A DNA stretch of 64,000 nt from Dissulfurirhabdus thermomarina (GTDB lineage Bacteria; Desulfobacterota; Dissulfuribacteria; Dissulfuribacterales; Dissulfurirhabdaceae): assembly GCF_012979235.1 (NCBI RefSeq), contig NZ_JAATWC010000005.1, forward strand, positions 1-64,000, given 5' to 3'. This document shows positions 1 through 64,000 of this stretch, one piece after another. Position numbers and translations under genes: made by a program. Positions within the stretch are counted from its first letter, which is position 1, and every line of letters starts with the position of its first letter. The notes under the pieces are model-generated. The model had not been told where the DNA came from. It did not search any database and saw only the letters and a program-made list of their open reading frames with translations.

Positions 1-40
1 GATGTGAGGCACCAGGGAAGGAACGCGCGCGCAGAGAGGG

Positions 41-68
41 GGAACCCCGGGTGGCGGCCCGGGGTTCC
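41..68 (+). terminator. GC-rich hairpin, probable terminator of an upstream gene
   Basis: A perfect 11-bp stem (GGAACCCCGGG at 41-51, CCCGGGGTTCC at 58-68) encloses a 6-nt loop and is followed on the plus strand by a short GTTTAT. It would fit the end of a plus-strand gene left of the window. The U-tract is weak, so termination is inferred only from the hairpin. Confidence 0.4.
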
Positions 69-105
69 GTGGGCGTTTATGCACGGCTTGCCGACCTGCA
101 TAGGG

Positions 106-130
106 TGTCCGAAAGGAGCCTTTCGGAACA
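106..130. repeat. inverted repeat (hairpin or operator-like palindrome)
   Basis: TCCGAAAGG (108-116) and CCTTTCGGA (119-127) form a perfect 9-bp inverted repeat with a 2-nt spacer, and TGT/ACA can extend the outer pairing. There is no T-run on either side, so a factor-independent terminator is unlikely. It lies downstream of the minus-strand PilZ gene; its role is unknown. Confidence 0.45.
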
Positions 131-207
131 CATCGCCCAATTTCTATGTAATAACAGGACGGCCTCGAGGTCAACCGGTTTCGGCGATCCGGAATATGTC
201 AAGAATA

Positions 208-603
208 TCAGGGGGCCAGGACGAGCTTTTCGAGGCGGAGGATGCGGGGGTCGTCCTTGGGCAGGAGGAAAGCCACCCCGAGGCGGAAGGGGAAGTCGTC
301 GTCTTCGTCGTTGCGGTCCATCCAGAGGACCTGCACGGGGAGGGCGAAGTTGTCGTCGTCGCCGGGCCCCTCCGCCAGCTCGAGGTGGAGGACCAGGGAG
401 GGGTCGTCTTGGGGGGAATAGAAGACGTGGTAGGTTCCGAGCCGGACCTGGGCGGCCTCGAGCCCGGCGCCCTTCCGGGCGAAGTCCGTGATCCGGGCGC
501 CGACGGGCCCGGCCACCGGCGCCCCGTTCTCCCCCCGCCGCAACTGGAGGGTCACGGTGACGGTACCCGGAACCCGGGCGGCGCTTCGTCGCTCAGCCTT
601 CAT
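208..603 (-). CDS. PilZ-like domain protein
   Basis: Protein of 131 aa. The N-terminus has an Arg-rich ERRSAAR segment, and a later DFARKGAG segment resembles the D/N-x-S-x-x-G element of PilZ domains, which bind cyclic di-GMP. The match is partial because the usual Ser is replaced by Ala. The rest is compatible with a single small beta-barrel domain, with no signal peptide or membrane segment. The ATG at 603 is preceded by AAAGGGGAGCAG. It lies 51 bp downstream of hpt in the same direction, so co-transcription is possible. Cyclic di-GMP binding is inferred from family resemblance; the degenerate motif means binding could be lost. Confidence 0.6.
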   Translation of the reverse strand: MKAERRSAARVPGTVTVTLQLRRGENGAPVAGPVGARITDFARKGAGLEAAQVRLGTYHVFYSPQDDPSLVLHLELAEGPGDDDNFALPVQVLWMDRNDEDDDFPFRLGVAFLLPKDDPRILRLEKLVLAP

Positions 604-654
604 CTGCTCCCCTTTCGCCGGGGCGCCGGGCGGCCGCGGGGCCTTCCGGAGCCG

Positions 655-1224
655 TCATTTCTCGGAAGGCCGGAAGCCTTCCGGGTGGTACCCGGGCCGG
701 AGCCGGTAGATCCCGGGAAGATGGCGATAGTGCTCGTCGAAGTCCAAGCCGTAGCCCACGAGGAAACCCCGGGGGACGTCGAAACCGACGTAGTGGACCG
801 AGACATCGGTCTCGCGCCGTTCCTTCTTGTCGATCAGGCAGCAGATGCGCACCGACCGCGGCTTGTGCAGCTTGAGGACCTCTTCAAGGTAGCGCAGCGT
901 GGTGCCGGTGTCCACGATGTCCTCCACCACGAGGACGTCCCGGTCCTCCACGTCCACCTCGATGTCCTTGGTGATATGGACCTCGCCCGTGGACCGGGTC
1001 CCGGAGCCGTAGCTGGCCAGCCGGACGAAGTCCACCACCAGGGGGCCCCGGATGTGGCGGACGAGGTCGGCCATGAAGATGAAGGCCCCCTTGAGGATCC
1101 CCACCACCACCAGGGGACGGCCCTCGTAGTCGCGGGAGATCTCGTCCCCCAGCTCGCGCACGCGGGCCCGGATCCGGTCGGGCGAGATGAGTTCTTCGAG
1201 TTCGTCGGCGTCCTGGTGGATCAC
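655..1224 (-). CDS. hpt: hypoxanthine phosphoribosyltransferase
   Basis: Purine salvage enzyme converting hypoxanthine (and usually guanine) plus PRPP to IMP or GMP in the cytoplasm. The 189-aa product has the PRPP-binding signature VLVVEDIVDTGTTL in mid-protein and the upstream VVGILKGAFIFMADL segment typical of the family, and its length is normal. The start is GTG at 1224, with GAGGAG about five bases upstream. A good sigma70-type promoter lies just upstream (1252-1280). guaA, also in this window, would act on IMP-derived XMP in the same purine network. Confidence 0.93.
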   Translation of the reverse strand: MIHQDADELEELISPDRIRARVRELGDEISRDYEGRPLVVVGILKGAFIFMADLVRHIRGPLVVDFVRLASYGSGTRSTGEVHITKDIEVDVEDRDVLVVEDIVDTGTTLRYLEEVLKLHKPRSVRICCLIDKKERRETDVSVHYVGFDVPRGFLVGYGLDFDEHYRHLPGIYRLRPGYHPEGFRPSEK

Positions 1225-1251
1225 TGGTGCTCCTCAGTCGTGTTGACTTCT

Positions 1252-1280
1252 CCCATAAAATACTTATGTTCAAATGTCAA
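1252..1280 (-). promoter_or_regulatory. sigma70-type promoter of hpt
   Basis: Read on the minus strand, TTGACA (1275-1280) is followed by a 17-bp spacer and TATGGG (1252-1257). Transcription would begin near 1245, about 20 bases before the GTG start of hpt. The region is AT-rich compared with its surroundings. Confidence 0.6.
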
Positions 1281-1355
1281 AAGCCGCTCGGCGGCTGCCA
1301 TCCCGCACAGGCCATATTCCGGCGCCGTCCGCGCCAGGAACGGAGGACACGTCAA

Positions 1356-1556
1356 ATGCCCATCTACGAGTTCGCCTGCCGCAAGTGCGGCCAGAAGTTC
1401 GAGACCTTCGTCCTCTCCTTCAGGGACCTCAAGGAGGTCTGCTGCCCCCACTGCGGGAGCGAGAAGGTCCAGAAGGTCATGTCGGCCTTCAGCCGATGTG
1501 CCTCTTCCGGCCTCGGCGGGGGGTGCGGCGGCGGTAGCACCTCCCGCTTCACCTGA
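1356..1556 (+). CDS. FmdB-family zinc ribbon protein
   Basis: A 66-aa protein starting MPIYEFACRKCG, the characteristic opening of the FmdB/CxxC_CXXC_SSSS family of putative regulators. Cys8 and Cys11 pair with a second knuckle (CCPHCG, about residues 29-34) to form a predicted zinc ribbon. The C-terminus is Gly/Ser/Cys-rich. The ATG at 1356 has GGAGGA upstream. It stands alone between divergent hpt and a strong terminator at 1600-1630, so it is probably monocistronic. The molecular function of the family is not established. Confidence 0.85.
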   Translation: MPIYEFACRKCGQKFETFVLSFRDLKEVCCPHCGSEKVQKVMSAFSRCASSGLGGGCGGGSTSRFT

Positions 1557-1599
1557 GGCTGATCCCGTCCGGCGGTCCGCCGGACCTTGCTGACCCCCG

Positions 1600-1630
1600 G
1601 GCGGCGGCGCTGTGCGCCGCCGCCTTCTTT
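1600..1630 (+). terminator. rho-independent terminator after the FmdB gene
   Basis: An 11-bp GC stem (GGCGGCGGCGC at 1600-1610, GCGCCGCCGCC at 1614-1624) with a TGT loop is followed by TTCTTT. It ends plus-strand transcription 44 bp after the FmdB stop and touches the 3' end of the convergent gene at 1629. Confidence 0.8.
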
Positions 1631-3125
1631 ATCGTGGAGGCGCCCCGCCCCCGGCGGGAAGGGAGAGGTAGAAGAGCCGGAACGACTCCCGGCCTTCCCG
1701 GCGCCGGCGGCCGAGGAGGCCGCCGAGGAGGTCCCAGGACCGGTCCCCGGTGTCGTCCGACCATTCCATGTTGAAGAGGAAGGAGAAGGCCACCCGGTGC
1801 CAGGACCGGGTCCACGTGTGGCGGTAGAGGCCCCAGAGGGCCTTGGAGCGGCCTGCGCCGTCCGGCCCTTCCCGCGATTCGTAGAGCTTCAGGAAGGGAC
1901 CGTAGACGCGGTGGAGGCCGGCCTCCTCCGTGGGGAGGATGGCGGGGAAGTAGAATTCCCGGCTGCCGTCGGCCGCCCGCCGGTGGGTGAAGAAGGGCCA
2001 GAGGCGGGTGAAGGAAGCCCCCGCGGTCCCGTCACCTTTCCGGTCCCGGACGAGGTGCGAGAGGAGGAGCCACCGCTGCTCGCGCCTCTCCCCCCCCGTC
2101 CGCGCGTCCCGCGTCCATTCCCCGGAAAAGATCGGCCAGAGGACGAAGACCGAGGTGGTCTCGGGCTTCCGGGTGCGCCCGAAGAGGGGCCAGAAGCGCC
2201 AGCTGTCGTAGGTGGGCCCCTTCGCCCGGGTGACGAAGGGCCACGGCGCATCCCACCGGGTGAAGTCGCGCTCGCCGTTCCGGTAGGTCTGGAAGAAGGG
2301 CCAGAGCACGATCCACCGGGACCGCTTCGGGCCCTGGTCCCGGACGACGAGCGGGAACACCATCCTCCGGTGGACCGGGTCGTCGGTCTCGAGGTCGCGC
2401 CATTCGTCGATGAATATGGGCCAGAGGGCGTAGCGCCGCTTCATGTGGCCCCGGCTCTCGAAGTCGCCCCAGAGGGGCCAGAGGCGCCAGCCATGGTCCC
2501 GGGGGCCGGTGACCCGCTGGAAGATGGGCCAGAGGATCGAGTACTGGTGGTGTCCTTCCCACTCGGAGTGGCTGTAGAGCGGCCAGAGGGCGAAGGTGAT
2601 GCGCTCCCGGCCGAACCGCTCGAGGAAGGTGCCGTAGAGGGGAAAGAGCCCTCCGTAGCCCCGGCCGTCGGCGGTGGTACCCCAGTAGGCGGGCCAGAGG
2701 TGGTGCCGGGTGCCGGCTCCCGCCTTGGCCTCGGCGCCCGACTGCCCGGTGAAGAGGGGGATGAAGCGCCAGCGGCGCCCGTTCTCCGTCTCCTGCCAGT
2801 TGCCCAGGGGATAGAGGAACTCGAAGACCCGCTTGCCGGGCGTCCGGCTGTAGGAGCAGAGCGGCCGAAGCGCCCAGCCGGAGGTGCCGGCCCCGGGCCC
2901 GGAATAGTGCAGGAAGACGGGCCCCACGGCCTCCGTCTCGGAGAAGTCCCGGCCCGGCCAGGAGAGCCGGTAGAAGAGGGGCGAGAGGTTCAGGATGGCC
3001 GGCGGGTCGGCCCGTTCCTCGGCGGGAGAGGCCCCCGCCGGCCCTTCCGGCGCGGCCCCGGCCGCCCCCGCCCAGGCGAGGGAGAGGCACAGGCCGAGGC
3101 AGAGGACGGGCAGGCGTCGGCGCAT
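1629..3125 (-). CDS. exported protein with ten Trp-Pro (WP) repeat motifs
   Basis: Protein of 498 aa with a clear signal peptide (MRRRLPVLCLGLCLSLAWAG, Ala-rich cleavage region). The mature part holds ten WP motifs of the form LWP(L/I/F)(F/Y), such as LWPLYS, LWPIFQ, LWPFFQ, FWPLFG and LWPIFS. They are usually 20-35 residues apart, with alternating aromatic and charged residues between. This pattern looks like repeated beta-hairpins, possibly an outer-membrane barrel or periplasmic beta structure. I know of no named family for it. It starts 16 bp after mlaD in the same direction, so it is probably the last gene of the mlaEFD operon and may be the outer-membrane or periplasmic partner of that transporter. 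That role is inferred from context only. Confidence 0.8.
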   Translation of the reverse strand: MRRRLPVLCLGLCLSLAWAGAAGAAPEGPAGASPAEERADPPAILNLSPLFYRLSWPGRDFSETEAVGPVFLHYSGPGAGTSGWALRPLCSYSRTPGKRVFEFLYPLGNWQETENGRRWRFIPLFTGQSGAEAKAGAGTRHHLWPAYWGTTADGRGYGGLFPLYGTFLERFGRERITFALWPLYSHSEWEGHHQYSILWPIFQRVTGPRDHGWRLWPLWGDFESRGHMKRRYALWPIFIDEWRDLETDDPVHRRMVFPLVVRDQGPKRSRWIVLWPFFQTYRNGERDFTRWDAPWPFVTRAKGPTYDSWRFWPLFGRTRKPETTSVFVLWPIFSGEWTRDARTGGERREQRWLLLSHLVRDRKGDGTAGASFTRLWPFFTHRRAADGSREFYFPAILPTEEAGLHRVYGPFLKLYESREGPDGAGRSKALWGLYRHTWTRSWHRVAFSFLFNMEWSDDTGDRSWDLLGGLLGRRRREGRESFRLFYLSLPAGGGAPPR

Positions 3126-3141
3126 GGCGTCCGCCGGGCGG

Positions 3142-4080
3142 TCAGCGGACCGCGGTGCCCACCAGGGTGCCGATGATGGTCACGGGGATCTGCTCCTGGA
3201 CGCCTTCGGCCGCCTTGTTGACGTTCCGGAGCGCCTTCTTGACCTCCACGTAGAGGCTCTCGTCCTTGAGGAGCTTGCCCATGGTGCCGTTTCCGGCCTC
3301 GAGGCCCATGGCCACGGCCTGGAGGGTGCGGACGGTGGCCCGGGTGTCCTCGTAGAGGCTCTCGTCGGTGAAGAGGCGGCCCATGGTCCCCTCACCCCGC
3401 TCCACCTTGGCGGTGAGGCGGCGGAGGGAGGCCACGGTCTGCTCGGCCTCCCGGTAGAGCCGGTCGTCTTTGACCAGCTTTCCCAGGGTGCCCCGGCCCT
3501 GCTCGATGTCCGCGGTGAGGCGCTTGAGCGACCCGGAGGCGGAGCGGAGGTTGGCCAGGGTCTCCCGGACGTTTTCGATGTTCTCCTCGGAGCCCACCAC
3601 CCGGCCGAGCCCGTTGGCCACCTTCTTGAGGTCTTGGAGCACGGGGCCCATCTCCACGAAGAGCTCGTCGAGGTCCCGGGGCCGGACCACGCGGGCCACC
3701 GCCTCCCCGGGCCCGAGGACCCCGGCCTCGAGGTCCCCCTGGCGGATCTCCACGAATTTGTCCCCCAGGATGCCCTTGGTCCGAACCCAGGCCTCCGCGT
3801 CGCGGGCCACGGCATAGGGGGCGTAGATGGAAAGATCCACCCGGGCGCCGCCGTCTTCCACCCGGACGGCGGTGACACGCCCGATCTCGACCCCGGCCAT
3901 CTCCACCCGGCTGTTCGGGGCCAGGCCCGCGGCGGTGTCGAGGTGGAGGACCAGGGGGTAGCCCTCCCGGGGGGCGAAGGCCTCGCCGCCGAGGCGAAGG
4001 CTCATGTAGCCGAGCACCAGGAGGGCGAAGAGGACGAACACGCCCACGACCATTTCCGTCTTGTGCCGCCCGCTGTTCAT
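3142..4080 (-). CDS. mlaD: MCE-family lipid-transport protein (MlaD-like)
   Basis: Substrate-binding MCE protein of an intermembrane phospholipid ABC transporter. The 312-aa product has one N-terminal membrane anchor (about residues 10-30, VVGVFVLFALLVLGYM). An MCE domain follows (about 35-115) with GLAPNSRVEMAGVEIGRV and KGILGDKFVEI. The rest is a long helical region with repeated GTMGKL/GTLGKL-type segments. The start at 4080 overlaps the mlaF stop as ATGA, with GGGGAGG upstream; a longer reading from 4119 has no comparable support. The protein would be anchored in the inner membrane and project into the periplasm with MlaE and MlaF. Confidence 0.9.
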   Translation of the reverse strand: MNSGRHKTEMVVGVFVLFALLVLGYMSLRLGGEAFAPREGYPLVLHLDTAAGLAPNSRVEMAGVEIGRVTAVRVEDGGARVDLSIYAPYAVARDAEAWVRTKGILGDKFVEIRQGDLEAGVLGPGEAVARVVRPRDLDELFVEMGPVLQDLKKVANGLGRVVGSEENIENVRETLANLRSASGSLKRLTADIEQGRGTLGKLVKDDRLYREAEQTVASLRRLTAKVERGEGTMGRLFTDESLYEDTRATVRTLQAVAMGLEAGNGTMGKLLKDESLYVEVKKALRNVNKAAEGVQEQIPVTIIGTLVGTAVR

Positions 4081-4841
4081 GACACCTCCCCGGCCGGTTC
4101 GAGATCGTGCTGCGGCCACGATAAACCGCGGAGGAATCGGTTGACAATGGGGTGGTCCACCTGGGAGAACTCGAAGGGGTTCCCCTCCGCCGCGATGATG
4201 CCCTCGTAGAGGAGGGCGATCTTGTGGGCGATCCGGAAGGTGCTCCCGATGTCGTGGCTGATGACCACGCAGGTGAGGCCGAGGCGCTTCTGGGTCTGGA
4301 TCACCAGGTTGTCGATGGTCTCGGTCATGATGGGGTCGAGGCCGGTGGTGGGCTCGTCGAAGAGGAGGATCTCCGGGTCCAGGGCGATGGCCCTGGCCAG
4401 GCCCGCGCGTTTTCGCATGCCGCCGGAGAGTTCCGAGGGCATCTTCCGGCCGTGGCCCTCGAGGCCCACCAGGGCCAGCTTCTCCTCCACGATCTCCCGG
4501 ATCCGGTGCTCGGGGAGGCGGCGGTGTTCGCGAAGGGGGAAGGCCACGTTCTCTCCCACCGTCATGGAGTCGAAGAGGGCCGCGTCCTGGAAGAGGTAGC
4601 CGAAGCGCTTTCGGACCTCGAAGAGCTCCTTTTCCCGGAGCGTGCCGATATCCACCCCGTCCACCAGGATCTGGCCGGCGTCCGGCTGGACGAGCCCGAT
4701 GATGTGCTTGAGGAGCACGCTTTTCCCGCCGCCGCTGCGGCCCACGATGACCGTGATCTTGCCGGCCGGGACGTGGAGGTTCACGCCCCGGAGCACCGGC
4801 TGCCCGTTGAAGCTCTTGTGCAGGTTGGCGATCCGGATCAT
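4077..4841 (-). CDS. mlaF: ABC transporter ATPase of MCE/Mla lipid system
   Basis: Cytoplasmic ATPase of the MCE lipid transporter, 254 aa. Visible motifs are Walker A GRSGGGKSVLLKHI (about residue 34), signature LSGGMRKRAGLARA, Walker B ILLFDEPTTGLDP and the H-loop VVISHD. GGMRKR after the LSGG is typical of Mla/Mce ATPases. The stop overlaps the mlaD start by four bases, and the start follows mlaE by 25 bp, giving the operon order mlaE-mlaF-mlaD. Confidence 0.95.
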   Translation of the reverse strand: MIRIANLHKSFNGQPVLRGVNLHVPAGKITVIVGRSGGGKSVLLKHIIGLVQPDAGQILVDGVDIGTLREKELFEVRKRFGYLFQDAALFDSMTVGENVAFPLREHRRLPEHRIREIVEEKLALVGLEGHGRKMPSELSGGMRKRAGLARAIALDPEILLFDEPTTGLDPIMTETIDNLVIQTQKRLGLTCVVISHDIGSTFRIAHKIALLYEGIIAAEGNPFEFSQVDHPIVNRFLRGLSWPQHDLEPAGEVS

Positions 4842-4866
4842 GCGTGCCGGCCCAGGGCCTTCCGGC

Positions 4867-5700
4867 TCAGAAGAGCAGGGAGGTCAGGATGTAGTCGCCC
4901 ACGAGGATGCTGATGGAGCTGAGCACCACCGCCCCCGTGGTGGCCCGGCCCACCCCGCGGGCGCCCTTCTCTGCGTGGTAGCCCTTGTAGCAGCCGATCA
5001 ATGCAAGCAGGATGCCGAAGACCGCCGACTTGTAGAGGCCGTTGGTGATGTCGCCCAGGACCACGGTCTCTTCCATGCGTTTCACGTAGATCCCCGGGTC
5101 GATGCCCAAGAGTTCCACCCCCACCAGGTGCCCGCCGACGATCCCGATGGCGTTGGAGATCCCCGTCAGGAGCGGCAGCATGAGGAAGGCGGCCCAGACC
5201 CGGGGGACCACCAGGTAGTGGAAGGGATCCACCGCCATGGCGGCCAGGGCGTCGATCTGCTCGGTGACCCGCATGGTGCCGATCTCGGCGGCCATGGCCG
5301 AGCCCGCCCGGGCGGTCACCATGAGGGCGGTGAGCACCGGCCCGAGTTCCCGGGTCATGGAAAGGGCCACCGTGGCGCCGAGCAGGCTTTCCCCCCCGAA
5401 TTTCCGGAACCCGTAGTAGCCCTGGAGCGCCAGCACCATGCCGGTGAAGAGCCCGGTGAGCAGGACCACGGTGGTGGAGCGGGCCCCGATGAATTCCATC
5501 TGGCGCAGAAAGTTCCGCCAGCGGTAGGGCGGCCGGAAGAGGGCGGTGACGGACCGGGCGAAGAAGAGGGCGATGCCGCCCATCTCGCCCAGGGCGCCCA
5601 GGACGCGCCGGCCCAGGCCGGAAAGCAGGGCCACCGGCCACGTTCCACCGGCTGGCCTCGATGGGGGCATCCCGCCCTTTGTGCGGTCCGGAATCGGCAT
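4867..5700 (-). CDS. mlaE: MlaE/YrbE-family permease
   Basis: Membrane permease of the MCE lipid transporter, 277 aa. The family core is visible: RQMEFIGARSTTVVLLTGLFTGMVLALQ, then TRELGPVLTALMVTARAGSAMAAEIGTM and EQIDALAAMAVDP. Several membrane segments follow. ATG 5700 is the first possible start; ATG 5670 (MPPSRPAG) is a plausible alternative. It is the first gene of the mlaEFD plus WP-repeat operon and is divergent from sufC across about 170 bp. Confidence 0.93.
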   Translation of the reverse strand: MPIPDRTKGGMPPSRPAGGTWPVALLSGLGRRVLGALGEMGGIALFFARSVTALFRPPYRWRNFLRQMEFIGARSTTVVLLTGLFTGMVLALQGYYGFRKFGGESLLGATVALSMTRELGPVLTALMVTARAGSAMAAEIGTMRVTEQIDALAAMAVDPFHYLVVPRVWAAFLMLPLLTGISNAIGIVGGHLVGVELLGIDPGIYVKRMEETVVLGDITNGLYKSAVFGILLALIGCYKGYHAEKGARGVGRATTGAVVLSSISILVGDYILTSLLF

Positions 5701-5869
5701 GGCGTGGCGGGATCCGTGCCGCCCGCGGCGGCGTTCCCATCTGGTGGCGGCCGGATTCCTTACCCTGTATATTCCACTTTGGGCCGGGGTTCAACGAAAC
5801 CGGGCATTCCGGCCCCGCCCCGGGCACCCGTCCCGGGCCCGCGCCCGGCCGAAAGGAGACGCCGCCGCC
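5701..5869. promoter_or_regulatory. divergent intergenic region mlaE/sufC
   Basis: This 169-bp region must hold promoters for both mlaE (minus) and sufC (plus). The best plus-strand -10 candidate is TATATT at 5768-5773, preceded by TG, but no good -35 lies 17 bp upstream. No clear IscR- or SufR-type operator could be recognised by eye. Confidence 0.3.
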
Positions 5870-6592
5870 ATGCTCCAGGTGGAAGACCTCTGGGTGGACG
5901 TACAGGGGAAGGAGGTCCTCAAGGGGATCAACCTCCACATCGGCACCGGGGAGACACACTGCCTCTTCGGGAAGAACGGCTCCGGAAAGACCACGCTCCT
6001 CATGACGCTCATGGGTTTTTCCGGCTACCGGGTCAAGCACGGCCGGATCCGCTTCAAGGGGGAGGACATCACCCACTGGCCCACCAACGAGCGGGCGCGG
6101 CTGGGGCTCGGGATCTCCTTCCAACGGCCGCCGACCCTGCGGGGCGTGAAGCTCCGGGATCTGCTGGCCTACTGCGGCGGGGCAGCCGGCCCGGCCGAGG
6201 AGCTCGCCGAGGCCTACCGCTTCGAGCACTTCCTGGACCGTGAGGTGAACCTCGGCTTCTCCGGCGGCGAGATCAAGAAGTCGGAGCTCCTCCAACTCCT
6301 CGCCCAGGACCCGGACCTCACCCTGCTCGACGAGCCCGAGTCGGGCGTGGACGTCGAGAACCTCCAGGTCATCGGCGACATGATCCGGCGCCTCCTCCAG
6401 AAGGACCGGCACCGGGGCCGGGAGAAGTCCGGCCTCATCATCACCCACACCGGCTTCATCCTGAACTACGTGACCGCCGACCGCGGCCACGTCATGATGA
6501 ACGGGCAGATCTACTGCCAGGGTAACCCCCTCGAGATCTTCGAGGGCATCCAGCAACACGGCTACGAGGAGTGCATCCGATGTCGGCGCTGA
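5870..6592 (+). CDS. sufC: SUF iron-sulfur assembly ATPase
   Basis: Cytoplasmic ABC-type ATPase of the SUF FeS scaffold, 240 aa. It has Walker A GKNGSGKTTLLMTL, a signature region GFSGGEIKKSELLQLLAQ typical of SufC, and Walker B LTLLDEPESGVDVE; the ESGVD form is the SufC variant of the D-loop. The ATG at 5870 has AAAGGAG upstream. The gene overlaps sufB by 13 bases. No sufS, sufE or sufU lies nearby, so this is the minimal two-gene SufBC arrangement found in many anaerobes and archaea. Confidence 0.93.
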   Translation: MLQVEDLWVDVQGKEVLKGINLHIGTGETHCLFGKNGSGKTTLLMTLMGFSGYRVKHGRIRFKGEDITHWPTNERARLGLGISFQRPPTLRGVKLRDLLAYCGGAAGPAEELAEAYRFEHFLDREVNLGFSGGEIKKSELLQLLAQDPDLTLLDEPESGVDVENLQVIGDMIRRLLQKDRHRGREKSGLIITHTGFILNYVTADRGHVMMNGQIYCQGNPLEIFEGIQQHGYEECIRCRR

Positions 6593-7758
6593 ACCCGCCC
6601 AGAGACGGCGAGGAACTGCTCCGGGCCTTCCGGCCCGCCGATGCGGCCCCCCAGGTCCGGGGCCTCGAGGAACTGGGGGCGGCGGAACTCGCCAAGCTCC
6701 GCCAGACGGGGTTGGACCTCGACGGCAAGGCCCGCTCCGGCACCTTCGTCCAGGTGAACCGGGGCGTCGCCCACTGCCAGGGCCCTCCGGAGGGGGGGGA
6801 ACTGCTCCCGGTGACGGAGGCCCTGGAGCGTTACGACGGCCTCGAGGATTACTGGTGGCGGGTGGTCTCCCCGGAGAAGGACGCCTTCACCCGGGAGGCC
6901 GACCGCCACCTGGACAACGGCTACTTCATCCGAGCGCTTCCGGGCGAGAAGGTGGTCTATCCCGTCCAGACCTGCCTCTACATCCGCGATTCGGACGTGG
7001 CCCAGCGCGTCCACAACGTGATCATCGCGGAGGAGGGCTCGGAACTCCACATCATCACCGGATGCGCCACCCACCCCGACCTCACCTCCGGGCTCCACAT
7101 CGGGGTCTCGGAGTTCTACGTGAAGAAGGGCGCCCGGCTCGTCTTCACCATGATCCACAACTGGGGCGAGGAGGTCTACGTCCGGCCCCGAACCGGGATC
7201 CGGGTGGAGGAGGGCGGGGTCTTCCTCTCCAACTACGTCTCCCTCCACGGGGTCAAGTCCATCGAGACCTACCCCACGGCCGTCCTCGCGGGTCCGGGGG
7301 CCCTGGCCCGTTTCCACTCGGTGATCGTGGCGCCGGCGGGGGCCGACATCGACATCGGCAGCCGGGTGCGCCTCGAGGCCCCCGGTACCCGGGCCGAGAT
7401 CATCTCCCGGAGCATCTCCTACGGCGGCCGGGTCATGGCCCGGGGGCACCTGGTGGGGAAGGCCCCCGGGGTCAAGGCGCACCTCGAGTGCCAGGGCCTC
7501 ATGCTGGGGGAGGGCGGCGCCATCCACGCGGTGCCCGAGCTGGAGGCCCACGTGGCCGACGTGGAGATGTCCCACGAAGCCGCGGTGGGCCGAATCGCCC
7601 GGGAAGAGATCGAGTACCTCATGGCGCGGGGCCTCGACGAGGAGGAGGCCACCTCCGCCATCGTCCGGGGGTTCCTCAACGTGAAGATCGAGGGACTACC
7701 GCCGGAACTCGAGCGGGAACTCGAGGACGCGGTGGCCCGCTGCGGCCAGGGGATGTGA
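6580..7758 (+). CDS. sufB: SUF scaffold protein, SufB/SufD family
   Basis: Partner of SufC in FeS cluster assembly, 392 aa. The C-terminal beta-helix core is recognisable (for example HSVIVAPAGADIDIGSRVRL, SYGGRVMARGHLVG, LECQGLMLGEGG, AIHAVPELEAHVADVEMSHEA), followed by the helical EEIEYLMARGLDEEEA segment. ATG 6580 has GAGGAG eight bases upstream and is preferred over GTG 6571. Only one SufB/D-type protein is encoded here, so the scaffold would be a SufB homodimer with SufC. The size is typical of short anaerobe SufB proteins. Confidence 0.92.
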   Translation: MSALNPPRDGEELLRAFRPADAAPQVRGLEELGAAELAKLRQTGLDLDGKARSGTFVQVNRGVAHCQGPPEGGELLPVTEALERYDGLEDYWWRVVSPEKDAFTREADRHLDNGYFIRALPGEKVVYPVQTCLYIRDSDVAQRVHNVIIAEEGSELHIITGCATHPDLTSGLHIGVSEFYVKKGARLVFTMIHNWGEEVYVRPRTGIRVEEGGVFLSNYVSLHGVKSIETYPTAVLAGPGALARFHSVIVAPAGADIDIGSRVRLEAPGTRAEIISRSISYGGRVMARGHLVGKAPGVKAHLECQGLMLGEGGAIHAVPELEAHVADVEMSHEAAVGRIAREEIEYLMARGLDEEEATSAIVRGFLNVKIEGLPPELERELEDAVARCGQGM

Positions 7759-7798
7759 GCCCCCGGTCCCGGCGCCGGCCCCGGAGGTGGCCCGAGCC

Positions 7799-9448
7799 GT
7801 GAAGATCGCCCTGGTCCAGTTCAACCCCACGGTGGGGGCCTTCGACGACAACGCGGCCCGCATGGCCCGCCTCTGCCGCGAGGCCGCCGGCCGCAGGTGC
7901 GACCTCGCGGTGTTCCCGGAACTGGCCGTGTGCGGCTACCCGCCCAGGGACCTCCTGGAACGGCCGGGCTTCGTCGAGGGGGCCCGTCGCGCCCTCGACG
8001 CCCTCGTGGCCGAGGTCCGGGGCATCGGCGTCCTGTGCGGGACGGTGGAACGGAACGAGGCCGGTCGGGGCCGGGCCCTCCAAAACGTCGCCGTCCTCTT
8101 CGAGGATGGGCGGCGGCTGGCCCGGTACGCGAAGCGGCTGTTGCCCACCTACGACGTCTTCGACGAGGCCCGGTATTTCGAGCCCGGGACCGGGGGGGAG
8201 CCGGCGGTCTTTCGCGGCACCGCCCTCGGGATCACCATCTGCGAGGATATCTGGAACGATCCGGAGCTCTCCACCCGCCATTCCTACCCCGTGGACCCCG
8301 TGGCGGAGCTCGCCGCGGCGGGGGCCGAGGTCTTCGTCACCCTCTCCGCCTCTCCCTACGACACCGAAAAACCGGCCTTCCGCCGGGAGATCCTCCGCCA
8401 CCTGGCCCGGAAGTACCGCCGCCCCTTCCTCTACGTGAACCAGGTGGGCGGTCAGGACTGCCTCGTCTTCGACGGCGGCAGCCTGGCGGTGGACGCGGAG
8501 GGCCGGCTTACCGCCCGGGCCGCCGATTTCGAGGAGGATCTGGTGGTGGTGGACACCGGGTCGGGCCGGGGCGATCTCCACCCGGTCTCGGAGGGCCGCG
8601 AGGAGGAGGTGATCCGGGCCCTCGCCCTCGCCCTCCGCGACTACACGGCCCGGTGCGGCTTCCGCAGCGTGGTGCTGGGGCTCTCCGGCGGGATCGACTC
8701 GGCGGTGACCGCGGCCGTGGCCGCCCGGGCCCTCGGGCCCGAGAACGTCGTCGGCCTCCTCATGCCCTCGCCCTACACCTCGGAGGCCAGCCTGGAGGAC
8801 GCCGCGGCGCTGGCCCGGAACCTCGGGATCCGCACCGAGACTCTGCCCATAACCGGGGTCTTCGAGGCCTACCGGGAGACCCTGGCGCCCTTCTTCGGCG
8901 GCCGGGGGGCCGACCTCGTGGAACAGAACCTCCAGGCCCGCATCCGGGGGGGGCTCCTCATGGCCGTCTCGAACCAGTTCGGCCACATGGTCCTCTCCAC
9001 CGGGAACAAGTCGGAGATGGCCGTGGGCTACTGTACCCTCTACGGCGACCTGAGCGGCGGCTTCGCCCTGATCTCCGACGTGCCCAAGGGGCTGGTCTAC
9101 GACCTGGCGCGCCACATCAACCGCGACCGGGAGGTGATTCCCCGACGGATCCTCGAGCGGCCGCCCTCGGCCGAGCTCCGGCCGGACCAGCGGGACCAGG
9201 ACGACCTGCCGCCCTACGACGTGGTGGACCGGGTGATCCGGGGCTATGTGGAGGAGAACCGGTCCCCCGGGGACCTGGCCCGGGAGGGGATCCCCCCGGC
9301 CGTGGTGGGCGACCTCGTCCGGAGGATCCATCGAAGCGAATACAAGCGGTGGCAGGCCCCGCCGGGGCCGAGGATCACCACCCGGGCCCTGCGCTGCGGG
9401 CGCCGCTACCCCATCGCCCACGGGTTCCGGGACTGGGAGACAGCCTGA
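7799..9448 (+). CDS. nadE: glutamine-dependent NAD+ synthetase
   Basis: Last step of NAD synthesis: amidation of nicotinate adenine dinucleotide using ammonia from glutamine. The 549-aa protein joins a nitrilase-like glutaminase (about residues 1-260) to an NAD synthetase domain (about 270-549). In the glutaminase part the Glu of FPELAVCGYPPRD, the Lys of RYAKRLLP and the Cys of GITICEDIW form the expected triad. The synthetase has the LSGGIDSAV pyrophosphate loop and STGNKSEMAVGY. GTG 7799 (MKIALVQFNP) fits the family start and follows CCGGAGG; GTG 7787 overlaps that ribosome-binding site. Its stop overlaps the next start (TGATG). Confidence 0.94.
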   Translation: MKIALVQFNPTVGAFDDNAARMARLCREAAGRRCDLAVFPELAVCGYPPRDLLERPGFVEGARRALDALVAEVRGIGVLCGTVERNEAGRGRALQNVAVLFEDGRRLARYAKRLLPTYDVFDEARYFEPGTGGEPAVFRGTALGITICEDIWNDPELSTRHSYPVDPVAELAAAGAEVFVTLSASPYDTEKPAFRREILRHLARKYRRPFLYVNQVGGQDCLVFDGGSLAVDAEGRLTARAADFEEDLVVVDTGSGRGDLHPVSEGREEEVIRALALALRDYTARCGFRSVVLGLSGGIDSAVTAAVAARALGPENVVGLLMPSPYTSEASLEDAAALARNLGIRTETLPITGVFEAYRETLAPFFGGRGADLVEQNLQARIRGGLLMAVSNQFGHMVLSTGNKSEMAVGYCTLYGDLSGGFALISDVPKGLVYDLARHINRDREVIPRRILERPPSAELRPDQRDQDDLPPYDVVDRVIRGYVEENRSPGDLAREGIPPAVVGDLVRRIHRSEYKRWQAPPGPRITTRALRCGRRYPIAHGFRDWETA

Positions 9449-10458
9449 TGGAAAAGGGCATCTACATCCGGGACATCCAGCCGAACACCACGGTGGAAGG
9501 GACCTTTTGCGTGCAGAGCCGCCGGCTCCTCGAGACCCGGAACGGCGCCCCCTACCTGGCCCTCACCCTCATGGACCGGACGGGGGACATGGAGGCCCGG
9601 GTCTGGGACCGGGCCCGGGAACTCGCCCCCGTGTGCGGGGAGGGGAGCTACCTCCGGGTCCGGGCCGAGGCCCAGGTCTTCCGCGATGCCACCCAGCTCA
9701 AGGTCCTCGACTTGGAACCCGTGCCGGAGGCCGATGTCACCCCGGCCGACTTCCTCCCCGCGACGCCGGAGGACCGGGAGGCTTTGTGGGAGGAGCTCAG
9801 GCGGCTGGCCGGGGAGATCGGCGACGAGGTCCTCCAGGGCCTGGTCCGGGCCGTCTTCTCCGACCGCGACTTCCGCCGGGCCTTCTACGAGGCCCCGGCG
9901 GCCAAGCGCATGCACCATGCCTACCTCGGCGGTCTCCTCGAGCACACGGTGGCGGTGGGGAGCCTGGCCCTGGACGTGGCCGGGCGCTATCCCCGGCTCG
10001 ACCGGGACCTCCTCCTCGCCGGCGCCCTGCTCCACGACATCGGCAAGGTGGTGGAGTTCCGCTTCGACCGCCCCCCGCTGGACTACACGGACCAGGGGCG
10101 CCTCATCGGCCACATGGTGCTCGGGACCTCCCTGGTGGACCGCTTCGCCGCGGCCGCCGGCCTGCCCGCCGATCACCACCGGCTCCTCGCCCTGAAGCAC
10201 CTCGTCCTTTCGCACCACGGGCAGAGGGAGTTCGGGGCCCCGGTGCTCCCCATGATGGAGGAGGCGGTGGCGCTGAACCTCATCGACGACCTGGATGCCA
10301 AGCTGAACTACCTCTCAGGCCTCCGGGGCGAGGTGGAGGGCGAGGGCTACGGGTGGACCCCGTACCAGCGGCTGCTCGATCGCTACTTCTTCCTGCCGGG
10401 TGCCGCCGAAGAGGCGGCGGAGGCGCCCGCCGCGGAGCTGCGGGGCCGCGGGGCGTGA
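9448..10458 (+). CDS. OB-fold plus HD-domain protein (YhaM-like 3'-5' exoribonuclease)
   Basis: Protein of 336 aa. An N-terminal OB-type nucleic-acid-binding region (about residues 15-100; ALTLMDRTGDMEARVWD) is followed by an HD domain (about 140-310) with HHAYLGGLLEHTVAVG and LLHDIGKVVEF. This is the architecture of YhaM/CBF1-type 3'-5' exoribonucleases; many clostridial and desulfobacterial genomes carry similar proteins. The start overlaps the nadE stop by one base, and the end overlaps the holB GTG start as GTGA. RNase activity is inferred from the family, and another HD phosphohydrolase activity is possible. Confidence 0.82.
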   Translation: MEKGIYIRDIQPNTTVEGTFCVQSRRLLETRNGAPYLALTLMDRTGDMEARVWDRARELAPVCGEGSYLRVRAEAQVFRDATQLKVLDLEPVPEADVTPADFLPATPEDREALWEELRRLAGEIGDEVLQGLVRAVFSDRDFRRAFYEAPAAKRMHHAYLGGLLEHTVAVGSLALDVAGRYPRLDRDLLLAGALLHDIGKVVEFRFDRPPLDYTDQGRLIGHMVLGTSLVDRFAAAAGLPADHHRLLALKHLVLSHHGQREFGAPVLPMMEEAVALNLIDDLDAKLNYLSGLRGEVEGEGYGWTPYQRLLDRYFFLPGAAEEAAEAPAAELRGRGA

Positions 10459-11456
10459 CCCCGGCGGACGGCACCACGGCGGTCACGGGCCCGGCGGCCC
10501 GCCTGCTTTCGCGGATCCTCCGCCGGGACCTCCTGGCCCATGCCTACCTCGTGACGGGCCCGGGGGAAGACCGCCGGGAGGCGCTCGCCGCCGGCTTTGC
10601 GGGGGTTCTCCTGTGCCGGTCGCCGGGGCTCGACGAGGCGGGACCGGCCCCGTGCGGTACCTGCCCGGCCTGCGGCAAGTTCCGGCGCCGCACCCACCCC
10701 GATTTCCTGGAGGTCCGCCCGGACGGCGCCATGATCCGAATCGACCAGGTCCGGGCGCTCTGCGCCGCCCTGGCCTTCGCCCCCCTGGAGGGAGAGCGGC
10801 GGGTCTGCCTCGTTCACGGCGCGCACCGGATGAACCCCGAGGCGGCCAACGCCTTCCTGAAGACCCTCGAGGAACCCCCGGCCGGGACCTTCTTCCTGCT
10901 TACCGCCCCGACGGCCCGGTCGGTGCTCTCCACCATCGCCTCGCGGTGCCAGCCGGTGCGGACCCGGGCCGCCCGTCCCGCCGAGACCGCGGCGGGGCTC
11001 CCCGGGGAACCGGGAGCGGCCCTGGCGGCCGCCGTGCTCGCCGATGGGGACCCGGAGCGGGCCGCGGCCTACCTCGCGCCTCCCGTGGCGGAGATGCGCC
11101 GCCGGCTCCTCGATGCGGTCTCGGCCGAGGCACCGGCGGACCCCGCCCGCCTGCTCGAGCTGGCCGCCGGCCTGGCGGAGGACCGGGAGCAGCTGGCCGC
11201 CGCCCTGGGCGTCATGCGGGCCCTGGTGCGGGACCTGCTCCTGGTCCAGGGCGGCGGGGGGGTGTCGGACCTGGAACTCGCCAACCCGGACTTCGCCGCC
11301 GCCGTCCGATCGGTGGCGGCCCGCCGCGACGCGGCGGACCTGGCCGCCTTCTCGGCCTGGCTGGACCGGGCCGAGGTGTGGCTCGAGCGGAACGTGGCCC
11401 CGGACTTCCTGGCCGAGGGGATGCTCCTGGCCTGGTGGGGCGCCGGGGCCGCCTGA
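10455..11456 (+). CDS. holB: DNA polymerase III delta-prime subunit
   Basis: Clamp-loader subunit of the replicative polymerase, 333 aa. It has the delta-prime zinc module CGTCPACGKFRRRTHPDF (about residues 62-80, with an earlier Cys at LLCR). It also has the sensor-like segment IRIDQVRALCAALAF...MNPEAANAFLKTLEEPP and SRCQPVR. The Walker A Lys is absent, as expected for delta-prime, which does not hydrolyse ATP. The GTG start at 10455 overlaps the previous stop as GTGA, and no other start fits the family better. Confidence 0.9.
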   Translation: MTPADGTTAVTGPAARLLSRILRRDLLAHAYLVTGPGEDRREALAAGFAGVLLCRSPGLDEAGPAPCGTCPACGKFRRRTHPDFLEVRPDGAMIRIDQVRALCAALAFAPLEGERRVCLVHGAHRMNPEAANAFLKTLEEPPAGTFFLLTAPTARSVLSTIASRCQPVRTRAARPAETAAGLPGEPGAALAAAVLADGDPERAAAYLAPPVAEMRRRLLDAVSAEAPADPARLLELAAGLAEDREQLAAALGVMRALVRDLLLVQGGGGVSDLELANPDFAAAVRSVAARRDAADLAAFSAWLDRAEVWLERNVAPDFLAEGMLLAWWGAGAA

Positions 11457-11646
11457 GCCCGCCGCGGCCGCTCTTTTGGCCGCTTGCCCGATCTGGTAGT
11501 ATGGGCTTCCATGCATGCACGGCCGAGGACGGCGTCGCGGCGGTGCGTCCCAGGGTGTCGGCATATCGGCGTTCCTGGAGCCCGCCGCGTTCCTGGAAGG
11601 GAGGCCTTGTCCTTGGCGACTTTTTGCGGCGCCATCACCGCTTGAC

Positions 11647-12825
11647 ATGACGGACAACGAACACGACAGATCAGCCGGACCAGGGCCCCTCGGAACGGGG
11701 GACGAGGACGTCACCGGCGAGGCGGCGCCGGCCACCCGCCGGGTGCGCCTGGTGGCGGTGCGGCGCCGCCCGGGCTGGCCGCCCGCCCACTACGAGGCGG
11801 GGGATCTCGATCTCACTCCGGGCGAGTGGGTGGTGGTGCCCACCGACCACGGCCCCGAGGTGGGGGTGGTGGCGGGACGGCCGCTGGAGGTGGAACTTCC
11901 CGCCGGCGCCCCTCTCGCCCGGGTGGAACGGCTGGCGAGCACCCGGGAGATCGACCTCTACTACCAGAACCTCGAGGCCGAGAAAGAGGCCCGAGAGGTC
12001 TGCCGGGAACGGGTCCGCGCCCTGGGCCTTGCCATGAAGCTCGTCCAGGTGGAGCGCTACTTCGACGGGAGCAAGGTGGTCTTTGCCTACTCCGCCGAGG
12101 GCCGGGTGGACTTCCGGCAGCTGGTCCGCGACCTGGTGCGCGCCCTCCACACCCGGGTGGAGATGCGCCAGATCGGCATCCGCCACGAGGCCAAGGCCGT
12201 GGGCGGCGTCGGTCACTGCGGCCGGGTGCTCTGCTGCGCCGGTTTCCTCGGCACCTTCGACCCCGTCTCCATCCGCATGGCCAAGGCCCAGAACCTGCCC
12301 CTCAACCCCGGCAAGATCTCCGGGCGCTGCGGCCGGCTCCTCTGCTGCCTCAACTACGAGTACGAGACCTACCGCGATCTCCGAAAGGGGATGCCCAAGA
12401 TGGGCCGCCGATGTCTCACGCCTGCGGGCGAAGGCAAGGTGATCCGCCAGGACGTGCTCCAGCAGACCCTCAAGGTGCTCCTCCCCGACGGGTCCCAGGT
12501 GGAGTACACCCTGGACGAACTCCGCCGGTTCCAGAACGGGGAGCCGCCACCCCCGCCGCCATCCCCGGAGCCGCCGCCCCCGCCCGCCGCTCCCGAGCCC
12601 CCCGTCTCCTTGCCCGAGACCTCCGCCGCCCAGCCCGAGGGCAAGGCCCGGGGCCGCCGGCGTCCCAAGCGGCGCCGCAAGAAGAAGGCGGCCGCCGAGG
12701 CTTCGGCGTCGGCCGGGAAGACGGAGGCAGCGGCCGCCGAGGGGACCCCGCCCGCCCGCCGCGGCCGGTCGAGGCGGCCGGGACGGAAGCGGCCCCGCCG
12801 CCGGAAGAAGGAGGAGGGGAGCTGA
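11647..12825 (+). CDS. PSP1-domain protein (RicT/YaaT-like) with a basic C-terminal tail
   Basis: Protein of 392 aa. The PSP1 region (about residues 95-270) contains GHCGRVLCC and GRCGRLLCCLNYEYE, the Cys motifs that bind FeS clusters in Bacillus RicT/YaaT. There the protein acts with RicA and RicF on RNase Y-dependent mRNA processing and phosphorelay control. After it come a proline-rich stretch (about 298-325) and a long Lys/Arg-rich tail (about 335-392) that is unusual for the family and could bind RNA or DNA. It sits between holB and metG, a common arrangement for PSP1 genes. The ATG at 11647 has no clear ribosome-binding site. Weak promoter-like TTGGCC/TAGTAT elements lie near 11476-11502. 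Confidence 0.85.
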   Translation: MTDNEHDRSAGPGPLGTGDEDVTGEAAPATRRVRLVAVRRRPGWPPAHYEAGDLDLTPGEWVVVPTDHGPEVGVVAGRPLEVELPAGAPLARVERLASTREIDLYYQNLEAEKEAREVCRERVRALGLAMKLVQVERYFDGSKVVFAYSAEGRVDFRQLVRDLVRALHTRVEMRQIGIRHEAKAVGGVGHCGRVLCCAGFLGTFDPVSIRMAKAQNLPLNPGKISGRCGRLLCCLNYEYETYRDLRKGMPKMGRRCLTPAGEGKVIRQDVLQQTLKVLLPDGSQVEYTLDELRRFQNGEPPPPPPSPEPPPPPAAPEPPVSLPETSAAQPEGKARGRRRPKRRRKKKAAAEASASAGKTEAAAAEGTPPARRGRSRRPGRKRPRRRKKEEGS

Positions 12826-12852
12826 GGCCCGCCGCGGCGGCTCCCCGGCGTC

Positions 12853-14793
12853 ATGAGCCAGCGTTTCTACGTCACGACACCCATCTACTACGTCAACGCC
12901 GATCCCCACATCGGCCACGCCTACTCCACCGTGGTGGCCGACGTCCAGAACCGGTTCCACCGGCTCCGAGGGGAGGAGACCTTCTTTCTCACCGGCACCG
13001 ACGAGCACGGGGACAAGATCGTCCAGGCGGCCGCCCGGCGGGGGCTCGATCCGAAGGCCTACGTGGACGAGGTGAGCGGCCGGTTCCGCGCCACCTGGCC
13101 CCTCCTGGACGTGGCGCCCGACCGCTTTATCCGGACCACCGACCCGGAGCACGTGGCCACGGTGCAGCGGATCCTCCAGGAGGTCTACGACCGCGGCGAC
13201 ATCGTCTTCCGCGAGTACGAGGGGCTCTACTGTTTCGGGTGCGAGCGGTTCTACGTGGAACGGGAACTCGAGGACGGTCGGTGCCCGGATCACGGGACCG
13301 AGCCGGTCCGGCTCAAGGAGCGGAACTACTTCTTCCGGATGAGCCGCTACCAGGACTGGCTCATCGACCACATCCGGGCCCACGAGGACTTCATCACCCC
13401 GGAACGGTACCGGAACGAGGTCTTGGCCTTCCTCCGGGAACCGCTGGAGGACCTGTGCATCTCGCGCCCGACCTCGCGGCTCACCTGGGGCATCCCGCTC
13501 CCCTTCGACCCGAACTTCGTGACCTACGTCTGGTTCGACGCCCTCATCAACTACCTCACCGGGCTCGGGTACCCGGACGACCCCCGCTTCGAGGCCTTCT
13601 GGCCCGTGGCCGAGCACGTCATCGCCAAGGACATCCTGAAGCCCCACGGGATCTACTGGCCCACCATGCTCCGGGCCCTGGGGCTCGCCCCCTACCGCCG
13701 CCTCCACGTGCACGGCTACTGGCAGATGCAGGAGCGGAAGATGTCCAAGAGCCTCGGCAACGTGGTGCGCCCGGCGGAGCTCGTGGAGACCTTCGGCTGC
13801 GACGCCGTCCGCTACTGCCTCATGCGCGAGATGGCCTTCGGCCTCGACGCCAACTACAGCGAGGAGGCCTTCCGGACCCGGGTGAACGCCGACCTCGCCA
13901 ACGACCTCGGCAACCTCGTCAGCCGCACCCTCACCATGGTCCAGAAGTACGCCGGGGGGCGGGTGCCGGCGCCGGACGGGTCCGAAGGGCCCGAGGCGGA
14001 GCTGGCGGCGGCCTGCCGGGCCCTCGCCGCGGACTACGAGCGGGAGATGGCGGCCTTCGCCGCCCACCGGGCCCTGGCGCGGGTGTGGGAGGTCCTGAAC
14101 CTCGCCAACCGGGTCATCGATACCACCGCGCCCTGGGCGCTGGCCCGGGATCCCGGCCAGGCGGGCCGGCTCGCCTCGGTGCTCTACGCGCTCCTCGAGA
14201 CGCTCCGGGTGGTCTCGGTGCTCCTGGCCCCCGTCATGCCCGGGACGGCGCGGCGCCTGCGGGAGGGCCTGGGCCTTGCCGCAGGCGGCGATCTCCGCCT
14301 GGAAGAGGCCCGGCGGTGGGGCGTGCTCCGCCCGGGGACGGCCACGCTTCGCCTCCCGTCCCTCTTCCCCCGGATGGAGCGGAAGGGACGGGCCGGGGAC
14401 GCGGCATCCGCCGCAAAGAGGAGGACGAAGACCATGGACAAGGCGGAACGGGCGCCGGGCGAGACCGGTGCCGGACTCATCGACATCGAGACCTTTGGGA
14501 AGGTGGACCTCCGGGTGGCGGAGGTGACGGCCGCCGAGCCGGTGGCCGGCGCCGACCGGCTGCTCCGGCTCACGGTGCGGTGCCCGGAGGAGCGGACCAT
14601 CGTGGCGGGGATCGCCCGGGAGGTGCCCCCCGCCGACCTGGTGGGCCGACAGGTCATCGTGGTGGCCAACCTGAAGCCCGTCAAGTTGCGGGGGGTCCGC
14701 TCCGAAGGTATGCTCCTCGTGGCCAAGGACGAAAACGGCCTGCACCTTTCCACGGTGGCCACACCGGCCGCGCCGGGGACCCGGCTCTCCTGA
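12853..14793 (+). CDS. metG: methionyl-tRNA synthetase with C-terminal tRNA-binding domain
   Basis: Charges tRNA-Met. The 646-aa class I synthetase shows the HIGH-type motif PHIGHAYST (about residue 17), a zinc module CFGCERFYVE...GRCPDH (about 128-150) and KMSKSLGNVV (about 297). The anticodon-binding helical domain runs to about 515. A C-terminal OB-fold of the Trbp111 type (about 535-646; IDIETFGKVDLRVAEV, NLKPVKLRGVRSEGMLL) promotes dimerisation and tRNA affinity. No good Shine-Dalgarno precedes ATG 12853, but the N-terminus matches the family exactly. Confidence 0.96.
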   Translation: MSQRFYVTTPIYYVNADPHIGHAYSTVVADVQNRFHRLRGEETFFLTGTDEHGDKIVQAAARRGLDPKAYVDEVSGRFRATWPLLDVAPDRFIRTTDPEHVATVQRILQEVYDRGDIVFREYEGLYCFGCERFYVERELEDGRCPDHGTEPVRLKERNYFFRMSRYQDWLIDHIRAHEDFITPERYRNEVLAFLREPLEDLCISRPTSRLTWGIPLPFDPNFVTYVWFDALINYLTGLGYPDDPRFEAFWPVAEHVIAKDILKPHGIYWPTMLRALGLAPYRRLHVHGYWQMQERKMSKSLGNVVRPAELVETFGCDAVRYCLMREMAFGLDANYSEEAFRTRVNADLANDLGNLVSRTLTMVQKYAGGRVPAPDGSEGPEAELAAACRALAADYEREMAAFAAHRALARVWEVLNLANRVIDTTAPWALARDPGQAGRLASVLYALLETLRVVSVLLAPVMPGTARRLREGLGLAAGGDLRLEEARRWGVLRPGTATLRLPSLFPRMERKGRAGDAASAAKRRTKTMDKAERAPGETGAGLIDIETFGKVDLRVAEVTAAEPVAGADRLLRLTVRCPEERTIVAGIAREVPPADLVGRQVIVVANLKPVKLRGVRSEGMLLVAKDENGLHLSTVATPAAPGTRLS

Positions 14794-14885
14794 CACGCCC
14801 CCGTGCCGGGGAGGCCGCACCGCGGCCGGCCGGTGGGTCTCATTTCCCGGCGGCCGGCCCCGGCTCCACCCCGCGCGTTGCACCC

Positions 14886-16818
<1,933 letters not shown>

Positions 16819-16826
<8 letters not shown>

Positions 16827-18450
16827 GGCCGCCGTGGGGCGCCTTCACGAGACCTTCCGGCGGGCCTTCGAGGACCGCGAGCACCGGCGCAGCGGCGGCA
16901 TCCGCACGGCCCGGCCGCCCTCGCGCGCCTTCGCCGCCACCTTCGAGCTGGTGCCGGGGCGGGCCTCCCGGAGCCAGGCCTACGACGCCAGCGTGGCCTT
17001 CGCCCGCGACGCCGCCCGCGACGGGCGCCTGGCGGCCCTCTCCATCACCGAGAACGCGGGGGGGCACCCGGCGCTCTCCCCGCCGGTCCTCGGGCGCGAG
17101 ATCCGGGACCTCGGCATGGAGCCCATCATCCACTTCTCCTGCAAGGACAAGAACCGGAACGAGATCGAGAGCCACCTCTTCGAGCTGGACCGCTACCATC
17201 TCCGGAATCTCCTGGTGGTGACCGGGGACTATCCCCGGTTCGGCTACGAGGGGCAGGCGAAGCCCGTCTTCGACCTGGATTCCGTCTTGGCCCTGGGGCT
17301 CATCGAGGCCATGAACCGGGGCATCGTCCTGGACCCCCGGGCGCCGGGGGGCGGGCAGCGGCTGCCGCGGCTCGACTTCTACGCCGGGGCCGTGGTCTCG
17401 CCCTTCAAGCGCCTCGAGGCCGAGCTCGTCCCCCAGTACGCCAAGCTTCGCCGGAAGGTGGCCGCCGGGGCCCGGTTCATCATCACCCAGATGGGCTTCG
17501 ACGTCCGGAAGTACGACGAGGTGCTGCGCTTCATGGCCCACGAGGGGCTCCGGGTGCCGGTGCTGGCCACGGTCTTCCTCCCGGACCTGCGCCTGGCCCG
17601 GCTTCTCAACCGGGGGGTGGTACCCGGGTGCGTGGTGCCCGACGCCGTGCTCGCCGCCGTGGAACGGGAGACCGGGGCGCCGGACGGGGGGCACGGGGCC
17701 CGGATCGAGCGGGGGGCGCGCCTCGTGGCCATCCTCAAGGGCCTCGGGTTCGACGGGGTGCACCTGAGCGGCACCGGCCTCACCTACGACGACGTCTCCC
17801 GGGTGCTGGACCGGGCGGCGGAGATCGGGGACGAGTGGCCGGACCTCGTCCCGGAGTTCCTCCACCCCGGCGCCTGGGACTTCTGGTATTTCCAGGAGGA
17901 CCCGGCCACGGGCCTCAACAGTGACCGGCCCACCCCGTTGCGGCGCCGGCGCCTCCACCCGGCCGCGGCCGCCGGGTTCCGGATCAACCGCCTCGTCCAC
18001 CGGCTCTTCTTCCGGGCCGAGGGGCCCCTGTTCGGTATGCTCCGGGAGATCGCCCGGAGAATCGAGGGCTCGCCCCTGGAGGGGGCCTTCACCCGCCTCG
18101 AGCACTGGGTGAAGGAAGGGCTCTTCGATTGCCAGCGCTGCGGGGACTGCACCCTCGACGCCCTGGCCTTCCTCTGCCCGCAGTCCGGGTGCGCCAAGTT
18201 CCTCCTGAACGGCCCCTGCGGGGGCAGCCGGGACGGCTGGTGCGAGGTCTGGCCCGGCCGGCGCCGGTGCATCTACGTCCGGGTCTACCAGCGCCTCCGA
18301 TCGGTGGGCGGGGTGCAGGCGCTCTCCGCGATGCCGCCGCTTCCGCCTAGGGATTGGTCCCTCTACCGGAAGGCCTCCTGGCTCACCTTCTTCCTCGGCC
18401 GGGACCACCACCGGGCCGGGCGCGACGCGGACGGGGAGGGCGGGGGGTAG
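16819..18450 (+). CDS. fused methylenetetrahydrofolate reductase (MetF domain plus MetV-type Cys-rich domain)
   Basis: Reduction of methylene- to methyl-tetrahydrofolate, a step of the Wood-Ljungdahl methyl branch and of methionine synthesis. The 543-aa protein has an N-terminal MTHFR TIM-barrel region (about residues 35-330; SITENAGGHPALSPPVLG, HFSCKDKNRNEIESHL, NLLVVTGDYP). The C-terminal MTHFR_C/MetV-like region (about 430-500) is Cys-rich: CQRCGDC at 438-444, FLCPQSGCAKF, NGPCGG, WCEV and RRC. In acetogens metF and metV are separate adjacent genes encoding the two subunits of MetVF-type reductases; here they are one polypeptide. The GTG at 16819 lies within the selB end; GTG 16834 is an alternative start. 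Confidence 0.88.
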
Positions 18451-18546
18451 GAGGTCCCGGGGCCGCCCGGCGGCGCGCCGAAGAATTGGCCCGGCTCTTG
18501 CTTCCCCTCGGGAGGAGGGCCCGACCCCGGGCGGCGGGCCCGGCTG

Positions 18547-18575
18547 TTGACAAGGTCCGGCTTTGGGTGTTCAAG
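18547..18575 (+). promoter_or_regulatory. possible promoter before the aminotransferase gene
   Basis: A perfect -35 hexamer TTGACA (18547-18552) lies in a 158-bp gap. The sequence 17 bp later is TTCAAG, a poor -10, so the call rests mainly on the -35 and its position. Confidence 0.3.
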
Positions 18576-18608
18576 ACACAGGAAATGTTCTGGGGAGTGA
18601 CGCGGCAG

Positions 18609-19805
18609 ATGGGGGAACTCAAGAAGGTCAGGCCGTCGCACCGGACGGAGAACATCGCCTACGCCATCCGTGACATCGTCTGCGTCGCGGAGCGGCGGGC
18701 CGAGCAGGGCGGCGACCTCATCTACCTCAACATCGGAGATCCGATCCAGTTCGACTTCCGGACCCCTCCGCACATGATCGAGGCCGCCTACGAGGCCATG
18801 CGGGCGGCCCACACGGGGTACTCGAGTTCCCTCGGCGTCCCGGAGGCCGTGGCGGCCATCCGCCGAAAGGCGCGCCAGAAGGGCATCGAGCCCTACGAGA
18901 TCCTGGTGACCAACGGGGCCAGCGAGGCCATCGACTTCGCCCTCTCGGCCCTGGTGAACAAGGGGGAGAACGTCCTCGTTCCCTCCCCGGGCTATCCCCT
19001 CTACAATGCGCTCCTTTCGCGCCTCATCGGGGAGGCGCGGCCCTACGCCCTGGACGAGGCCAACGGCTGGCAGCCTGACGTGGACCACATGGCCCGCCAG
19101 ATCGACGAGCGCACCCGGGCCATCGTCCTCATCAACCCCAACAACCCCACCGGGGCCGTCTACAGCGAGGAGACGCTCCGCCAGGTCATCGCCTTGGCCC
19201 GGGCCCACAACCTCGTGCTCCTGAGCGACGAGATCTACGATCAGCTCATCCTGAACAGCAAGCCCCACATCAGCCCGGCGGCCCTGGACCCGGAACTGCC
19301 CATCATCACCTTCAACGGCCTGTCCAAGTGCTACCTCGCCCCGGGTTTCCGGATCGGCTGGGCCGTGGTGAGCGGCGCCCCGGAGCTGGTGGAGGACTAC
19401 ACCGAGGCCATGCGGAAGATGGCCCGGGCCCGCCTCTGCGCCTCGCATCCCAAGCAGTTCGCCATTCCCAGCGCCCTCGAGGGGGATCAGACCCACATCC
19501 AGGAGGCGGTGTCAAAACTCCGCCGCCGCCGCGACCTCACCGTGGAACGCCTGAACGCCATCCCCGGAATCTCCTGCCAGCGGCCGGACGGGGCCTTCTA
19601 TGCCTTTCCCCGCCTCGAGGTCCCGGTCTACGACAAGGACTTCGCCATCGATCTCATCCGCGAGACCGGGGTGGTGGTGGTCCACGGGAGCGGATTCGGC
19701 ACCCTGCCGAGGACGCCGCACTTCCGGATGGTCTTCCTGCCCCCGGAGGACGTCCTTTCCGAGGCCTTCGACCGCCTGGAGTCCTTCATGCGGCGTTACG
19801 CCTGA
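18609..19805 (+). CDS. class I pyridoxal-phosphate aminotransferase
   Basis: Cytoplasmic aminotransferase of fold type I, about 398 aa, resembling the alanine/aspartate aminotransferase branch of anaerobes and archaea. Visible are YLNIGDPIQFDF, TNGASEAIDFALSAL, the INPNNPTGAVYS loop, LLSDEIYDQL and the PLP lysine in FNGLSKCYLAPGFRIGW. The C-terminal small domain contains RPDGAFYAFPRL. ATG 18609 (MGELKKVRPSHRTENIAYAIRD) best matches related proteins, with GGGGAG upstream; ATG 18585 and GTG 18597 are alternatives. The exact amino-donor and acceptor pair cannot be read from sequence. It stands alone, between the MetF/MetV gene and the cytochrome promoter. Confidence 0.88.
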   Translation: MGELKKVRPSHRTENIAYAIRDIVCVAERRAEQGGDLIYLNIGDPIQFDFRTPPHMIEAAYEAMRAAHTGYSSSLGVPEAVAAIRRKARQKGIEPYEILVTNGASEAIDFALSALVNKGENVLVPSPGYPLYNALLSRLIGEARPYALDEANGWQPDVDHMARQIDERTRAIVLINPNNPTGAVYSEETLRQVIALARAHNLVLLSDEIYDQLILNSKPHISPAALDPELPIITFNGLSKCYLAPGFRIGWAVVSGAPELVEDYTEAMRKMARARLCASHPKQFAIPSALEGDQTHIQEAVSKLRRRRDLTVERLNAIPGISCQRPDGAFYAFPRLEVPVYDKDFAIDLIRETGVVVVHGSGFGTLPRTPHFRMVFLPPEDVLSEAFDRLESFMRRYA

Positions 19806-19808
19806 TCC

Positions 19809-19824
19809 GGGCCGGTCCCGGCCC
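19809..19824 (+). terminator. GC hairpin after the aminotransferase gene
   Basis: GGGCCGG and CCGGCCC form a near-perfect stem directly after the stop codon, but no T-run follows. It is a possible weak or factor-assisted terminator. The rest of the gap up to 19985 shows nothing else recognisable. Confidence 0.3.
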
Positions 19825-19991
19825 TCCACTTCCCAAATGCCCGCGCGGAGATCCCGGCCGCGGCCGCCCGGGTTTTCCGCCCCTCCGGCCACCCCGGTTG
19901 TGCCTTTCCCCGCCTGCGCGCTCGTGCCGTCCGGCCTCCGTTCCCGGCCGCTGCCCCGGGCTTTTTATCCTATTTCGCCCGTCCGCCGACA

Positions 19992-20020
19992 TTGAAGGTA
20001 GGAATATTCCATGTTATAAA
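19992..20020 (+). promoter_or_regulatory. sigma70-type promoter of the cytochrome operon with palindrome in the spacer
   Basis: TTGAAG (19992-19997), a 17-bp spacer and TATAAA (20015-20020) form a convincing promoter in an AT-rich island. Within the spacer lies a perfect 10-bp palindrome, GGAATATTCC (20001-20010), well placed for an operator. Transcription would begin near 20027, leaving a leader of about 75 nt before the ATG at 20102. Confidence 0.62.
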
Positions 20021-20101
20021 AAGAAATGAGCAAAATACCACGATAAATTTCTCCCCTCATGATGAGCGCCGTAAACCTGGTCCCATGAGAGGAAGGCCGG
20101 T

Positions 20102-21535
20102 ATGAAAACCCTTCTTTTTCTGTTTTTCTGCGCGATCTTGCTGGCCGGCGGGCCTGCCGCCGCCGGGGGCTACAGCGGCTCGGCCCACGGTGACGCCACG
20201 GGCGGCGTCAACCGGGCCTCCACCGCGGCCCTGGGCTACGCCGTGGGCAACTGTGCCCATTGCCACGAGATGCACGCCAGCATGAAGGGCATGGAGCCCG
20301 ACCCGGCCGGCGGTGGCCCCTCGGTGCTGGCGCTCTTCGCCGCGGAAGAGGCGGTCTGCTACTACTGCCACGGCACCACCAGCCACAACACGCCGCCCCT
20401 TTCGCGGGACGTGGAGGCCCAGTTCGCCAAGACCTACCGGCACCCGGTGGAGCGGGCCGGCCGCCACCTGGTGAGCACCCTCGAGCACGGGGCCGACCTC
20501 GACGCCGCGAACCGCCACGCCGAGTGCGCCGACTGCCACAATCCCCACACCATCGGGAAGCCCGGGACGGCCTATCACCAGTACAACAGCGCCGCCCCGG
20601 CCGACAACAACCTCGTCTCGAACCTCCTCCTCGGGGCCTGGGGGGTGGAGCCCACCTGGCCCGGGGCCGCCTGGACGGTGCCCACCACCTTCACGGAGCT
20701 GCGCCCGACGCCCGCCGCCCCGGCCGCCGGCGTCCAGAAGGAATACCAGCTCTGCCTCAAGTGCCACTCCTACTACGCCTTCGGCTCGGCGGAGAACACC
20801 GGCACCGGCGTGACCAGCGTCTCCAACGTCTCCGGCGAGTACGTCCTCACGGACCAGGCCCTCGAGTTCGCCCCGGGCAACAAGTCCGGCCACCCGGTGG
20901 TGGTCACCTTGAACAACCGCACCGCGTCGGACGCCCCCAGGGCCCTGGTGGCCTCAAAGAACGGCCCCCGGCTCAAGGCCCCGTGGAGCGCGGCCGTCGG
21001 GGACCAGACCATGTGGTGCAGCGACTGCCACGGCGACGACGCCGCCGCGGCCCCCGAGGGTCCCCACGGCTCGAACACCCGCTACATGCTGGCCGAGGGC
21101 TACACCTGGCCGGTCCGGCCCGACACCGGGAAGTTCTGGACCCTGGGAGACGTGAAAAACGACCAGGGGAGCTGGCCGACGAGACTCCTCTGCGCCAAGT
21201 GCCATCCCATCAAGAACAACGGCAAGTTCCTGAACCAGGTCCACGACAAGGGAGATCATCAGGACAAGTACACATTCGGCACCATCCAGTACCAGGGCGC
21301 GCCGTGCGTCTCCTGTCACGTCGCCGTGCCCCACGGGTCGAAGCGGGGCCGGCTCATCGCCTACTCGAGCGACCCCGATCCCTATGCCGCCTTCCAGGCG
21401 GACGGCACCAAGATGCCCACGCTTTTGGGGTTCCGTAAATCATCGAATCCCGACCAGTACGACAAGAAAAACTGCTACAGCACGGTCAAGGCCTGCGACG
21501 ACCACAAGGATTACAATCCTCCCTACGATCCCTGA
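20102..21535 (+). CDS. exported seven-haem c-type cytochrome
   Basis: Predicted periplasmic or extracytoplasmic electron carrier. The 477-aa protein has a signal peptide (KTLLFLFFCAILLAGGPAAA) and seven CXXCH haem-binding motifs: CAHCH 51-55, CYYCH 86-90, CADCH 142-146, CLKCH 218-222, CSDCH 306-310, CAKCH 364-368 and CVSCH 402-406. Scattered His residues could be distal ligands. Spacing is irregular, resembling cytochromes with doubled CXXCH motifs rather than NrfA or octahaem reductases; no CXXCK is present. ATG 20102 has AGAGGAAGG upstream. ResB- and CcsA-like maturation genes follow directly, suggesting a dedicated haem-attachment machinery. Partner and substrate are unknown. Confidence 0.9.
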   Translation: MKTLLFLFFCAILLAGGPAAAGGYSGSAHGDATGGVNRASTAALGYAVGNCAHCHEMHASMKGMEPDPAGGGPSVLALFAAEEAVCYYCHGTTSHNTPPLSRDVEAQFAKTYRHPVERAGRHLVSTLEHGADLDAANRHAECADCHNPHTIGKPGTAYHQYNSAAPADNNLVSNLLLGAWGVEPTWPGAAWTVPTTFTELRPTPAAPAAGVQKEYQLCLKCHSYYAFGSAENTGTGVTSVSNVSGEYVLTDQALEFAPGNKSGHPVVVTLNNRTASDAPRALVASKNGPRLKAPWSAAVGDQTMWCSDCHGDDAAAAPEGPHGSNTRYMLAEGYTWPVRPDTGKFWTLGDVKNDQGSWPTRLLCAKCHPIKNNGKFLNQVHDKGDHQDKYTFGTIQYQGAPCVSCHVAVPHGSKRGRLIAYSSDPDPYAAFQADGTKMPTLLGFRKSSNPDQYDKKNCYSTVKACDDHKDYNPPYDP

Positions 21536-21568
21536 CCCGGCGCGGCGGCCGGCCCCCGATCCCTTCAC

Positions 21569-22885
21569 ATGACATCCCTTCGCCAGCGGCTTGAAGCGGT
21601 CTTTCTCGGGCGGGCGGTGGTCACCACCCTCCTCGGGGCGTGGCTCGCCTGCGCGGTGGTGCAGGCCGCGGTGCCGGAGGGCCCCCTCCCGGGGCGGCTG
21701 GCGGCGCTGCGGGCGGCGAACCGCTGGGCCTTTGCGGCCTCGGCCCTCGTGGGCCTCGTCTCGCTCGCCCTGGCCATGGACCGGATCCTCCGGCGGGAGC
21801 GGTGCCCCGGGCCCCGCGGGCGGGCCGAGGCGGTGGGGAGGGGCCTCGACGAGGCGGAGTGGCGGCGGCGGCGGGCGCGGATCGCGGCCGGTCTCCGCCG
21901 CCTCGGCTACGCCGCCCGGGGCGGGGCCGGGGCAGGGGAGGCGCTCCGGTTCCGGCGGCGGGGCTCGGCGCGGTGGGGCACGCTGGTCCTCCACGCGGGG
22001 CTCTTCCTCGTCCTTTCCGCCTTCCTCTACCGGGGGCTCCTCGGCCAGCGGGGCGAGGTCCGGCTCATGGAGGGGGACCGGCTCCCGCGCCTCACCCGCG
22101 GCGCCTTCGCGTGGACCGAGACCGGGCTCCTGGCCGGGCCCTTCGACCTGGACTTCGGCCTCGCCCTGAACGAGGTCCGGCCCGTCCCGGATGCGGACGG
22201 CGGCCTCCGCGACGTCCGGAGCCGGATCGAGCTCCTGGACCCCGGCGGCGGGAGCACGTCCCTCGAGCTGGATCTTTCGGCCCCGGTCCGGCGGGGCGGG
22301 GTCCGCCTCTACCAGACCGACCGCTGGGGGTTTGTCGCCACCTTCTTCCTGCGGGGGGCGGGGCGGTTCCTCGCCACCCACTACTTCCTCGATCCGCCCG
22401 GGCGTCCCGGGGGGGGCTTCACCGGGGGCGGGGACTTCCCGGAGACGGGGCTTCGCCTCCGGATGGCCTTCCACCCCGACCTCCTGGACCCCGGCAGCCT
22501 GGAACCCCGGCGCCCCGGCGGGCACCTGGTGGTCTGGCAGGGGGGGCGGAAGCGGTTCGAGGGGCGGATCCTCTTCAGCCAGCGGGTCCGACTCGGGGAC
22601 GAGGGGCTGGTCTTCGGGCGGGTGGCCCGGTGGACGGGGATCGTGGCGGCCCGGCACCAGGGCCGCCTGTTCTTCTACCCGGGGCTCTTCGCCTCGGCCC
22701 TGGGAGCGGCCCTGGTCTACCTGGTGCGGCCGCGGGAGATCCACGTGGTGCGCGGCGCGGACGGCCGGGTGGCGGCGTGGTTCTGGGCGCCCTATCCCGG
22801 CCGCTTCCCGGCGGCGGAGCGGGCGGCGGCCCGGTCGGCCATCGCGGCGGCCCTGGACGGAGGACGAGATGGCGGCGTGGCCTGA
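21569..22885 (+). CDS. ResB-like cytochrome c biogenesis protein
   Basis: System II haem-lyase component, 438 aa, inner membrane with a large periplasmic domain. Hydrophobic segments lie at about residues 15-35, 50-70 and 135-155, with a final one near 370-390 (LFFYPGLFASALGAALVYLV). Between them is a beta-rich region typical of ResB/Ccs1 (for example RGGVRLYQTDRWGF, DLLDPGS). It lies 33 bp after the cytochrome and overlaps the CcsA gene by 17 bases. It is somewhat divergent and GC-rich, with runs of Gly and Arg in cytoplasmic loops. Confidence 0.8.
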   Translation: MTSLRQRLEAVFLGRAVVTTLLGAWLACAVVQAAVPEGPLPGRLAALRAANRWAFAASALVGLVSLALAMDRILRRERCPGPRGRAEAVGRGLDEAEWRRRRARIAAGLRRLGYAARGGAGAGEALRFRRRGSARWGTLVLHAGLFLVLSAFLYRGLLGQRGEVRLMEGDRLPRLTRGAFAWTETGLLAGPFDLDFGLALNEVRPVPDADGGLRDVRSRIELLDPGGGSTSLELDLSAPVRRGGVRLYQTDRWGFVATFFLRGAGRFLATHYFLDPPGRPGGGFTGGGDFPETGLRLRMAFHPDLLDPGSLEPRRPGGHLVVWQGGRKRFEGRILFSQRVRLGDEGLVFGRVARWTGIVAARHQGRLFFYPGLFASALGAALVYLVRPREIHVVRGADGRVAAWFWAPYPGRFPAAERAAARSAIAAALDGGRDGGVA

Positions 22886-23696
22886 GGCCGACTGGGAGAT
22901 GCTGCTCAGCTGGGCGGCGGTGGCGGGCTACGCCGTCTCGGCCGTCGCACTCGCCCTCGGCTCGGGCCTCGGGCGGGAGGGGCTCCGGCGGGCGGCGATC
23001 TGGCTCCTGGCGGCGGGGTTCGGGTGCCACGGGCTGGCCCTCGGGCTCCGCTGGGCCGTGGTGGGCCATGGCCCCTACACCACCACGTACGAGGTCTATT
23101 CCTCCAACGCCTGGGTGATCGCGGCCCTCTTCCTGGCGGCCGCGTGGCGGGCGCCGCGGCTCTTGGCCGCCGGGATCGTGGCGGTGCCCGGGGCCATGTT
23201 CTTCCTCATGCTGGGGCTGGCGAAGTACGAGGGCCTTCCCGGGCTCCCCACGGCCTTCCACTACGGGTGGCTCGCGGTGCACGTCCTCTTCGTGAAGCTC
23301 GCCATCGCCGCCATCCTGGTGGCCCTGGGATGCAGCCTCTGGCTGCTGCGCCGGCCGGGACGGGGGGCGGCGGCCGGCGAGCTCGACCGCTACAACTACC
23401 GGTTCATGGGGCTCGCCTTCTTCTTCTGGACCGTGGCCACGGCCTCGGGGGCCGTGTGGGCGGATCTCCGCTGGGGGCGGTACTGGGGATGGGATCCCAT
23501 CGAGACCTGGTCGTTCATCGTCTGGATCGGGCTCGGGCTGAATCTCCACCTCCAGCGTTTCTACGGCTGGCGGGGCCGCCGGGCGGCCTGGCTCACCGCG
23601 GCCTGTTTCGGCTTCTTCCTGCTCGCCCTCTTCGTGATCCCGCTGGTGGGGGGGAGTCTCCACACCATGTACGTGGTGGGGGAGGGGGCCTCATGA
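22869..23696 (+). CDS. ccsA: CcsA/ResC-family cytochrome c assembly protein
   Basis: Haem-handling membrane protein of system II cytochrome c maturation, 275 aa with about eight membrane helices. The tryptophan-rich WWD segment (WGRYWGWDPIETWSFIVW, about residues 205-222) and flanking His residues (FHYGWLAVHV; SLHTMY) are diagnostic. ATG 22869 follows GGAGGACGAG and lies within the resB 3' end. It acts with ResB to export haem and attach it to CXXCH, here most simply to the upstream heptahaem cytochrome. Confidence 0.9.
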   Translation: MAAWPEADWEMLLSWAAVAGYAVSAVALALGSGLGREGLRRAAIWLLAAGFGCHGLALGLRWAVVGHGPYTTTYEVYSSNAWVIAALFLAAAWRAPRLLAAGIVAVPGAMFFLMLGLAKYEGLPGLPTAFHYGWLAVHVLFVKLAIAAILVALGCSLWLLRRPGRGAAAGELDRYNYRFMGLAFFFWTVATASGAVWADLRWGRYWGWDPIETWSFIVWIGLGLNLHLQRFYGWRGRRAAWLTAACFGFFLLALFVIPLVGGSLHTMYVVGEGAS

Positions 23697-24013
23697 AGCG
23701 GGCGGCCTTCTGGGTGGTGAACGGGTTCTGCCACGACCTGGCCACGGGTCTCTGGGCGGGCTTTTTGGCCGTCCTCTTCCTGCTCGCCGCCGGCCTTCCC
23801 CCGGCGGCGACCCGGTGGGGCCTCTTCCGGCTCTGCCTCGCGGCGCTCTGCCTGGTGGCGGTCACCGGGGCGCTCCGGCTCGTGGAATACCGCCGGCGCG
23901 GGGAGGCGCGCCCGCCCGCCCGGCTGCTCCTCGCCAAGCACGTCCTCCTGGGACTCCTCTTCCTGGGCGGCACCCTGTGGGGCTACTTCCTGGCCGGGAG
24001 GGGGGCGCCATGA
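23693..24013 (+). CDS. small integral membrane protein in the cytochrome operon
   Basis: Protein of 106 aa with three predicted membrane helices (about residues 18-38, 45-62 and 82-102) and a short basic loop (EYRRRGEARPPARLL). A His lies before the first helix (FCHDLATGLWAG), and a Lys-His pair precedes the third (LLLAKHVLLG). The start overlaps the ccsA stop as ATGA and its stop overlaps the next start as ATGA, so it is translationally coupled on both sides. I do not recognise the family; the layout is compatible with a small haem- or quinone-interacting subunit, but this is speculation. Confidence 0.8.
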   Translation: MKRAAFWVVNGFCHDLATGLWAGFLAVLFLLAAGLPPAATRWGLFRLCLAALCLVAVTGALRLVEYRRRGEARPPARLLLAKHVLLGLLFLGGTLWGYFLAGRGAP

Positions 24014-25461
24014 AGCGGCTCCGCGTCCTCCTCGCCACGCCACCCTACCACTGCGGGATGCTCGAGGCCGCCGGCTCCTGGCTGCCCCTGGGGCTCGTCT
24101 ACCTCGCCGGGGCGGTCCGGGCGGCCGGCCACGAGGTCCGGATCTACGACGCCATGTCCCGCTACCACGGATGGGAGGAGATCGGCCGGACCCTCGAGGA
24201 CTTCCGGCCCGACGTGGTGGCCCTGGGGGGCATCACCGCCACGGTGACCGACTGCGTGGACTTCTGCGCCCTGGCCAAGGAGTTCGACCCCCGGGTGGTC
24301 ACCGTCCTCGGTAACGTCCACCCCACCTTCATGTGGCGGGAGCTGCTCGAGGCGGACCGGGCGGTGGACTTCGTGGTGCGGGGCGAGGGGGAGGCGGCCT
24401 TCGCGGACCTCGTGGCCTGTCTCGCCGCCGGGGGCGACCCCGCCCGGGTGGCCGGCATCGCCCTCCGGCGCGAAGGCCGGGCCGAGGCCACACCGGAGCG
24501 GCCCTTCGCGGCGGACCTCGACACCCTGGCTCCGGCCTGGGACCTCGTCGATTGGCCGCTCTACACCTACCATCCCCGGCCGGGGTCGCGGCTCGCCATC
24601 GTCTCGTCGTCCCGGGGCTGCATCGGGGGATGCCGGTTCTGCTCCCAGCGCCTCTTCTGGCAGGGCCGGTGGCGGGCCCGCTCCCCCGAGGGCTTCGTGG
24701 CCGAGCTCGAGCACCTGCGTCGGACCTACGGGGTGGACGTCGCCATGATCAGCGACGAGTACCCGACCCGGGACCGGGCCCGGTGGGAACGGATCCTCCG
24801 CCTCCTCGCCGAGCGCGACCTCGGGGTGGAGCTTCTCATGGAGACCCGTGCGGACGACATCCTGCGCGACGCGGACCTCATGGACCTCTACCGGGCCGCC
24901 GGCGTCAGCCACGTCTACGTGGGCGTGGAGGCGGTGGACCAAGAGCGGCTCGATCTCTATGGCAAGGACATCAAGGTGGAAGGAGGCCGCCGGGCCATCG
25001 AGATCCTGAACGCCGCCGACATCGTCTCCGAGACCTCCTTCGTGGTGGGGACCCCGGACGAGACCCCGGCCTCCCTGGAACGGACCCTGGAACTGGCCAA
25101 GTACTACGACCCGGACATGGCCTTCTTCCTGCCGCTCACCCCGTGGCCCTACACCCCGCTCCACGACCTCTACCGGGACCGGATCGAGGACCGGGACTGG
25201 CGGCACTACAACCTGGTGGAGCCCGTCATCCGGCCCGAGACCATGGACCGGGCCGAGCTCCGGCGGCGGATGCTGGCCGCCACCGGGGCCTTCTTCGCCC
25301 ACAAGTTCGCCCGGCTCCACCGTATGACGCCGGCCAAGCGGGCCTTCATGACCACGGTGCTGCGCCTTCTGGTGGAGCGCTCGTATCTCTCAGGCGAGAT
25401 GGCGGCCACGCTCCTCCCCTTCCGGAAGCTGCTCGGGGCCTTCAAGGAGGCCGAACGATGA
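24010..25461 (+). CDS. B12-binding radical SAM protein (BchE/P-methylase-like)
   Basis: Protein of 483 aa. An N-terminal cobalamin-binding domain (about residues 5-150; VLLATPPYHCGMLEA, PLGLVYLAGAVRAAGHEVRIYD, GNVHPTFMW) is followed by a radical SAM domain. The latter's CxxxCxxC motif CIGGCRFC lies at about residues 207-214 and binds a [4Fe-4S] cluster. Later segments (VYVGVEAVDQERLDLYGKD, FVVGTPDETPASL) are typical of class B methylases and BchE-like enzymes. The likely chemistry is a radical methylation, cyclisation or rearrangement; the substrate is unknown. Its ATGA overlap with the small membrane protein gene ties it to the cytochrome maturation cluster. Confidence 0.88.
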   Translation: MKRLRVLLATPPYHCGMLEAAGSWLPLGLVYLAGAVRAAGHEVRIYDAMSRYHGWEEIGRTLEDFRPDVVALGGITATVTDCVDFCALAKEFDPRVVTVLGNVHPTFMWRELLEADRAVDFVVRGEGEAAFADLVACLAAGGDPARVAGIALRREGRAEATPERPFAADLDTLAPAWDLVDWPLYTYHPRPGSRLAIVSSSRGCIGGCRFCSQRLFWQGRWRARSPEGFVAELEHLRRTYGVDVAMISDEYPTRDRARWERILRLLAERDLGVELLMETRADDILRDADLMDLYRAAGVSHVYVGVEAVDQERLDLYGKDIKVEGGRRAIEILNAADIVSETSFVVGTPDETPASLERTLELAKYYDPDMAFFLPLTPWPYTPLHDLYRDRIEDRDWRHYNLVEPVIRPETMDRAELRRRMLAATGAFFAHKFARLHRMTPAKRAFMTTVLRLLVERSYLSGEMAATLLPFRKLLGAFKEAER

Positions 25462-25462
25462 G

Positions 25463-25478
25463 GACGGCGTCGCAAAGA
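25463..25478 (+). repeat. 16-bp direct repeat, left copy
   Basis: GACGGCGTCGCAAAGA lies one base after the radical SAM stop codon. A copy with a single C/T difference lies at 26859-26874, immediately after the LuxE-like gene, so the two copies bracket that gene. Confidence 0.7.
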
Positions 25479-25482
25479 GGCA

Positions 25483-25513
25483 CCAAGCGGGAGGCTTGGC
25501 GGCGCTTGGCGGC
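25483..25513 (+). repeat. hairpin overlapping a 10-bp tandem duplication
   Basis: CCAAGC (25483-25488) and GCTTGG (25494-25499) form a 6-bp hairpin, and GCTTGGCGGC is duplicated in tandem at 25494-25503 and 25504-25513. The remaining bases to 25645 hold no gene that I recognise. Confidence 0.55.
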
Positions 25514-25645
25514 GGTGCTGCCCATCGCCTCGTCCCTGCGGCGCCCCCCGAGCACACCGCATTCCTCGTCGCCCTCGCACCTGGCAATCGGCGATCTCTG
25601 CTCGGCCGTCCACTCATCAAAGGATTTCTGGCGAGGCCGCCGGCG

Positions 25646-26860
25646 ATGAGGGGCGACTACGGGCTGGAATCGGCCTTCGTCCGGCAACTGGACGAGGAGA
25701 TCGCCGCCTTCGTGGCCGCCGGCCTCGACCACCGGGACGAGGCGGGCTTCAACCGCCTGGCGCTGGCCGAGTTCGAACTCCAGTACCACACCGTGCACCC
25801 GTACCGGGACTTCTGCCGCCGCCTGGGCCGCACCCCGGAGACGGTGACCCGCTGGTCCGAGATCCCGCCGGTCCCCTCCCTGGCCTTCAAGCGGTTCGTG
25901 CTCACCACCTTCCCCCCGGAGGTGGCGGTCCAGTCGTACATGAGCAGCGGCACCACGGACCCCACCCGCCGGGCCAGGGTCTACAGGGACCGGCGGGCGG
26001 TGGAGCTCATGGTGGCGGCCAACGCCCTCCTGGCCCGGAGCTACCTCTTCCCGGACGTGGAGCGGATGCGGATCCTCTTCTTCGCCCCGTCGCCGCGCCT
26101 CGTGCCCGGCATGGGCATGGCGGTGGGGCTCGGGGAGGTCGAGCGGATCTTCGGGGCGGCGGGGAGCGCCTTCCTCGTCGGGCGGCGGGGGCTCGACCTC
26201 GAGCTCCTGCTCACGGCGCTGCGCGAGGCCGAGGCCACCGGGCGCCCCCTGGCCCTGGTGGGGGCCACCTCTGCCCTCATCTACTTTTTCGCCGCCTGCG
26301 AGCGGGAGGGGCTGCGCTTCGTCCTCCCGCCCGGAAGCCGCGTCTGCGACGGCGGCGGCTACCAGGGCCAGTTCGGGGAGTGCAGCACGGCGGAGTTCTG
26401 GGAGCGGTGCCGCCGCGTCCTGGGCGTCCCCGAAACCCACTGCGTCAACGTCCTGGGCATGGCGGAGACCAGCACCAACTACTTCGACAACGTGCTCCGG
26501 AACCACCTGGACGGGGTCGAACGACCCCGCTACAAGGAGCTTCCGCCCTGGACGCGCCTGGCGATCATCGACCCCGAGACCCTGGAGCCGGTGGCGCCGG
26601 GGGAGGCGGGGCTCCTTTGCCACTACGACCTCACCAACCGGGCGCAGATGTTCGCCGTCCAGACCGACAACGTGGGCCTGGCCGTGGAGGACGGCTTCGA
26701 GATCCTCGGCCGGTGGCGGAAGCGGGACGGCCGGGTCTACCTCGACCGGACCTTCCGTCACCCCGGCGGCCCGGTGGTGAACAAGCTCACGGAGTTCCTG
26801 CTGCGGCGGCGGCTCGACCGGATCGGCCGGGTCCATGCCCGGCTCGCGGCCAAGGCATGA
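25646..26860 (+). CDS. LuxE-like acyl-protein synthetase / acyl-activating enzyme
   Basis: Protein of 404 aa resembling LuxE-family acyl-protein synthetases, which activate a fatty acid as acyl-AMP and transfer it to an enzyme Cys. The Ser/Thr/Gly-rich ATP loop SYMSSGTTDPTRRARVYRD lies at about residues 92-110. Other family-like segments are FHTVHPYRDFC, GMAETSTNYFDNVL and LCHYDLTNRAQMFAVQTDNVG. No luxC or luxD reductase/transferase genes accompany it. It follows the radical SAM gene after a 184-bp gap and is bracketed by a 16-bp direct repeat. ATG 25646 has only a weak GAGG upstream. Acyl activation is inferred from family resemblance; the acyl group and acceptor are unknown. Confidence 0.78.
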   Translation: MRGDYGLESAFVRQLDEEIAAFVAAGLDHRDEAGFNRLALAEFELQYHTVHPYRDFCRRLGRTPETVTRWSEIPPVPSLAFKRFVLTTFPPEVAVQSYMSSGTTDPTRRARVYRDRRAVELMVAANALLARSYLFPDVERMRILFFAPSPRLVPGMGMAVGLGEVERIFGAAGSAFLVGRRGLDLELLLTALREAEATGRPLALVGATSALIYFFAACEREGLRFVLPPGSRVCDGGGYQGQFGECSTAEFWERCRRVLGVPETHCVNVLGMAETSTNYFDNVLRNHLDGVERPRYKELPPWTRLAIIDPETLEPVAPGEAGLLCHYDLTNRAQMFAVQTDNVGLAVEDGFEILGRWRKRDGRVYLDRTFRHPGGPVVNKLTEFLLRRRLDRIGRVHARLAAKA

Positions 26861-26874
26861 TGGCGTCGCAAAGA
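26859..26874 (+). repeat. 16-bp direct repeat, right copy
   Basis: GATGGCGTCGCAAAGA matches 15 of 16 bases of the copy at 25463-25478 and overlaps the stop codon of the LuxE-like gene. It could be a recombination scar, the border of a short mobile repeat, or a genome-wide dispersed motif. Confidence 0.7.
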
Positions 26875-26893
26875 ATTAAAGACAATTAAAGAC
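26874..26893 (+). repeat. tandem duplication of AATTAAAGAC
   Basis: Two perfect adjacent copies of AATTAAAGAC (26874-26883 and 26884-26893) form a small AT-rich patch right after the 16-bp repeat and before a possible small gene. Confidence 0.65.
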
Positions 26894-26908
26894 ATGCGGA
26901 GGCGGTCC

Positions 26909-27088
26909 ATGGAAGAGAGAGACCTGGAGATCGGCCTGGAGATGATCGGGGCGGACGAGATCGGCGGCGGGTGTTCCACCGTGGCGGACCGGATGTTGGA
27001 AGCGGCCGAAGCACAGCCGGCCGAGGCGGACCGGGCGGCGGGGCCGGGGGAGCCCCGGGCGTCCCGGGACGAGGCCGCCGGGCGCTGA
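26909..27088 (+). CDS. possible small acidic protein
   Basis: A 59-aa reading frame beginning MEERDLEIGLEMIGADEIGG, with GGAGG seven bases before the ATG. The composition is acidic and helical (Glu/Ala-rich), with one Cys and no membrane segment. An upstream ATG at 26894 would add five residues. It lies 48 bp after the LuxE-like gene on the same strand. No family is recognised; the good ribosome-binding site is the main support. Confidence 0.4.
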   Translation: MEERDLEIGLEMIGADEIGGGCSTVADRMLEAAEAQPAEADRAAGPGEPRASRDEAAGR

Positions 27089-27235
27089 CGGCGCTTCCGC
27101 TCCGGCGGACACCTTTCCCGAGAAATGGTACAGGCCCGGCGCGGGCGCCGGGGGTGAGGGGTCCCCCGTGCGCCGTGTGCCGGGTCGGCAGAGGCCGGCG
27201 TGGACCCCGACGACATCACGTGAGGGAGGATGGAG

Positions 27236-28060
27236 ATGAACCTACGGAGATTCTTGGCAGTGACCTTGGCGGCCGTGTTCTGGCTGCCGGCGGCCGTGTG
27301 GGCCGGTGAGTGGGGCTACGAGGGGCAGACGGGGGTCTACCCGCCCGACGAGTGGGGCCACGTGGCCCCGGCATGCGACGGGAGCCGGCAGTCGCCCATC
27401 GACATCGTGACCGCCGAGGTCCAGCCGGTGGACCACGTGGGGCTCCGCATCCACTACAAGCCGGACACGGTCTCGGTCCTCAACAACGGTCACGCGGTGA
27501 CCGCCTATCCGGATGACCGATATATAGAGGTGGAGGGCGCCGACGGGACCTGGGAGCGCTACCGGCTGGTGCAGTTCCACTTCCACACCCTGAGCGAGCA
27601 CACCGTGGACGGCCGGCACTTCGACATGGAGATGCACCTGGTGCACGCCAACGATGCCTACCTGGCGGGGCAGCCGGGCGGAAAGCTCTCGGTGATCGGG
27701 GTCTTCATCCGGAAGGGTCGAGAGAACAAGGCCCTCCGCGACATCTTTGACGATCTTCCCGAGGCCGTTCATCACGAGGCGGGCGAGGGGGAGATGCTGA
27801 CCGCCCGGGTGCCCGTGGACTTCGACAAGCTCCTTCCCCGAAAGAGCGCGGTCTTCGCCTACCCGGGCTCTCTCACCACCCCCGGTTGTGACGAGATCGT
27901 CTCGTGGTTCGTCTTCGAGCGGCCCATCCAGATGTCCGTGGCGCAGATCGAGGCCTACCGGGAGCTCTACCGCGACCCGGAGACCGGGGAACGCTACGAC
28001 ACCAACCGGCCCACCCAGCCCTTGAACGGCCGGGTGGTTTCCTACGGCCCGCTGGATTGA
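27236..28060 (+). CDS. periplasmic alpha-class carbonic anhydrase
   Basis: Interconverts CO2 and bicarbonate in the periplasm. The 274-aa precursor has a signal peptide (FLAVTLAAVFWLPAAVWAG). The alpha-CA zinc ligands are His115 and His117 (LVQFHFHTLSEHTVDG) and His134 (MEMHLVHAND). SRQSPIDIVTA, VLNNGHAV, YPGSLTTPGCDEIVSW and QPLNGR are further hallmarks. Two Cys (CDGSRQS and PGCDE) probably form the conserved disulfide. ATG 27236 has GGGAGG at a good distance, whereas ATG 27230 is too close to it. The gene appears monocistronic, followed by two hairpins at 28094-28177. Confidence 0.95.
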   Translation: MNLRRFLAVTLAAVFWLPAAVWAGEWGYEGQTGVYPPDEWGHVAPACDGSRQSPIDIVTAEVQPVDHVGLRIHYKPDTVSVLNNGHAVTAYPDDRYIEVEGADGTWERYRLVQFHFHTLSEHTVDGRHFDMEMHLVHANDAYLAGQPGGKLSVIGVFIRKGRENKALRDIFDDLPEAVHHEAGEGEMLTARVPVDFDKLLPRKSAVFAYPGSLTTPGCDEIVSWFVFERPIQMSVAQIEAYRELYRDPETGERYDTNRPTQPLNGRVVSYGPLD

Positions 28061-28093
28061 ACCGGCCCGCCGGGCCGGCCCGGCCGAACCTCG

Positions 28094-28112
28094 GGCCTCG
28101 TAACGAGGCCTT
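28094..28112 (+). terminator. small hairpin after the carbonic anhydrase gene
   Basis: GGCCTCG (28094-28100), loop TAA and CGAGGCC (28104-28110) followed by TT form a perfect 7-bp stem. It is probably a first, weaker terminator before the stronger one at 28138-28177. Confidence 0.45.
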
Positions 28113-28137
28113 AGGGGGAGGCCGGGGTAGCTTCAGC

Positions 28138-28177
28138 AAAGACGGCCGGTCCCGGGGTCCCTGGGCCGGCCGTCTTT
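28138..28177 (+). terminator. strong rho-independent terminator, symmetric
   Basis: AAAGACGGCCGG (28138-28149) pairs perfectly with CCGGCCGTCTTT (28166-28177), and the ends supply an A-run and a T-run, so it could stop transcription from either strand. It separates the carbonic anhydrase from lpxR. Confidence 0.85.
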
Positions 28178-28238
28178 GCCTCGCCGCCGGGGTGGACGCC
28201 CCGGCCGGTTTCGGCTAGCCTGTCCGGGGCGGACACCC

Positions 28239-28282
28239 GGCCGCGCGCGGCCCGGTGGCGCTTCGGGGCCGCGCGCGGCCCG
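28239..28282. repeat. duplicated palindrome upstream of lpxR
   Basis: GGCCGCGCGCGGCCCG occurs at 28239-28254 and again at 28267-28282. Each copy contains the 14-bp palindrome GGCCGCGCGCGGCC. The pair is 28 bp apart start to start and ends 18 bp before the lpxR ATG. It could be an operator pair or leader structure; with this base composition, chance is also possible. Confidence 0.55.
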
Positions 28283-28300
28283 AGGGAAGAAACGATCGTC

Positions 28301-29383
28301 ATGCCGAGACCTTTCGCACCGAGGCGTTTCGCCGGGCGGGCCGCGGCCGTCCTGGGCCTCGTGGTGCTCTCGGTCCTCGCGGGGGCGCCCCGTCCGGCCC
28401 GGGCGGGTCCCGCGGGGGTGGAAGGGGCGACATGGCGCCTCGAGTTCGACAACGACGTCTTCCTCGAGAAGGACAACCAGATCTCCAGCGGGTGGTCCAT
28501 CCAGCACCACACCGCCGCCGCCCGCCGCTGGGCGGACGTGGGCGGCGGCCATGGCTCCCTCGGCCGCCTGGGCGGCGCGATCCCCACGCTGGGGGGCGAG
28601 GGGCTCCTCCGGCGGTCGGGGATCGCCGTGGGCCAGATCATCCAGACCCCGGACGACGTCTCTCGGCGGGATCTCATCCGGGACGACGTGCCCTATGCCG
28701 CGGCCCTCACCTTGCAGGCCACCTGGTATGCCTACGACGACGAGGAGTTCCGGGGTTTCGAGGTCACGGCCGGGGTCTCGGGGCCGCCGGCCCTGGGCGA
28801 GGAGGTCCAGAAGGCCACGCACCACCTCCTGGGCGACAAGGACCCCAAGGGCTGGAACAACCAGATCGAGACCGAGCCGCTCCTCAACCTCAACTACATG
28901 CGCAAGCGGAAGGTGTGGCACGGGGGGCGGCCGGAGGGCTGGTCGGCCGACGCCGCCGTGGACGGCAACGTGGGCCTGGGTAACCTCTTCACCCAGGCCA
29001 GCGTGGCGCTGGAGCTGCGCCTCGGGCGGAACATGCCCGGCGGCTTCGTCTACGTGCCCGACCCCATCGGGCTCAGCATGCACTACGTGGCGCTCCTCGA
29101 ACCGCCGAGGCCGGAGCGGGCGGCCCTCTACGCCTCGCTGGTGCTGCGGGGCACGGCCTTCGCCCGGAACCTCTTCCTCGACGGCACCCTGCTGCGGCCC
29201 GGGCCCGGCGTGGACAAGCGGCCGCTGGTGGGCATGCTGATCGCCGGCCTCCACTACGAGCGCCGGGACTGGGGGCTCCACCTCGGCATCTTCCTCACCA
29301 CCGACGACGTGGACACCGGCCAGGCCAAGGCATCGGAAGGACACGAGCGCCTGGGGACCATCGACCTGGAGTGGCGGTTCTGA
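28301..29383 (+). CDS. lpxR: LpxR-family lipid A deacylase (outer membrane)
   Basis: Outer-membrane enzyme of the LpxR/DUF2219 family, which removes the 3'-acyloxyacyl chain of lipid A. The 360-aa precursor has a signal peptide ending near PARAG. Family segments are WRLEFDNDVFLEKDNQISSGW (the N-D pair and the following Ser/Gly region), DDVPYAAALTLQATWY, and EEVQKATHHLLGDKDPKGWNNQIETEP with its His. Alternating hydrophobic strands and a terminal Phe (LEWRF) fit a beta-barrel. ATG 28301 has AGGGAAG upstream. The presence of LPS in this organism is implied. Confidence 0.85.
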   Translation: MPRPFAPRRFAGRAAAVLGLVVLSVLAGAPRPARAGPAGVEGATWRLEFDNDVFLEKDNQISSGWSIQHHTAAARRWADVGGGHGSLGRLGGAIPTLGGEGLLRRSGIAVGQIIQTPDDVSRRDLIRDDVPYAAALTLQATWYAYDDEEFRGFEVTAGVSGPPALGEEVQKATHHLLGDKDPKGWNNQIETEPLLNLNYMRKRKVWHGGRPEGWSADAAVDGNVGLGNLFTQASVALELRLGRNMPGGFVYVPDPIGLSMHYVALLEPPRPERAALYASLVLRGTAFARNLFLDGTLLRPGPGVDKRPLVGMLIAGLHYERRDWGLHLGIFLTTDDVDTGQAKASEGHERLGTIDLEWRF

Positions 29384-29432
29384 GCGGGCGGCCCCCGGCC
29401 CGGCGCCCGCGCTGGAGGAAGTGGAATCGGGT

Positions 29433-30446
29433 ATGAACCTCTGCGACCTGGCCTTTTCCTTCGTCTTCTTCTCGCTCCTCGGCTGGCTGCTGGAGGTCGC
29501 CTACCGTTCCGCCGGGGCCCGGCGGTTCGTGAACCCCGGGCTGCTCCGGGGGCCGTACCTCGTGCTCTACGGGGCGGGCGCCCTGGTGCTCATGGCGGCG
29601 GCGTCCCGGCTCGAGGCGGCGGGGGCGGGGCTGGCCCTGCGGGCCCTGGTCTACCTCGTCCTCACCACGGGGCTCGAGCTGGTCTCCGGGCTCGTCGCGG
29701 AGCGGTTCTTCCACGTCCGCCTGTGGGATTACTCGGACCAGCCCCTCCATTTCAAGGGCCTCGTCTGTCCCCTGTTTTCCCTCTATTGGCTGATCCTGGC
29801 CTTCGCCTTCGAGTTCCTGCTGTTGCCGCCGTACCGGGTCTGGCTCGCGGGGCTCCCCCAGGGGGCCAAGGGCCTTTCGGCCGGCGTGGGGCTGGCCGTC
29901 ATGTTGGCGGATTTCCTGGCGGTGGCCGGGCGTGCCTTCCTGCGGGGGGGGGCGGAGGAGGCCGAGGCGGCGGCCGAGGCGTTCCGGGCGGCGGCCGGCC
30001 CGGTGCTTGCGATCCCGGAGGTGGCGGCCTTGGCCCGTTATCCCCATCACCGCGGCAAGACCCGCCTGGATCACGTCCGGGAGGTCGCCTGGCTGAGCTT
30101 TCTCTGGGGCCGGCGCCTCCGCCTGGACACCGAGGCCATCGTCCGGGGGGCGCTCCTCCACGACCTCTTCTTCTACGACTGGCTGCGGGAGGGCCCGCGG
30201 CTCCACGGTCTCCGGCATCACCGGATCGCCCTGGCCAACGCCCGCCGGGTCACCCGGCTCTCCCCGAAGGAGGCGGACATCATCCTCAAGCACATGTGGC
30301 CGCTGACCCTGGCGCCGCCCCGCCACCTCGAGTCGCTTGTCGTCTCGCTGGTGGATACCTATTGTTCCTTCCGCGACTACCTGAGTCCCGCCGGTGCCCG
30401 CCGCCGCGGGGCCCCGGGGGCGGAACCGCGGGAGACCCGGACATGA
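29433..30446 (+). CDS. CmpB-like membrane domain fused to an HD hydrolase domain
   Basis: Protein of 337 aa. The N-terminal half (about residues 1-165) has about five membrane helices and resembles the putative ABC transporter type IV/CmpB (DUF1113) family (FFSLLGWLLEVAY, RRFVNPGLLRGPYLVLYG, GLELVSGLVAERFF, LWDYSDQPLHFKGLVC). The C-terminal half (about 195-315) is an HD domain (YPHHRGKTRLDHVREVAW, GALLHDLFFYDW, GLRHHRIALANAR). In many bacteria these are separate proteins. ATG 29433 follows GGAGGA at a slightly long distance. The stop overlaps the next gene's start as ATGA, so synthesis is coupled to the giant activase. Substrate unknown. Confidence 0.82.
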   Translation: MNLCDLAFSFVFFSLLGWLLEVAYRSAGARRFVNPGLLRGPYLVLYGAGALVLMAAASRLEAAGAGLALRALVYLVLTTGLELVSGLVAERFFHVRLWDYSDQPLHFKGLVCPLFSLYWLILAFAFEFLLLPPYRVWLAGLPQGAKGLSAGVGLAVMLADFLAVAGRAFLRGGAEEAEAAAEAFRAAAGPVLAIPEVAALARYPHHRGKTRLDHVREVAWLSFLWGRRLRLDTEAIVRGALLHDLFFYDWLREGPRLHGLRHHRIALANARRVTRLSPKEADIILKHMWPLTLAPPRHLESLVVSLVDTYCSFRDYLSPAGARRRGAPGAEPRETRT

Positions 30447-33400
30447 ATCGAGGGAACGGACAGCCCTATTACGCCGGGATCGATATCGGCTCCACCACGG
30501 CCAAGGTGGTGCTCCTCGACGCGGAGGGGGAGGTGGCCTTCGCCCGTTACCGGCGGCACCAGGGCCAGACGGTGGAGACCACCCGGGAGATCTTCCGGGA
30601 GGCCGCCCGCGAGCTCGGCGACGTGGAACTCGACCTGGCGGTGACCGGGTCGGCGGGCATGGGCGTGGCCGAGGTCTTCGGGCTTCCCTTCGTCCAGGAG
30701 GTGGTGGCCTCGGCCCACTACGTGGGGCGCTTCCACCCGGAGGCCAAGACCTTCATCGAGATCGGCGGCGAGGACTCGAAGATCATCTTCTTCGACACCG
30801 GCGGCCGTCCCGACATCCGGATGAACAGCAGCTGCGCCGGGGGGACCGGCGCCTTCATCGACCAGATGGCGGTCCTCCTCGACGTGGACGTCGCCGACTT
30901 GAACCGCCTGGCCGAAGGCGCCCGCAAGATCTACCCCATCGCCTCCCGGTGCGGGGTCTTCGCCAAGACCGACGTCCAGGCCCTCCTGAGCCGCCACGCC
31001 TCGAAGGAGGACGTCGCGGCCTCCGTATTCCACGCGGTGGCCCTCCAGGTGGTCACCACCCTGTGCCGCGGCCGGGAGGTGGAGCGGAAGATCCTCCTCG
31101 GCGGCGGGCCCCTGACCTTCATCCCGCGCCTTGGCCGGGCCTTCGCCGAGGTGCTGGAGATCGACGATCCCTCGGCCTTCCTCCTCCCGGAACGGTCGGA
31201 GTTGATCCCGGCCATGGGGGCCGCCATGATCCGGAACGGCGATCCCTTCCGGGCGCGGATCTCCGCCCTCCTGGCCGTGCCCCGTGGCCGCGGCCCCGGC
31301 GCCGCCGGGGGGCGTGCCGGCCGGCTGCCGCCGCTCTTCACCGGCCGCGCGGAGTTCGATCGATGGCAGGCGCGGCACGACCGGGCACGGGTTCCCCGGG
31401 TCGACCCGGCGCAGGTGGCGGGCCAGGACCTCTTCCTGGGGATCGATTCCGGCTCCACCACCACCAAGATCGCGGTGGTCGACGGCTCGGGGCGCCTGGT
31501 CTTCGGCCACTACGGCCCCAACAACGGCGACCCCCTCCGGGCGGTGAAGCAGGGCCTCCGGGCGGCCCGGGAGGCCTTCGATGCGGCCGGCTGGCGCCCG
31601 CGGGTCCTCCGGGCCGCCGCCACCGGCTACGGGGAGGGCCTCGTCCGCTCGGCCTTCGGCCTCCATGACGGCGTGGTGGAGACCCTGGCCCACCTCCGGG
31701 CGGCCCGGCACTTCGCCCCGGACGTCTCCTTCATCCTCGACATCGGCGGCCAGGACATGAAGGCCATCACCATCGCCGACGGCGCCGTGGCCGACCTCCA
31801 GGTCAACGAGGCCTGCTCGTCGGGGTGCGGGTCCTTCATCGAGACCTTCGCCAACTCCCTGGGGTTCAGCGTTCAGGAATTCGCCGAGATAGCCTGCGGC
31901 CGGTGTGCCCCCTTCGACCTGGGCACCCGGTGCACGGTCTTCATGAACTCGAAGGTCAAGCAGGCCCTTCGGGAGGGGGCCTCGGTCGCCGACATCTCGG
32001 CGGGCCTGGCCTACTCGGTGGTGAAGAACGCCCTGTTCAAGGTGCTGAAGCTCAAGGACCCCGCGCAACTCGGGAAGAAGATCGTGGTCCAGGGGGGGAC
32101 CTTCCGGAACCCCGCGGTGCTGCGGGCGGCGGAACTCCTGCTGGACGCGGAGGTGGTCCGCCCCGACGTGTCGGAGTTGATGGGGGCCTACGGCGCGGCG
32201 CTGCTCGCCCTCGACCGGTACCGGTCCGGCCGCGCCCAGGCCGCGCCGCTGGACGTCTTCGAGGGGATCGAGGCCCAGGCCGCCTACACCCGGCGGGAGC
32301 TCCGGTGCCGGGGGTGCGAGAACCGGTGCCGGGTCCTGGAGCTCCGCTTCGGCAACGCCAACCGGTTCTACACCGGCAACCGGTGCGAGCGGCACTTCAG
32401 CAACGACCCGGACCGGAAGCGGAAGGGGACCAACCTGGTGGACGAGCAGCTCCGGTTTCTCTTCGACCGCTGCACGGAGCCGGAAGGCGAGCCCCGCCTC
32501 ACCTACGGCATTCCCCGCTGTCTCAACATGTATGAGAACTTCCCGTTCTGGAATGCCTTCCTCACCACCTGCGGTTTCCGGGTGGTGCTCTCCTCGCCCT
32601 CCAGCCTGAGGCTCTACGAGAAGGGCGCGGCCACGGTCATGTCGGAGAACATCTGTTTTCCGGCCAAGCTGGCCCACGGGCACGTCTTCGACCTGGCCGC
32701 CCGCGGCGTGGACCGGATCTTCTACCCCACCGTGGTCTACGAGCAGAAGGAGTTCGAGGGGGCCGACAACAGCTTCAATTGTCCGGTGGTGACCGGCTAC
32801 CCCGATCTCATCAGGAGCGCCGTGGACCCGGAGAAGCGCTTCGGGATCCCGCTGGACAACCCGGCCGTCAGCTTCAAGGACCCGGGGCTTTTACGCGACC
32901 AGCTCTACCTCTTCTTCATGCCCTTCGGCGTGGACTACCGGACGGTGTCCCTGGGCGTGAAGCGGGGCCTGGCGGCCCAACGGGCCTACCGGGAGCAGCT
33001 CGGGGCCCGTGCCCGGGAACTCATCGACGAGGCGGAACGGGAGGGCCGGACGCTGGTGGTCCTGGCCGGGCGCCCGTACCACGTCGATCCCCTGGTCAAC
33101 CACGGTGTGCCGGGGCTTCTGGCCGGCCTCGGGGTGGACGTGGTCAGCGAGAACGCCGTCCTGGCGGCCAGCGGCCAGGTCTCCCTGGAGGGGGTCAACG
33201 TCCTGACCCAGTGGACCTATGCCAACCGGCTCTACGCGGCGGCCATGTGGGTGGCCCGCCACGCCGGCACCCGGATGGTGCAGTTGACCTCCTTCGGTTG
33301 CGGGCCCGACGCCGTGACCGCCGACGAGGTCCGCGACATCCTCCGGCGCAGCGGCAAGATCCACACCGTCGTCAAGATGGACGAGATCGCCAACCTCGGG

Positions 33401-34903
33401 GCGGTCCGGATCCGGCTCCGTTCGATGCTCGAGGCGGCCCCCCGGGAAGACGGGCGGAGGCAATCCCCGCCGCCCCCCGCGCCGCGGCGTCTCCGGCCTG
33501 TTCCGTCCCGGGCCGGCCGAAAGGTCCTCATCACCCCGTATTTCTCCCCCTTCTACTCCCCGCTGCTGCCCGCGGCCTTCCGGCCCCTCGGCTGGCGGCT
33601 GGACGTCCTGCCGCCGCAAGACCGGGAGACCGTGGAGCTGGGCCTCAAGATGGTCAACAACGACATCTGCTACCCGGCCGTCCTGGTGGCCGGGGACATC
33701 CTGAAGGCCTTCCGGTCCGGCCGGTACGACCCGGAGCGGACGGCGGTGGTCCTCACCCAGACGGGCGGCCAGTGCCGCGCCTCGTCCTACGTCTCGTTGG
33801 TGCGGAAGGGCCTGGCGGCCTTCGGCCTGGAACGGGTTTCGGTGATCCCCGTCCTCGCCGAGGGGATCGATCCCGAGGCCGGCCTGGACATCGACTTCAA
33901 GGGCCTGGTCAAGCGGCTCGCCCTGGGCCTGGTCTTCGCCGACCCGCTGACCCGGATGTATCTCTCCGTGGTGGTGAGGGAGAAGACCCCCGGGACGGCC
34001 CGAAAGCTCCATGCCAGGTATCTCGCCGCCATGGAGCCCGCCATCGAGCGCGCCGACTACCCCGCCCTCCTCGAGGTGCTCCGGGAGGCGGTGGCCCACT
34101 TCAACCGGGTGGAGACCTGCGACGGGCCGGTGCCCAGGATCGGGATCGTGGGGGAGATCTTCGTCAAGTACAACTTCTTTTCCAACAACGACCTCATCGA
34201 CTGGCTTTCCGCCCAGGGGGTGGAGGTGATCCTGCCGGCCCTCCAGAGTTTCTTCGCGCAGCGGTTCATCAACGAGACCTACGACCAGAGGGCCTTCTTC
34301 AAGCGATCCCTCGTCGACCGGATCCGGCACCTCCTGCTCGAAATCTACACGAAGTACCACCTGGGGCAGATCGACCGGGTCATGTGCGGCTTCCGCTTCT
34401 ACCGGAGGCCCCACAACCTCCGGGAGCTGTCCGAGGTCACCGCCGAGGTGGTCAGCCTGGCCAACCAGTTCGGCGAGGGGTGGCTGCTGACGGCGGAGAT
34501 CATCGCCATGCTCCGCGAGGGGGTGGGCAACATCGTCTGCCTCCAGCCCTTCGGCTGCATCTCCAACCACATCACCGGGCGTGGCATGGAGCGGAAGCTG
34601 AAGGAGCTCTATCCCCACCTGCAGCTCCTCTCCCTCGACATGGACGCGGGGACGAGCGAGGTGAACGTCTTGAACCGCCTCCACTTCCTGGTTTCCGGCG
34701 CCCGGGAACAGGCGGAGAACGGCGCGGCGCCGGCAGGAGAGGGGCGGACGCTCCGGAGGCTCGCCGTGCCGTCCATGTGGCCGCGGCGGCTGGAGGGGCT
34801 CAACAACTACGCCGCGCTGGAGGTCGAGAAGTGGCGGGCCTGGGTCTCCGGGCTCGACCTGCGGGAGAAGGCGCAGGTCATTCGCCGGCGGATGGGGTGG
34901 TGA
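30443..34903 (+). CDS. giant acyl-CoA dehydratase activase (two BcrAD/BadFG ATPase domains plus DUF2229/HgdB-like region)
   Basis: Protein of 1486 aa. Two ASKHA-type ATPase domains (about residues 8-265 and 330-600) start GIDIGSTTAKVVLLD and GIDSGSTTTKIAVVD. In 2-hydroxyacyl-CoA dehydratase activators two Cys ligate a bridging [4Fe-4S] cluster. The same pairs occur here in both domains, each 39 residues apart: Cys131/Cys170 (SCAGGTGAF, SRCGVF) and Cys458/Cys497 (ACSSGCGSF, TRCTVF). Then come a Cys-rich CRGCENRC segment, a DUF2229-like region (about 650-1010) and a C-terminal CoA-dehydratase D-like region (about 1030-1486; MVNNDICYPAVLVAGDI, QTGGQCRASSY). Such fusions are widespread in anaerobes, but their substrate is not known. 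It is translationally coupled to the membrane-HD protein. Confidence 0.9.
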   Translation: MNRGNGQPYYAGIDIGSTTAKVVLLDAEGEVAFARYRRHQGQTVETTREIFREAARELGDVELDLAVTGSAGMGVAEVFGLPFVQEVVASAHYVGRFHPEAKTFIEIGGEDSKIIFFDTGGRPDIRMNSSCAGGTGAFIDQMAVLLDVDVADLNRLAEGARKIYPIASRCGVFAKTDVQALLSRHASKEDVAASVFHAVALQVVTTLCRGREVERKILLGGGPLTFIPRLGRAFAEVLEIDDPSAFLLPERSELIPAMGAAMIRNGDPFRARISALLAVPRGRGPGAAGGRAGRLPPLFTGRAEFDRWQARHDRARVPRVDPAQVAGQDLFLGIDSGSTTTKIAVVDGSGRLVFGHYGPNNGDPLRAVKQGLRAAREAFDAAGWRPRVLRAAATGYGEGLVRSAFGLHDGVVETLAHLRAARHFAPDVSFILDIGGQDMKAITIADGAVADLQVNEACSSGCGSFIETFANSLGFSVQEFAEIACGRCAPFDLGTRCTVFMNSKVKQALREGASVADISAGLAYSVVKNALFKVLKLKDPAQLGKKIVVQGGTFRNPAVLRAAELLLDAEVVRPDVSELMGAYGAALLALDRYRSGRAQAAPLDVFEGIEAQAAYTRRELRCRGCENRCRVLELRFGNANRFYTGNRCERHFSNDPDRKRKGTNLVDEQLRFLFDRCTEPEGEPRLTYGIPRCLNMYENFPFWNAFLTTCGFRVVLSSPSSLRLYEKGAATVMSENICFPAKLAHGHVFDLAARGVDRIFYPTVVYEQKEFEGADNSFNCPVVTGYPDLIRSAVDPEKRFGIPLDNPAVSFKDPGLLRDQLYLFFMPFGVDYRTVSLGVKRGLAAQRAYREQLGARARELIDEAEREGRTLVVLAGRPYHVDPLVNHGVPGLLAGLGVDVVSENAVLAASGQVSLEGVNVLTQWTYANRLYAAAMWVARHAGTRMVQLTSFGCGPDAVTADEVRDILRRSGKIHTVVKMDEIANLGAVRIRLRSMLEAAPREDGRRQSPPPPAPRRLRPVPSRAGRKVLITPYFSPFYSPLLPAAFRPLGWRLDVLPPQDRETVELGLKMVNNDICYPAVLVAGDILKAFRSGRYDPERTAVVLTQTGGQCRASSYVSLVRKGLAAFGLERVSVIPVLAEGIDPEAGLDIDFKGLVKRLALGLVFADPLTRMYLSVVVREKTPGTARKLHARYLAAMEPAIERADYPALLEVLREAVAHFNRVETCDGPVPRIGIVGEIFVKYNFFSNNDLIDWLSAQGVEVILPALQSFFAQRFINETYDQRAFFKRSLVDRIRHLLLEIYTKYHLGQIDRVMCGFRFYRRPHNLRELSEVTAEVVSLANQFGEGWLLTAEIIAMLREGVGNIVCLQPFGCISNHITGRGMERKLKELYPHLQLLSLDMDAGTSEVNVLNRLHFLVSGAREQAENGAAPAGEGRTLRRLAVPSMWPRRLEGLNNYAALEVEKWRAWVSGLDLREKAQVIRRRMGW

Positions 34904-35072
34904 GCGGGGACCGCCGCGCGGGGCGTTCCGCCGAGCGGGGGCGGGCGGAAACGGCGGCCCGGACCGCAGGCGTCACAGTGCCGGGGGTGCGCGTCCCGCC
35001 CGGAGCCGGGCCCTCCGGGGGGCATGGGGCCCCAAGGCCCCGGATTCGTGCGGCACCATCCGGGAAACGGGC

Positions 35073-36287
35073 ATGAAGAGATTGGTCGTCCTCACATCCA
35101 CCTTTCCGAGGTGGCGGGGTGACACGGATCCGCCGTTCGTCCATGAGTTGTCGAAGCGGCTGACCTCCGCGTTCGAGGTGCATGTCATCGCACCCCGCTA
35201 CCCCGGCGCGAAGGCCGAGGAGGTGATGGACGGGATGCACGTGCACCGTTTCCGTTACTTTCTGGGCCCCCTCGAGCGGCTGGCCGGGGCCACCGGCATC
35301 CTGCCCACCCTCCGGAAAAATCCCCTCTACGCCGTGCTCGTTCCCTTCTTCGTCGCGGGGGAATTCCTGGCCCTGTACAGGCTGGTCCGGAGACTGAGGC
35401 CGGCCGCGATCCACGCCCACTGGCTCATCCCGCAGGGATGGGTCGCCGCCTGGGTGTCGCGGCTGCTCGAGGTCCCCGTCCTCGTCACCGTCCACGGGGG
35501 GGATGTCTTCGGGCTGCGGATGCGGCCGGCCATGGCCGCCAAGCGGATGGCCGTGCGTCGCGCGGCCGCGGTGACCGCCGTCAGCCGCGCCGCGGGAGCG
35601 GCGGTGACCGAATTGTGGCCGGCGGCGTCGCCGGCGGTGGTCCCCATGGGGGTCAGCGCCGCCCGCTTCGACGGGAGCGGCGGCGGGGGGGTCCGGGAAC
35701 GGTTCGGCATCCGGGGGCCGTTGCTCCTGTTCGTCGGCCGGTTGAGCGAGAAGAAGGGGGTTCGGTATCTGCTCCAGGCGATGCCCGCCGTCCTGGACCG
35801 TTTTCCCGATGTCCGGCTCCTGATCGTCGGCGGTGGCGAGGAGGAGCAGGCGCTGAAGGAGCTGAGCGCTTCCTTGGGGTTGGCGGACAGGGTGATCTTC
35901 GCCGGTCCCCTGCCGAATCCCGAGTTGCCCCCCTTCTATGCCGCGGCCGACATCTTCGTCGGCCCCTCCATCCGGGCCCGGGGCGGCGACACCGAAGGCT
36001 TCGGCCTGACCTTCGTCGAGGCCGGGTTGAGCGGCTGTATCCTCGTGGGCAGCGATGTCGGCGGCATCGGTGACATCATCCGGGAAGGCGAGACGGGTTT
36101 CCTCGTCCCGGAAAAGGACCCGGAGGCCCTGGCCGCGAGACTCGTCTCCCTGCTGGAGGACCGGCGGGGCTGGGGCCGGATCGCCGCCCGCACCCGGCGG
36201 GAGCTGGCGACGCGGTTCGACTGGGGGGTCGTGGCCGCAAGGTACGCCGATATCTTGCAGAAGCTCTCGGTGACGGCCGCGCCGTAA
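35073..36287 (+). CDS. GT4-family glycosyltransferase
   Basis: Retaining GT-B glycosyltransferase of 404 aa, likely acting on envelope polysaccharide or glycolipid. The N-terminal domain has TSTFPRWRGDTDPPFVHELS and HAHWLIPQGWVA with VTVHGGDVFG. The C-terminal sugar-nucleotide domain has FVGRLSEKKGVRYLLQAMP, GGGEEEQALKEL and the E-x7-E motif EGFGLTFVEAGLSG. ATG 35073 follows GGGAAACGGGC. The gene is flanked by gaps on both sides and points toward the tmRNA gene; it shows no operon link, and sugar specificity cannot be read. Confidence 0.9.
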   Translation: MKRLVVLTSTFPRWRGDTDPPFVHELSKRLTSAFEVHVIAPRYPGAKAEEVMDGMHVHRFRYFLGPLERLAGATGILPTLRKNPLYAVLVPFFVAGEFLALYRLVRRLRPAAIHAHWLIPQGWVAAWVSRLLEVPVLVTVHGGDVFGLRMRPAMAAKRMAVRRAAAVTAVSRAAGAAVTELWPAASPAVVPMGVSAARFDGSGGGGVRERFGIRGPLLLFVGRLSEKKGVRYLLQAMPAVLDRFPDVRLLIVGGGEEEQALKELSASLGLADRVIFAGPLPNPELPPFYAAADIFVGPSIRARGGDTEGFGLTFVEAGLSGCILVGSDVGGIGDIIREGETGFLVPEKDPEALAARLVSLLEDRRGWGRIAARTRRELATRFDWGVVAARYADILQKLSVTAAP

Positions 36288-36550
36288 AAAGTTCCCCGGG
36301 CAGACGGCGACCGTCCCCGCACGTTCCTCCCCAGGCCGTTTCCTCGGGCCCTGGCCGTGGGGCGAGGAGGGATCCGAATCCTGAGCTGCGCCGCAAGGGC
36401 CTCCTCCCCACGCGGGGAGGCCGCGTCGGTCATCGCCGAGGTGCACGCGGCCACGAGCCGGTGGCGGAAGGCGCGCTCGGTCCGGGGCGCGGCGCCCGCC
36501 CGGCGCTTCGAAGGGGGCCGGCTCATGCGCGGGCCGCCTTCGGCGAAGGG
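36288..36550. other. gene-free stretch between glycosyltransferase and ssrA terminator
   Basis: 263 bp with no recognisable gene, promoter or repeat. Reading frames across it are short and of biased composition. No strong terminator for the glycosyltransferase gene was found. Confidence 0.5.
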
Positions 36551-36553
36551 GAG

Positions 36554-36601
36554 AAAGAAAAAACCCATCGCCCCGGAGAATCACTCTGGAGAGACGGGTT
36601 T
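36554..36601 (-). terminator. rho-independent terminator of ssrA
   Basis: On the minus strand, AAACCCGTC (36601-36593) pairs with GATGGGTTT (36569-36561) around an inner hairpin, and the stem runs into a long U-tract (TTTTTTCTTT). It lies 13 bases past the tmRNA 3' end. Confidence 0.85.
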
Positions 36602-36609
36602 GTCTTTTC

Positions 36610-36967
<358 letters not shown>

Positions 36968-36999
36968 ATGGGAGACTACGGAAGTTTCGGTACGAAGCT

Positions 37000-37028
37000 A
37001 CTTTAAGGTCTCCCCGGGGCGCTGTCAA
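37000..37028 (-). promoter_or_regulatory. strong sigma70-type promoter of ssrA
   Basis: On the minus strand TTGACA (37028-37023), a 17-bp spacer and TAAAGT (37005-37000) precede the tmRNA. Transcription would start near 36993, giving a 5' precursor of about 26 nt. The promoter starts 12 bp past the smpB stop codon. Confidence 0.8.
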
Positions 37029-37039
37029 TCGGCGGGCGG

Positions 37040-37501
37040 TCAGCGGATCTTGTATCTCCGGCGGATCTCCCGCTCCTCCGTCCGCCGCTTGAGGGTCTCG
37101 CGCTTGTCGTAGCGCTTTTTCCCCCTCGCGAGCCCCAGTTCCACCTTGGCCTTGCCGTCCCGGAAGTAGAGGCTCAGCGGGACGAGGGAGAGGCCCCGTT
37201 CCTGGACCTTGCCCGCCAGGCGGTCGATCTCCCGGCGGTGGAGGAGGAGTTTCCGGGGCCGGAGCGGGTCGAGGTGCTGGTGGTGGGCGGCGAAGGGGTA
37301 GGGGGAGATGTGGACGTTTTGCAGCCAGGCCTCGCCCCGCTTGAAGACCACGTAGCCGTCGGCGAGATTGGCCCGGCCCTCGCGGAGGGACTTCACCTCG
37401 GGGCCGAGGAGGACCAGCCCCGCCTCGAGGGTGTCCTCGATGTGGTAGGCGAAGCGGGCCTTTCGGTTCCGGGCGACGATCTTGACGTGGTCCTTGGCCA
37501 T
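37040..37501 (-). CDS. smpB: tmRNA-binding protein SmpB
   Basis: Binds tmRNA and places it in the empty A site of stalled ribosomes. The 153-aa protein shows [39 protein letters not shown]-type family sequence, [26 protein letters not shown] and the basic C-terminal tail [20 protein letters not shown] 37501 ([12 protein letters not shown]) fits the family; a GTG at 37531 would add ten residues and has only a weak ribosome-binding site. The gene lies directly upstream of ssrA, so both partners are encoded side by side. Confidence 0.95.
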
Positions 37502-37605
37502 GGCGATGGGGGCGGCGGCCCTGGGCTTCACGGGCGCCAGCCAGCTACCTTAACGGGTCCGGGGGCGCTGCGCCAGTCTCGCGATGATGGCGCGGCGGCC
37601 GCCGT

Positions 37606-38160
37606 TCAGAAGTCCAGGGGCTTGGCGACGATCTCCCGGACCTTGAGGTCGAAGAGGCGGTTGGAGGAGGCGGGCTTGAGGAGGACCACGGTGTCCGCGC
37701 CCCGGCCCGTTCCGGCCACGGCCAGGAGGTCGTCCGGGGTGACGAGCCCCGAGTCGGCGGCCATGAGGGCGATCTCCACGCAGACCTTGATCCCCTGGCC
37801 GAAGATCCGGAGGGTGTTGGCCACGAGGTCCTGCTGGCTGTAGCCCTGGCGCTCGCGGATGGCGGTGCCGATGCTGCGCAAGGGCATGGTCCCGGTATGC
37901 ACGCGGGCCCCCAGCTCCTCCAGCTCCCGGCGGGTCTCCGCCGGCATCTCCACCGCGCCGGGTTCCTTGAAGCCCACGTTGTGGGTCACCACCACGAGGC
38001 GGAGGCCCCGCGCCGCCAGGCGCCGGGCGGCGGCGAGGCCCGTCCCGCCCCGGGTCGAGGCCACCACCACCTGGGTGACGCCGGTGCGGTCGAGGGCGGC
38101 CTCGAGGGCGTCGAGGGCCGCCTCGGTGTTGCCGGGTCCGGGGCTTTCGAAGCCGATCAT
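37606..38160 (-). CDS. stand-alone pyruvate kinase C-terminal (alpha/beta) domain protein
   Basis: Protein of 184 aa corresponding only to the C-terminal alpha/beta domain of pyruvate kinase, with no catalytic barrel. Visible segments are VVVASTRGGTGLAAARRLAARGLRLVVVTHNVGF, GTMPLRSIGTAIRE and VCVEIALMAADSGL. Such single-domain homologues are common in anaerobes; in pyruvate kinase this domain binds allosteric effectors, so a regulatory or sugar-phosphate-sensing role is possible but unproven. ATG 38160 has GAGGAGGAA upstream. It follows dnaE by 26 bp and is probably in the guaA-dnaE operon. Confidence 0.85.
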   Translation of the reverse strand: MIGFESPGPGNTEAALDALEAALDRTGVTQVVVASTRGGTGLAAARRLAARGLRLVVVTHNVGFKEPGAVEMPAETRRELEELGARVHTGTMPLRSIGTAIRERQGYSQQDLVANTLRIFGQGIKVCVEIALMAADSGLVTPDDLLAVAGTGRGADTVVLLKPASSNRLFDLKVREIVAKPLDF

Positions 38161-38186
38161 GGTGCGTTCCTCCTCGTCCGTGTGTC

Positions 38187-41100
38187 TCAGCGGGCGGCCC
38201 GCCGGGGCGCCCGGGTCTCGGCCTCGGGATCCGCCGGGGCCAGGGGTTCGTACTCGATCCGGAGGCCGGGGTAGCCGATCACCGCCTCGATGTCCTCGGT
38301 GAGTTCCGGCGACAGGCGGACGTTCAGGTCGTCGGGGAGCGCCACCAGGACCCGGCCCTCACCGGGGAGCACCACCCCGAGCCGCACCGGGTAGGGGCCG
38401 GGATGCCGGCGGAGGACCTGCCGCAGGGGCTCGAGGTCCTCCGGCGCCAGCCGGTCGCCCCGAAGCTCCAGGGTGAGGCCGGAGATCCGGCGCCGGCGCG
38501 CCTCCTCCAGGGCCTCCACGGTCTCGGCCAGTACCTTGTGGACGCCGCGGTCATCCTCCTTCTTGTAGGTGCCTTGCACCCAGACCGGGCGGTCGCCTTC
38601 CAGGAGTTCCGCCGCCCGGACGTAGACCTCGGGGAAGCAGACCACCTCGATGGAGCCCCGGAGGTCTTCCAGGACGATGAAGGCCATCCGGTCGCCCTTC
38701 TTGGTGGTGATCTCCTTTCGGCTCCGGATCACCCCGGCCAGGCTCACCGGGGTCCCGTCGGGGAGCTTGGCGACGTTTTCCGTGTGCGCGGTGGTGAGGC
38801 GGTCGAGGTCGGCGGCGTACGGGTCCAGGGGGTGGCCGCTGATGTAGAAGCCCAGGGCCTCCTTCTCGGCGCGGAGGCGCTCGAGGTCCGGCCATTCCGG
38901 GACGTCCGGGAGGATCAGGAGCCGCGCGGGCTCCGGGGCCGCCGCCCCCGCCGCCATGGCGTCGAAGAGGGACATCTGGCCGGAGAGGCGCTCGGCCTGG
39001 CGGGACTGCCCCAGCTCCAGGGCCTGGTCCAGCGCCTCCATGAGCTGGGAGCGGCGGTGCCCAAGGGCGTCGAAGGCGCCGCACTTGATGAGGCTCTCGA
39101 TGACCCGCTTGTTGACCTTTCGGAGATCCACCCGGCAGCAGAAGTCCTCGAAGGAGGCGAAGGGGCCTTCCCGCCGGGCCTCCAGGATGGCCTCGATGGC
39201 GCCGGCCCCGACGTTCTTCACCGCGGTGAGGCCGAAGCGGATGGCGTCGTCCTCGATGGTGAAGTCCAGGTCGCTCCGGTTGATGTCCGGCGGCAGCACC
39301 CGCACGCCCTGGGCCTTGGCCTCGCCGATGAACTTCACCACCCCGTCGGTGTTGCCGAGCTCGTTGGTGAGGAGCGAGGCGAGGAACGGGAGCAGGTAGT
39401 GGGTCTTGAGCCAGGCCGTCTGGTACGCGATGAGGGCGTAGGCCGCCGAGTGGCTCTTGTTGAAGCCGTAGCCGGCGAACTTCTCCATGAGGTCAAAGAT
39501 GGTCCGCGCCTTGTCCTCCGGGATGCCCCGCTCCCGGGCCCCGGTGAGGAAGCGGTCGCGCTGGGCGGCCATCTCGGCGGGGATCTTCTTCCCCATGGCC
39601 CGGCGGAGGAGGTCCCCCTCGCCGAGGCTGTAGCCCGCGAGCACCTGGGCGATCTTCATCACCTGTTCCTGGTAGACGATGACACCGTAGGTCTCCTGGA
39701 GGATGGGTTCCAGCTCCGGGAGGAGGTAGGTGACCTCCATCTCTCCGTGCTTGGCCTTGACGAACTGGTCCACCATGCCGCTCTCCAGGGGGCCGGGCCG
39801 GTAGAGGGCGACGAGGGCGATCATGTCGGTGAAGGACGAGGGGCGCATCCGGCGCAGGAGGTCCTTCATGCCGGAGCTCTCCAGCTGGAAGACGCCGGTG
39901 GTGTCGCCGCTGGAGAGGAGCTCGTAGGTGGCGGGGTCGTCCAGGGGGATCCGGCCGATGTCGATCTCTTCCCCGTAGTGGTCCCGGATGAGGCGGAGGG
40001 CCACGTCGATCACCGTGAGGGTCTTGAGGCCCAGGAAGTCGAACTTGATGAGGCCGGTCTTCTCCACGCACTTCATGTCGAACTGCGTGACGGTCTCGCC
40101 GGCCTGGCCCTTGGTGAGCGGGAGGTATTCGTGCATGGGGCGGTCGGAGATGACCACCCCGGCGGCGTGGGTGGAGCTGTGGCGTGGGAGGCCCTCGAGG
40201 GCCCGGGCCACTGTGAGCAGCTCGGCCACCTTCGGGTCGTCCTCGGCGAGCTTTGCCAGGCGGGGCTCCATCTGGAGGGCCCTTTCCAGGGTGACGCCCA
40301 GCTGTTCGGGGACGAGCTTCGCAATGCGGTCCACCTCGGGGTAGGCCAGCCCCATGGCCCGGCCCACGTCGCGGATCACGGCCCGGGCCTTCATCTGCCC
40401 GAAGGTGATGATCTGGGCCACGAAGTCCTCGCCGCCGTACTTCTCCGCCACGTAGCGGAGGACCTCGTCACGGCGCCGCATGCAGAAATCCACGTCGATG
40501 TCCGGGAGGGAGGCCCGCTCCACGTTCAGGAAGCGCTCGAAGAAGAGCCCGTAGCGGACCGGGTCGATGTCGGTGATCCGCATCGAGTAGGCCACCAGGG
40601 AGCCCGCGGCGGAGCCCCGCCCCGGCCCCACGGGGATCCCCTTGGACTTGGCCCAGTTGATGAAGTCGGCCACGATGAGGAAGTAGGACGGGAAGCCCTT
40701 CTCCTTGATGACGGCGATCTCTTCCTCGAGCCGTTCCCGGTAGGGGGCCTGGGCCTCGCCCTCGATGCCGAGTTCCGCCAGGCGCTCCTCGAGGCCCGCA
40801 CGGGCCATGGCCTCGAACTTCGCCTCGTAGGTCTCGCCTTCTGCCAGGGGATAGACCGGGAAGCGGTGGCGGCCGAGCTCCAGCTCCACGTTGCAGCGCT
40901 CGGCGATTTCGGCGGTGGCGGCCAGCGCCTCCGGGTAGTCGCGGAAGCGCTCGGCCATCTCCTCGGGCGAGGTGAAGTAGATCCGGTCGGTGGTGAACCG
41001 CATCCGGTTGGGATCGTCCACGGTTCGGTTGGTCTGGATGCAGAGCAGGACGTCGTGGGCCCGGGCGGCCTCGGCCGTGAGGTAGTGGCAGTCGTTGGTG

Positions 41101-41708
41101 GCCACCAGCGGGAGCCCCAGCTCCCGGGCCAGCTCCGCCAGCTCCCGGTTGATGACCGCCTGCTCGGGGATGCCGTTTTCCTGGAGCTCGATGTAGAAGC
41201 GGCCCGGGAAGATCCGGGCGTAGGTCTCGGCCAGCGCCCGGGCCCCCTTGCGGTCGCCGTGGAGGAGGGCCGCCGGGATCTGGCCGTGGAGGCAGGCGGA
41301 AAGCGCGATGAGGCCCTCGTTCCAGTCGCGGAGGAGGTCGAGGTCGATCCGGGGCTTGTAGTAGAAGCCCTCGAAGTGGGCCGCGGTGACCAGCCGGAGG
41401 AGGTTCCGGTAGCCCGTGGCGTTCTCGGCCAGGAGCACCAGGTGGTAGGCGGCCTCGCCGGCGCTCTTCGCGCTTCGGTCCTTCCGGCCCTTGGGGGCCA
41501 CGTAGCACTCGCAGCCGAGGATGGGCTTGATGTCGTGCCGGAGGGCCTGCTGGTAGAAGTGCAGCGCCCCGTACATGTTGCCGTGGTCCGTGATGGCCAG
41601 GGTGTCGTAGCCCAGCTCCTTGGCCCGCGGGAAGAGGTCCTTCAGGCGGATGGCGCCGTCGAGGAGGCTGTATTCCGTGTGGAGGTGGAGGTGGACGAAC
41701 TTCTCCAT
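38187..41708 (-). CDS. dnaE: DNA polymerase III alpha subunit
   Basis: Catalytic subunit of the replicative polymerase, 1173 aa. An N-terminal PHP domain (about residues 4-270; HLHTEYSLLDG, ITDHGNMYGAL) precedes the polymerase palm (GPGRGSAAGSLVAYSM, SLPDIDVDFCMRRRDEVL, about 360-430). Then come the fingers and tHhH region (HSAAYALIAYQTAWLKTHY), and an OB domain at about 990-1080 (VSLAGVIRSRKEITTKKGDRMAF). The length is typical of DnaE1. ATG 41708 is eight bases from the guaA stop, and GCGAGG in the guaA end serves as its ribosome-binding site. It is co-transcribed with guaA. Confidence 0.97.
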   Translation of the reverse strand: MEKFVHLHLHTEYSLLDGAIRLKDLFPRAKELGYDTLAITDHGNMYGALHFYQQALRHDIKPILGCECYVAPKGRKDRSAKSAGEAAYHLVLLAENATGYRNLLRLVTAAHFEGFYYKPRIDLDLLRDWNEGLIALSACLHGQIPAALLHGDRKGARALAETYARIFPGRFYIELQENGIPEQAVINRELAELARELGLPLVATNDCHYLTAEAARAHDVLLCIQTNRTVDDPNRMRFTTDRIYFTSPEEMAERFRDYPEALAATAEIAERCNVELELGRHRFPVYPLAEGETYEAKFEAMARAGLEERLAELGIEGEAQAPYRERLEEEIAVIKEKGFPSYFLIVADFINWAKSKGIPVGPGRGSAAGSLVAYSMRITDIDPVRYGLFFERFLNVERASLPDIDVDFCMRRRDEVLRYVAEKYGGEDFVAQIITFGQMKARAVIRDVGRAMGLAYPEVDRIAKLVPEQLGVTLERALQMEPRLAKLAEDDPKVAELLTVARALEGLPRHSSTHAAGVVISDRPMHEYLPLTKGQAGETVTQFDMKCVEKTGLIKFDFLGLKTLTVIDVALRLIRDHYGEEIDIGRIPLDDPATYELLSSGDTTGVFQLESSGMKDLLRRMRPSSFTDMIALVALYRPGPLESGMVDQFVKAKHGEMEVTYLLPELEPILQETYGVIVYQEQVMKIAQVLAGYSLGEGDLLRRAMGKKIPAEMAAQRDRFLTGARERGIPEDKARTIFDLMEKFAGYGFNKSHSAAYALIAYQTAWLKTHYLLPFLASLLTNELGNTDGVVKFIGEAKAQGVRVLPPDINRSDLDFTIEDDAIRFGLTAVKNVGAGAIEAILEARREGPFASFEDFCCRVDLRKVNKRVIESLIKCGAFDALGHRRSQLMEALDQALELGQSRQAERLSGQMSLFDAMAAGAAAPEPARLLILPDVPEWPDLERLRAEKEALGFYISGHPLDPYAADLDRLTTAHTENVAKLPDGTPVSLAGVIRSRKEITTKKGDRMAFIVLEDLRGSIEVVCFPEVYVRAAELLEGDRPVWVQGTYKKEDDRGVHKVLAETVEALEEARRRRISGLTLELRGDRLAPEDLEPLRQVLRRHPGPYPVRLGVVLPGEGRVLVALPDDLNVRLSPELTEDIEAVIGYPGLRIEYEPLAPADPEAETRAPRRAAR

Positions 41709-41716
41709 GGCCTCGC

Positions 41717-43270
41717 CTATTCCCACTCGATGGTGGCGGGCGGCTTGGAGCTGACGTCGTAGCAGACGCGGTTCACCCCCCGGACCTCGTTGATGATCCG
41801 GTTGGAGATCCGGGCCAGGAGGTCGTAGGGGAGGCGGGTCCAGTCGGCGGTCATGGCGTCCACGCTGTCCACCACCCGGAGGGCCACCACGTGGTCGTAG
41901 GTGCGTTCGTCGCCCATGACGCCCACGGTCCGCACCGGGAGCAGCACGGCGAAGGCCTGCCAGGTGCGGCGGTACCAGCCGGAGGCCTTCATTTCTTCCA
42001 GCACGATGGCGTCGGCCTCGCGGAGCACGGCGAGCCGCTCCGGGGTCACGGCGCCGAGGACCCGGATGGCGAGCCCCGGCCCCGGGAAGGGGTGGCGGTG
42101 GATGAGTTCCTCGGGCATACCGAGCTGGGCCCCCACCTCGCGTACCTCGTCCTTGAAGAGCTCCCGGAGGGGTTCCACCAGCTCGAGCCGCATGACCTCC
42201 GGGAGGCCGCCCACGTTGTGGTGGCTCTTGATGGTGGCCGAGGGCCCCTTGAAGGAGACGCTCTCGATGACGTCGGGGTAGAGGGTCCCCTGGGCGAGGA
42301 AGCGGACGTCGCCCAGGCGCCGGGCCTCCTCCTCGAAGACACGGATGAACTCGGTGCCGATGATCTTGCGCTTCTTCTCCGGGTCGTCCACCCCGGAAAG
42401 ACGCTCGAGGAAGCGGGCCGAGGCGTCCACGTAGCGGACGTCGAGTTCCGACTGCTCGAAGAAGGCCAGGACCGTCTCGGCCTCGTTCTTCCTGAGCAGG
42501 CCGTTGTTCACGAAGATGCAGGTGAGGTTTCGGCCTATGGCCCGGTGGATGAGGAGGGCGGCCACCGAGGAGTCCACGCCCCCCGACAGGGCGCAGATGA
42601 CCCGCTCGCCGCCCACCCGCCGGCGGATGTCCGCCACGGCGGTCTCCACGAAGGAGGCCATGTCCCACGAGGCGCTGCAGCCGCAGACGCGGAAGAGGAA
42701 GTTGCGGAGGAGGTCGCGGCCGATCTCGGTGTGGACCACCTCGGGGTGGAACTGGACCCCGAAGATGGGCCGCGCCTCGTGGCGCATGGCGGCCACCGGC
42801 GAGGCCCCGCTCCGGGCGATCCGGACGAAGCCGGGGGGCAGGGCCTCGATCCGGTCCCCGTGGCTCATCCAGACCTGGTGGGTGGCCGGCGCCGGGGCCA
42901 GGCCGCGGAAGAGGTCCCCGGGCTCGTCGATCTCCAGGGCGGCGGGGCCGTACTCACGGTGATCGCTATGCTCCACGGTGCCGCCGAGGAGGTGGGTGGC
43001 AAGCTGCATCCCGTAGCAGATCCCCAGGACCGGGAGCCCCAGGTCGAAGACCTCCGGGGAGATTACGGGCGCCCCGTGGTCGTGGACGCTGGAGGGACTG
43101 CCGGAGAGGATGATGCCCCGGGGGGCGAAGGCCCGGATCGCTTCGATCGACATGTCATAGGGGTGGATTTCGCAGTAGACCTTGGCCTCCCGCACCCGCC
43201 GCGCGATGAGCTGGGTGGTCTGGGAGCCGAAGTCGAGGACGAGGATCTTTTCGGCGTGGAGGTCGGACAT
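41717..43270 (-). CDS. guaA: GMP synthase (glutamine-hydrolysing)
   Basis: Converts XMP to GMP. The 517-aa protein has the class I glutamine amidotransferase domain (about residues 8-200) with nucleophile Cys in GICYGMQ and the His-Glu pair in [12 protein letters not shown]. The ATP-pyrophosphatase domain follows with [12 protein letters not shown] (about 230), then the dimerisation domain ending [21 protein letters not shown] 43270 has ACAGGAG upstream. guaB is not adjacent; dnaE follows directly. The 160 bp upstream contains an AT-rich patch (about 43330-43365) that probably holds the promoter. Confidence 0.97.
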
Positions 43271-43432
43271 CCGGGGCTCCTGTCGGGGTCAGCGATGGCG
43301 CCGCACGGGGCTCGGGGCGCGGGCGGCTTGTAAAAACTAAATTATCACGATTAGATAGAGATCCATGGGCGGCGGCGCCCAACCCTTCATATGTACCCCA
43401 TCGGGGCCCCGGCGCCAACCGGCGCGGAGGGT

Positions 43433-43966
43433 CTAGGGGCCGGCCGGTTCCAGCCGACCCTTGGCGAGGGCGCGGCTCCGCCGGGAGCCGTTGGAGACGA
43501 AGGTGTCCGGCGGCATCCCGCCCCGGGCGAGGAGGTCCCGCAGCCGGCCGACGTAGCGGTGTTCCTCGGCCCCGCCCCGGGCGAAGCGGGCGTGGAAGGC
43601 CGCCCCGGCCGGGCAGCCCGTCTCCACGGCGATGACGAAGCGTCCGGGCCGGGCCACGACGATGAGCGGGTAGAGGCGGCAGGCCCAGGGGGCGGCGGCG
43701 TAGATCCGGCAGAGCCCCGTCTCCTCCCGGTAGTGCCGGCAGACGCGTCCCACGTGGTAGCGGCCGTCCGGCGTCCGCCGGAACATGACCGGCAGCAGCA
43801 CGGGGGTCAGGTTGACGGCGGCGAGGATCTCCCGCGGCGGATAATCCCGTTCCGTGACCATGGCGAGGTGGTCGAACCGGCAGCATTCCCGGCAGCTGTC
43901 CGGGCAGAAGAAGGGGAAGCGGGGGAGCGGCGGGGGCGCCGCGGTCTTTCGGGGGGGCGGGGGCAT
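43433..43966 (-). CDS. YkgJ-family cysteine cluster protein
   Basis: Protein of 177 aa with the metal-binding Cys pattern of the YkgJ/CxxCxxCC family: CPDSCRECC (about residues 22-30), CRHYREETGLCRIY and ACRLYP. These proteins probably carry a zinc or FeS site, but their function is unknown. The ATG at 43966 is preceded by a poor ribosome-binding site; the N-terminus MPPPPRKTAAPPP is low-complexity. It follows the M24 peptidase gene by 35 bp on the same strand and ends the four-gene yjbQ-mltB-M24-ykgJ cluster. Confidence 0.8.
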   Translation of the reverse strand: MPPPPRKTAAPPPLPRFPFFCPDSCRECCRFDHLAMVTERDYPPREILAAVNLTPVLLPVMFRRTPDGRYHVGRVCRHYREETGLCRIYAAAPWACRLYPLIVVARPGRFVIAVETGCPAGAAFHARFARGGAEEHRYVGRLRDLLARGGMPPDTFVSNGSRRSRALAKGRLEPAGP

Positions 43967-44001
43967 GGATCCCAAGCCGGCCGGACCGCCGGGGCCCGGC
44001 G

Positions 44002-45201
44002 CTATACCTCGATGACCTCTCTCGGGGCTGTGGTCAGGACCTCCGCCCCCGTCTCCGTCACCAGGAAGGTGTCTTCCAGTCCCACAAGACCCCTTCCGGG
44101 GAAGATCAGCTTCGGCTCCACGGCCACCACCATGCCCGGGGCGAGACGAGCGGGGTTGTCGCGGCAGAGGAGGGGAAGTTCGTCCACCTCCAGGCCCAGG
44201 CCGTGGCCCACGAAGGGGACCCGCTCGGCGCCGCTGCCCATGAAGTGGTCCCCGAGGCCCGCGGCCTCCATGGTCTCCACCGCCAGCCGGTAGAGGTCGC
44301 CGCAGACGGCCCCGGGCCGAAGGCGCGCCGCCAGGTCCTCGAGGAGCCGCCGCACCGCCTCGAAGGCGGCGCGGAGGTCGCGGGGGAGGCGCCCCGCCAC
44401 GAACATCCGCGTCTGGTCGCAGAGGTAGCCGCGGTCCCAGCCGCCGATGTCGACGCTGACGGGTTCGTTGCGTCCGATCCGACGGAAGGAGGCCCCCTGG
44501 CCGAAGGCCGGCCCGGGCCCCTCGCCGCCCGCGGGGGTCTGGGTCCAGGCGGGCACGGCCCCGGCCGGGCCCGAGAGGATCTGCCCCATGCCGATCTCCT
44601 GGTTCCAGCCCCGCATACGGAAGAAGCCGGGATGGCCGCGGCGGCGGAGGCGGGCCTCCACCTCGGCGGCGAGCTCGAGTTCCGTCATTCCGGGCCGCAG
44701 GACGCCCGGGACCGCCGCGACCGCCTCGGCGGCCTGCGCGGCGGCACCGCGGATGCAATCCACCTCCCAGGGGGACTTCACGGCCCGGAGCTCGCGGAGG
44801 AGGGGCGTGACGTCCCGGACCTCGGCTTCGGGCCAGACTTCCCGGCTGTAATGGAGGTAGAGCCGGGCCGGCAGGACGTCCATCTCGAGCCCCAGGGTGC
44901 GGACATCGTCCCACCCCTCGTTCCGCAGGATGCCGGGCAGGCGGCTCAGGCCGGCCAGGGGCGCGATCCGCTCGAGGGGAGATTCCCGCCGGGCGCGGTC
45001 GAGGCACCGCCGGACCAGGAAGAGCGGCGTCCCCCGGGCGGGCACCAGGAGGTGGGCGTCCTGGACCGTTCCGGCGAGGTAGGCCAGGTCGGCGTTCTGC
45101 CGGACGAGGGCCAGCTCCACCCCCTCGTGCCGGAGCCGTTCCTGGAACCGGCGGATCCGGTCCCGGGCCTCGGCGGCCGGGACCCGGGCGTCAGCGGACA
45201 C
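44002..45201 (-). CDS. M24-family metallopeptidase (Xaa-Pro aminopeptidase-like)
   Basis: Cytoplasmic peptidase removing N-terminal residues, probably before proline, 399 aa. The N-terminal creatinase-like domain is followed by the pita-bread domain (about residues 165-395). Its five metal ligands are visible: Asp in SVDIGG, Asp in CDQTRMF, His in VGHGLGLEVDE, Glu in AVEPKL and Glu in GLEDTFLV. The GTG start at 45201 follows TGGAGACCC and overlaps the transglycosylase end by 11 bases. Substrate preference is inferred from the family only. Confidence 0.88.
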   Translation of the reverse strand: MSADARVPAAEARDRIRRFQERLRHEGVELALVRQNADLAYLAGTVQDAHLLVPARGTPLFLVRRCLDRARRESPLERIAPLAGLSRLPGILRNEGWDDVRTLGLEMDVLPARLYLHYSREVWPEAEVRDVTPLLRELRAVKSPWEVDCIRGAAAQAAEAVAAVPGVLRPGMTELELAAEVEARLRRRGHPGFFRMRGWNQEIGMGQILSGPAGAVPAWTQTPAGGEGPGPAFGQGASFRRIGRNEPVSVDIGGWDRGYLCDQTRMFVAGRLPRDLRAAFEAVRRLLEDLAARLRPGAVCGDLYRLAVETMEAAGLGDHFMGSGAERVPFVGHGLGLEVDELPLLCRDNPARLAPGMVVAVEPKLIFPGRGLVGLEDTFLVTETGAEVLTTAPREVIEV

Positions 45202-46114
45202 GGGTCTCCATGTCCTGGAGCCGCTCGGCCACGGCGAGAACGGTCCGGGCGTAGGGCCGGCTCGGGTTGTAGCTCAGGATGACGGCCTCCTGTTTTTCTC
45301 GGTCCATCTCGGGCTCCCAGCCGTGGCACCGGAGGTAGTTGGCCATGCTGGCCAGGGCGTCGGGCTTTTCGAAGAGGTCCACCCGCCCGTCGCCGTCCTC
45401 GTCCACGCCGAAGCGCAGGGCATTGGTGGGCATGAACTGGCACAGGCCGATGGCACCGAAGATGGAGCCCCGGATGGAGAGGAGGTCTTGCCCGTTCCGG
45501 GCGGCGTACTCGATGAGGGCCTTGAGTTCCTCGTAGGCCCAGCGGGCCTTTTTCCGCAGGAGGCGCCGGGTCTTCTCCACCGTCTCCGGGCGCAGGAGGC
45601 GCCCGGGGATCCAGGGCCGTACCCGCTCGAGATCCCCGGCGGCGGCCATGCTGGCCAGGATGTTGAAGGCCCGGCCGGCTCCGAGGTACCGGCCGAGGTC
45701 CGTCTCCACCAGGAGAATGGCCACCTTGATCTCCTTCGGGACCAGGAACCGGGCCTCGATGCTCACCAGGAGGTCCCGGTTGCGGTCGAGGAAGGCGTGG
45801 GCCCGGGCCAGGCGCTCGGGGCGGAGGAAGCGGGCGTAGTCGATGCGGCTCTCGTCGTGGGTGAGCTTGCGGGGCATGACCCTGGGGTCGAACCGGACCT
45901 CGGGCCGCTCGAAGAGGCTGTGGACGAAGGCGGGCGGGTAGCCGTCCCGGATGAGCCGCTGGCGCAGCGGGGCGAAGACCGCCTTGCCCGGCGCGGCGGC
46001 GGCCGGAACGGCCAGGAGCACCAGGGCCGCCACGAGGAGGGCGAGCACGGGGCGGAGCCCCGCGCCCACGGGATGGCGCGGCCGGGGCGGCCGCCGGCGG
46101 GGTTCAGGCGCCAA
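45191..46114 (-). CDS. lytic murein transglycosylase (MltB/SLT_2-like)
   Basis: Cleaves peptidoglycan glycan strands. The 307-aa precursor has an N-terminal hydrophobic export segment (LRPVLALLVAALVLLAVPAAA). The MltB-type catalytic Glu lies in LVETDLGRYLG, and AIGLCQFMPTNALRFGVDEDGDGRVDLF contains the EF-hand-like Ca-binding loop. NYLRCHGWE and SYNPSRPYARTVL complete the family pattern. The upstream boundary is uncertain: TTG 46114 is the longest start with AAGG nearby, and GTG 46069 is another option. It overlaps genes on both sides by 11 bases. Confidence 0.85.
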   Translation of the reverse strand: MAPEPRRRPPRPRHPVGAGLRPVLALLVAALVLLAVPAAAAPGKAVFAPLRQRLIRDGYPPAFVHSLFERPEVRFDPRVMPRKLTHDESRIDYARFLRPERLARAHAFLDRNRDLLVSIEARFLVPKEIKVAILLVETDLGRYLGAGRAFNILASMAAAGDLERVRPWIPGRLLRPETVEKTRRLLRKKARWAYEELKALIEYAARNGQDLLSIRGSIFGAIGLCQFMPTNALRFGVDEDGDGRVDLFEKPDALASMANYLRCHGWEPEMDREKQEAVILSYNPSRPYARTVLAVAERLQDMETRVR

Positions 46115-46499
46115 GACCCTTCACCCAGATCTTGCGGTTTCTCGGCCCGTCGAACTCGCAGAGGAAGACCCGCTGCCAGGTTCCCAGCAGCAGGCGGCCG
46201 CCTTCCACCAAGACGTGGACGGAGGCGCCCGTGAGCGTGGCCTTCACGTGGGCGGGGGAGTTGCCTTCCATGTGCCGGTAATCGAAATCCCACGGGACCA
46301 CGTGGTTGAGCACCTCCATCACGTCGCGCCGAACGGCCGGATCCGCCCCCTCGTTGATGGTGACGCCCGCCGTGGTGTGGGGCACGTAGACCGCCAGGAG
46401 GCCGTCGGCGAGGCCGATCTCGCGCCGGGCGGCCTCCACCTCGCCGGTGATGTCGACGAGCTCCGTCCTGGATCGGGTCTGGACCGTGCGGATGACCAT
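46104..46499 (-). CDS. yjbQ: YjbQ/UPF0047-family protein
   Basis: Small 131-aa protein of the YjbQ (UPF0047) family, annotated in other genomes as secondary thiamine-phosphate synthase; its physiological role is unclear. Diagnostic segments are VYVPHTTAGVTINEGADP, NHVVPWDFDYRHMEGNSPAHVKA, and LLLGTWQRVFLCEFDGPR with conserved His and Glu residues. ATG 46499 has GAGGAGG upstream and is preferred over ATG 46529. First gene of the minus-strand cluster toward the transglycosylase. Confidence 0.9.
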   Translation of the reverse strand: MVIRTVQTRSRTELVDITGEVEAARREIGLADGLLAVYVPHTTAGVTINEGADPAVRRDVMEVLNHVVPWDFDYRHMEGNSPAHVKATLTGASVHVLVEGGRLLLGTWQRVFLCEFDGPRNRKIWVKGLGA

Positions 46500-46811
46500 G
46501 ATGCCGTCCTCCTCGGGGGCTTCGCTCATGGCGTTCCCATTCAAAATTACGGCACCCCGGAGGGCCTGTCCAGGGGTGGAGCCCGTCGCCGCCGAGCCCC
46601 GTCCGGCCGGTGCGGGGGGAGGGGGGGCGGGTGCTGACAATAAAAAATGTCGATATATTTCAAAATCAAGAGTTAAACTGGGATCCAGTTCCAGTTTGGT
46701 GGGCCATGCATCCGAAAATGAGGAAAATTTCAGAAACAATCGAAAACGGCCGATCTTGTGTATCATGCCCGCCCTTGATACAAGAAAATGTGACAGGGGG
46801 GACGGAATTAC
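46500..46811. other. AT-rich divergent intergenic region
   Basis: 312 bp between yjbQ (minus) and the HDOD kinase (plus), with a marked AT-rich segment from about 46630 to 46800. On the minus strand TTGAAA (46663-46658) and TATTGT (46642-46637) are promoter-like but only 15 bp apart. GTATCA (near 46760) and TGATAC (near 46776) form an inverted repeat that might be an operator or hairpin. No gene is visible. Confidence 0.45.
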
Positions 46812-49409
46812 TTGGATAATGTCATCCACCCGGAGGGAAAGGCCGCCCTTCGCGTGAAGGAGGTCCTTCGTCTCTCCTCGCTTCCCCACGTCGTGCTCCG
46901 GCTCCTCGAGGCGACGCTGGACGAGGATGCGAGCGTGGCGGATATCGCCCGCGTGGCGGGGAACGACCCCGGCCTCACGGCCCGGATGCTCCGCTTGGCC
47001 AACTCCCCCTACTTCGGCGTCAGCCGGAAGATCTCCACCATCGAGGACGCGGCGGTCATCCTCGGCCTCCAGGCGGTCCGGAACCTGGCGGTCACCATCT
47101 CCGTCTACGAGTTCTTTTCCGGCGTCCGCGACACCCCCGGTTTCTCCCTGCCCGTCTTCTGGTGGCACTCGCTGGCCACGGCCATCGTGTGCCGGTCCCT
47201 CGCCGAGGCGGCCGGGTACCCGGAGCCCTCCGAGGCCTTCATGGCGGGGCTCCTCCACGACGTGGGCAAGCTCGTCATCCTCCAGGCCGACGCCGCCGCC
47301 TTCCGGAGCGTGCACCACGGGGCGCACGGCGACCAGCGGCTCGTGGAGGCGGAGCGGGCCGTCCTGGGGATGGACCACGCCGCCGCCGGGGCCGACTTTC
47401 TCGAGCAGTCCCGGCTCCATCCCTTCTTCTGCGACGCCGTCCGCTACCATCATCTCTCCCCCGGCGAGGTTCGCGCGGCTTCCGGTCTCGTCCGGATCGT
47501 CCACCTCGGCGACCGCTTGGCCCACCGGCTTCCGGCGGCGGACGAGGCGGAACTCCGGGCGCTGGCCGCGGTGCTGGACGAGGCCATGGGCCCGGTCCCG
47601 GTGGCCCTGGCCGACCTCCGGGACCGGCTCGAGCGCGAGATCCGGCGCCTCGCCGCCGATCTCGGGGTCCGGGTGCTTCCCCCGGAGGAGGGCGAAGGGC
47701 CCCGGGCCGCCGATGCCACGGAGACCCAGGCCCGGCTCCGGGACCGGGTGGAGGACCTCTCCCTCCTGGTGGCGAGTCTCCAGTCCATGGTGGCCGCCAC
47801 GGACGAAGACCAGCTCTTCTCGGCACTCTTCCAGTCCCTGGCCGTGCTCTTCGACTTCGAGACGGTCTTCCTGGCCACGGTGGAGGACCAGGGCGTCCTC
47901 TACGGGCAGCGGGCCTTCGGCTCGCGCCGCGACGACCTGGCCCGCCGGCTCCGGATCGCCTGCGAGCCCGGGACCGTCTGGGAGGCGGCCTTCGAGGCCG
48001 ACGCGCCGGTCTACAGCGGGGACTACTTCCGGGAACACCCCCCCCGGGTGATCGACCGCCAGGTGGAGGGGCTCCTGGGAACGGCCTATGCCGTCATCCC
48101 CCTGGTCGCCAACGGCGAACGGGTCGGGAGCGTGGCCGCGGGGCTGGATCCCTCCGACTGGGACCGGGTCCGCCGGCACGTCTCGCTCCTTCGGCTGCTG
48201 GCCCACCAGATGGCGGCCGCCGTCCGCGGCTACCGGTACCGGCTCAAGTGGCGCCGGGAGCGGCAGTTCAACGATACCCTGCTCGAGGCCGTTCCCGTGG
48301 GGGTCGCGGTGGTGGACCCGCAGGGCCGCCTGCTCTACGCCAACCCCGAGGCCCGGCGTCTCCTCGCCGGGGGGCCGGGCGAGGCGCCGGCGGAGGGCGG
48401 TGACGTCTGGCGGACCCTCGGGGCCGACCCGGGGGTCTGGGACGAGCTCCTGGCCCGCGTGCACGCGGCGGGCACCGGGGAGGTACACTTCCGCGCCGGG
48501 GGCGGTGCCCCGGAGGCTCTTCCCCGGTGGTTCCACGCCCGGGCGGCCAACCTCACAGGGTTCGGTGACCGGGGCTACCTCCTGGTGCTCCAAGACGTCA
48601 CCACCGCCCGGCAGCTCGACGAGGAACGCAAGGGGCGCTCCCGGTGGCTGCGGGAGGAACTGGCGGCCAAGACCCGGGAACTCGAGGAGGCCCAGGCCCA
48701 GGCCCTCAAGGCCCAGCGCCTGGCCACGGCGGCGGAGGTGGCCCGGAAGGTGGCCCACGAGGTCAACAACCCCCTCGGCATCATCAAGAACTACCTCCGC
48801 CTCCACCGGATGAAGGCCGCCGCGCCGGGGGAGGAGGCCACCTTCGAGGCCATCAACCGGGAGATCGACCGAATCGCCGCCATCGTCCGGCAGCTCGAGG
48901 TGTTCTCCAAGGGGGCGCCATCCGCCGGCCAGGGCCGGGAGCCGGCCCAGCCGGGCTCCGTGGTCCGGGCGCTGGACGACTTGGCCCTGCTGCTGGCCGA
49001 GCCCATGCGGGAGAAGGGGGTCGATCTCCGCCTGGAGGTCGACGAGGGATTGCCCCCCGTGCAGCTCTCCGACGACGCCTTGAAGCAGGTCCTCATCAAC
49101 CTCATCAAGAACGCGGAGGAGGCCATTGAGGGGGCCGGGACCATCCGGGTCCGGGCCACCCGGCACCCGGAGGAGGCGGACCGGGTCCTCATCGAGGTGG
49201 CCGACACGGGGCCCAGCGTGGACGCCGAGGTGAAGGAACGGCTCTTCGATCCCTTCGTCACCACCAAGGCCGGGGAGAACGTGGGTCTCGGCCTCTCGGT
49301 GTGCTACGGCCTCGTCACCGGGGCCGGGGGACGGATCCAGCTCAAGGAGACGCCGGGGGCGGGTGCGGTCTTCGAGATCGTCCTGCCCGCGGCGGCTTCG
49401 GGGCGCTAG
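46812..49409 (+). CDS. HDOD-GAF-PAS sensor histidine kinase
   Basis: Protein of 865 aa. An N-terminal HDOD domain (about residues 15-215; VAGNDPGLTARMLRLANSPYFG, FMAGLLHDVGKLVI) leads to a GAF-like domain (about 325-470). A PAS domain follows (about 490-600; NDTLLEAVPVGVAVVDPQGRLLYANPEA), then a coiled coil. The kinase core has the phospho-His in VARKVAHEVNNPLGIIKNYL (about 645) and N, G1 and G2 boxes (LINLIKNAEEAIEG, VADTGPS, VGLGLSV). No membrane segment is present, so it is a cytoplasmic sensor. TTG 46812 is the best start, with AGGGGGG ten bases upstream. HDOD joined to a histidine kinase is unusual. A hybrid kinase gene follows after 31 bp. Confidence 0.87.
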   Translation: MDNVIHPEGKAALRVKEVLRLSSLPHVVLRLLEATLDEDASVADIARVAGNDPGLTARMLRLANSPYFGVSRKISTIEDAAVILGLQAVRNLAVTISVYEFFSGVRDTPGFSLPVFWWHSLATAIVCRSLAEAAGYPEPSEAFMAGLLHDVGKLVILQADAAAFRSVHHGAHGDQRLVEAERAVLGMDHAAAGADFLEQSRLHPFFCDAVRYHHLSPGEVRAASGLVRIVHLGDRLAHRLPAADEAELRALAAVLDEAMGPVPVALADLRDRLEREIRRLAADLGVRVLPPEEGEGPRAADATETQARLRDRVEDLSLLVASLQSMVAATDEDQLFSALFQSLAVLFDFETVFLATVEDQGVLYGQRAFGSRRDDLARRLRIACEPGTVWEAAFEADAPVYSGDYFREHPPRVIDRQVEGLLGTAYAVIPLVANGERVGSVAAGLDPSDWDRVRRHVSLLRLLAHQMAAAVRGYRYRLKWRRERQFNDTLLEAVPVGVAVVDPQGRLLYANPEARRLLAGGPGEAPAEGGDVWRTLGADPGVWDELLARVHAAGTGEVHFRAGGGAPEALPRWFHARAANLTGFGDRGYLLVLQDVTTARQLDEERKGRSRWLREELAAKTRELEEAQAQALKAQRLATAAEVARKVAHEVNNPLGIIKNYLRLHRMKAAAPGEEATFEAINREIDRIAAIVRQLEVFSKGAPSAGQGREPAQPGSVVRALDDLALLLAEPMREKGVDLRLEVDEGLPPVQLSDDALKQVLINLIKNAEEAIEGAGTIRVRATRHPEEADRVLIEVADTGPSVDAEVKERLFDPFVTTKAGENVGLGLSVCYGLVTGAGGRIQLKETPGAGAVFEIVLPAAASGR

Positions 49410-49440
49410 GAGAAGGGATCCCACAGGGGAGGAGTGTGTC

Positions 49441-51378
49441 ATGGGTGATCACAAGGCCAAGATCCTCGTCATCGACGACGACAGCGGCATGCGCCAGAGC
49501 CTCGAGATGCTGCTCTCCTACCTGGGCTACCAGGTGGCCACGGCGGAAAGCTGCCGGGGGGGCATCGAGCTGCTCACCCGCACGACCTTCGACGTGGTGG
49601 TCACGGACATCGTCACGGAGGACGGGCTGGGTTTCGAGGTCATGGACTACGTCAACGAGCACTGCCCGAGGACCCGCGTGGTGGCCATGACGGGGTTCTC
49701 CTCCGTGGACTCCGTCATCGAGGCCCTCCGCCACGGGGCCTACGACTACGTGGCCAAGCCCTTCGACTTCGACCTTCTGCACCACTCCATCAAGCGGGCA
49801 CTGGAGCACCTTCGCCTCCAGGAGGAGGTGCGGCGGTCCACCGAACGGTACCAGGCATTGGTGGACGACCTGAACGACGGCTACTTCGTGGTGAGCGGGG
49901 GCCGGCTCGTCTATGCCAACTCCACCTTCGGCGACCTCATGGGGCGGCGGCCGGAGACCATGCTGGGGACGCCCTTCCTCGACCTCGTGGCGCCTGCCGA
50001 CCGGGACCGGATGCGGGCCTTCATGGCCAGCCTCACCAGCGGCGAGGACCGTTCCGTTCTGGAGGACGTGGTCTTCGCCCCCGGCGGCGACCGGGAGGTC
50101 ACCGTGGAACTCAAGATGAGCCGGGCCCGGACGGGTGCCGGCCGGGAGGAAGGGCTCATCGGCATCTGCCGGGACGTGAGCGAACGACGGGCGCTCTGGG
50201 AGAAGCTGGTCCGGTCGGAGAAGCTCGCGCTCCTCGGCGAGATGGTGGCGGGCATCGCCCACGAGCTCAACAACAAGCTGACGCCGGTCCTCGCCTATGC
50301 CGACATGCTGGCGGGCCAGCGCCTCGACGAGGAGACCGCCCGCCGGATCGGCATCGTGCGCGACTGCGCCCTCGGCGTCCGGAGCATCGTGGAGTCACTG
50401 CTCCTTTTCTCGCGGCAGGAGAAGCCCCGGAAGACCATGGTGAACCTCAACGACGTGGTGCGGACCACCTGCGAGCTGGTGGAGTGTTCCTTCAGCGGTT
50501 CCGACGTGCACCTCGACATGGACCTCGACGCGGACCTGCCCGCCGTCCTCCTGGACCGCCAGCAGATCGAGCAGGTGATCCTCAACATCACCAAGAACGC
50601 CTACGAGGCCCTTCCGGGCGGCGGCCGCGTCCGGATCGAGACCCGCCGGGAGGCCGACCGGATCCGGGTGTCGGTCACCGACGACGGCCCCGGGATCCCG
50701 CCGGAGGTCCAGGCCCACATCTTCGATCCCTTCTTCACCACCAAGGAGCGGGAACGGGGCACCGGCCTCGGACTCAGCATCTGCCATGGGATCGTCCGGT
50801 CCCACCAGGGCGAGATCGAGGTCGCGAGCGGTGCCGGCGGCACCACGTTTTCGTTGTATTTTCCGGTGGTCCGGGAGGAGGAGGCGGCGGCCCCGGCCGC
50901 CGGGGAGGTGCCGCCGCCGCCCCGGCGGGAGGACGGTCGCCGGGTCCGGATCCTGGTGGTGGACGACGAGCCTCCCATCGCCCAGCTGCTCGGGGAGCTC
51001 CTCATGGAGTTCTACGACGTGACCCTGGCAGGCAACGGCCGGGAGGCCTTGGCCCACCTCTCCCGGACGCCCTTCGACCTCATCATCTCCGACATCAAGA
51101 TGCCGGCCCTGGACGGCATCGAGCTCTACCGGCGCCTGGAACAGGACCGGCCCGAGTACCTCGACCGGATCATCTACGCCACCGGGGTCACCTTCGACGA
51201 CCGGACCCGGGCCTTCCTCCAGGAGACCGGGGTCCCCTGCCTCAACAAGCCCTTCAAGGCCGACCAGATCCTGGAGATGGTGCACCGGCACCTGGCCCCG
51301 GAGACCGGGAAGGCGGTGCCGTCTTCGTTTTCGGCGCGGCTGGCGGCCTGCGGCGCCGGAAACGCTCGATCTGGCTGA
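49441..51378 (+). CDS. hybrid kinase: receiver-PAS-histidine kinase-receiver
   Basis: Protein of 645 aa. An N-terminal receiver (about residues 8-125; ILVIDDDSGMRQSL, phospho-Asp in VVVTDIVTED, Lys in YVAKPFD) is followed by PAS (about 140-255). The kinase core comes next (phospho-His in MVAGIAHELNNKLTPVLAYADM; ITKNAYEALPG; DDGPGIP; GTGLGLSICHG). A C-terminal receiver (about 500-620) has ILVVDDEPPIAQLL, phospho-Asp in IISDIKMPALDG and Lys in NKPFKADQI. The ATG at 49441 follows GGGGAGGAG. It is probably partnered with the upstream HDOD kinase, whose phosphoryl group could pass to its first receiver. No DNA-binding output is encoded nearby. The last 125 bases overlap the convergent protease gene. 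Confidence 0.92.
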   Translation: MGDHKAKILVIDDDSGMRQSLEMLLSYLGYQVATAESCRGGIELLTRTTFDVVVTDIVTEDGLGFEVMDYVNEHCPRTRVVAMTGFSSVDSVIEALRHGAYDYVAKPFDFDLLHHSIKRALEHLRLQEEVRRSTERYQALVDDLNDGYFVVSGGRLVYANSTFGDLMGRRPETMLGTPFLDLVAPADRDRMRAFMASLTSGEDRSVLEDVVFAPGGDREVTVELKMSRARTGAGREEGLIGICRDVSERRALWEKLVRSEKLALLGEMVAGIAHELNNKLTPVLAYADMLAGQRLDEETARRIGIVRDCALGVRSIVESLLLFSRQEKPRKTMVNLNDVVRTTCELVECSFSGSDVHLDMDLDADLPAVLLDRQQIEQVILNITKNAYEALPGGGRVRIETRREADRIRVSVTDDGPGIPPEVQAHIFDPFFTTKERERGTGLGLSICHGIVRSHQGEIEVASGAGGTTFSLYFPVVREEEAAAPAAGEVPPPPRREDGRRVRILVVDDEPPIAQLLGELLMEFYDVTLAGNGREALAHLSRTPFDLIISDIKMPALDGIELYRRLEQDRPEYLDRIIYATGVTFDDRTRAFLQETGVPCLNKPFKADQILEMVHRHLAPETGKAVPSSFSARLAACGAGNARSG

Positions 51379-53134
51379 GGTAGTAAGCCCGGTCCGGCCC
51401 CGCCCGTTCCAGGGCCCGGCGTTCCACCTCCAGGGCCTCCGCCGTCCGTCCGTTCCGGAAGAGGGCCTCGGCCAGGGTGTCGAGGACGTGGGGGGCGGGG
51501 GCGATCTTCGCCGCCCGCCGGGCGAGGCGAAGCGCCGCGGCGGGGTCCCGGTAGGCGGGGTCGTCCGCCGTGGCCCGGAGCCAGGCCAGCCCGTTCAGGA
51601 CCTCCGGGTCGTCCGGGGCCGTCGCGAGCATCCGTTCGTAGAGCCGGAGGGCCCGCCCGTAGTCCCCGACTTCCTGGAGCTCGGCCGCGAGGCGGAGGGT
51701 CCAGCCCGGCGGGCGCGCCGCCCGGTCCAGGCGGTCCAGGGCGAGCCGGAAGACGTTGTCCTCGGCCGCCGCCCGCCAGGCGGCGGTCGGGAGGGCCCAG
51801 GCCGCCGTCCCCAGGGCCAGGGCGGTCGCCGCGAAGAGGGCCTGGGCCCGGCGGAGCCGGAGCCGGTGCTCCGCCACCAAGGCCGGGCGGCGGGCGGCGG
51901 CGGCCAGGAAGGCCACCCGCTCGGCGATGCTGAAGTGGTGCCAGTTGGGGCGGTCCCGGACGCCGCCGGCCAGGGCGGAGACCTTCTCCAGCGCCCCGGC
52001 GAGGTGGCGAGGGTCGAGGCCCGCCTCCAGGACGTGGGCATCCGCCTGGCGCTCGAAGTGGCGCATGAAGTAGCCCATCACGAAGCGGAAGTAGCAGAGG
52101 AACAGTCCGAGTACCGGCAGGCCGGCGGCGAGGCCGGAAAGGCCGCTTCCGTCTCCCTCCAGGGTCTCCAGGAGCCACGGCCCGGCCGGGCTGGCCAAGA
52201 GGCCGGTCCAGGCGGGCTCCGCCCAGAGGTAGAGCAGGGCCCCGAAGGCGGCCAGGAAGGCGAGGTGCCGGAGGAGGTGCCGGTGGCGGACGTGGGCCGC
52301 CTCGTGGGCCACCACCGCCTGGAGTTCCGCCGGGGTCAGGGCCTGGAGGAGGCAGGGCGTCAGGAGGAGATACCGCCACCGGGGCACCACGCCCAGCACG
52401 GCCGCCGTGCAAATTCCCGGCTCTCCGGGCGGCCAGAGGAGGACCTCGGCGAACCGGAGGCCCTCCCGCCGGAGCACCGCGTCCACCGACGCCCGCCAGG
52501 GCCCGTCGGGCAGCGGGCGGCACCTCCAGAAGCGACGGACCAGCTTCGGCACCGCCGCCACGGCCAGCAGGAGGAAGGCGGCGGTGAAGGCCGCCTCGCC
52601 CCAGGGACCGCGTAGGGCCCGGTGGAGGGCCGGCCAGGGCAGGGCGTCGAGGATGTCGGCGGCCACGGCCAGTACGGCGTAGGGCACGAAGACGGGCAGG
52701 AGGAGGCGGAGGCGGGCCCAGCAGAGGGCGGCGGCGGACGGGAGACCGGGGCCGAGGCGGCGGGCGGCCGCCCGCTCGGCGCCCCACAGGAGGCAGAGGT
52801 GGAGGCAGTAGTCCGCCACCCCGGCGAACTCCACCACGGAGGGCCACCGGTCCAGGAAGGGGAGCAGGGCGAGGAGGTGGGCCTTGGCGTCGAGCCAGTA
52901 GAAGTCCAGGCCCGCCACGGCCAGGGCCGGGATCTCCAGCCGGGCCGCCGGCCGGCCGGGCACCCCCTCGCCGCGGCCCGCCACCCAGGTGCGGCAGAGC
53001 GCCCACCACAGGCCGGCCTTGAGGATCCAGGCCGCCCCCGCCGCGGCCGGGGAGAGGGCGGGGCGGGCCGGGGCCGGGGCCGCGGCGGCGAGGAAGAGGA
53101 CGGCGACGAGCTGGAGGATCCGGCCGTAGGGCAT
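51254..53134 (-). CDS. M48-type membrane metalloprotease with C-terminal TPR region
   Basis: Protein of about 626 aa. Several membrane helices occupy the N-terminal half. The zinc motif HEAAH lies in LQAVVAHEAAHVRHRHLLRHL (about residue 270), with the third ligand Glu in HFERQADAHVLEAG (about 350). It resembles M48/BlaR1-like proteases. After a further helix the C-terminal part (about 480-600) has TPR-like repeats (GDYGRALRLYERMLATAPDDPEVLNGLAW), then a Pro/Ser/Lys tail. ATG 53134 is chosen because longer starts run into the porin terminator at 53248-53280; no strong ribosome-binding site is present. The substrate is unknown; envelope quality control or signalling is possible. Confidence 0.82.
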   Translation of the reverse strand: MPYGRILQLVAVLFLAAAAPAPARPALSPAAAGAAWILKAGLWWALCRTWVAGRGEGVPGRPAARLEIPALAVAGLDFYWLDAKAHLLALLPFLDRWPSVVEFAGVADYCLHLCLLWGAERAAARRLGPGLPSAAALCWARLRLLLPVFVPYAVLAVAADILDALPWPALHRALRGPWGEAAFTAAFLLLAVAAVPKLVRRFWRCRPLPDGPWRASVDAVLRREGLRFAEVLLWPPGEPGICTAAVLGVVPRWRYLLLTPCLLQALTPAELQAVVAHEAAHVRHRHLLRHLAFLAAFGALLYLWAEPAWTGLLASPAGPWLLETLEGDGSGLSGLAAGLPVLGLFLCYFRFVMGYFMRHFERQADAHVLEAGLDPRHLAGALEKVSALAGGVRDRPNWHHFSIAERVAFLAAAARRPALVAEHRLRLRRAQALFAATALALGTAAWALPTAAWRAAAEDNVFRLALDRLDRAARPPGWTLRLAAELQEVGDYGRALRLYERMLATAPDDPEVLNGLAWLRATADDPAYRDPAAALRLARRAAKIAPAPHVLDTLAEALFRNGRTAEALEVERRALERAGPDRAYYLSQIERFRRRRPPAAPKTKTAPPSRSPGPGAGAPSPGSGRP

Positions 53135-53247
53135 GGCGGGAGCATAGCACCGGGCCGCGCGGGGGCAAAGGCGCTGCCGGCTCATCCCGCCCGGCGGCCG
53201 AAGAAGATGGACTCGGAAGAAGGACGCCGAGTGGGGATGGGCCAGCG

Positions 53248-53280
53248 AAAAAACGGGGGGCCGTTTCTCCACGGCCCCCC
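53248..53280 (-). terminator. strong rho-independent terminator after the porin gene
   Basis: On the minus strand GGGGGGCCGT (53280-53271), loop GGAGAA and ACGGCCCCCC (53264-53255) form a 10-bp stem followed by GTTTTTT. It ends porin transcription and isolates the protease gene downstream. Confidence 0.9.
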
Positions 53281-53306
53281 CAGAAGCGGTCGCCCGCCGG
53301 CGGTCG

Positions 53307-54887
53307 CTAGAAGAGGAACTGGTACATCACCCGGAAGCGGTAGTCGTCCTGGTCCCCGGGGCTCAGCTCGGGGGTGACGCCGAAGGCCGCCGCCTCGGCC
53401 GCGGTCACCTGGGTGAATTCGCGGCGGCCCCAGGCGACGTCCGCCGTGACGTACTGGTTGAACCCGTGGAGGTAGTAGTTCACCCCCAGGACGTACTGCT
53501 GGAGGTTGTCCTCCACGGCCTCGCCCCCGTCCTCGAAGGTGACGAGCCCGAGGCCGCTCTTCAGGGAGGCGGCGGCGTCGTTGTCGCGGATCCGCTCGAA
53601 GTAGGCGGCCTTGGCCACCAGCTCCAGCCGCTTGGGAATCACGAAGTAGCCGAGGTTGATCCGGGCGGCCAGGCGGTCCCAGGTCTCCTGGTCGCTGGAG
53701 GCCGTGGTGCCCTTGCCGGGATCCTGCACGAACTCCTCCCAGCCGGCCTCGAGATCCAGGGACAGGCCTCGGAACCGGAAGAGCAGGGCGGTGTCGAATC
53801 CGTAGTTCCGGGTGTCGTGCCAGGTCTTCGGGTTCGTGGTGGCGGCGTCGAGCTGGTGGTAGGCCTTGACGCGGTCCGTGGAGTGGAAGCCCCCGATCAC
53901 CAGCGCCGCCAGGGGCCGGGTGTTGTAGCCGTAGTCGCCCTGGCTGAAGTAATTGTTGAACCCGCTCGGGCCCAGGGGGCCCTTGGGGTCGGACCCCGGC
54001 AGGAAGTTGATCCCGATCCGGGCCACGTAGAGCATGTCGGCGTCCTGGCTGGACCAGGCCCGGGTGTCTCGGCCGTTGAAGACGCCCACGCGGTAGTCGA
54101 TGAAGTCCTTCCGGCCGAGGAGGTCCAGGTCGCCGTTCAGGACCACGCCCTGGGAGCGGTAGAGGAGCATCCCCCCGGTGGGGAAGCCGCAGGAATCCCG
54201 GTGTTTGCTCACCCGGAGCCGGGCGTTGTCCCCCGGGAAGTCGTAGAGGCGGTTGCCGAAGAGGTCCTTGTCCATCTCGGAATCACCGGTGAAGATGGTC
54301 CGGTCCGTGCCGTTCTGGCGGAACCCGGACTGCCAGTACTCCATGCCGAAGGGGATCTTCATGCGCCCGAACTGGACCCGCAGGGCGCGGAACTTCTGCC
54401 ACTGGACGAAGGCGTCGTGGACGTTGACGGCGCTCTGGGGCTCGAGCTGGACGTGGACGAAGTAGCGCCAGTCCGGGGAGGGGGCGGTGCCGTCCACGAA
54501 GAACCGGAGCCGGCGCATCACGAAGGAGCTGTAGTTCTCGTCGTTGTCCGTGACGTCGTCCGCCAGGGCGTCGTCCGGGACGGCGTAGGTGTAGCGGAGC
54601 TGGATGCCCGTCCGGAAGCGGAACTTGTAGGAGCTGCCGGAGGCGGGGTCCGTGTACTCGATGCGGAAGCCGTTTTTCCAGTAGGCCTTGGCGGCGCCGG
54701 ACGGCGCGGCGGCCCGGTCGCGCTCGAGCCGGCCGAGGCGTTCCTGGAGGTCCCGGACCTGGGCCTTCAAGGCCCGGATCTCCCCGTCGTCCGCCGCCCG
54801 GGCGGACACGGGGGACCATGGACTCAGGCCTGCGAGGAACGCGAAAAGGGACAGGACGGCGGTCTTCATGGTGTTTTCGATGTGCAT
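53307..54887 (-). CDS. phosphate-selective-type (OprP/OprO-like) outer-membrane porin
   Basis: Outer-membrane channel of 526 aa. A signal peptide (KTAVLSLFAFLAGLSPWSPVSARA) is followed by a short coiled coil (EIRALKAQVRDLQERLGRLERD), often seen in trimeric porins. The beta-barrel then has the OprP-family segments FRFRTGIQLRYTY, MRRLRFFVDGTAPSPDWRYFVHVQLEP, and RVQFGRMKIPFGMEYWQSG. The protein ends in Phe (MYQFLF), as expected for barrel insertion. ATG 54887 has GGAGGG at a good distance; ATG 54869 is the alternative. Phosphate selectivity is only a family label. The gene is monocistronic with a strong terminator. Confidence 0.88.
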   Translation of the reverse strand: MHIENTMKTAVLSLFAFLAGLSPWSPVSARAADDGEIRALKAQVRDLQERLGRLERDRAAAPSGAAKAYWKNGFRIEYTDPASGSSYKFRFRTGIQLRYTYAVPDDALADDVTDNDENYSSFVMRRLRFFVDGTAPSPDWRYFVHVQLEPQSAVNVHDAFVQWQKFRALRVQFGRMKIPFGMEYWQSGFRQNGTDRTIFTGDSEMDKDLFGNRLYDFPGDNARLRVSKHRDSCGFPTGGMLLYRSQGVVLNGDLDLLGRKDFIDYRVGVFNGRDTRAWSSQDADMLYVARIGINFLPGSDPKGPLGPSGFNNYFSQGDYGYNTRPLAALVIGGFHSTDRVKAYHQLDAATTNPKTWHDTRNYGFDTALLFRFRGLSLDLEAGWEEFVQDPGKGTTASSDQETWDRLAARINLGYFVIPKRLELVAKAAYFERIRDNDAAASLKSGLGLVTFEDGGEAVEDNLQQYVLGVNYYLHGFNQYVTADVAWGRREFTQVTAAEAAAFGVTPELSPGDQDDYRFRVMYQFLF

Positions 54888-55065
54888 GGGGATCCCTCCA
54901 TACCCTGGGGTCGGACGCCGGATCGGTGCAAAGCCCCGGCGGCCGGCGCCCGTGGAAAAAGGAACTGGTGAAGCGGAACCATCCCTCTTCTCCGCTTATC
55001 GGATGCCTGCCGGGGAGCTTGAGCGCCGTGGCCGGACGGGGACGGGGCCCGGAGAGGGGGGATGC

Positions 55066-55142
55066 TGGTCCGCCCATCAGGACTCGAACCTGAAACCTGC
55101 GGATTAGAAGTCCGCTGCTCTATCCAGTTGAGCTATGGGCGG
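55066..55142 (-). tRNA. tRNA-Arg (anticodon TCT)
   Basis: A full cloverleaf of 77 nt: acceptor CCGCCCA pairs with TGGGCGG, the D-arm is GCTC...GAGC, the anticodon stem GCGGA/TCCGC carries loop CTTCTAA (anticodon TCT, reading AGA/AGG), and the T-arm is TCAGG/CCTGA with TTCGAGT. The discriminator A and CCA are encoded. In this GC-rich genome AGA and AGG codons are rare. Confidence 0.97.
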
Positions 55143-55177
55143 AGGAGAGGCCCGGCCGGCTCCGGACCGTGGTTTCG

Positions 55178-55206
55178 TCTATAATCTCTTCGGCACACCT
55201 TGTAAA
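55178..55206 (-). promoter_or_regulatory. sigma70-type promoter of tRNA-Arg
   Basis: On the minus strand TTTACA (55206-55201), a 17-bp spacer and TATAGA (55183-55178) precede the tRNA, with transcription expected to begin near 55171, about 29 bases before the mature 5' end. Confidence 0.75.
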
Positions 55207-55230
55207 GGAAGCCCCCGCGCCGGGCCGGGG

Positions 55231-55260
55231 TTGCCCGGCGTCCGGTCTCCAGCCTAGAAT
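55231..55260 (+). promoter_or_regulatory. possible plus-strand promoter
   Basis: TTGCCC (55231-55236), an 18-bp spacer and TAGAAT (55255-55260) are placed to transcribe through the 28-bp palindrome at 55272-55299 into a small reading frame at 55309. Confidence 0.35.
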
Positions 55261-55271
55261 GGGGATCATGC

Positions 55272-55299
55272 CCGGCGCGGCCCGGCCGGGCCGCGCCGG
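55272..55299. repeat. perfect 28-bp palindrome
   Basis: CCGGCGCGGCCCGG followed directly by its reverse complement CCGGGCCGCGCCGG, with no spacer. It lies between a promoter-like sequence and a GGAGGAGG site, so it could form a leader hairpin or cruciform. The rest of the 425-bp gap between the tRNA and the gene at 55568 holds no recognised gene. Confidence 0.6.
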
Positions 55300-55308
55300 A
55301 GGAGGCGC

Positions 55309-55536
55309 ATGCCCCACCTTCCCGCCATCTCCGCCGCAATGCCGACGCCGGACTGGCCCCGCGGCGCCATTGTCCGCCGCTCCCCCGGCGCGGCCCGGGG
55401 TACCCGGGGCGGGGCGTCCGAGCCGGGGCGCTCGGAGCCGACACCTTTGTCCTTCCCTCGCCTCCATCGGCGGGTGCAACCCTATGCCGCCGCACCGGGG
55501 CCGGAAACCGGGCGGATCATCGACGTCTACGTCTAA
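55309..55536 (+). CDS. doubtful small reading frame after the palindrome
   Basis: 75 aa starting MPHLPAISAAMPTPDWPRG, rich in Pro, Arg and Gly, with GGAGGAGG three bases before the ATG and a promoter-like sequence 50 bp upstream. There is no recognisable domain, and its composition is what random GC-rich DNA would give. It may be only a leader or nothing at all; I list it because the upstream signals are coherent. Confidence 0.25.
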   Translation: MPHLPAISAAMPTPDWPRGAIVRRSPGAARGTRGGASEPGRSEPTPLSFPRLHRRVQPYAAAPGPETGRIIDVYV

Positions 55537-55567
55537 AGGGGGACGACGTGGATCCGGCGGCGCCGGA

Positions 55568-55954
55568 TCAGTGCAGCTGCCGCGGGTTCCGGAAGAGGCG
55601 GAGGCGGCCGTCCGGGGCGATCTCCGCCAGGAGCTTGTGGGCCCGTCGGGCGATCTCCAGCATGTGGCGGGTGCCCTCGCTCTTGCCGTCCCAGAAGCAG
55701 ATCACCACGTCGGCGGAGCGGAGGATGACCTCGTTGCGCATCATGGTTCCCTTGAGACCGTGTTTTTCCCACTGGGAAGGGATGATCTTGACCTCCAGGC
55801 CCGCCTCGGCGCCGTAGCGTTCCCCGAGGCGGTCCGCGCCGGGGGCGTTCCCGGAAAGGATCACGTCGCCCGGGACGAGCAGGTGGTCGAGCACGTCCCG
55901 CACCAGTTCATAGGAATCGATGCTCCTCGAACCGCATACCGCTACCTTCGCCAC
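55568..55954 (-). CDS. SLOG/DUF2493-like Rossmann-fold protein
   Basis: A 128-aa protein beginning KVAVCGSRSIDSYELV, with ILSGNAPGADRLGERYGAEAG and MRNEVILRSADVVICFWDGKSEGTRHML. This pattern (GSR near the start, SGxAxGAD, R-N, and W-x-G-x-S-x-GT) is that of small SLOG-superfamily proteins related to DprA and the lysine decarboxylase-like fold, thought to bind nucleotides or nucleotide derivatives. The GTG start at 55954 follows a perfect AAGGAGG. No partner gene (such as a NUDIX or Sir2 effector) is adjacent. Ligand unknown. Confidence 0.8.
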   Translation of the reverse strand: MAKVAVCGSRSIDSYELVRDVLDHLLVPGDVILSGNAPGADRLGERYGAEAGLEVKIIPSQWEKHGLKGTMMRNEVILRSADVVICFWDGKSEGTRHMLEIARRAHKLLAEIAPDGRLRLFRNPRQLH

Positions 55955-55979
55955 GGGTGCCTCCTTGCGCCAACTTCGG

Positions 55980-56008
55980 TTGACGCGGCTTCTGGGGGGT
56001 GGTTATTG
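55980..56008 (+). promoter_or_regulatory. probable promoter of feoA
   Basis: TTGACG (55980-55985), a 17-bp spacer and TTATTG (56003-56008) lie about 155 bp before the feoA start. No convincing Fur box was recognised. Confidence 0.45.
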
Positions 56009-56162
56009 ATTGTCACAGTTTCGTCCGCCGCATCCGGTGATCCCGGCAGTCTGGGCGGAGACCGCCTCGCCGATGGGGTGGGACGCGTCACGCACGATCC
56101 ACCGAAATATAGGCCACCGGCGGACCGGATGTCCACCGGCCGTGAAAGGAAGGAAGACCGAC

Positions 56163-56387
56163 ATGACATTGGACGATCTCCGGACCGGGGAGAAGGGGAG
56201 GGTGGTTCGCCTCGAGGCCACGGGGCCGTTCAAGAAGCGGCTGCTCGAGATGGGGTTCGTGGCCGGCGCCGAGGTGGAGGTCATCCGCTACGCCCCCCTC
56301 AAGGACCCGGTGGAGTTCCGGGTGAAGGGCTACCACGTCAGCCTTCGCCACGAGGAGGCGGCCCGCATCGTGGTGGAACCGGCCTGA
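56163..56387 (+). CDS. feoA: FeoA-domain protein (orphan)
   Basis: A 74-aa SH3-like FeoA protein: MTLDDLRTGEKGRVVRLEA, KKRLLEMGFVAGAEVEVIRYAPLKDPVEFRVKGYHVSLRHEEA. FeoA normally assists the ferrous iron permease FeoB, but no feoB lies in this window; the gene ends 28 bp from a convergent gene. Stand-alone FeoA proteins are common in anaerobes and may act elsewhere in metal control. ATG 56163 has GGAAGGAAG upstream. Confidence 0.9.
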   Translation: MTLDDLRTGEKGRVVRLEATGPFKKRLLEMGFVAGAEVEVIRYAPLKDPVEFRVKGYHVSLRHEEAARIVVEPA

Positions 56388-56415
56388 GGCGCCGCGCCCC
56401 GCGGGCATGCGGCGG

Positions 56416-56718
56416 CTACTGCTCGTCGGGGCCGGCGATGTGGTCCCGGATGATGTCCTTCACGTTTTCCAGGGTGTAGAGGACGTCGTGGATGGTGGCC
56501 TGGGGGTGCTCTTCGCAGAAGTCGTCCACCACCGCCAGGATCCGCTCGGTGAGGTCCTCGAACTGGTCGATGGTGAGGTTGCTGGCGGGTTCGTTGGCGA
56601 GCAGCCGGTCGAGGTCGATGCCGTGGTCCCGGATGAGCTCTTCCTTGATCATCTCGAGGCGCCGCACCCGGCCCCGGGTGAGGCGCTTCTTGTCGTTGAT
56701 GCTGACGATCTTGTCCAT
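56416..56718 (-). CDS. conserved-looking hypothetical protein in the hpr-ptsI-hemW cluster
   Basis: A 100-aa soluble, highly charged and probably all-helical protein (MDKIVSINDKKRLTRGRVRRLEMIKEELI, then DQFEDLTERILAVVDDFCEEHPQATIHDVLYTLENVKDII). There is no signal peptide or metal motif. ATG 56718 has CAGGAG about ten bases upstream; a longer form from 56748 overlaps that site. It follows hemW by 71 bp on the same strand. I do not recognise the family; the ordered helices and normal codon use argue that it is real. Confidence 0.7.
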   Translation of the reverse strand: MDKIVSINDKKRLTRGRVRRLEMIKEELIRDHGIDLDRLLANEPASNLTIDQFEDLTERILAVVDDFCEEHPQATIHDVLYTLENVKDIIRDHIAGPDEQ

Positions 56719-56789
56719 GGACGGCCGCTCCTGGGTTTCCTGACCCATTCTAGCGCACCGCCGGGGCCCGGGGCAAGCCTCCGCGGGGG

Positions 56790-57920
56790 TCAGACCAGCT
56801 CCATCCAGACCTGGTTGGCGAGCCGCCGGCCGCGCCGGGTGAGGCGGATCCCGGCGGCGTCCGCCTCGAGGAGCCCGGCCTCCACGAGCCGCACCAACCG
56901 CCGCCCGTAGTAGGCCGCCGGGTCCAGGCCCCAGCGCCGCCGGAAGCGTTCCGGGTCGATGCCGTCCCGGGTCCGGAGGGCAAGGACCACCGCCTCGCGG
57001 AACCGGGCCTCCGGGTCGAGTTCCTCCCGTTCCTCCCGGGGGTCTTCACCCCGGAGGACCCGGTCGATGTAGGCCAGGGTGTCCGGGACGTTCCGGACGC
57101 GGGCCGGCGGAAGGAAGGAGGCGGCGGCGGCGCCGAGGCCGAGGTAGGGGCCTTCGTCCCAGTAGTTCAGGTTGTGGCGGCAGGCCCCGCCGGGCCGGGC
57201 GAAGTTCGAGATCTCGTACTGCCGGTAGCCGTGGGCCTCGAGGATGTCTTCCGCCAGGTCCGTGAGCCGGCTCCGGAGGGCCTGCCCCGGCAGGCGGAGC
57301 CGCCCGGCCTGGACCGCGGCCGCCAGCGGCGTCCCGGCCTCCACCGACAGCTCGTAGGCCGAGACGTGTTCCGGCCCCAGCTCCACCACCGCCTCGAGCG
57401 CGGCCATCCATTCCGCGGGGTCCTGCCCCGGCCATCCGAAGATGAGGTCCACCCCCACCCGGAGGCCAGCCCCGGCGGCGGCCGCCACGGCGGCCCGGCC
57501 CTGGCTCGCGTCGTGGGGGCGGCCGAGGACGCGGAGGGCCCGGTCGGACATCCCCTGGAGGCCGATACTCACGCGGTTGACGCCGGCGGCCTTGAGGCGG
57601 GCGAGGCCTTCCCGGGTGGTGGACTCCGGGTTGGCCTCCACGGTGACCTCGGGGGCGTCACCCCACGTGAAGGCGGCAAGCAGTTCCCGCACCAGGTCCG
57701 CCAGGGCATCGGCGGGGAGGGTGGTGGGGGTCCCGCCCCCCACGTAGAGCGTGGAGAAGGTCAGCCGCCGCACCTCCGGCGCCTCGGCCATCCGCCGGGC
57801 CTCCGCCCGCAGCGCCTCGAGGTAGCGCGCCTTCACCCGGCCGGACGCCGGCGCGGAGACGAAGTCGCAGTAGGGGCACTTCGTGGCGCAGAAGGGGACG
57901 TGGACGTAGAGGCCGGCCAT
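56790..57920 (-). CDS. hemW: HemW-family radical SAM protein (coproporphyrinogen oxidase-like)
   Basis: A 376-aa radical SAM protein: MAGLYVHVPFCATKCPYCDF has the CxxxCxxC cluster at Cys11/15/18, then LYVGGGTPTTLP, TVEANPES, NRVSIGLQGMSDRALRVLGRPH and YEISNFARPGGACRHNLNYW. HemW proteins are haem chaperones rather than true HemN oxidases; the shorter N-terminus here fits HemW. The start overlaps the ptsI stop by one base (TGATG). A haem chaperone would suit an organism making multihaem cytochromes. Confidence 0.9.
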   Translation of the reverse strand: MAGLYVHVPFCATKCPYCDFVSAPASGRVKARYLEALRAEARRMAEAPEVRRLTFSTLYVGGGTPTTLPADALADLVRELLAAFTWGDAPEVTVEANPESTTREGLARLKAAGVNRVSIGLQGMSDRALRVLGRPHDASQGRAAVAAAAGAGLRVGVDLIFGWPGQDPAEWMAALEAVVELGPEHVSAYELSVEAGTPLAAAVQAGRLRLPGQALRSRLTDLAEDILEAHGYRQYEISNFARPGGACRHNLNYWDEGPYLGLGAAAASFLPPARVRNVPDTLAYIDRVLRGEDPREEREELDPEARFREAVVLALRTRDGIDPERFRRRWGLDPAAYYGRRLVRLVEAGLLEADAAGIRLTRRGRRLANQVWMELV

Positions 57921-59743
57921 CAGGCCGTGGAGGCCGCGGTGTCTTCCGCCCGAAGCGCGGTGTAGAGGTCCGTGGCGGCCTCGAAGTCGCCCGGGTAGTG
58001 CTGGTCGAGGAAGTCCGCGAGCCGTTCCCGGACCTCCCTCGCCGTGGAGGCCGCGAGCAGGTCCCCCGCCAGGCGGCGGCACGCCTCCTGGTCGGAGAGG
58101 CGGATCATCCGCTTCACCCGGGGGATGGCCAGGGCGTTCATGCTGAGCTCGTCGAGCCCCATGCCCAGCAGCACCGGGACGTAGGTGGCCTCGCCGGCCA
58201 TCTCACCGCACATGGCCACCTCGATGCCCGCCTGGTGGGCGGCCTCGGTGGCCTGGCGGATGAGGCGGAGCACCCCGGGGTGCAGGGGCTCGTAGAGATG
58301 GGCCACGTGTTCGTTCACCCGGTCGATGGCCAGGGCGTACTGGATGAGGTCATTGGTGCCGATGCTGAAGAAGTCCACCTCGCGGGCCAGGACGTCGGCC
58401 ATGGTCACCGCGGTGGGGACCTCGATCATGATGCCCACCGGGAGGTCGTCCCGGAAGGGGACCCCCTCCCGCCGCAGCTCCTCTCGGGTGGCTTCGAGGT
58501 GCTCCTTGACGGCCAGGATCTCCATGTGGCCCGAGATCATGGGGAAGAGGATCCGGACGTCGCCGTGGACGCTGGCCCGGAGGATGGCCCGGAGCTGGGT
58601 GCGGAAGAGCTTCGGCTCCTTGAGGCAGAGCCGGGTGGCCCGGAGCCCCAGGGCGGGGTTGATCTCGTCGCCCAGCGAGACGGTGGAGACGAACTTGTCG
58701 CCCCCGATGTCCAGGGTCCGGATGGTGACGGGGTAGGGGGCCAGGCGCTCGGCCACCTCCCGGTAGGCCCGGTAGAGGGTGTCCTCGGAGGGGAGAGACC
58801 GGCTGGCCAGGTAGAGGAACTCGGTTCGGAAGAGTCCGATCCCCTCGGCCCCGTACTCGATCACCGTGGGGATCTCGTCCAGGAGCTCGATGTTGGCCTT
58901 GATCTTGACCCGGTAGCCGTCCCGGGTCTCCGCCGGGAGGTGGCTGTGGTGGATGAAATCGAGCCGTTGCCGGATGCACTTTTCCCGCCGCTCGAGGAAG
59001 TGGCGGCGCATGGTCTCGTCGGGGCCCACGATGACCTCGCCGGTCATCCCGTCCACGATGACCTGCTCGCCGGGGGCGATGGCCCCGGTGGCGTTCTCGA
59101 GGCCCACCACGGCGGGGATGCCCAGGGACCGGGCCATGATGGCCGTGTGGGAGGTGCGGCTGCCAACGTCGGTGAGAAAGGCCAGGATCCGGTCGGGACG
59201 CATCCGCGTGGTATCGGCCGGGGAGAGGTCGTGGGCCACCACGATGGCGGGCTCGTCGATCTCGTCGATGTCCGTCTCGCGCTGCCCGGTCAGGAGGCGC
59301 AGGAGCTGGCGGCTGACGTATTCCACGTCTTCCACCCGGTCGCGGATGTAGGGGTCTCGGATCTGGCGGAAGAGGCCCCGGACGTGTGCCAGGGCCTTCT
59401 CCAGGGCCCACTCGGCGTTGACCCCCTCCTCCTCGATGATCCGGAGCGTCCGGTCGTAGAGCATCCGGTCCTTGAGCATGAGCCGCTGGGACTCGAGGAT
59501 CCCGGAGTGTTCCCGGAGCTCCTCGGGCAGGTCCTGGATGAGGTCCTCGATGTTGGCGGCGGCCCGGGCGACGGCGTCCTCGAAGCGGGCCTGCTCGGGG
59601 GCGACCTCCGCGGGCTCGATGCGCCGCCGCGGGTACCGGAGGCGGTCCCGGTTCAGATGGAAGACGGGGCCCAGGACGATCCCCGGCGAGACGCCGATGC
59701 CCTTCAGGACGGTGGGCCGGTGGTTTTCCGGGGGGTGGGCCAT
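57920..59743 (-). CDS. ptsI: phosphoenolpyruvate-protein phosphotransferase (enzyme I)
   Basis: Takes phosphate from PEP and passes it to HPr. The 607-aa protein has the phospho-His region DVGSRTSHTAIMARSLGIPAVVG (about residue 190). The PEP-binding barrel segments include EGIGLFRTEFLYL, RTLDIGGDKF, LGLRATRLCL, ILFPMISG, GIMIEVPTAV, FFSIGTNDLIQYALAIDR and VAMCGEMAG. The start overlaps the hpr stop by one base. No sugar-specific EII gene is in view, so this is likely a regulatory or reduced PTS. Confidence 0.95.
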   Translation of the reverse strand: MAHPPENHRPTVLKGIGVSPGIVLGPVFHLNRDRLRYPRRRIEPAEVAPEQARFEDAVARAAANIEDLIQDLPEELREHSGILESQRLMLKDRMLYDRTLRIIEEEGVNAEWALEKALAHVRGLFRQIRDPYIRDRVEDVEYVSRQLLRLLTGQRETDIDEIDEPAIVVAHDLSPADTTRMRPDRILAFLTDVGSRTSHTAIMARSLGIPAVVGLENATGAIAPGEQVIVDGMTGEVIVGPDETMRRHFLERREKCIRQRLDFIHHSHLPAETRDGYRVKIKANIELLDEIPTVIEYGAEGIGLFRTEFLYLASRSLPSEDTLYRAYREVAERLAPYPVTIRTLDIGGDKFVSTVSLGDEINPALGLRATRLCLKEPKLFRTQLRAILRASVHGDVRILFPMISGHMEILAVKEHLEATREELRREGVPFRDDLPVGIMIEVPTAVTMADVLAREVDFFSIGTNDLIQYALAIDRVNEHVAHLYEPLHPGVLRLIRQATEAAHQAGIEVAMCGEMAGEATYVPVLLGMGLDELSMNALAIPRVKRMIRLSDQEACRRLAGDLLAASTAREVRERLADFLDQHYPGDFEAATDLYTALRAEDTAASTA

Positions 59744-60015
59744 CAATCCAGTTCTCCGAAGCTGTCGGTGACCAGCTGGCACAGGGTGTCCACGGCGAGC
59801 TGCGCATCGGGCCCCGAGGCCCGGATGATCAGCCGGGTGCCCTTGGGACAGGCCAGGGTGAGGACCTCGAGGATGCTCTTTCCGTCCACCGCCTCTCCGT
59901 CCCGGACCAGCCAGACCCGGGAACGGAACCCGCTGGCCATGCGGGCGAACCGGGCGGCGGGACGGGCATGGAGCCCCAGGCGGTTGGATATGGTCACTTC
60001 TCGTTCACACTGCAT
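59743..60015 (-). CDS. ptsH: phosphocarrier protein HPr
   Basis: A 90-aa HPr with the active His in NRLGLHARPAARFARMAS (about residue 16) and the regulatory-site segment GKSILEVLTLACPKGT containing the Ser46 equivalent, which an HPr kinase could phosphorylate. ATG 60015 has no strong ribosome-binding site. It heads the cluster hpr-ptsI-hemW-hypothetical. The best promoter candidate lies about 260 bp upstream (60277-60305), giving a long leader. Confidence 0.92.
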   Translation of the reverse strand: MQCEREVTISNRLGLHARPAARFARMASGFRSRVWLVRDGEAVDGKSILEVLTLACPKGTRLIIRASGPDAQLAVDTLCQLVTDSFGELD

Positions 60016-60179
60016 GCAGGCGGCCGTTGGAGCGTCCTGGATCCGTGGCGGCCTTGAGATGCATTGGGCCGGGTTGCCCGGAATTCCAGGCCATGGGCGG
60101 GCATGATCCGCCGTGGCGGACTCACCCCGCCGCCCTTCGGGGCGCTCGAGGACGGGCCATCCGCCCAGGTTGGCAACTC

Positions 60180-60207
60180 GTCGATATACTTGGGAGTATT
60201 CATCGAC
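60180..60207. repeat. interrupted inverted repeat in the hpr leader region
   Basis: GTCGA and ATACT on the left (60180-60190) pair with AGTAT and TCGAC on the right (60195-60207), with single mismatched bases between. It could be an operator or an RNA hairpin. It sits in the 544-bp gap 60016-60559, which contains two divergent promoters but no recognisable gene. Confidence 0.45.
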
Positions 60208-60276
60208 ATCGTTGCCGCCTTGCATCCGGCCCGTTCTTGGACGCCCACGGGTCCGGGGCGAAAGACGACTGTTCCC

Positions 60277-60305
60277 AACATAAAGGTTCGCCCCTTCGCC
60301 TTCAA
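60277..60305 (-). promoter_or_regulatory. probable promoter of hpr-ptsI-hemW
   Basis: On the minus strand TTGAAG (60305-60300), a 17-bp spacer and TATGTT (60282-60277). Transcription would start near 60270, leaving a leader of about 255 nt before hpr. Confidence 0.5.
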
Positions 60306-60325
60306 GCACCGGGGCCGGATCCGGC

Positions 60326-60355
60326 TTGACGGTGGGTTGCGCCATTCAGTATCCT
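60326..60355 (+). promoter_or_regulatory. probable promoter of the EF-G-like gene
   Basis: TTGACG (60326-60331), an 18-bp spacer and TATCCT (60350-60355) point toward the EF-G-like gene, with a leader of about 200 nt. It is divergent from, and 20 bp away from, the hpr promoter. Confidence 0.5.
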
Positions 60356-60559
60356 GCAGACTGGCGTGATCCTCAGCGGCGCCCCGTACCGGCCGTTCCG
60401 GCCGGGTGCCTCGCCCGGGCGTCCGGTGCCGCCAGGGGGCTTGGCCTTTGCGCGCACGGCCAGGGCCCCGCTCCGTCTCGGTCATCGACAGCAGAGGTCC
60501 CGCCCCGGGGCCGGACCCGCCCCGCGGGGAGGACCATCCACAACGGGAGGGGACGACTT

Positions 60560-62634
60560 ATGGACGCAGAGCGGATCCGGAACCTGGCCCTGGTTTCCAC
60601 CACCGGCGCCGGGAAGACTTCCCTGGCGGAGGCCATGCTCTTTTCCGCCAAGGCGGTCTCCCGCCTCGGGAGCGTGGACGAGGGCACGGCCACCCTGGAC
60701 TTCGAGGCGGAGGAGACCAAGCGGAAGCTCTCCATCACCACGGCCTTCCATCCGCTCCAGTGGCGGAAGACCACCGTCCAGCTCATGGACACCCCCGGCG
60801 AGGACAACTTCGTCGGCGAGACGAAGGTGGCGCTCCGGGTGGCCGACAGCGTGGTCTTCGTGGTGGATGCGGTGGATCCCGTCAAGCCCCAGACCCTCAA
60901 GGTCTGGTCCATGGTCCGGGAGCGGGGTCTCCCGGCGGTCTTCTTCGTGAACCGGATGGACCGGGAGCGGGCGTCCTTCGACGCCGCGGTGGAGACCTTG
61001 AAGGAGGCCCTGGAACTCCGGCTCGTCCCGGTGGCGGTCCCCATCGGGGCCGCCGAGTCCTTCCGCGGCCTCGTGGACCTCGTCCGGATGAAGGCCTTCC
61101 TGGCCAAGGACGACGGCACGGTGGAGGCGGCGGAGATCCCCGCCGAGATGGCCGAGACCGTCCAGGAACTCCGAGGGAACCTGGTGGAATACGCGGCGGA
61201 GTCCGACGACGGCCTCCTCGAGAAGTTCCTGGAGGGCGAGGACCTCACCCCGGAGGAGATCGTCCAGGGCCTGCGGGCTGGCATCTCGGGCGGGGGCTTC
61301 GTCCCCGTCTGTTGCGGGGCGGCCGTCCGGAACATCGGGGCCTCGACCCTGCTGGACCTGGTGGTGGACTTTCTCCCCTCGCCCGTGGACCGCGGCCCCG
61401 TCACCGGCCGGGACCCGAAGACCGGCGAGGAGGTCACCCGGGAGCCCACGGCGGAGGCCCCCTTCTCCGCCCTGGTCTTCAAGACCATCACGGATCCCTA
61501 CGCCGGGCGCCTGTCGGTGCTCCGGATCTTCTCCGGCACCCTCCGACCCGACGGGAACCTGCTGAACCCCAACTCCGGCGCCACCGAGCGCTACGGCCAG
61601 GTCCTCTCCCTGGAGGGGGCCTCCCAGAAGCCCGTGGAGGCGGCGGGGCCCGGGCAGGTGGTGGCGCTCGCCAAGCTCAAGGAGACGGCCACGGGGCACA
61701 CCCTGTGCGCGCCGGAGGCCCCCATCCGCCTCGAGTTCGTGGAACTTCCCACCCCGGTGCTCTCCTACGCCATAAAACCCAAGAGCCGGGGCGACGAGGA
61801 GAAGATCGCCCAGGCCCTCTCCCGCCTCCAGGAGGAGGACCTCACCCTGAAGGTCCGGCGCAACCCCCAGACCCGGGAACTGATCATCTCCGGCATGGGG
61901 CAGATCCACATCGACACCCTCGTGGAGCGGATGGCCCGCAAGTTCGGGGTCCAGGTGGCCTTGTCCGAGCCTCGGATCCCCTATCTCGAGACCATCTCCA
62001 CCACCAAGAAGGGCGTGATCTACCGCCACAAGAAGCAGACCGGCGGGGCCGGCCAGTTCGCCGAGGTGCACTTCGACATCTCGCCCCTGCCCCGGGGCCG
62101 CGGTTTCGAGTTCGAGGAGGCGCTGGTGGGGATGAACGTTCCCCGGAACTTCGTCCCGGCGGTGGAGAAGGGGCTCCACGAGGCCATGGAGAGCGGCCCC
62201 CTGGCGGGTTACCCCGTGGTGGACGTCAAGGTCCGCTTCTACGACGGCAAGTCCCACGAGGTGGACTCTTCCGAGATGGCCTTCAAGATCGCGGCCATCC
62301 AGTGTTTCAAGAAGGGGGTCCTGGAGGCCAGGCCGAAGCTCCTCGAGCCCATCGTCAAGATGACCATCACCGTACCGGACGACGCCGTGGGCGACATCAT
62401 CGGCGACCTGAACGGCCGCCGCGGCAAGGTCATGGGCATGAAGCCCGGCCACGGGTTCCAGGTGGTGGAGGCCCTGGTGCCCCTGGCCGAGGTCCAGAAG
62501 TACGCCCTCGACCTCAATCGCTCACCGCCGGCCGGGGCACCTTCACCATGGAGCCCGCCCACTACGAGGCGGTGCCGCCCAACCTGGCCGAGAAGATCGT
62601 CGCGGCGGCCAAGGCGGCCAAGGAAGAGGGCTGA
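60560..62634 (+). CDS. EF-G2-like translational GTPase, with an apparent frameshift near the C-terminus
   Basis: EF-G family protein of about 691 aa when the two frames are joined. The G domain is atypical: P-loop STTGAGKTS instead of AHIDAGKTT, DTPGEDNF instead of DTPGHVDF (the catalytic His is lost), and NRMD for NKMD. Domains II-V follow (GGAGQFAEVHFDISPLPRGRGFEFEEALVGMNVPRNFVPAVEKG; IGDLNGRRGKVMGM). These changes mark an EF-G2-type paralogue. At about 62516-62520 the frame shifts: one frame reads ...KYALDL, and the conserved end SLTAGRGTFTMEP...AKEEG continues in the -1 frame. A single missing base explains it. Without the shift the frame runs through into mogA. ATG 60560 has GGGAGGGG upstream. 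Confidence 0.85.
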
Positions 62635-62635
62635 C

Positions 62636-63172
62636 TTGTACCGGGCGGGGGTGCTCACGGTGAGCGACAGCGCCGCCGCAGGTACGGCGGACGACCGCGG
62701 CGGCCCCCTGCTCTGCGGGCTGCTCCGGGAGGCCGGGCTGGAGGTGGCCGAGCACCGGGTCGTCCCCGACGAGGCGCCGGCCATATCTGCCCAGCTCGTG
62801 GACTGGTGCGACCGGCTTCGCCTCGACCTCGTGGTGACCACGGGGGGGACGGGGCTTTCGCCCCGGGACGTCACCCCGGAGGCCACCCGGCCCCTCCTCG
62901 AGCGGGAGATCCCCGGCATCGCCGAGGCCATGCGGGCGGCCGGCCTCCGGGCCACGCCCCGGTCCATGCTCTCCCGGGCGGTGGCCGGCGTCCGGGGCCG
63001 GACGCTGGTGGTGAACCTCCCCGGAAGCCCCGGGGCGATCCGGGACGGGATGGCCGTCCTCGCCCCCGTGCTCGAACACGCCATCGCCAAGATCCAGGGC
63101 GATCCCTCGCCCTGCACCCCCCGAGGGGTCTCCCCCGTGGGGCGGGGGCCGTCGGCCGAGGAAGCGCCGTGA
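62636..63172 (+). CDS. mogA: molybdopterin adenylyltransferase-like (MogA/MoaB family)
   Basis: Molybdenum cofactor biosynthesis, 178 aa. It has LTVSDSAAAGTADDRGGPLL, VVTTGGTGLSPRDVTPEATRPLLEREIPGIAEAMR and VVNLPGSPGAIRDGM, the MogA/MoaB signature. The TTG start at 62636 is two bases after the EF-G-like stop and follows GGAAGAGG. Its stop overlaps the rhomboid start as GTGA. A molybdo- or tungsto-enzyme such as formate dehydrogenase is implied elsewhere, which would fit with SelB. Confidence 0.9.
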   Translation: MYRAGVLTVSDSAAAGTADDRGGPLLCGLLREAGLEVAEHRVVPDEAPAISAQLVDWCDRLRLDLVVTTGGTGLSPRDVTPEATRPLLEREIPGIAEAMRAAGLRATPRSMLSRAVAGVRGRTLVVNLPGSPGAIRDGMAVLAPVLEHAIAKIQGDPSPCTPRGVSPVGRGPSAEEAP

Positions 63173-63909
63173 TCCCCATCCAGGACAGCACCCCGCGGCA
63201 CTGTCCTCCCGTGGCCACCTGGACGCTCATCGGCGTCAACCTCACCATCTTCCTCTTCGAGACCTGGATCCCGGAGCCCCTCCTCCAGCGGCTCTTCTAC
63301 CTCTTCGGCGTGGTCCCGGCCCGGTTCGTGCACCCCGACTGGGCGGCCTGGAACGGGTTCCCGGCGGATTCCCTCTGGCCTTTCGTGACGGCGCTCTTCC
63401 TCCACGGGGGATGGATCCACGTCCTGGCCAACATGTGGACCCTCTGGATCTTCGGCGACAACGTGGAGGACGCCATGGGCCCCTGGCGCTTCCTCGCCTT
63501 CTACCTCGCCTGCGGCATCGCGGCGGACCTCGCCCAGATCGTCGCCAACCCGGAGGCCACCGTCCCCATGGTGGGGGCCTCGGGCGCCATCGCGGGGGTC
63601 ATGGGGGCCTACTACGTCCTCTATCCCAGGGCCCGGATCGTCCTCCTGGTGCCCGTCTTTTTCCTGCCCTTCTTCTTCGAGGTCTCCGCCTTCTTCTACC
63701 TGGCGTTCTGGTTCTTCGAGCAGGTCTTCAGCGGGAGTCTCTCCCTCGGGGCCCGGGCGGTGGGCGGCGTGGCCTGGTGGGCCCACATCGGTGGCTTCCT
63801 CTGCGGGGTCTTCCTGCACCGGCCCTTCCTGGCCGTGAGACGCCGGTGCGGCCCCGGCCGGGATCCCTACCGGCCCCTGGGGTTTTCCCGTTACTCGGAG
63901 CGGTATTGA
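63169..63909 (+). CDS. rhomboid-family intramembrane serine protease
   Basis: Inner-membrane protein of 246 aa with about six to seven helices. Rhomboid features: the conserved HGGWIHVLANMWTLWIFGDNVED, the catalytic Ser in VGASGAIAGVMGAYY (GxSG), and the catalytic His in WWAHIGGFLCG. The GTG start at 63169 overlaps the mogA stop. Substrate unknown. Confidence 0.9.
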   Translation: MIPIQDSTPRHCPPVATWTLIGVNLTIFLFETWIPEPLLQRLFYLFGVVPARFVHPDWAAWNGFPADSLWPFVTALFLHGGWIHVLANMWTLWIFGDNVEDAMGPWRFLAFYLACGIAADLAQIVANPEATVPMVGASGAIAGVMGAYYVLYPRARIVLLVPVFFLPFFFEVSAFFYLAFWFFEQVFSGSLSLGARAVGGVAWWAHIGGFLCGVFLHRPFLAVRRRCGPGRDPYRPLGFSRYSERY

Positions 63910-63966
63910 TGCTTCGCGGTCTGCGGCCCGTGCCCGCCGGCCGGGCGGCCTGAAGGAGGAAGCGAC

Positions 63967-64000
63967 ATGAGCGGCATGGATGTCTTGTTCCTGTTTTTCG
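63967..64000 (+). CDS. start of a further gene, cut by the window edge
   Basis: ATG at 63967 with AAGGAGGAAGCGAC upstream opens a frame reading MSGMDVLFLFF, a short polar start followed by a hydrophobic helix. It suggests a membrane-anchored protein. Too little is present to name it. Confidence 0.6.
   Translation, partial: MSGMDVLFLFF

Follow-up and report, generated by a model that had tools for sequence, protein, structure and literature searches.

The locus described here ties a BchE-related, B12-binding radical SAM enzyme (RSAM1) genetically to a private ResB, a distinct CcsA lineage and secreted multihaem cytochromes. The core, found in about ten phyla, consists of RSAM1, ResB/CcsA, usually a 3-helix membrane protein (TM3) and variable multihaem cytochromes. 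We read the locus as a dedicated cytochrome c maturation module, in which RSAM1 would modify a tetrapyrrole and the dedicated ResB/CcsA would attach it to the cytochromes (estimated probability about 0.48). The pairing itself was observed; the chemistry of RSAM1 we infer.

Gene organization

The window analysed is a 64 000-nucleotide stretch of DNA from Dissulfurirhabdus thermomarina SH388T, a sulfur-metabolising hot-vent bacterium. It contains a tightly packed unit of seven genes.

20102..21535, + strand: CYT, secreted heptahaem c-type cytochrome (7 CXXCH; orthologue 71% identical in genome G305)
21569..22885, + strand: ResB, System II cytochrome c synthetase subunit (PF05140, 42.9 bits, cut-off 24.6)
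22869..23696, + strand: CcsA of the RSAM1-associated clade (PF01578, 89.2 bits; clade SH-aLRT 100)
23693..24013, + strand: TM3, 3-helix membrane protein (three helices in the AlphaFold model, pLDDT 92)
24010..25461, + strand: RSAM1, B12-binding radical SAM enzyme, nearest family BchE (B12-binding and Radical_SAM Pfam domains above cut-off)
25646..26860, + strand: LuxE-like acyl-adenylating ligase, optional (PF04443, 57.8 bits; 7xc6_E LuxE, E = 3.5e-16)
26909..27088, + strand: SM64, 59-aa protein, optional (homologues beside LuxE/RSAM1)

CYT and ResB are separated by a 33-bp gap, ResB and CcsA overlap by 17 bases, and the CcsA–TM3 and TM3–RSAM1 junctions are 4-base overlaps. A 184-bp gap lies between RSAM1 and the LuxE-like gene, for which an alternative TTG start is present at 25496. 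G305, a genome of a different family, has all seven genes collinear with those of the window, with identities of 71, 43, 67, 45, 69, 76 and about 56% for CYT, ResB, CcsA, TM3, RSAM1, LuxE and the 59-aa protein, respectively. This recurrence places the cluster far beyond chance, and since the whole set is syntenic the 59-aa open reading frame is real. In G305 a 4-base overlap joins LuxE to the end of the RSAM gene, which assigns LuxE and the small gene to the unit. The preliminary description of this DNA had proposed a single gene chain and a search for the same order in other Desulfobacterota; the tight packing and the collinear genes of G305 bear this out. The genome of D. thermomarina carries a second module (L031) with the order cytochrome, ResB/CcsA, NHL, TM3 and RSAM, lacking LuxE and adjoining proteins with 26 and 16 CXXCH.

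Upstream of CYT, TTGAAG-17-TATAAA with the palindrome GGAATATTCC at 20001–20010 is visible by eye within an AT-rich island, as noted in the preliminary description. A stricter promoter scan reported no promoter, a one-mismatch palindrome of this kind arises in 41/100 shuffles, and at the operon start the palindrome was repeated in no module locus except that of the window. A common regulatory signature of promoter and palindrome was not supported on these grounds. The repeat GGCGTCGCAAAG precedes both LuxE and the small gene and was reached in 10/100 shuffles.

Distribution of the RSAM1–haem ligation pairing

The RSAM1 family is monophyletic (83 members, about ten phyla, clade support 100/99), extending beyond the Desulfobacterota, the scope first proposed. 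Its hosts include Ca. Methanoperedens, Geotalea, Geothrix and Thermincola; many module hosts are known for extracellular electron transfer. ResB/CcsA was present at 30 of the 32 RSAM1 loci flanked by 8 kb in both directions, and 25 of these also had multihaem cytochromes; the ligase occurred without a cytochrome at five loci and a cytochrome without the ligase at none. Of the loci with 5 kb flanks, 8/47 were without any partner within 5 kb. Across 395 genomes of the phylum, module CcsA was found in 11 of the 12 RSAM1 genomes versus 0/383 others (p = 1.5e-20); when the genomes that built the profile were removed the counts were 8/9 versus 0/383. The link between haem ligation and a B12 radical SAM enzyme, first proposed from the window, thus holds across genomes. 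hemA–hemC adjoin the module at locus L144, and HemA was found at L136 and L151.

The module had been presented as undescribed and, consistent with this, no paper in the open-access literature was found to connect a radical SAM enzyme with ResB/CcsA and multihaem cytochromes, subscription journals being largely outside the search.

RSAM1 and its relation to BchE

RSAM1 carries the cluster motif CxxxCxxC at C204/C208/C211, and its AlphaFold model (pLDDT 90.7) has the cobalamin radical SAM fold. The closest known relative is BchE (36–39% identity over 89–94%). Against TIGR02026 (BchE) RSAM1 scored 388 bits, below the equivalog cut-off of 481 bits; the next-best family reached 149. It has the same B12-binding and radical SAM architecture as BchE, the same CxxxCxxC cluster and the BchE-specific motifs YHxGxxExAGxW, FCSQxxFW, DExPT, TPWP and YN; 34–35 of 55 family-specific residues are common to BchE, compared with 1–23 of 55 for other B12 radical SAM enzymes. 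The two differ at W221, E278, Y303, Y366 and Y381 of RSAM1, which are Y, N, S, W and F in BchE. RSAM1 hosts, moreover, are not known phototrophs, and the setting is haem ligation rather than chlorophyll synthesis. A whole-genome search of Dissulfurirhabdus gave no TIGR02026 match above cut-off, and BchM, the chlorophyll-pathway partner, was absent from the same genome (best 35 bits, cut-off 158.9). The branch that joins BchE and RSAM1 as sisters is weak (82/25).

Over the whole model, RSAM1 has the same fold as the non-methylating B12 radical SAM enzymes AprD4 (Z 32) and OxsB (Z 27), from which it differs in sequence (only 16–23% identity) and which act on different substrates. Among the other structures that the model resembles is MgmA (Z 27.9), which methylates a glutamine of MCR. 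The substrates methylated by most B12 radical SAM enzymes are not tetrapyrroles, which counts against modification of haem.

Cytochromes of the module

Besides a Sec signal, CYT carries exactly seven CXXCH motifs, all canonical, with no non-canonical haem motif. Its relatives include a 9-haem protein in genome G382 and a 36% identical paralogue in the second module of D. thermomarina; no relative was found among solved structures at E 0.01. Full-length orthologues occur only together with RSAM1 (3/3 genomes), and homologues without RSAM1 are distant and partial. Regular occurrence of the cytochrome apart from the radical SAM gene, which the preliminary description had set against its own proposal, was thus not found for RSAM1. 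Models of multihaem cytochromes and nanowires generally assume plain haem c.

The alternative that survives best, in itself unlikely, is that RSAM1 modifies the apocytochrome polypeptide before export, for example by C-methylation, with ResB/CcsA present for haem attachment only. Methylation of peptides and proteins is common among B12 radical SAM enzymes, the likeness to MgmA is in keeping with such a role, and multihaem cytochromes stand at 25/32 loci. The cytochromes adjoining RSAM1, however, belong to several families and carry anywhere from 5 to 52 CXXCH, whereas the CcsA lineage stays the same; the five loci that have the ligase but no cytochrome, with none of the opposite kind, and the proximity of the RSAM1 sequence to a porphyrin enzyme also argue against it.

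The range of four targets first suggested (haem, cytochrome, lipid anchor or quinone-like partner) was too broad. Haem is the best supported of them: BchE, the nearest relative of RSAM1, acts on a porphyrin, and RSAM1 follows the haem lyase more tightly than it follows any cytochrome. A lipid anchor on the cytochrome is disfavoured, as the signal peptide of CYT is plain and without a lipobox.

ResB/CcsA and TM3

The adjacent ResB and CcsA, both above the Pfam cut-off (42.9 and 89.2 bits), identify a System II synthetase, and they are predicted from their family to carry out haem transport and thioether ligation. CcsA contains the haem-handling motif WGRYWGWD and reached 127.8 bits against the CcsB equivalog TIGR03144 (cut-off 187.6), as a divergent lineage. 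The RSAM1-associated CcsA proteins form a separate clade (SH-aLRT 100), with housekeeping CcsA, represented by controls from one phylum, outside. This clade takes in 57 of the 59 module CcsA, its five further members are also in RSAM1 loci, and all 19 divergent CcsA controls fall outside it. D. thermomarina has only four CcsA, and both non-housekeeping ones adjoin its two RSAM1 genes. The module shares with known System II, including Wolinella NrfI, the ResB and CcsA domains, the WWD haem-handling motif and an operon with the target cytochrome; it differs in its canonical CXXCH targets and in its CcsA, a clade apart that goes with RSAM1 and TM3.

A second alternative, unlikely as well and placed after apocytochrome modification, is that this CcsA lineage serves specifically multihaem apocytochromes that are large or tightly packed, and that RSAM1 makes another cofactor, lipid or quinone in the same chain. 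The NrfI-type lyases are a precedent: CcsA paralogues can specialise on an apocytochrome, which counts against modification of haem. In ANME archaea, dedicated CcmF paralogues lie next to giant multihaem cytochromes (PMC9012536, which also cites NrfE, analogous to NrfI-type lyases). They resemble the present module as dedicated lyases beside very large extracellular-electron-transfer cytochromes, but belong to System I, and a radical SAM enzyme is not described there (PMC9012536). Against such specialisation, the motifs of the module cytochromes are almost only canonical (1068 CXXCH, 0 CXXCK and about 119 possible longer motifs), and a lyase for odd haem motifs was rejected; the lineage was also absent from every RSAM1-free genome among the 395 sampled.

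TM3 has invariant residues H14, D15, G59, R62 and K82 and a near-invariant H83. The window protein did not match CopD (PF05425, cut-off 32.1), to which one family member scored weakly (21 bits), and a fold search against the PDB found no match, the hits (helical bundles and designed proteins only) all having E above 4.

LuxE-like ligase and 59-aa protein

The ligase belongs to the LuxE family by sequence (PF04443, 57.8 bits, cut-off 24.9; 7xc6_E) but missed the LuxE equivalog NF052244 (52.8 bits, cut-off 550). It differs from LuxE in having no LuxC partner in the operon and no Cys at a C-terminal position where 91% of the LuxE proteins from LuxC-type operons have one. Its relatives in other Desulfobacterota (40–45% identity) are accompanied in their operons by a gene that looks LuxC-like by eye. 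The LuxE-like gene adjoins RSAM1 in 15/96 loci and was rejected as a core partner; its membership of the module, as first described, stands within the unit (the G305 overlap) as an optional extra.

Homologues of SM64 were found beside LuxE/RSAM1 in G305, L080, L081, G382 and L125. It is highly improbable that LuxE, the 59-aa protein and RSAM1 form a RiPP-like peptide-modification or acyl-carrier system merely located inside a cytochrome operon. The SM64 family, always beside LuxE, does have a conserved [EI]xxEM[IV]Gx(5-7)C core and a variable tail; profile searches, however, matched no RiPP family, and the gene, present in 6/96 RSAM1 loci, cannot therefore explain the RSAM1 core. Ordinary neighbours, clustered by chance or merely co-regulated, are hardly credible: the module is absent from the order-mates of the Dissulfurirhabdus genome, but the G305 order, the spread over about ten phyla and the co-occurrence (p below 1e-15) contradict such a reading.

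Proposed function

For the maturation module we propose that a tetrapyrrole, either haem or one of its late precursors, is modified by RSAM1 in the cytoplasm, through methylation or through a BchE-like oxidation/cyclisation acting on a propionate side chain. TM3 may take up the altered tetrapyrrole, and the dedicated ResB/CcsA would move the altered haem over the membrane and join it to the CXXCH of the module cytochrome. The product would be a c-haem whose potential or packing is tuned to extracellular electron transfer, in Dissulfurirhabdus probably serving elemental sulfur disproportionation. In the LuxE subtype the ligase may activate a carboxylate (haem propionate or acyl donor), and the small Cys protein may serve as carrier; these are the least certain steps.

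More tentatively, the module may define an unrecognised class of c-type cytochromes, with a modified haem from a BchE-sister enzyme attached by its own CcsA lineage, common to bacteria and archaea that trade electrons with minerals or partners. If this is true, the potentials, spectra and structures of some multihaem cytochromes, including those of methane-oxidising archaea and metal reducers, would need to be re-read. As a candidate sister of the chlorophyll ring-E cyclase from outside phototrophy, and one that has a functional context, RSAM1 bears on the origin of chlorophyll synthesis. The chlorophyll ring-E enzyme and a haem-tailoring enzyme would then be sisters, which would connect respiratory cytochromes with the way chlorophyll chemistry began.

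Gene organization

From the heptahaem cytochrome to a 59-aa ORF, the window genes form a compact operon-like run.

20102-21535, + strand: heptahaem cytochrome, Sec-type signal peptide, seven canonical CXXCH (haem-binding) motifs
21569-22885, + strand: ResB, Pfam above cut-off
22869-23696, + strand: CcsA, Pfam above cut-off
23693-24013, + strand: 3-helix membrane protein
24010-25461, + strand: RSAM1, B12-binding radical SAM protein, Pfam B12-binding and Radical_SAM above cut-off
25646-26860, + strand: LuxE-like protein, Pfam LuxE above cut-off
26909-27088, + strand: 59-aa ORF

No lipobox was found in the cytochrome signal peptide. The ORF coordinates reproduced the spacing in the preliminary description (a gap of 33 bp followed by three overlaps, of 17, 4 and 4 bases); its promoter claims were unsupported on analysis. 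The 12-mer GGCGTCGCAAAG, possibly a small intergenic repeat, precedes the LuxE gene (25466-25477) and the 59-aa gene (26862-26873). Downstream of the operon lie an alpha-type (eukaryotic-type) carbonic anhydrase (27230-28060) and an LpxR-like outer membrane protein (28301-29383).

A search for the same gene order in other Desulfobacterota recovered all seven genes, in identical order, in G305, a complete 2.29 Mb genome from another family of the phylum. Identities to the window were 71% (cytochrome), 43% (ResB), 67% (CcsA), 45% (3-helix protein), 69% (RSAM1), 76% (LuxE) and ~56% over the core of the small gene; in G305 LuxE overlaps the RSAM1 stop by 4 bases. The seven-gene run is a real unit. 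The RSAM1 orthologue and LuxE gene were absent from close order-mates of the window's own genome.

That genome (GC ~71%) carries a second module (L031) with a heptahaem cytochrome, ResB/CcsA, an NHL propeller, a 3-helix protein and an RSAM1 52% identical to that of the window, without LuxE. It adjoins 26-, 16- and 5-CXXCH proteins, the first two at L031 1956-4343 and 4319-5530 (G000:C1 ~673-677 kb), at most 10 kb from the second RSAM1 module. The putative extracellular cytochrome flagged by Ward 2020 (PMC7478628) very probably corresponds to the 26-CXXCH gene. D. thermomarina, a thermophile, disproportionates sulfur; extracellular electron transfer has been suggested for it, and a 26-haem protein singled out (PMC7478628). 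The SH388T genome has 71.1% GC (PMC7463578).

Distribution

Scanning 84,980 species genomes with an RSAM1 alignment pattern yielded 173 relatives; 80 of these were retained. They occur in Thermodesulfobacteriota, Nitrospirota, Actinomycetota, Bacillota (Thermincola), Acidobacteriota (Geothrix), Myxococcota, Elusimicrobiota, Lentisphaerota and Deferribacterota, and in the archaeal Methanobacteriota (Ca. Methanoperedens, ANME-2). Many RSAM1-bearing organisms are metal reducers or electroactive.

Genes at related loci, several of them short MAG contigs, were called by simple ORF rules. Of the 32 RSAM1 loci flanked by 8 kb or more on each side, 30 had ResB and/or CcsA; 25 also coded for a protein with at least three CXXCH, five had the ligase without such a protein, none the reverse and two neither. 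Of the 47 loci flanked by 5 kb on each side, 37 had ResB or CcsA, 27 a multihaem protein, 18 the 3-helix protein and six LuxE; eight lacked ligase, 3-helix and multihaem protein alike. The cytochromes carry 5 to 52 CXXCH and belong to different families.

Modules of Nitrospirota, Geotalea and Elusimicrobia code, between CcsA and either the 3-helix protein or LuxE, for an unrelated second B12 radical SAM family (~448 aa; L098 2241-3584, L152 2419-3789 and ~15 other loci), which scores far below cut-off with its nearest model, TIGR04013. In Geotalea (L152 4194-9847) FtsX-type ABC permeases, an ATPase and an FtrD-like Fe-S membrane protein join the module, followed by a 37-CXXCH giant cytochrome. 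In Methanoperedens-type archaea (L095, L102, L108, L111, L116, L149) RSAM1 and ResB-CcsA are separated by an opposite-strand thioredoxin-like gene, as one would expect of a System II apocytochrome reductant.

LuxE was found at 15 of 96 RSAM1 loci (any flank) and is therefore regarded as an optional extra. Homologues of the small gene (L080, L081, G382, L125) invariably adjoin LuxE and RSAM1; their core consensus is [IE]xx[ED]M[IV]G, 5-7 residues, C. In LuxC-type operons one C-terminal alignment column of LuxE is Cys; module LuxE has no conserved Cys there. LuxE relatives (41-44%) in other Desulfobacterota (L068, L069, L071-L075) lie in a conserved operon with a LuxC-resembling gene, a homocitrate-synthase-like gene and another radical SAM gene.

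A dedicated CcsA lineage

RSAM1-adjacent CcsA formed one clade (SH-aLRT 97 and 100 in two trees, from a quick search with housekeeping controls drawn from one phylum) containing 57 of 59 module CcsA; its remaining five members likewise came from RSAM1 loci. All 19 divergent controls, picked from the lower part of the CcsA match list, fell outside. Two of the four CcsA genes in the window's own genome are housekeeping and two adjoin its RSAM1 genes.

RSAM1 members were present in 12 of 395 genomes of the phylum. Across these 395, a profile built from ten module CcsA, with rows from three genomes, matched 18 genes at 270 bits or more, confined to 11 of the 12 RSAM1 genomes, followed by a gap to 250 bits. 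Co-occurrence was significant (Fisher p 1.5e-20; 7e-16 without the three source genomes), although many close species are non-independent; the positives nonetheless span ~10 families. RSAM1, the module CcsA lineage and ResB are shown to co-occur and co-evolve, and multihaem cytochromes lie close by.

Relationship of RSAM1 to BchE

RSAM1 forms a single clade (SH-aLRT 98 in one tree, 100/99 in another) whose nearest neighbour is BchE, the chlorophyll ring-E enzyme, on a weak branch (82/25). The BchE model scored 388 bits on RSAM1, under its cut-off of 481; the next-best family scored 149. Over 89-94% of its length, RSAM1 shares 36-39% identity with true BchE encoded on phototroph plasmids; its identity with other B12 radical SAM proteins is ~25-37%. 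BchE retains 34-35 of the 55 positions that never vary in RSAM1 and are not common among other B12 radical SAM proteins, whereas those proteins retain 1-23. The residues shared with BchE include the YHxGxxExAGxW loop, the FCSQxxFW motif at the cluster, DExPT, TPWP and YN; RSAM1 differs from it consistently at Y303, E278, W221, Y366 and Y381 (S, N, Y, W and F in BchE). From these five differences, its substrate or outcome is probably not that of BchE. No gene for BchM, the chlorophyll-pathway partner, was found in the own genome. In vitro reconstitution of BchE only came in 2026 (PMC13142503).

The confident AlphaFold model of RSAM1 (pLDDT 90.7) has a cobalamin radical SAM fold, matching AprD4 (Z 32.0, rmsd 3.1 over 411 residues), CysS (Z 29.2), MgmA (27.9) and OxsB (27.6).

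Proposed function

We propose that cytoplasmic RSAM1 would act on a tetrapyrrole, which the synthetase would then export and ligate in its altered form. Modification of the haem would explain why the private lyase tracks RSAM1 and not any one cytochrome. It would also account for the likeness of RSAM1 to a porphyrin enzyme and for the adjoining haem genes at L144, L136 and L151. Members of the 3-helix family conserve His-Asp in helix 1 and Lys-His where helix 3 begins; the positive loop suggests that both lie near the cytoplasmic face, and these residues fit a putative haem or metal site. In modules with LuxE, a carboxylate could be activated by the ligase.

The earlier view that the system had not been described held: no paper joining radical SAM, ResB/CcsA and multihaem cytochromes was found in the open-access literature. 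NrfI-type CcsA/ResB is one near precedent. Another is the dedicated CcmF beside giant ANME cytochromes (PMC9012536). As the evidence stands, the module is a previously undescribed variant of dedicated cytochrome c maturation; if the haem proves to be modified, it would become a new class.
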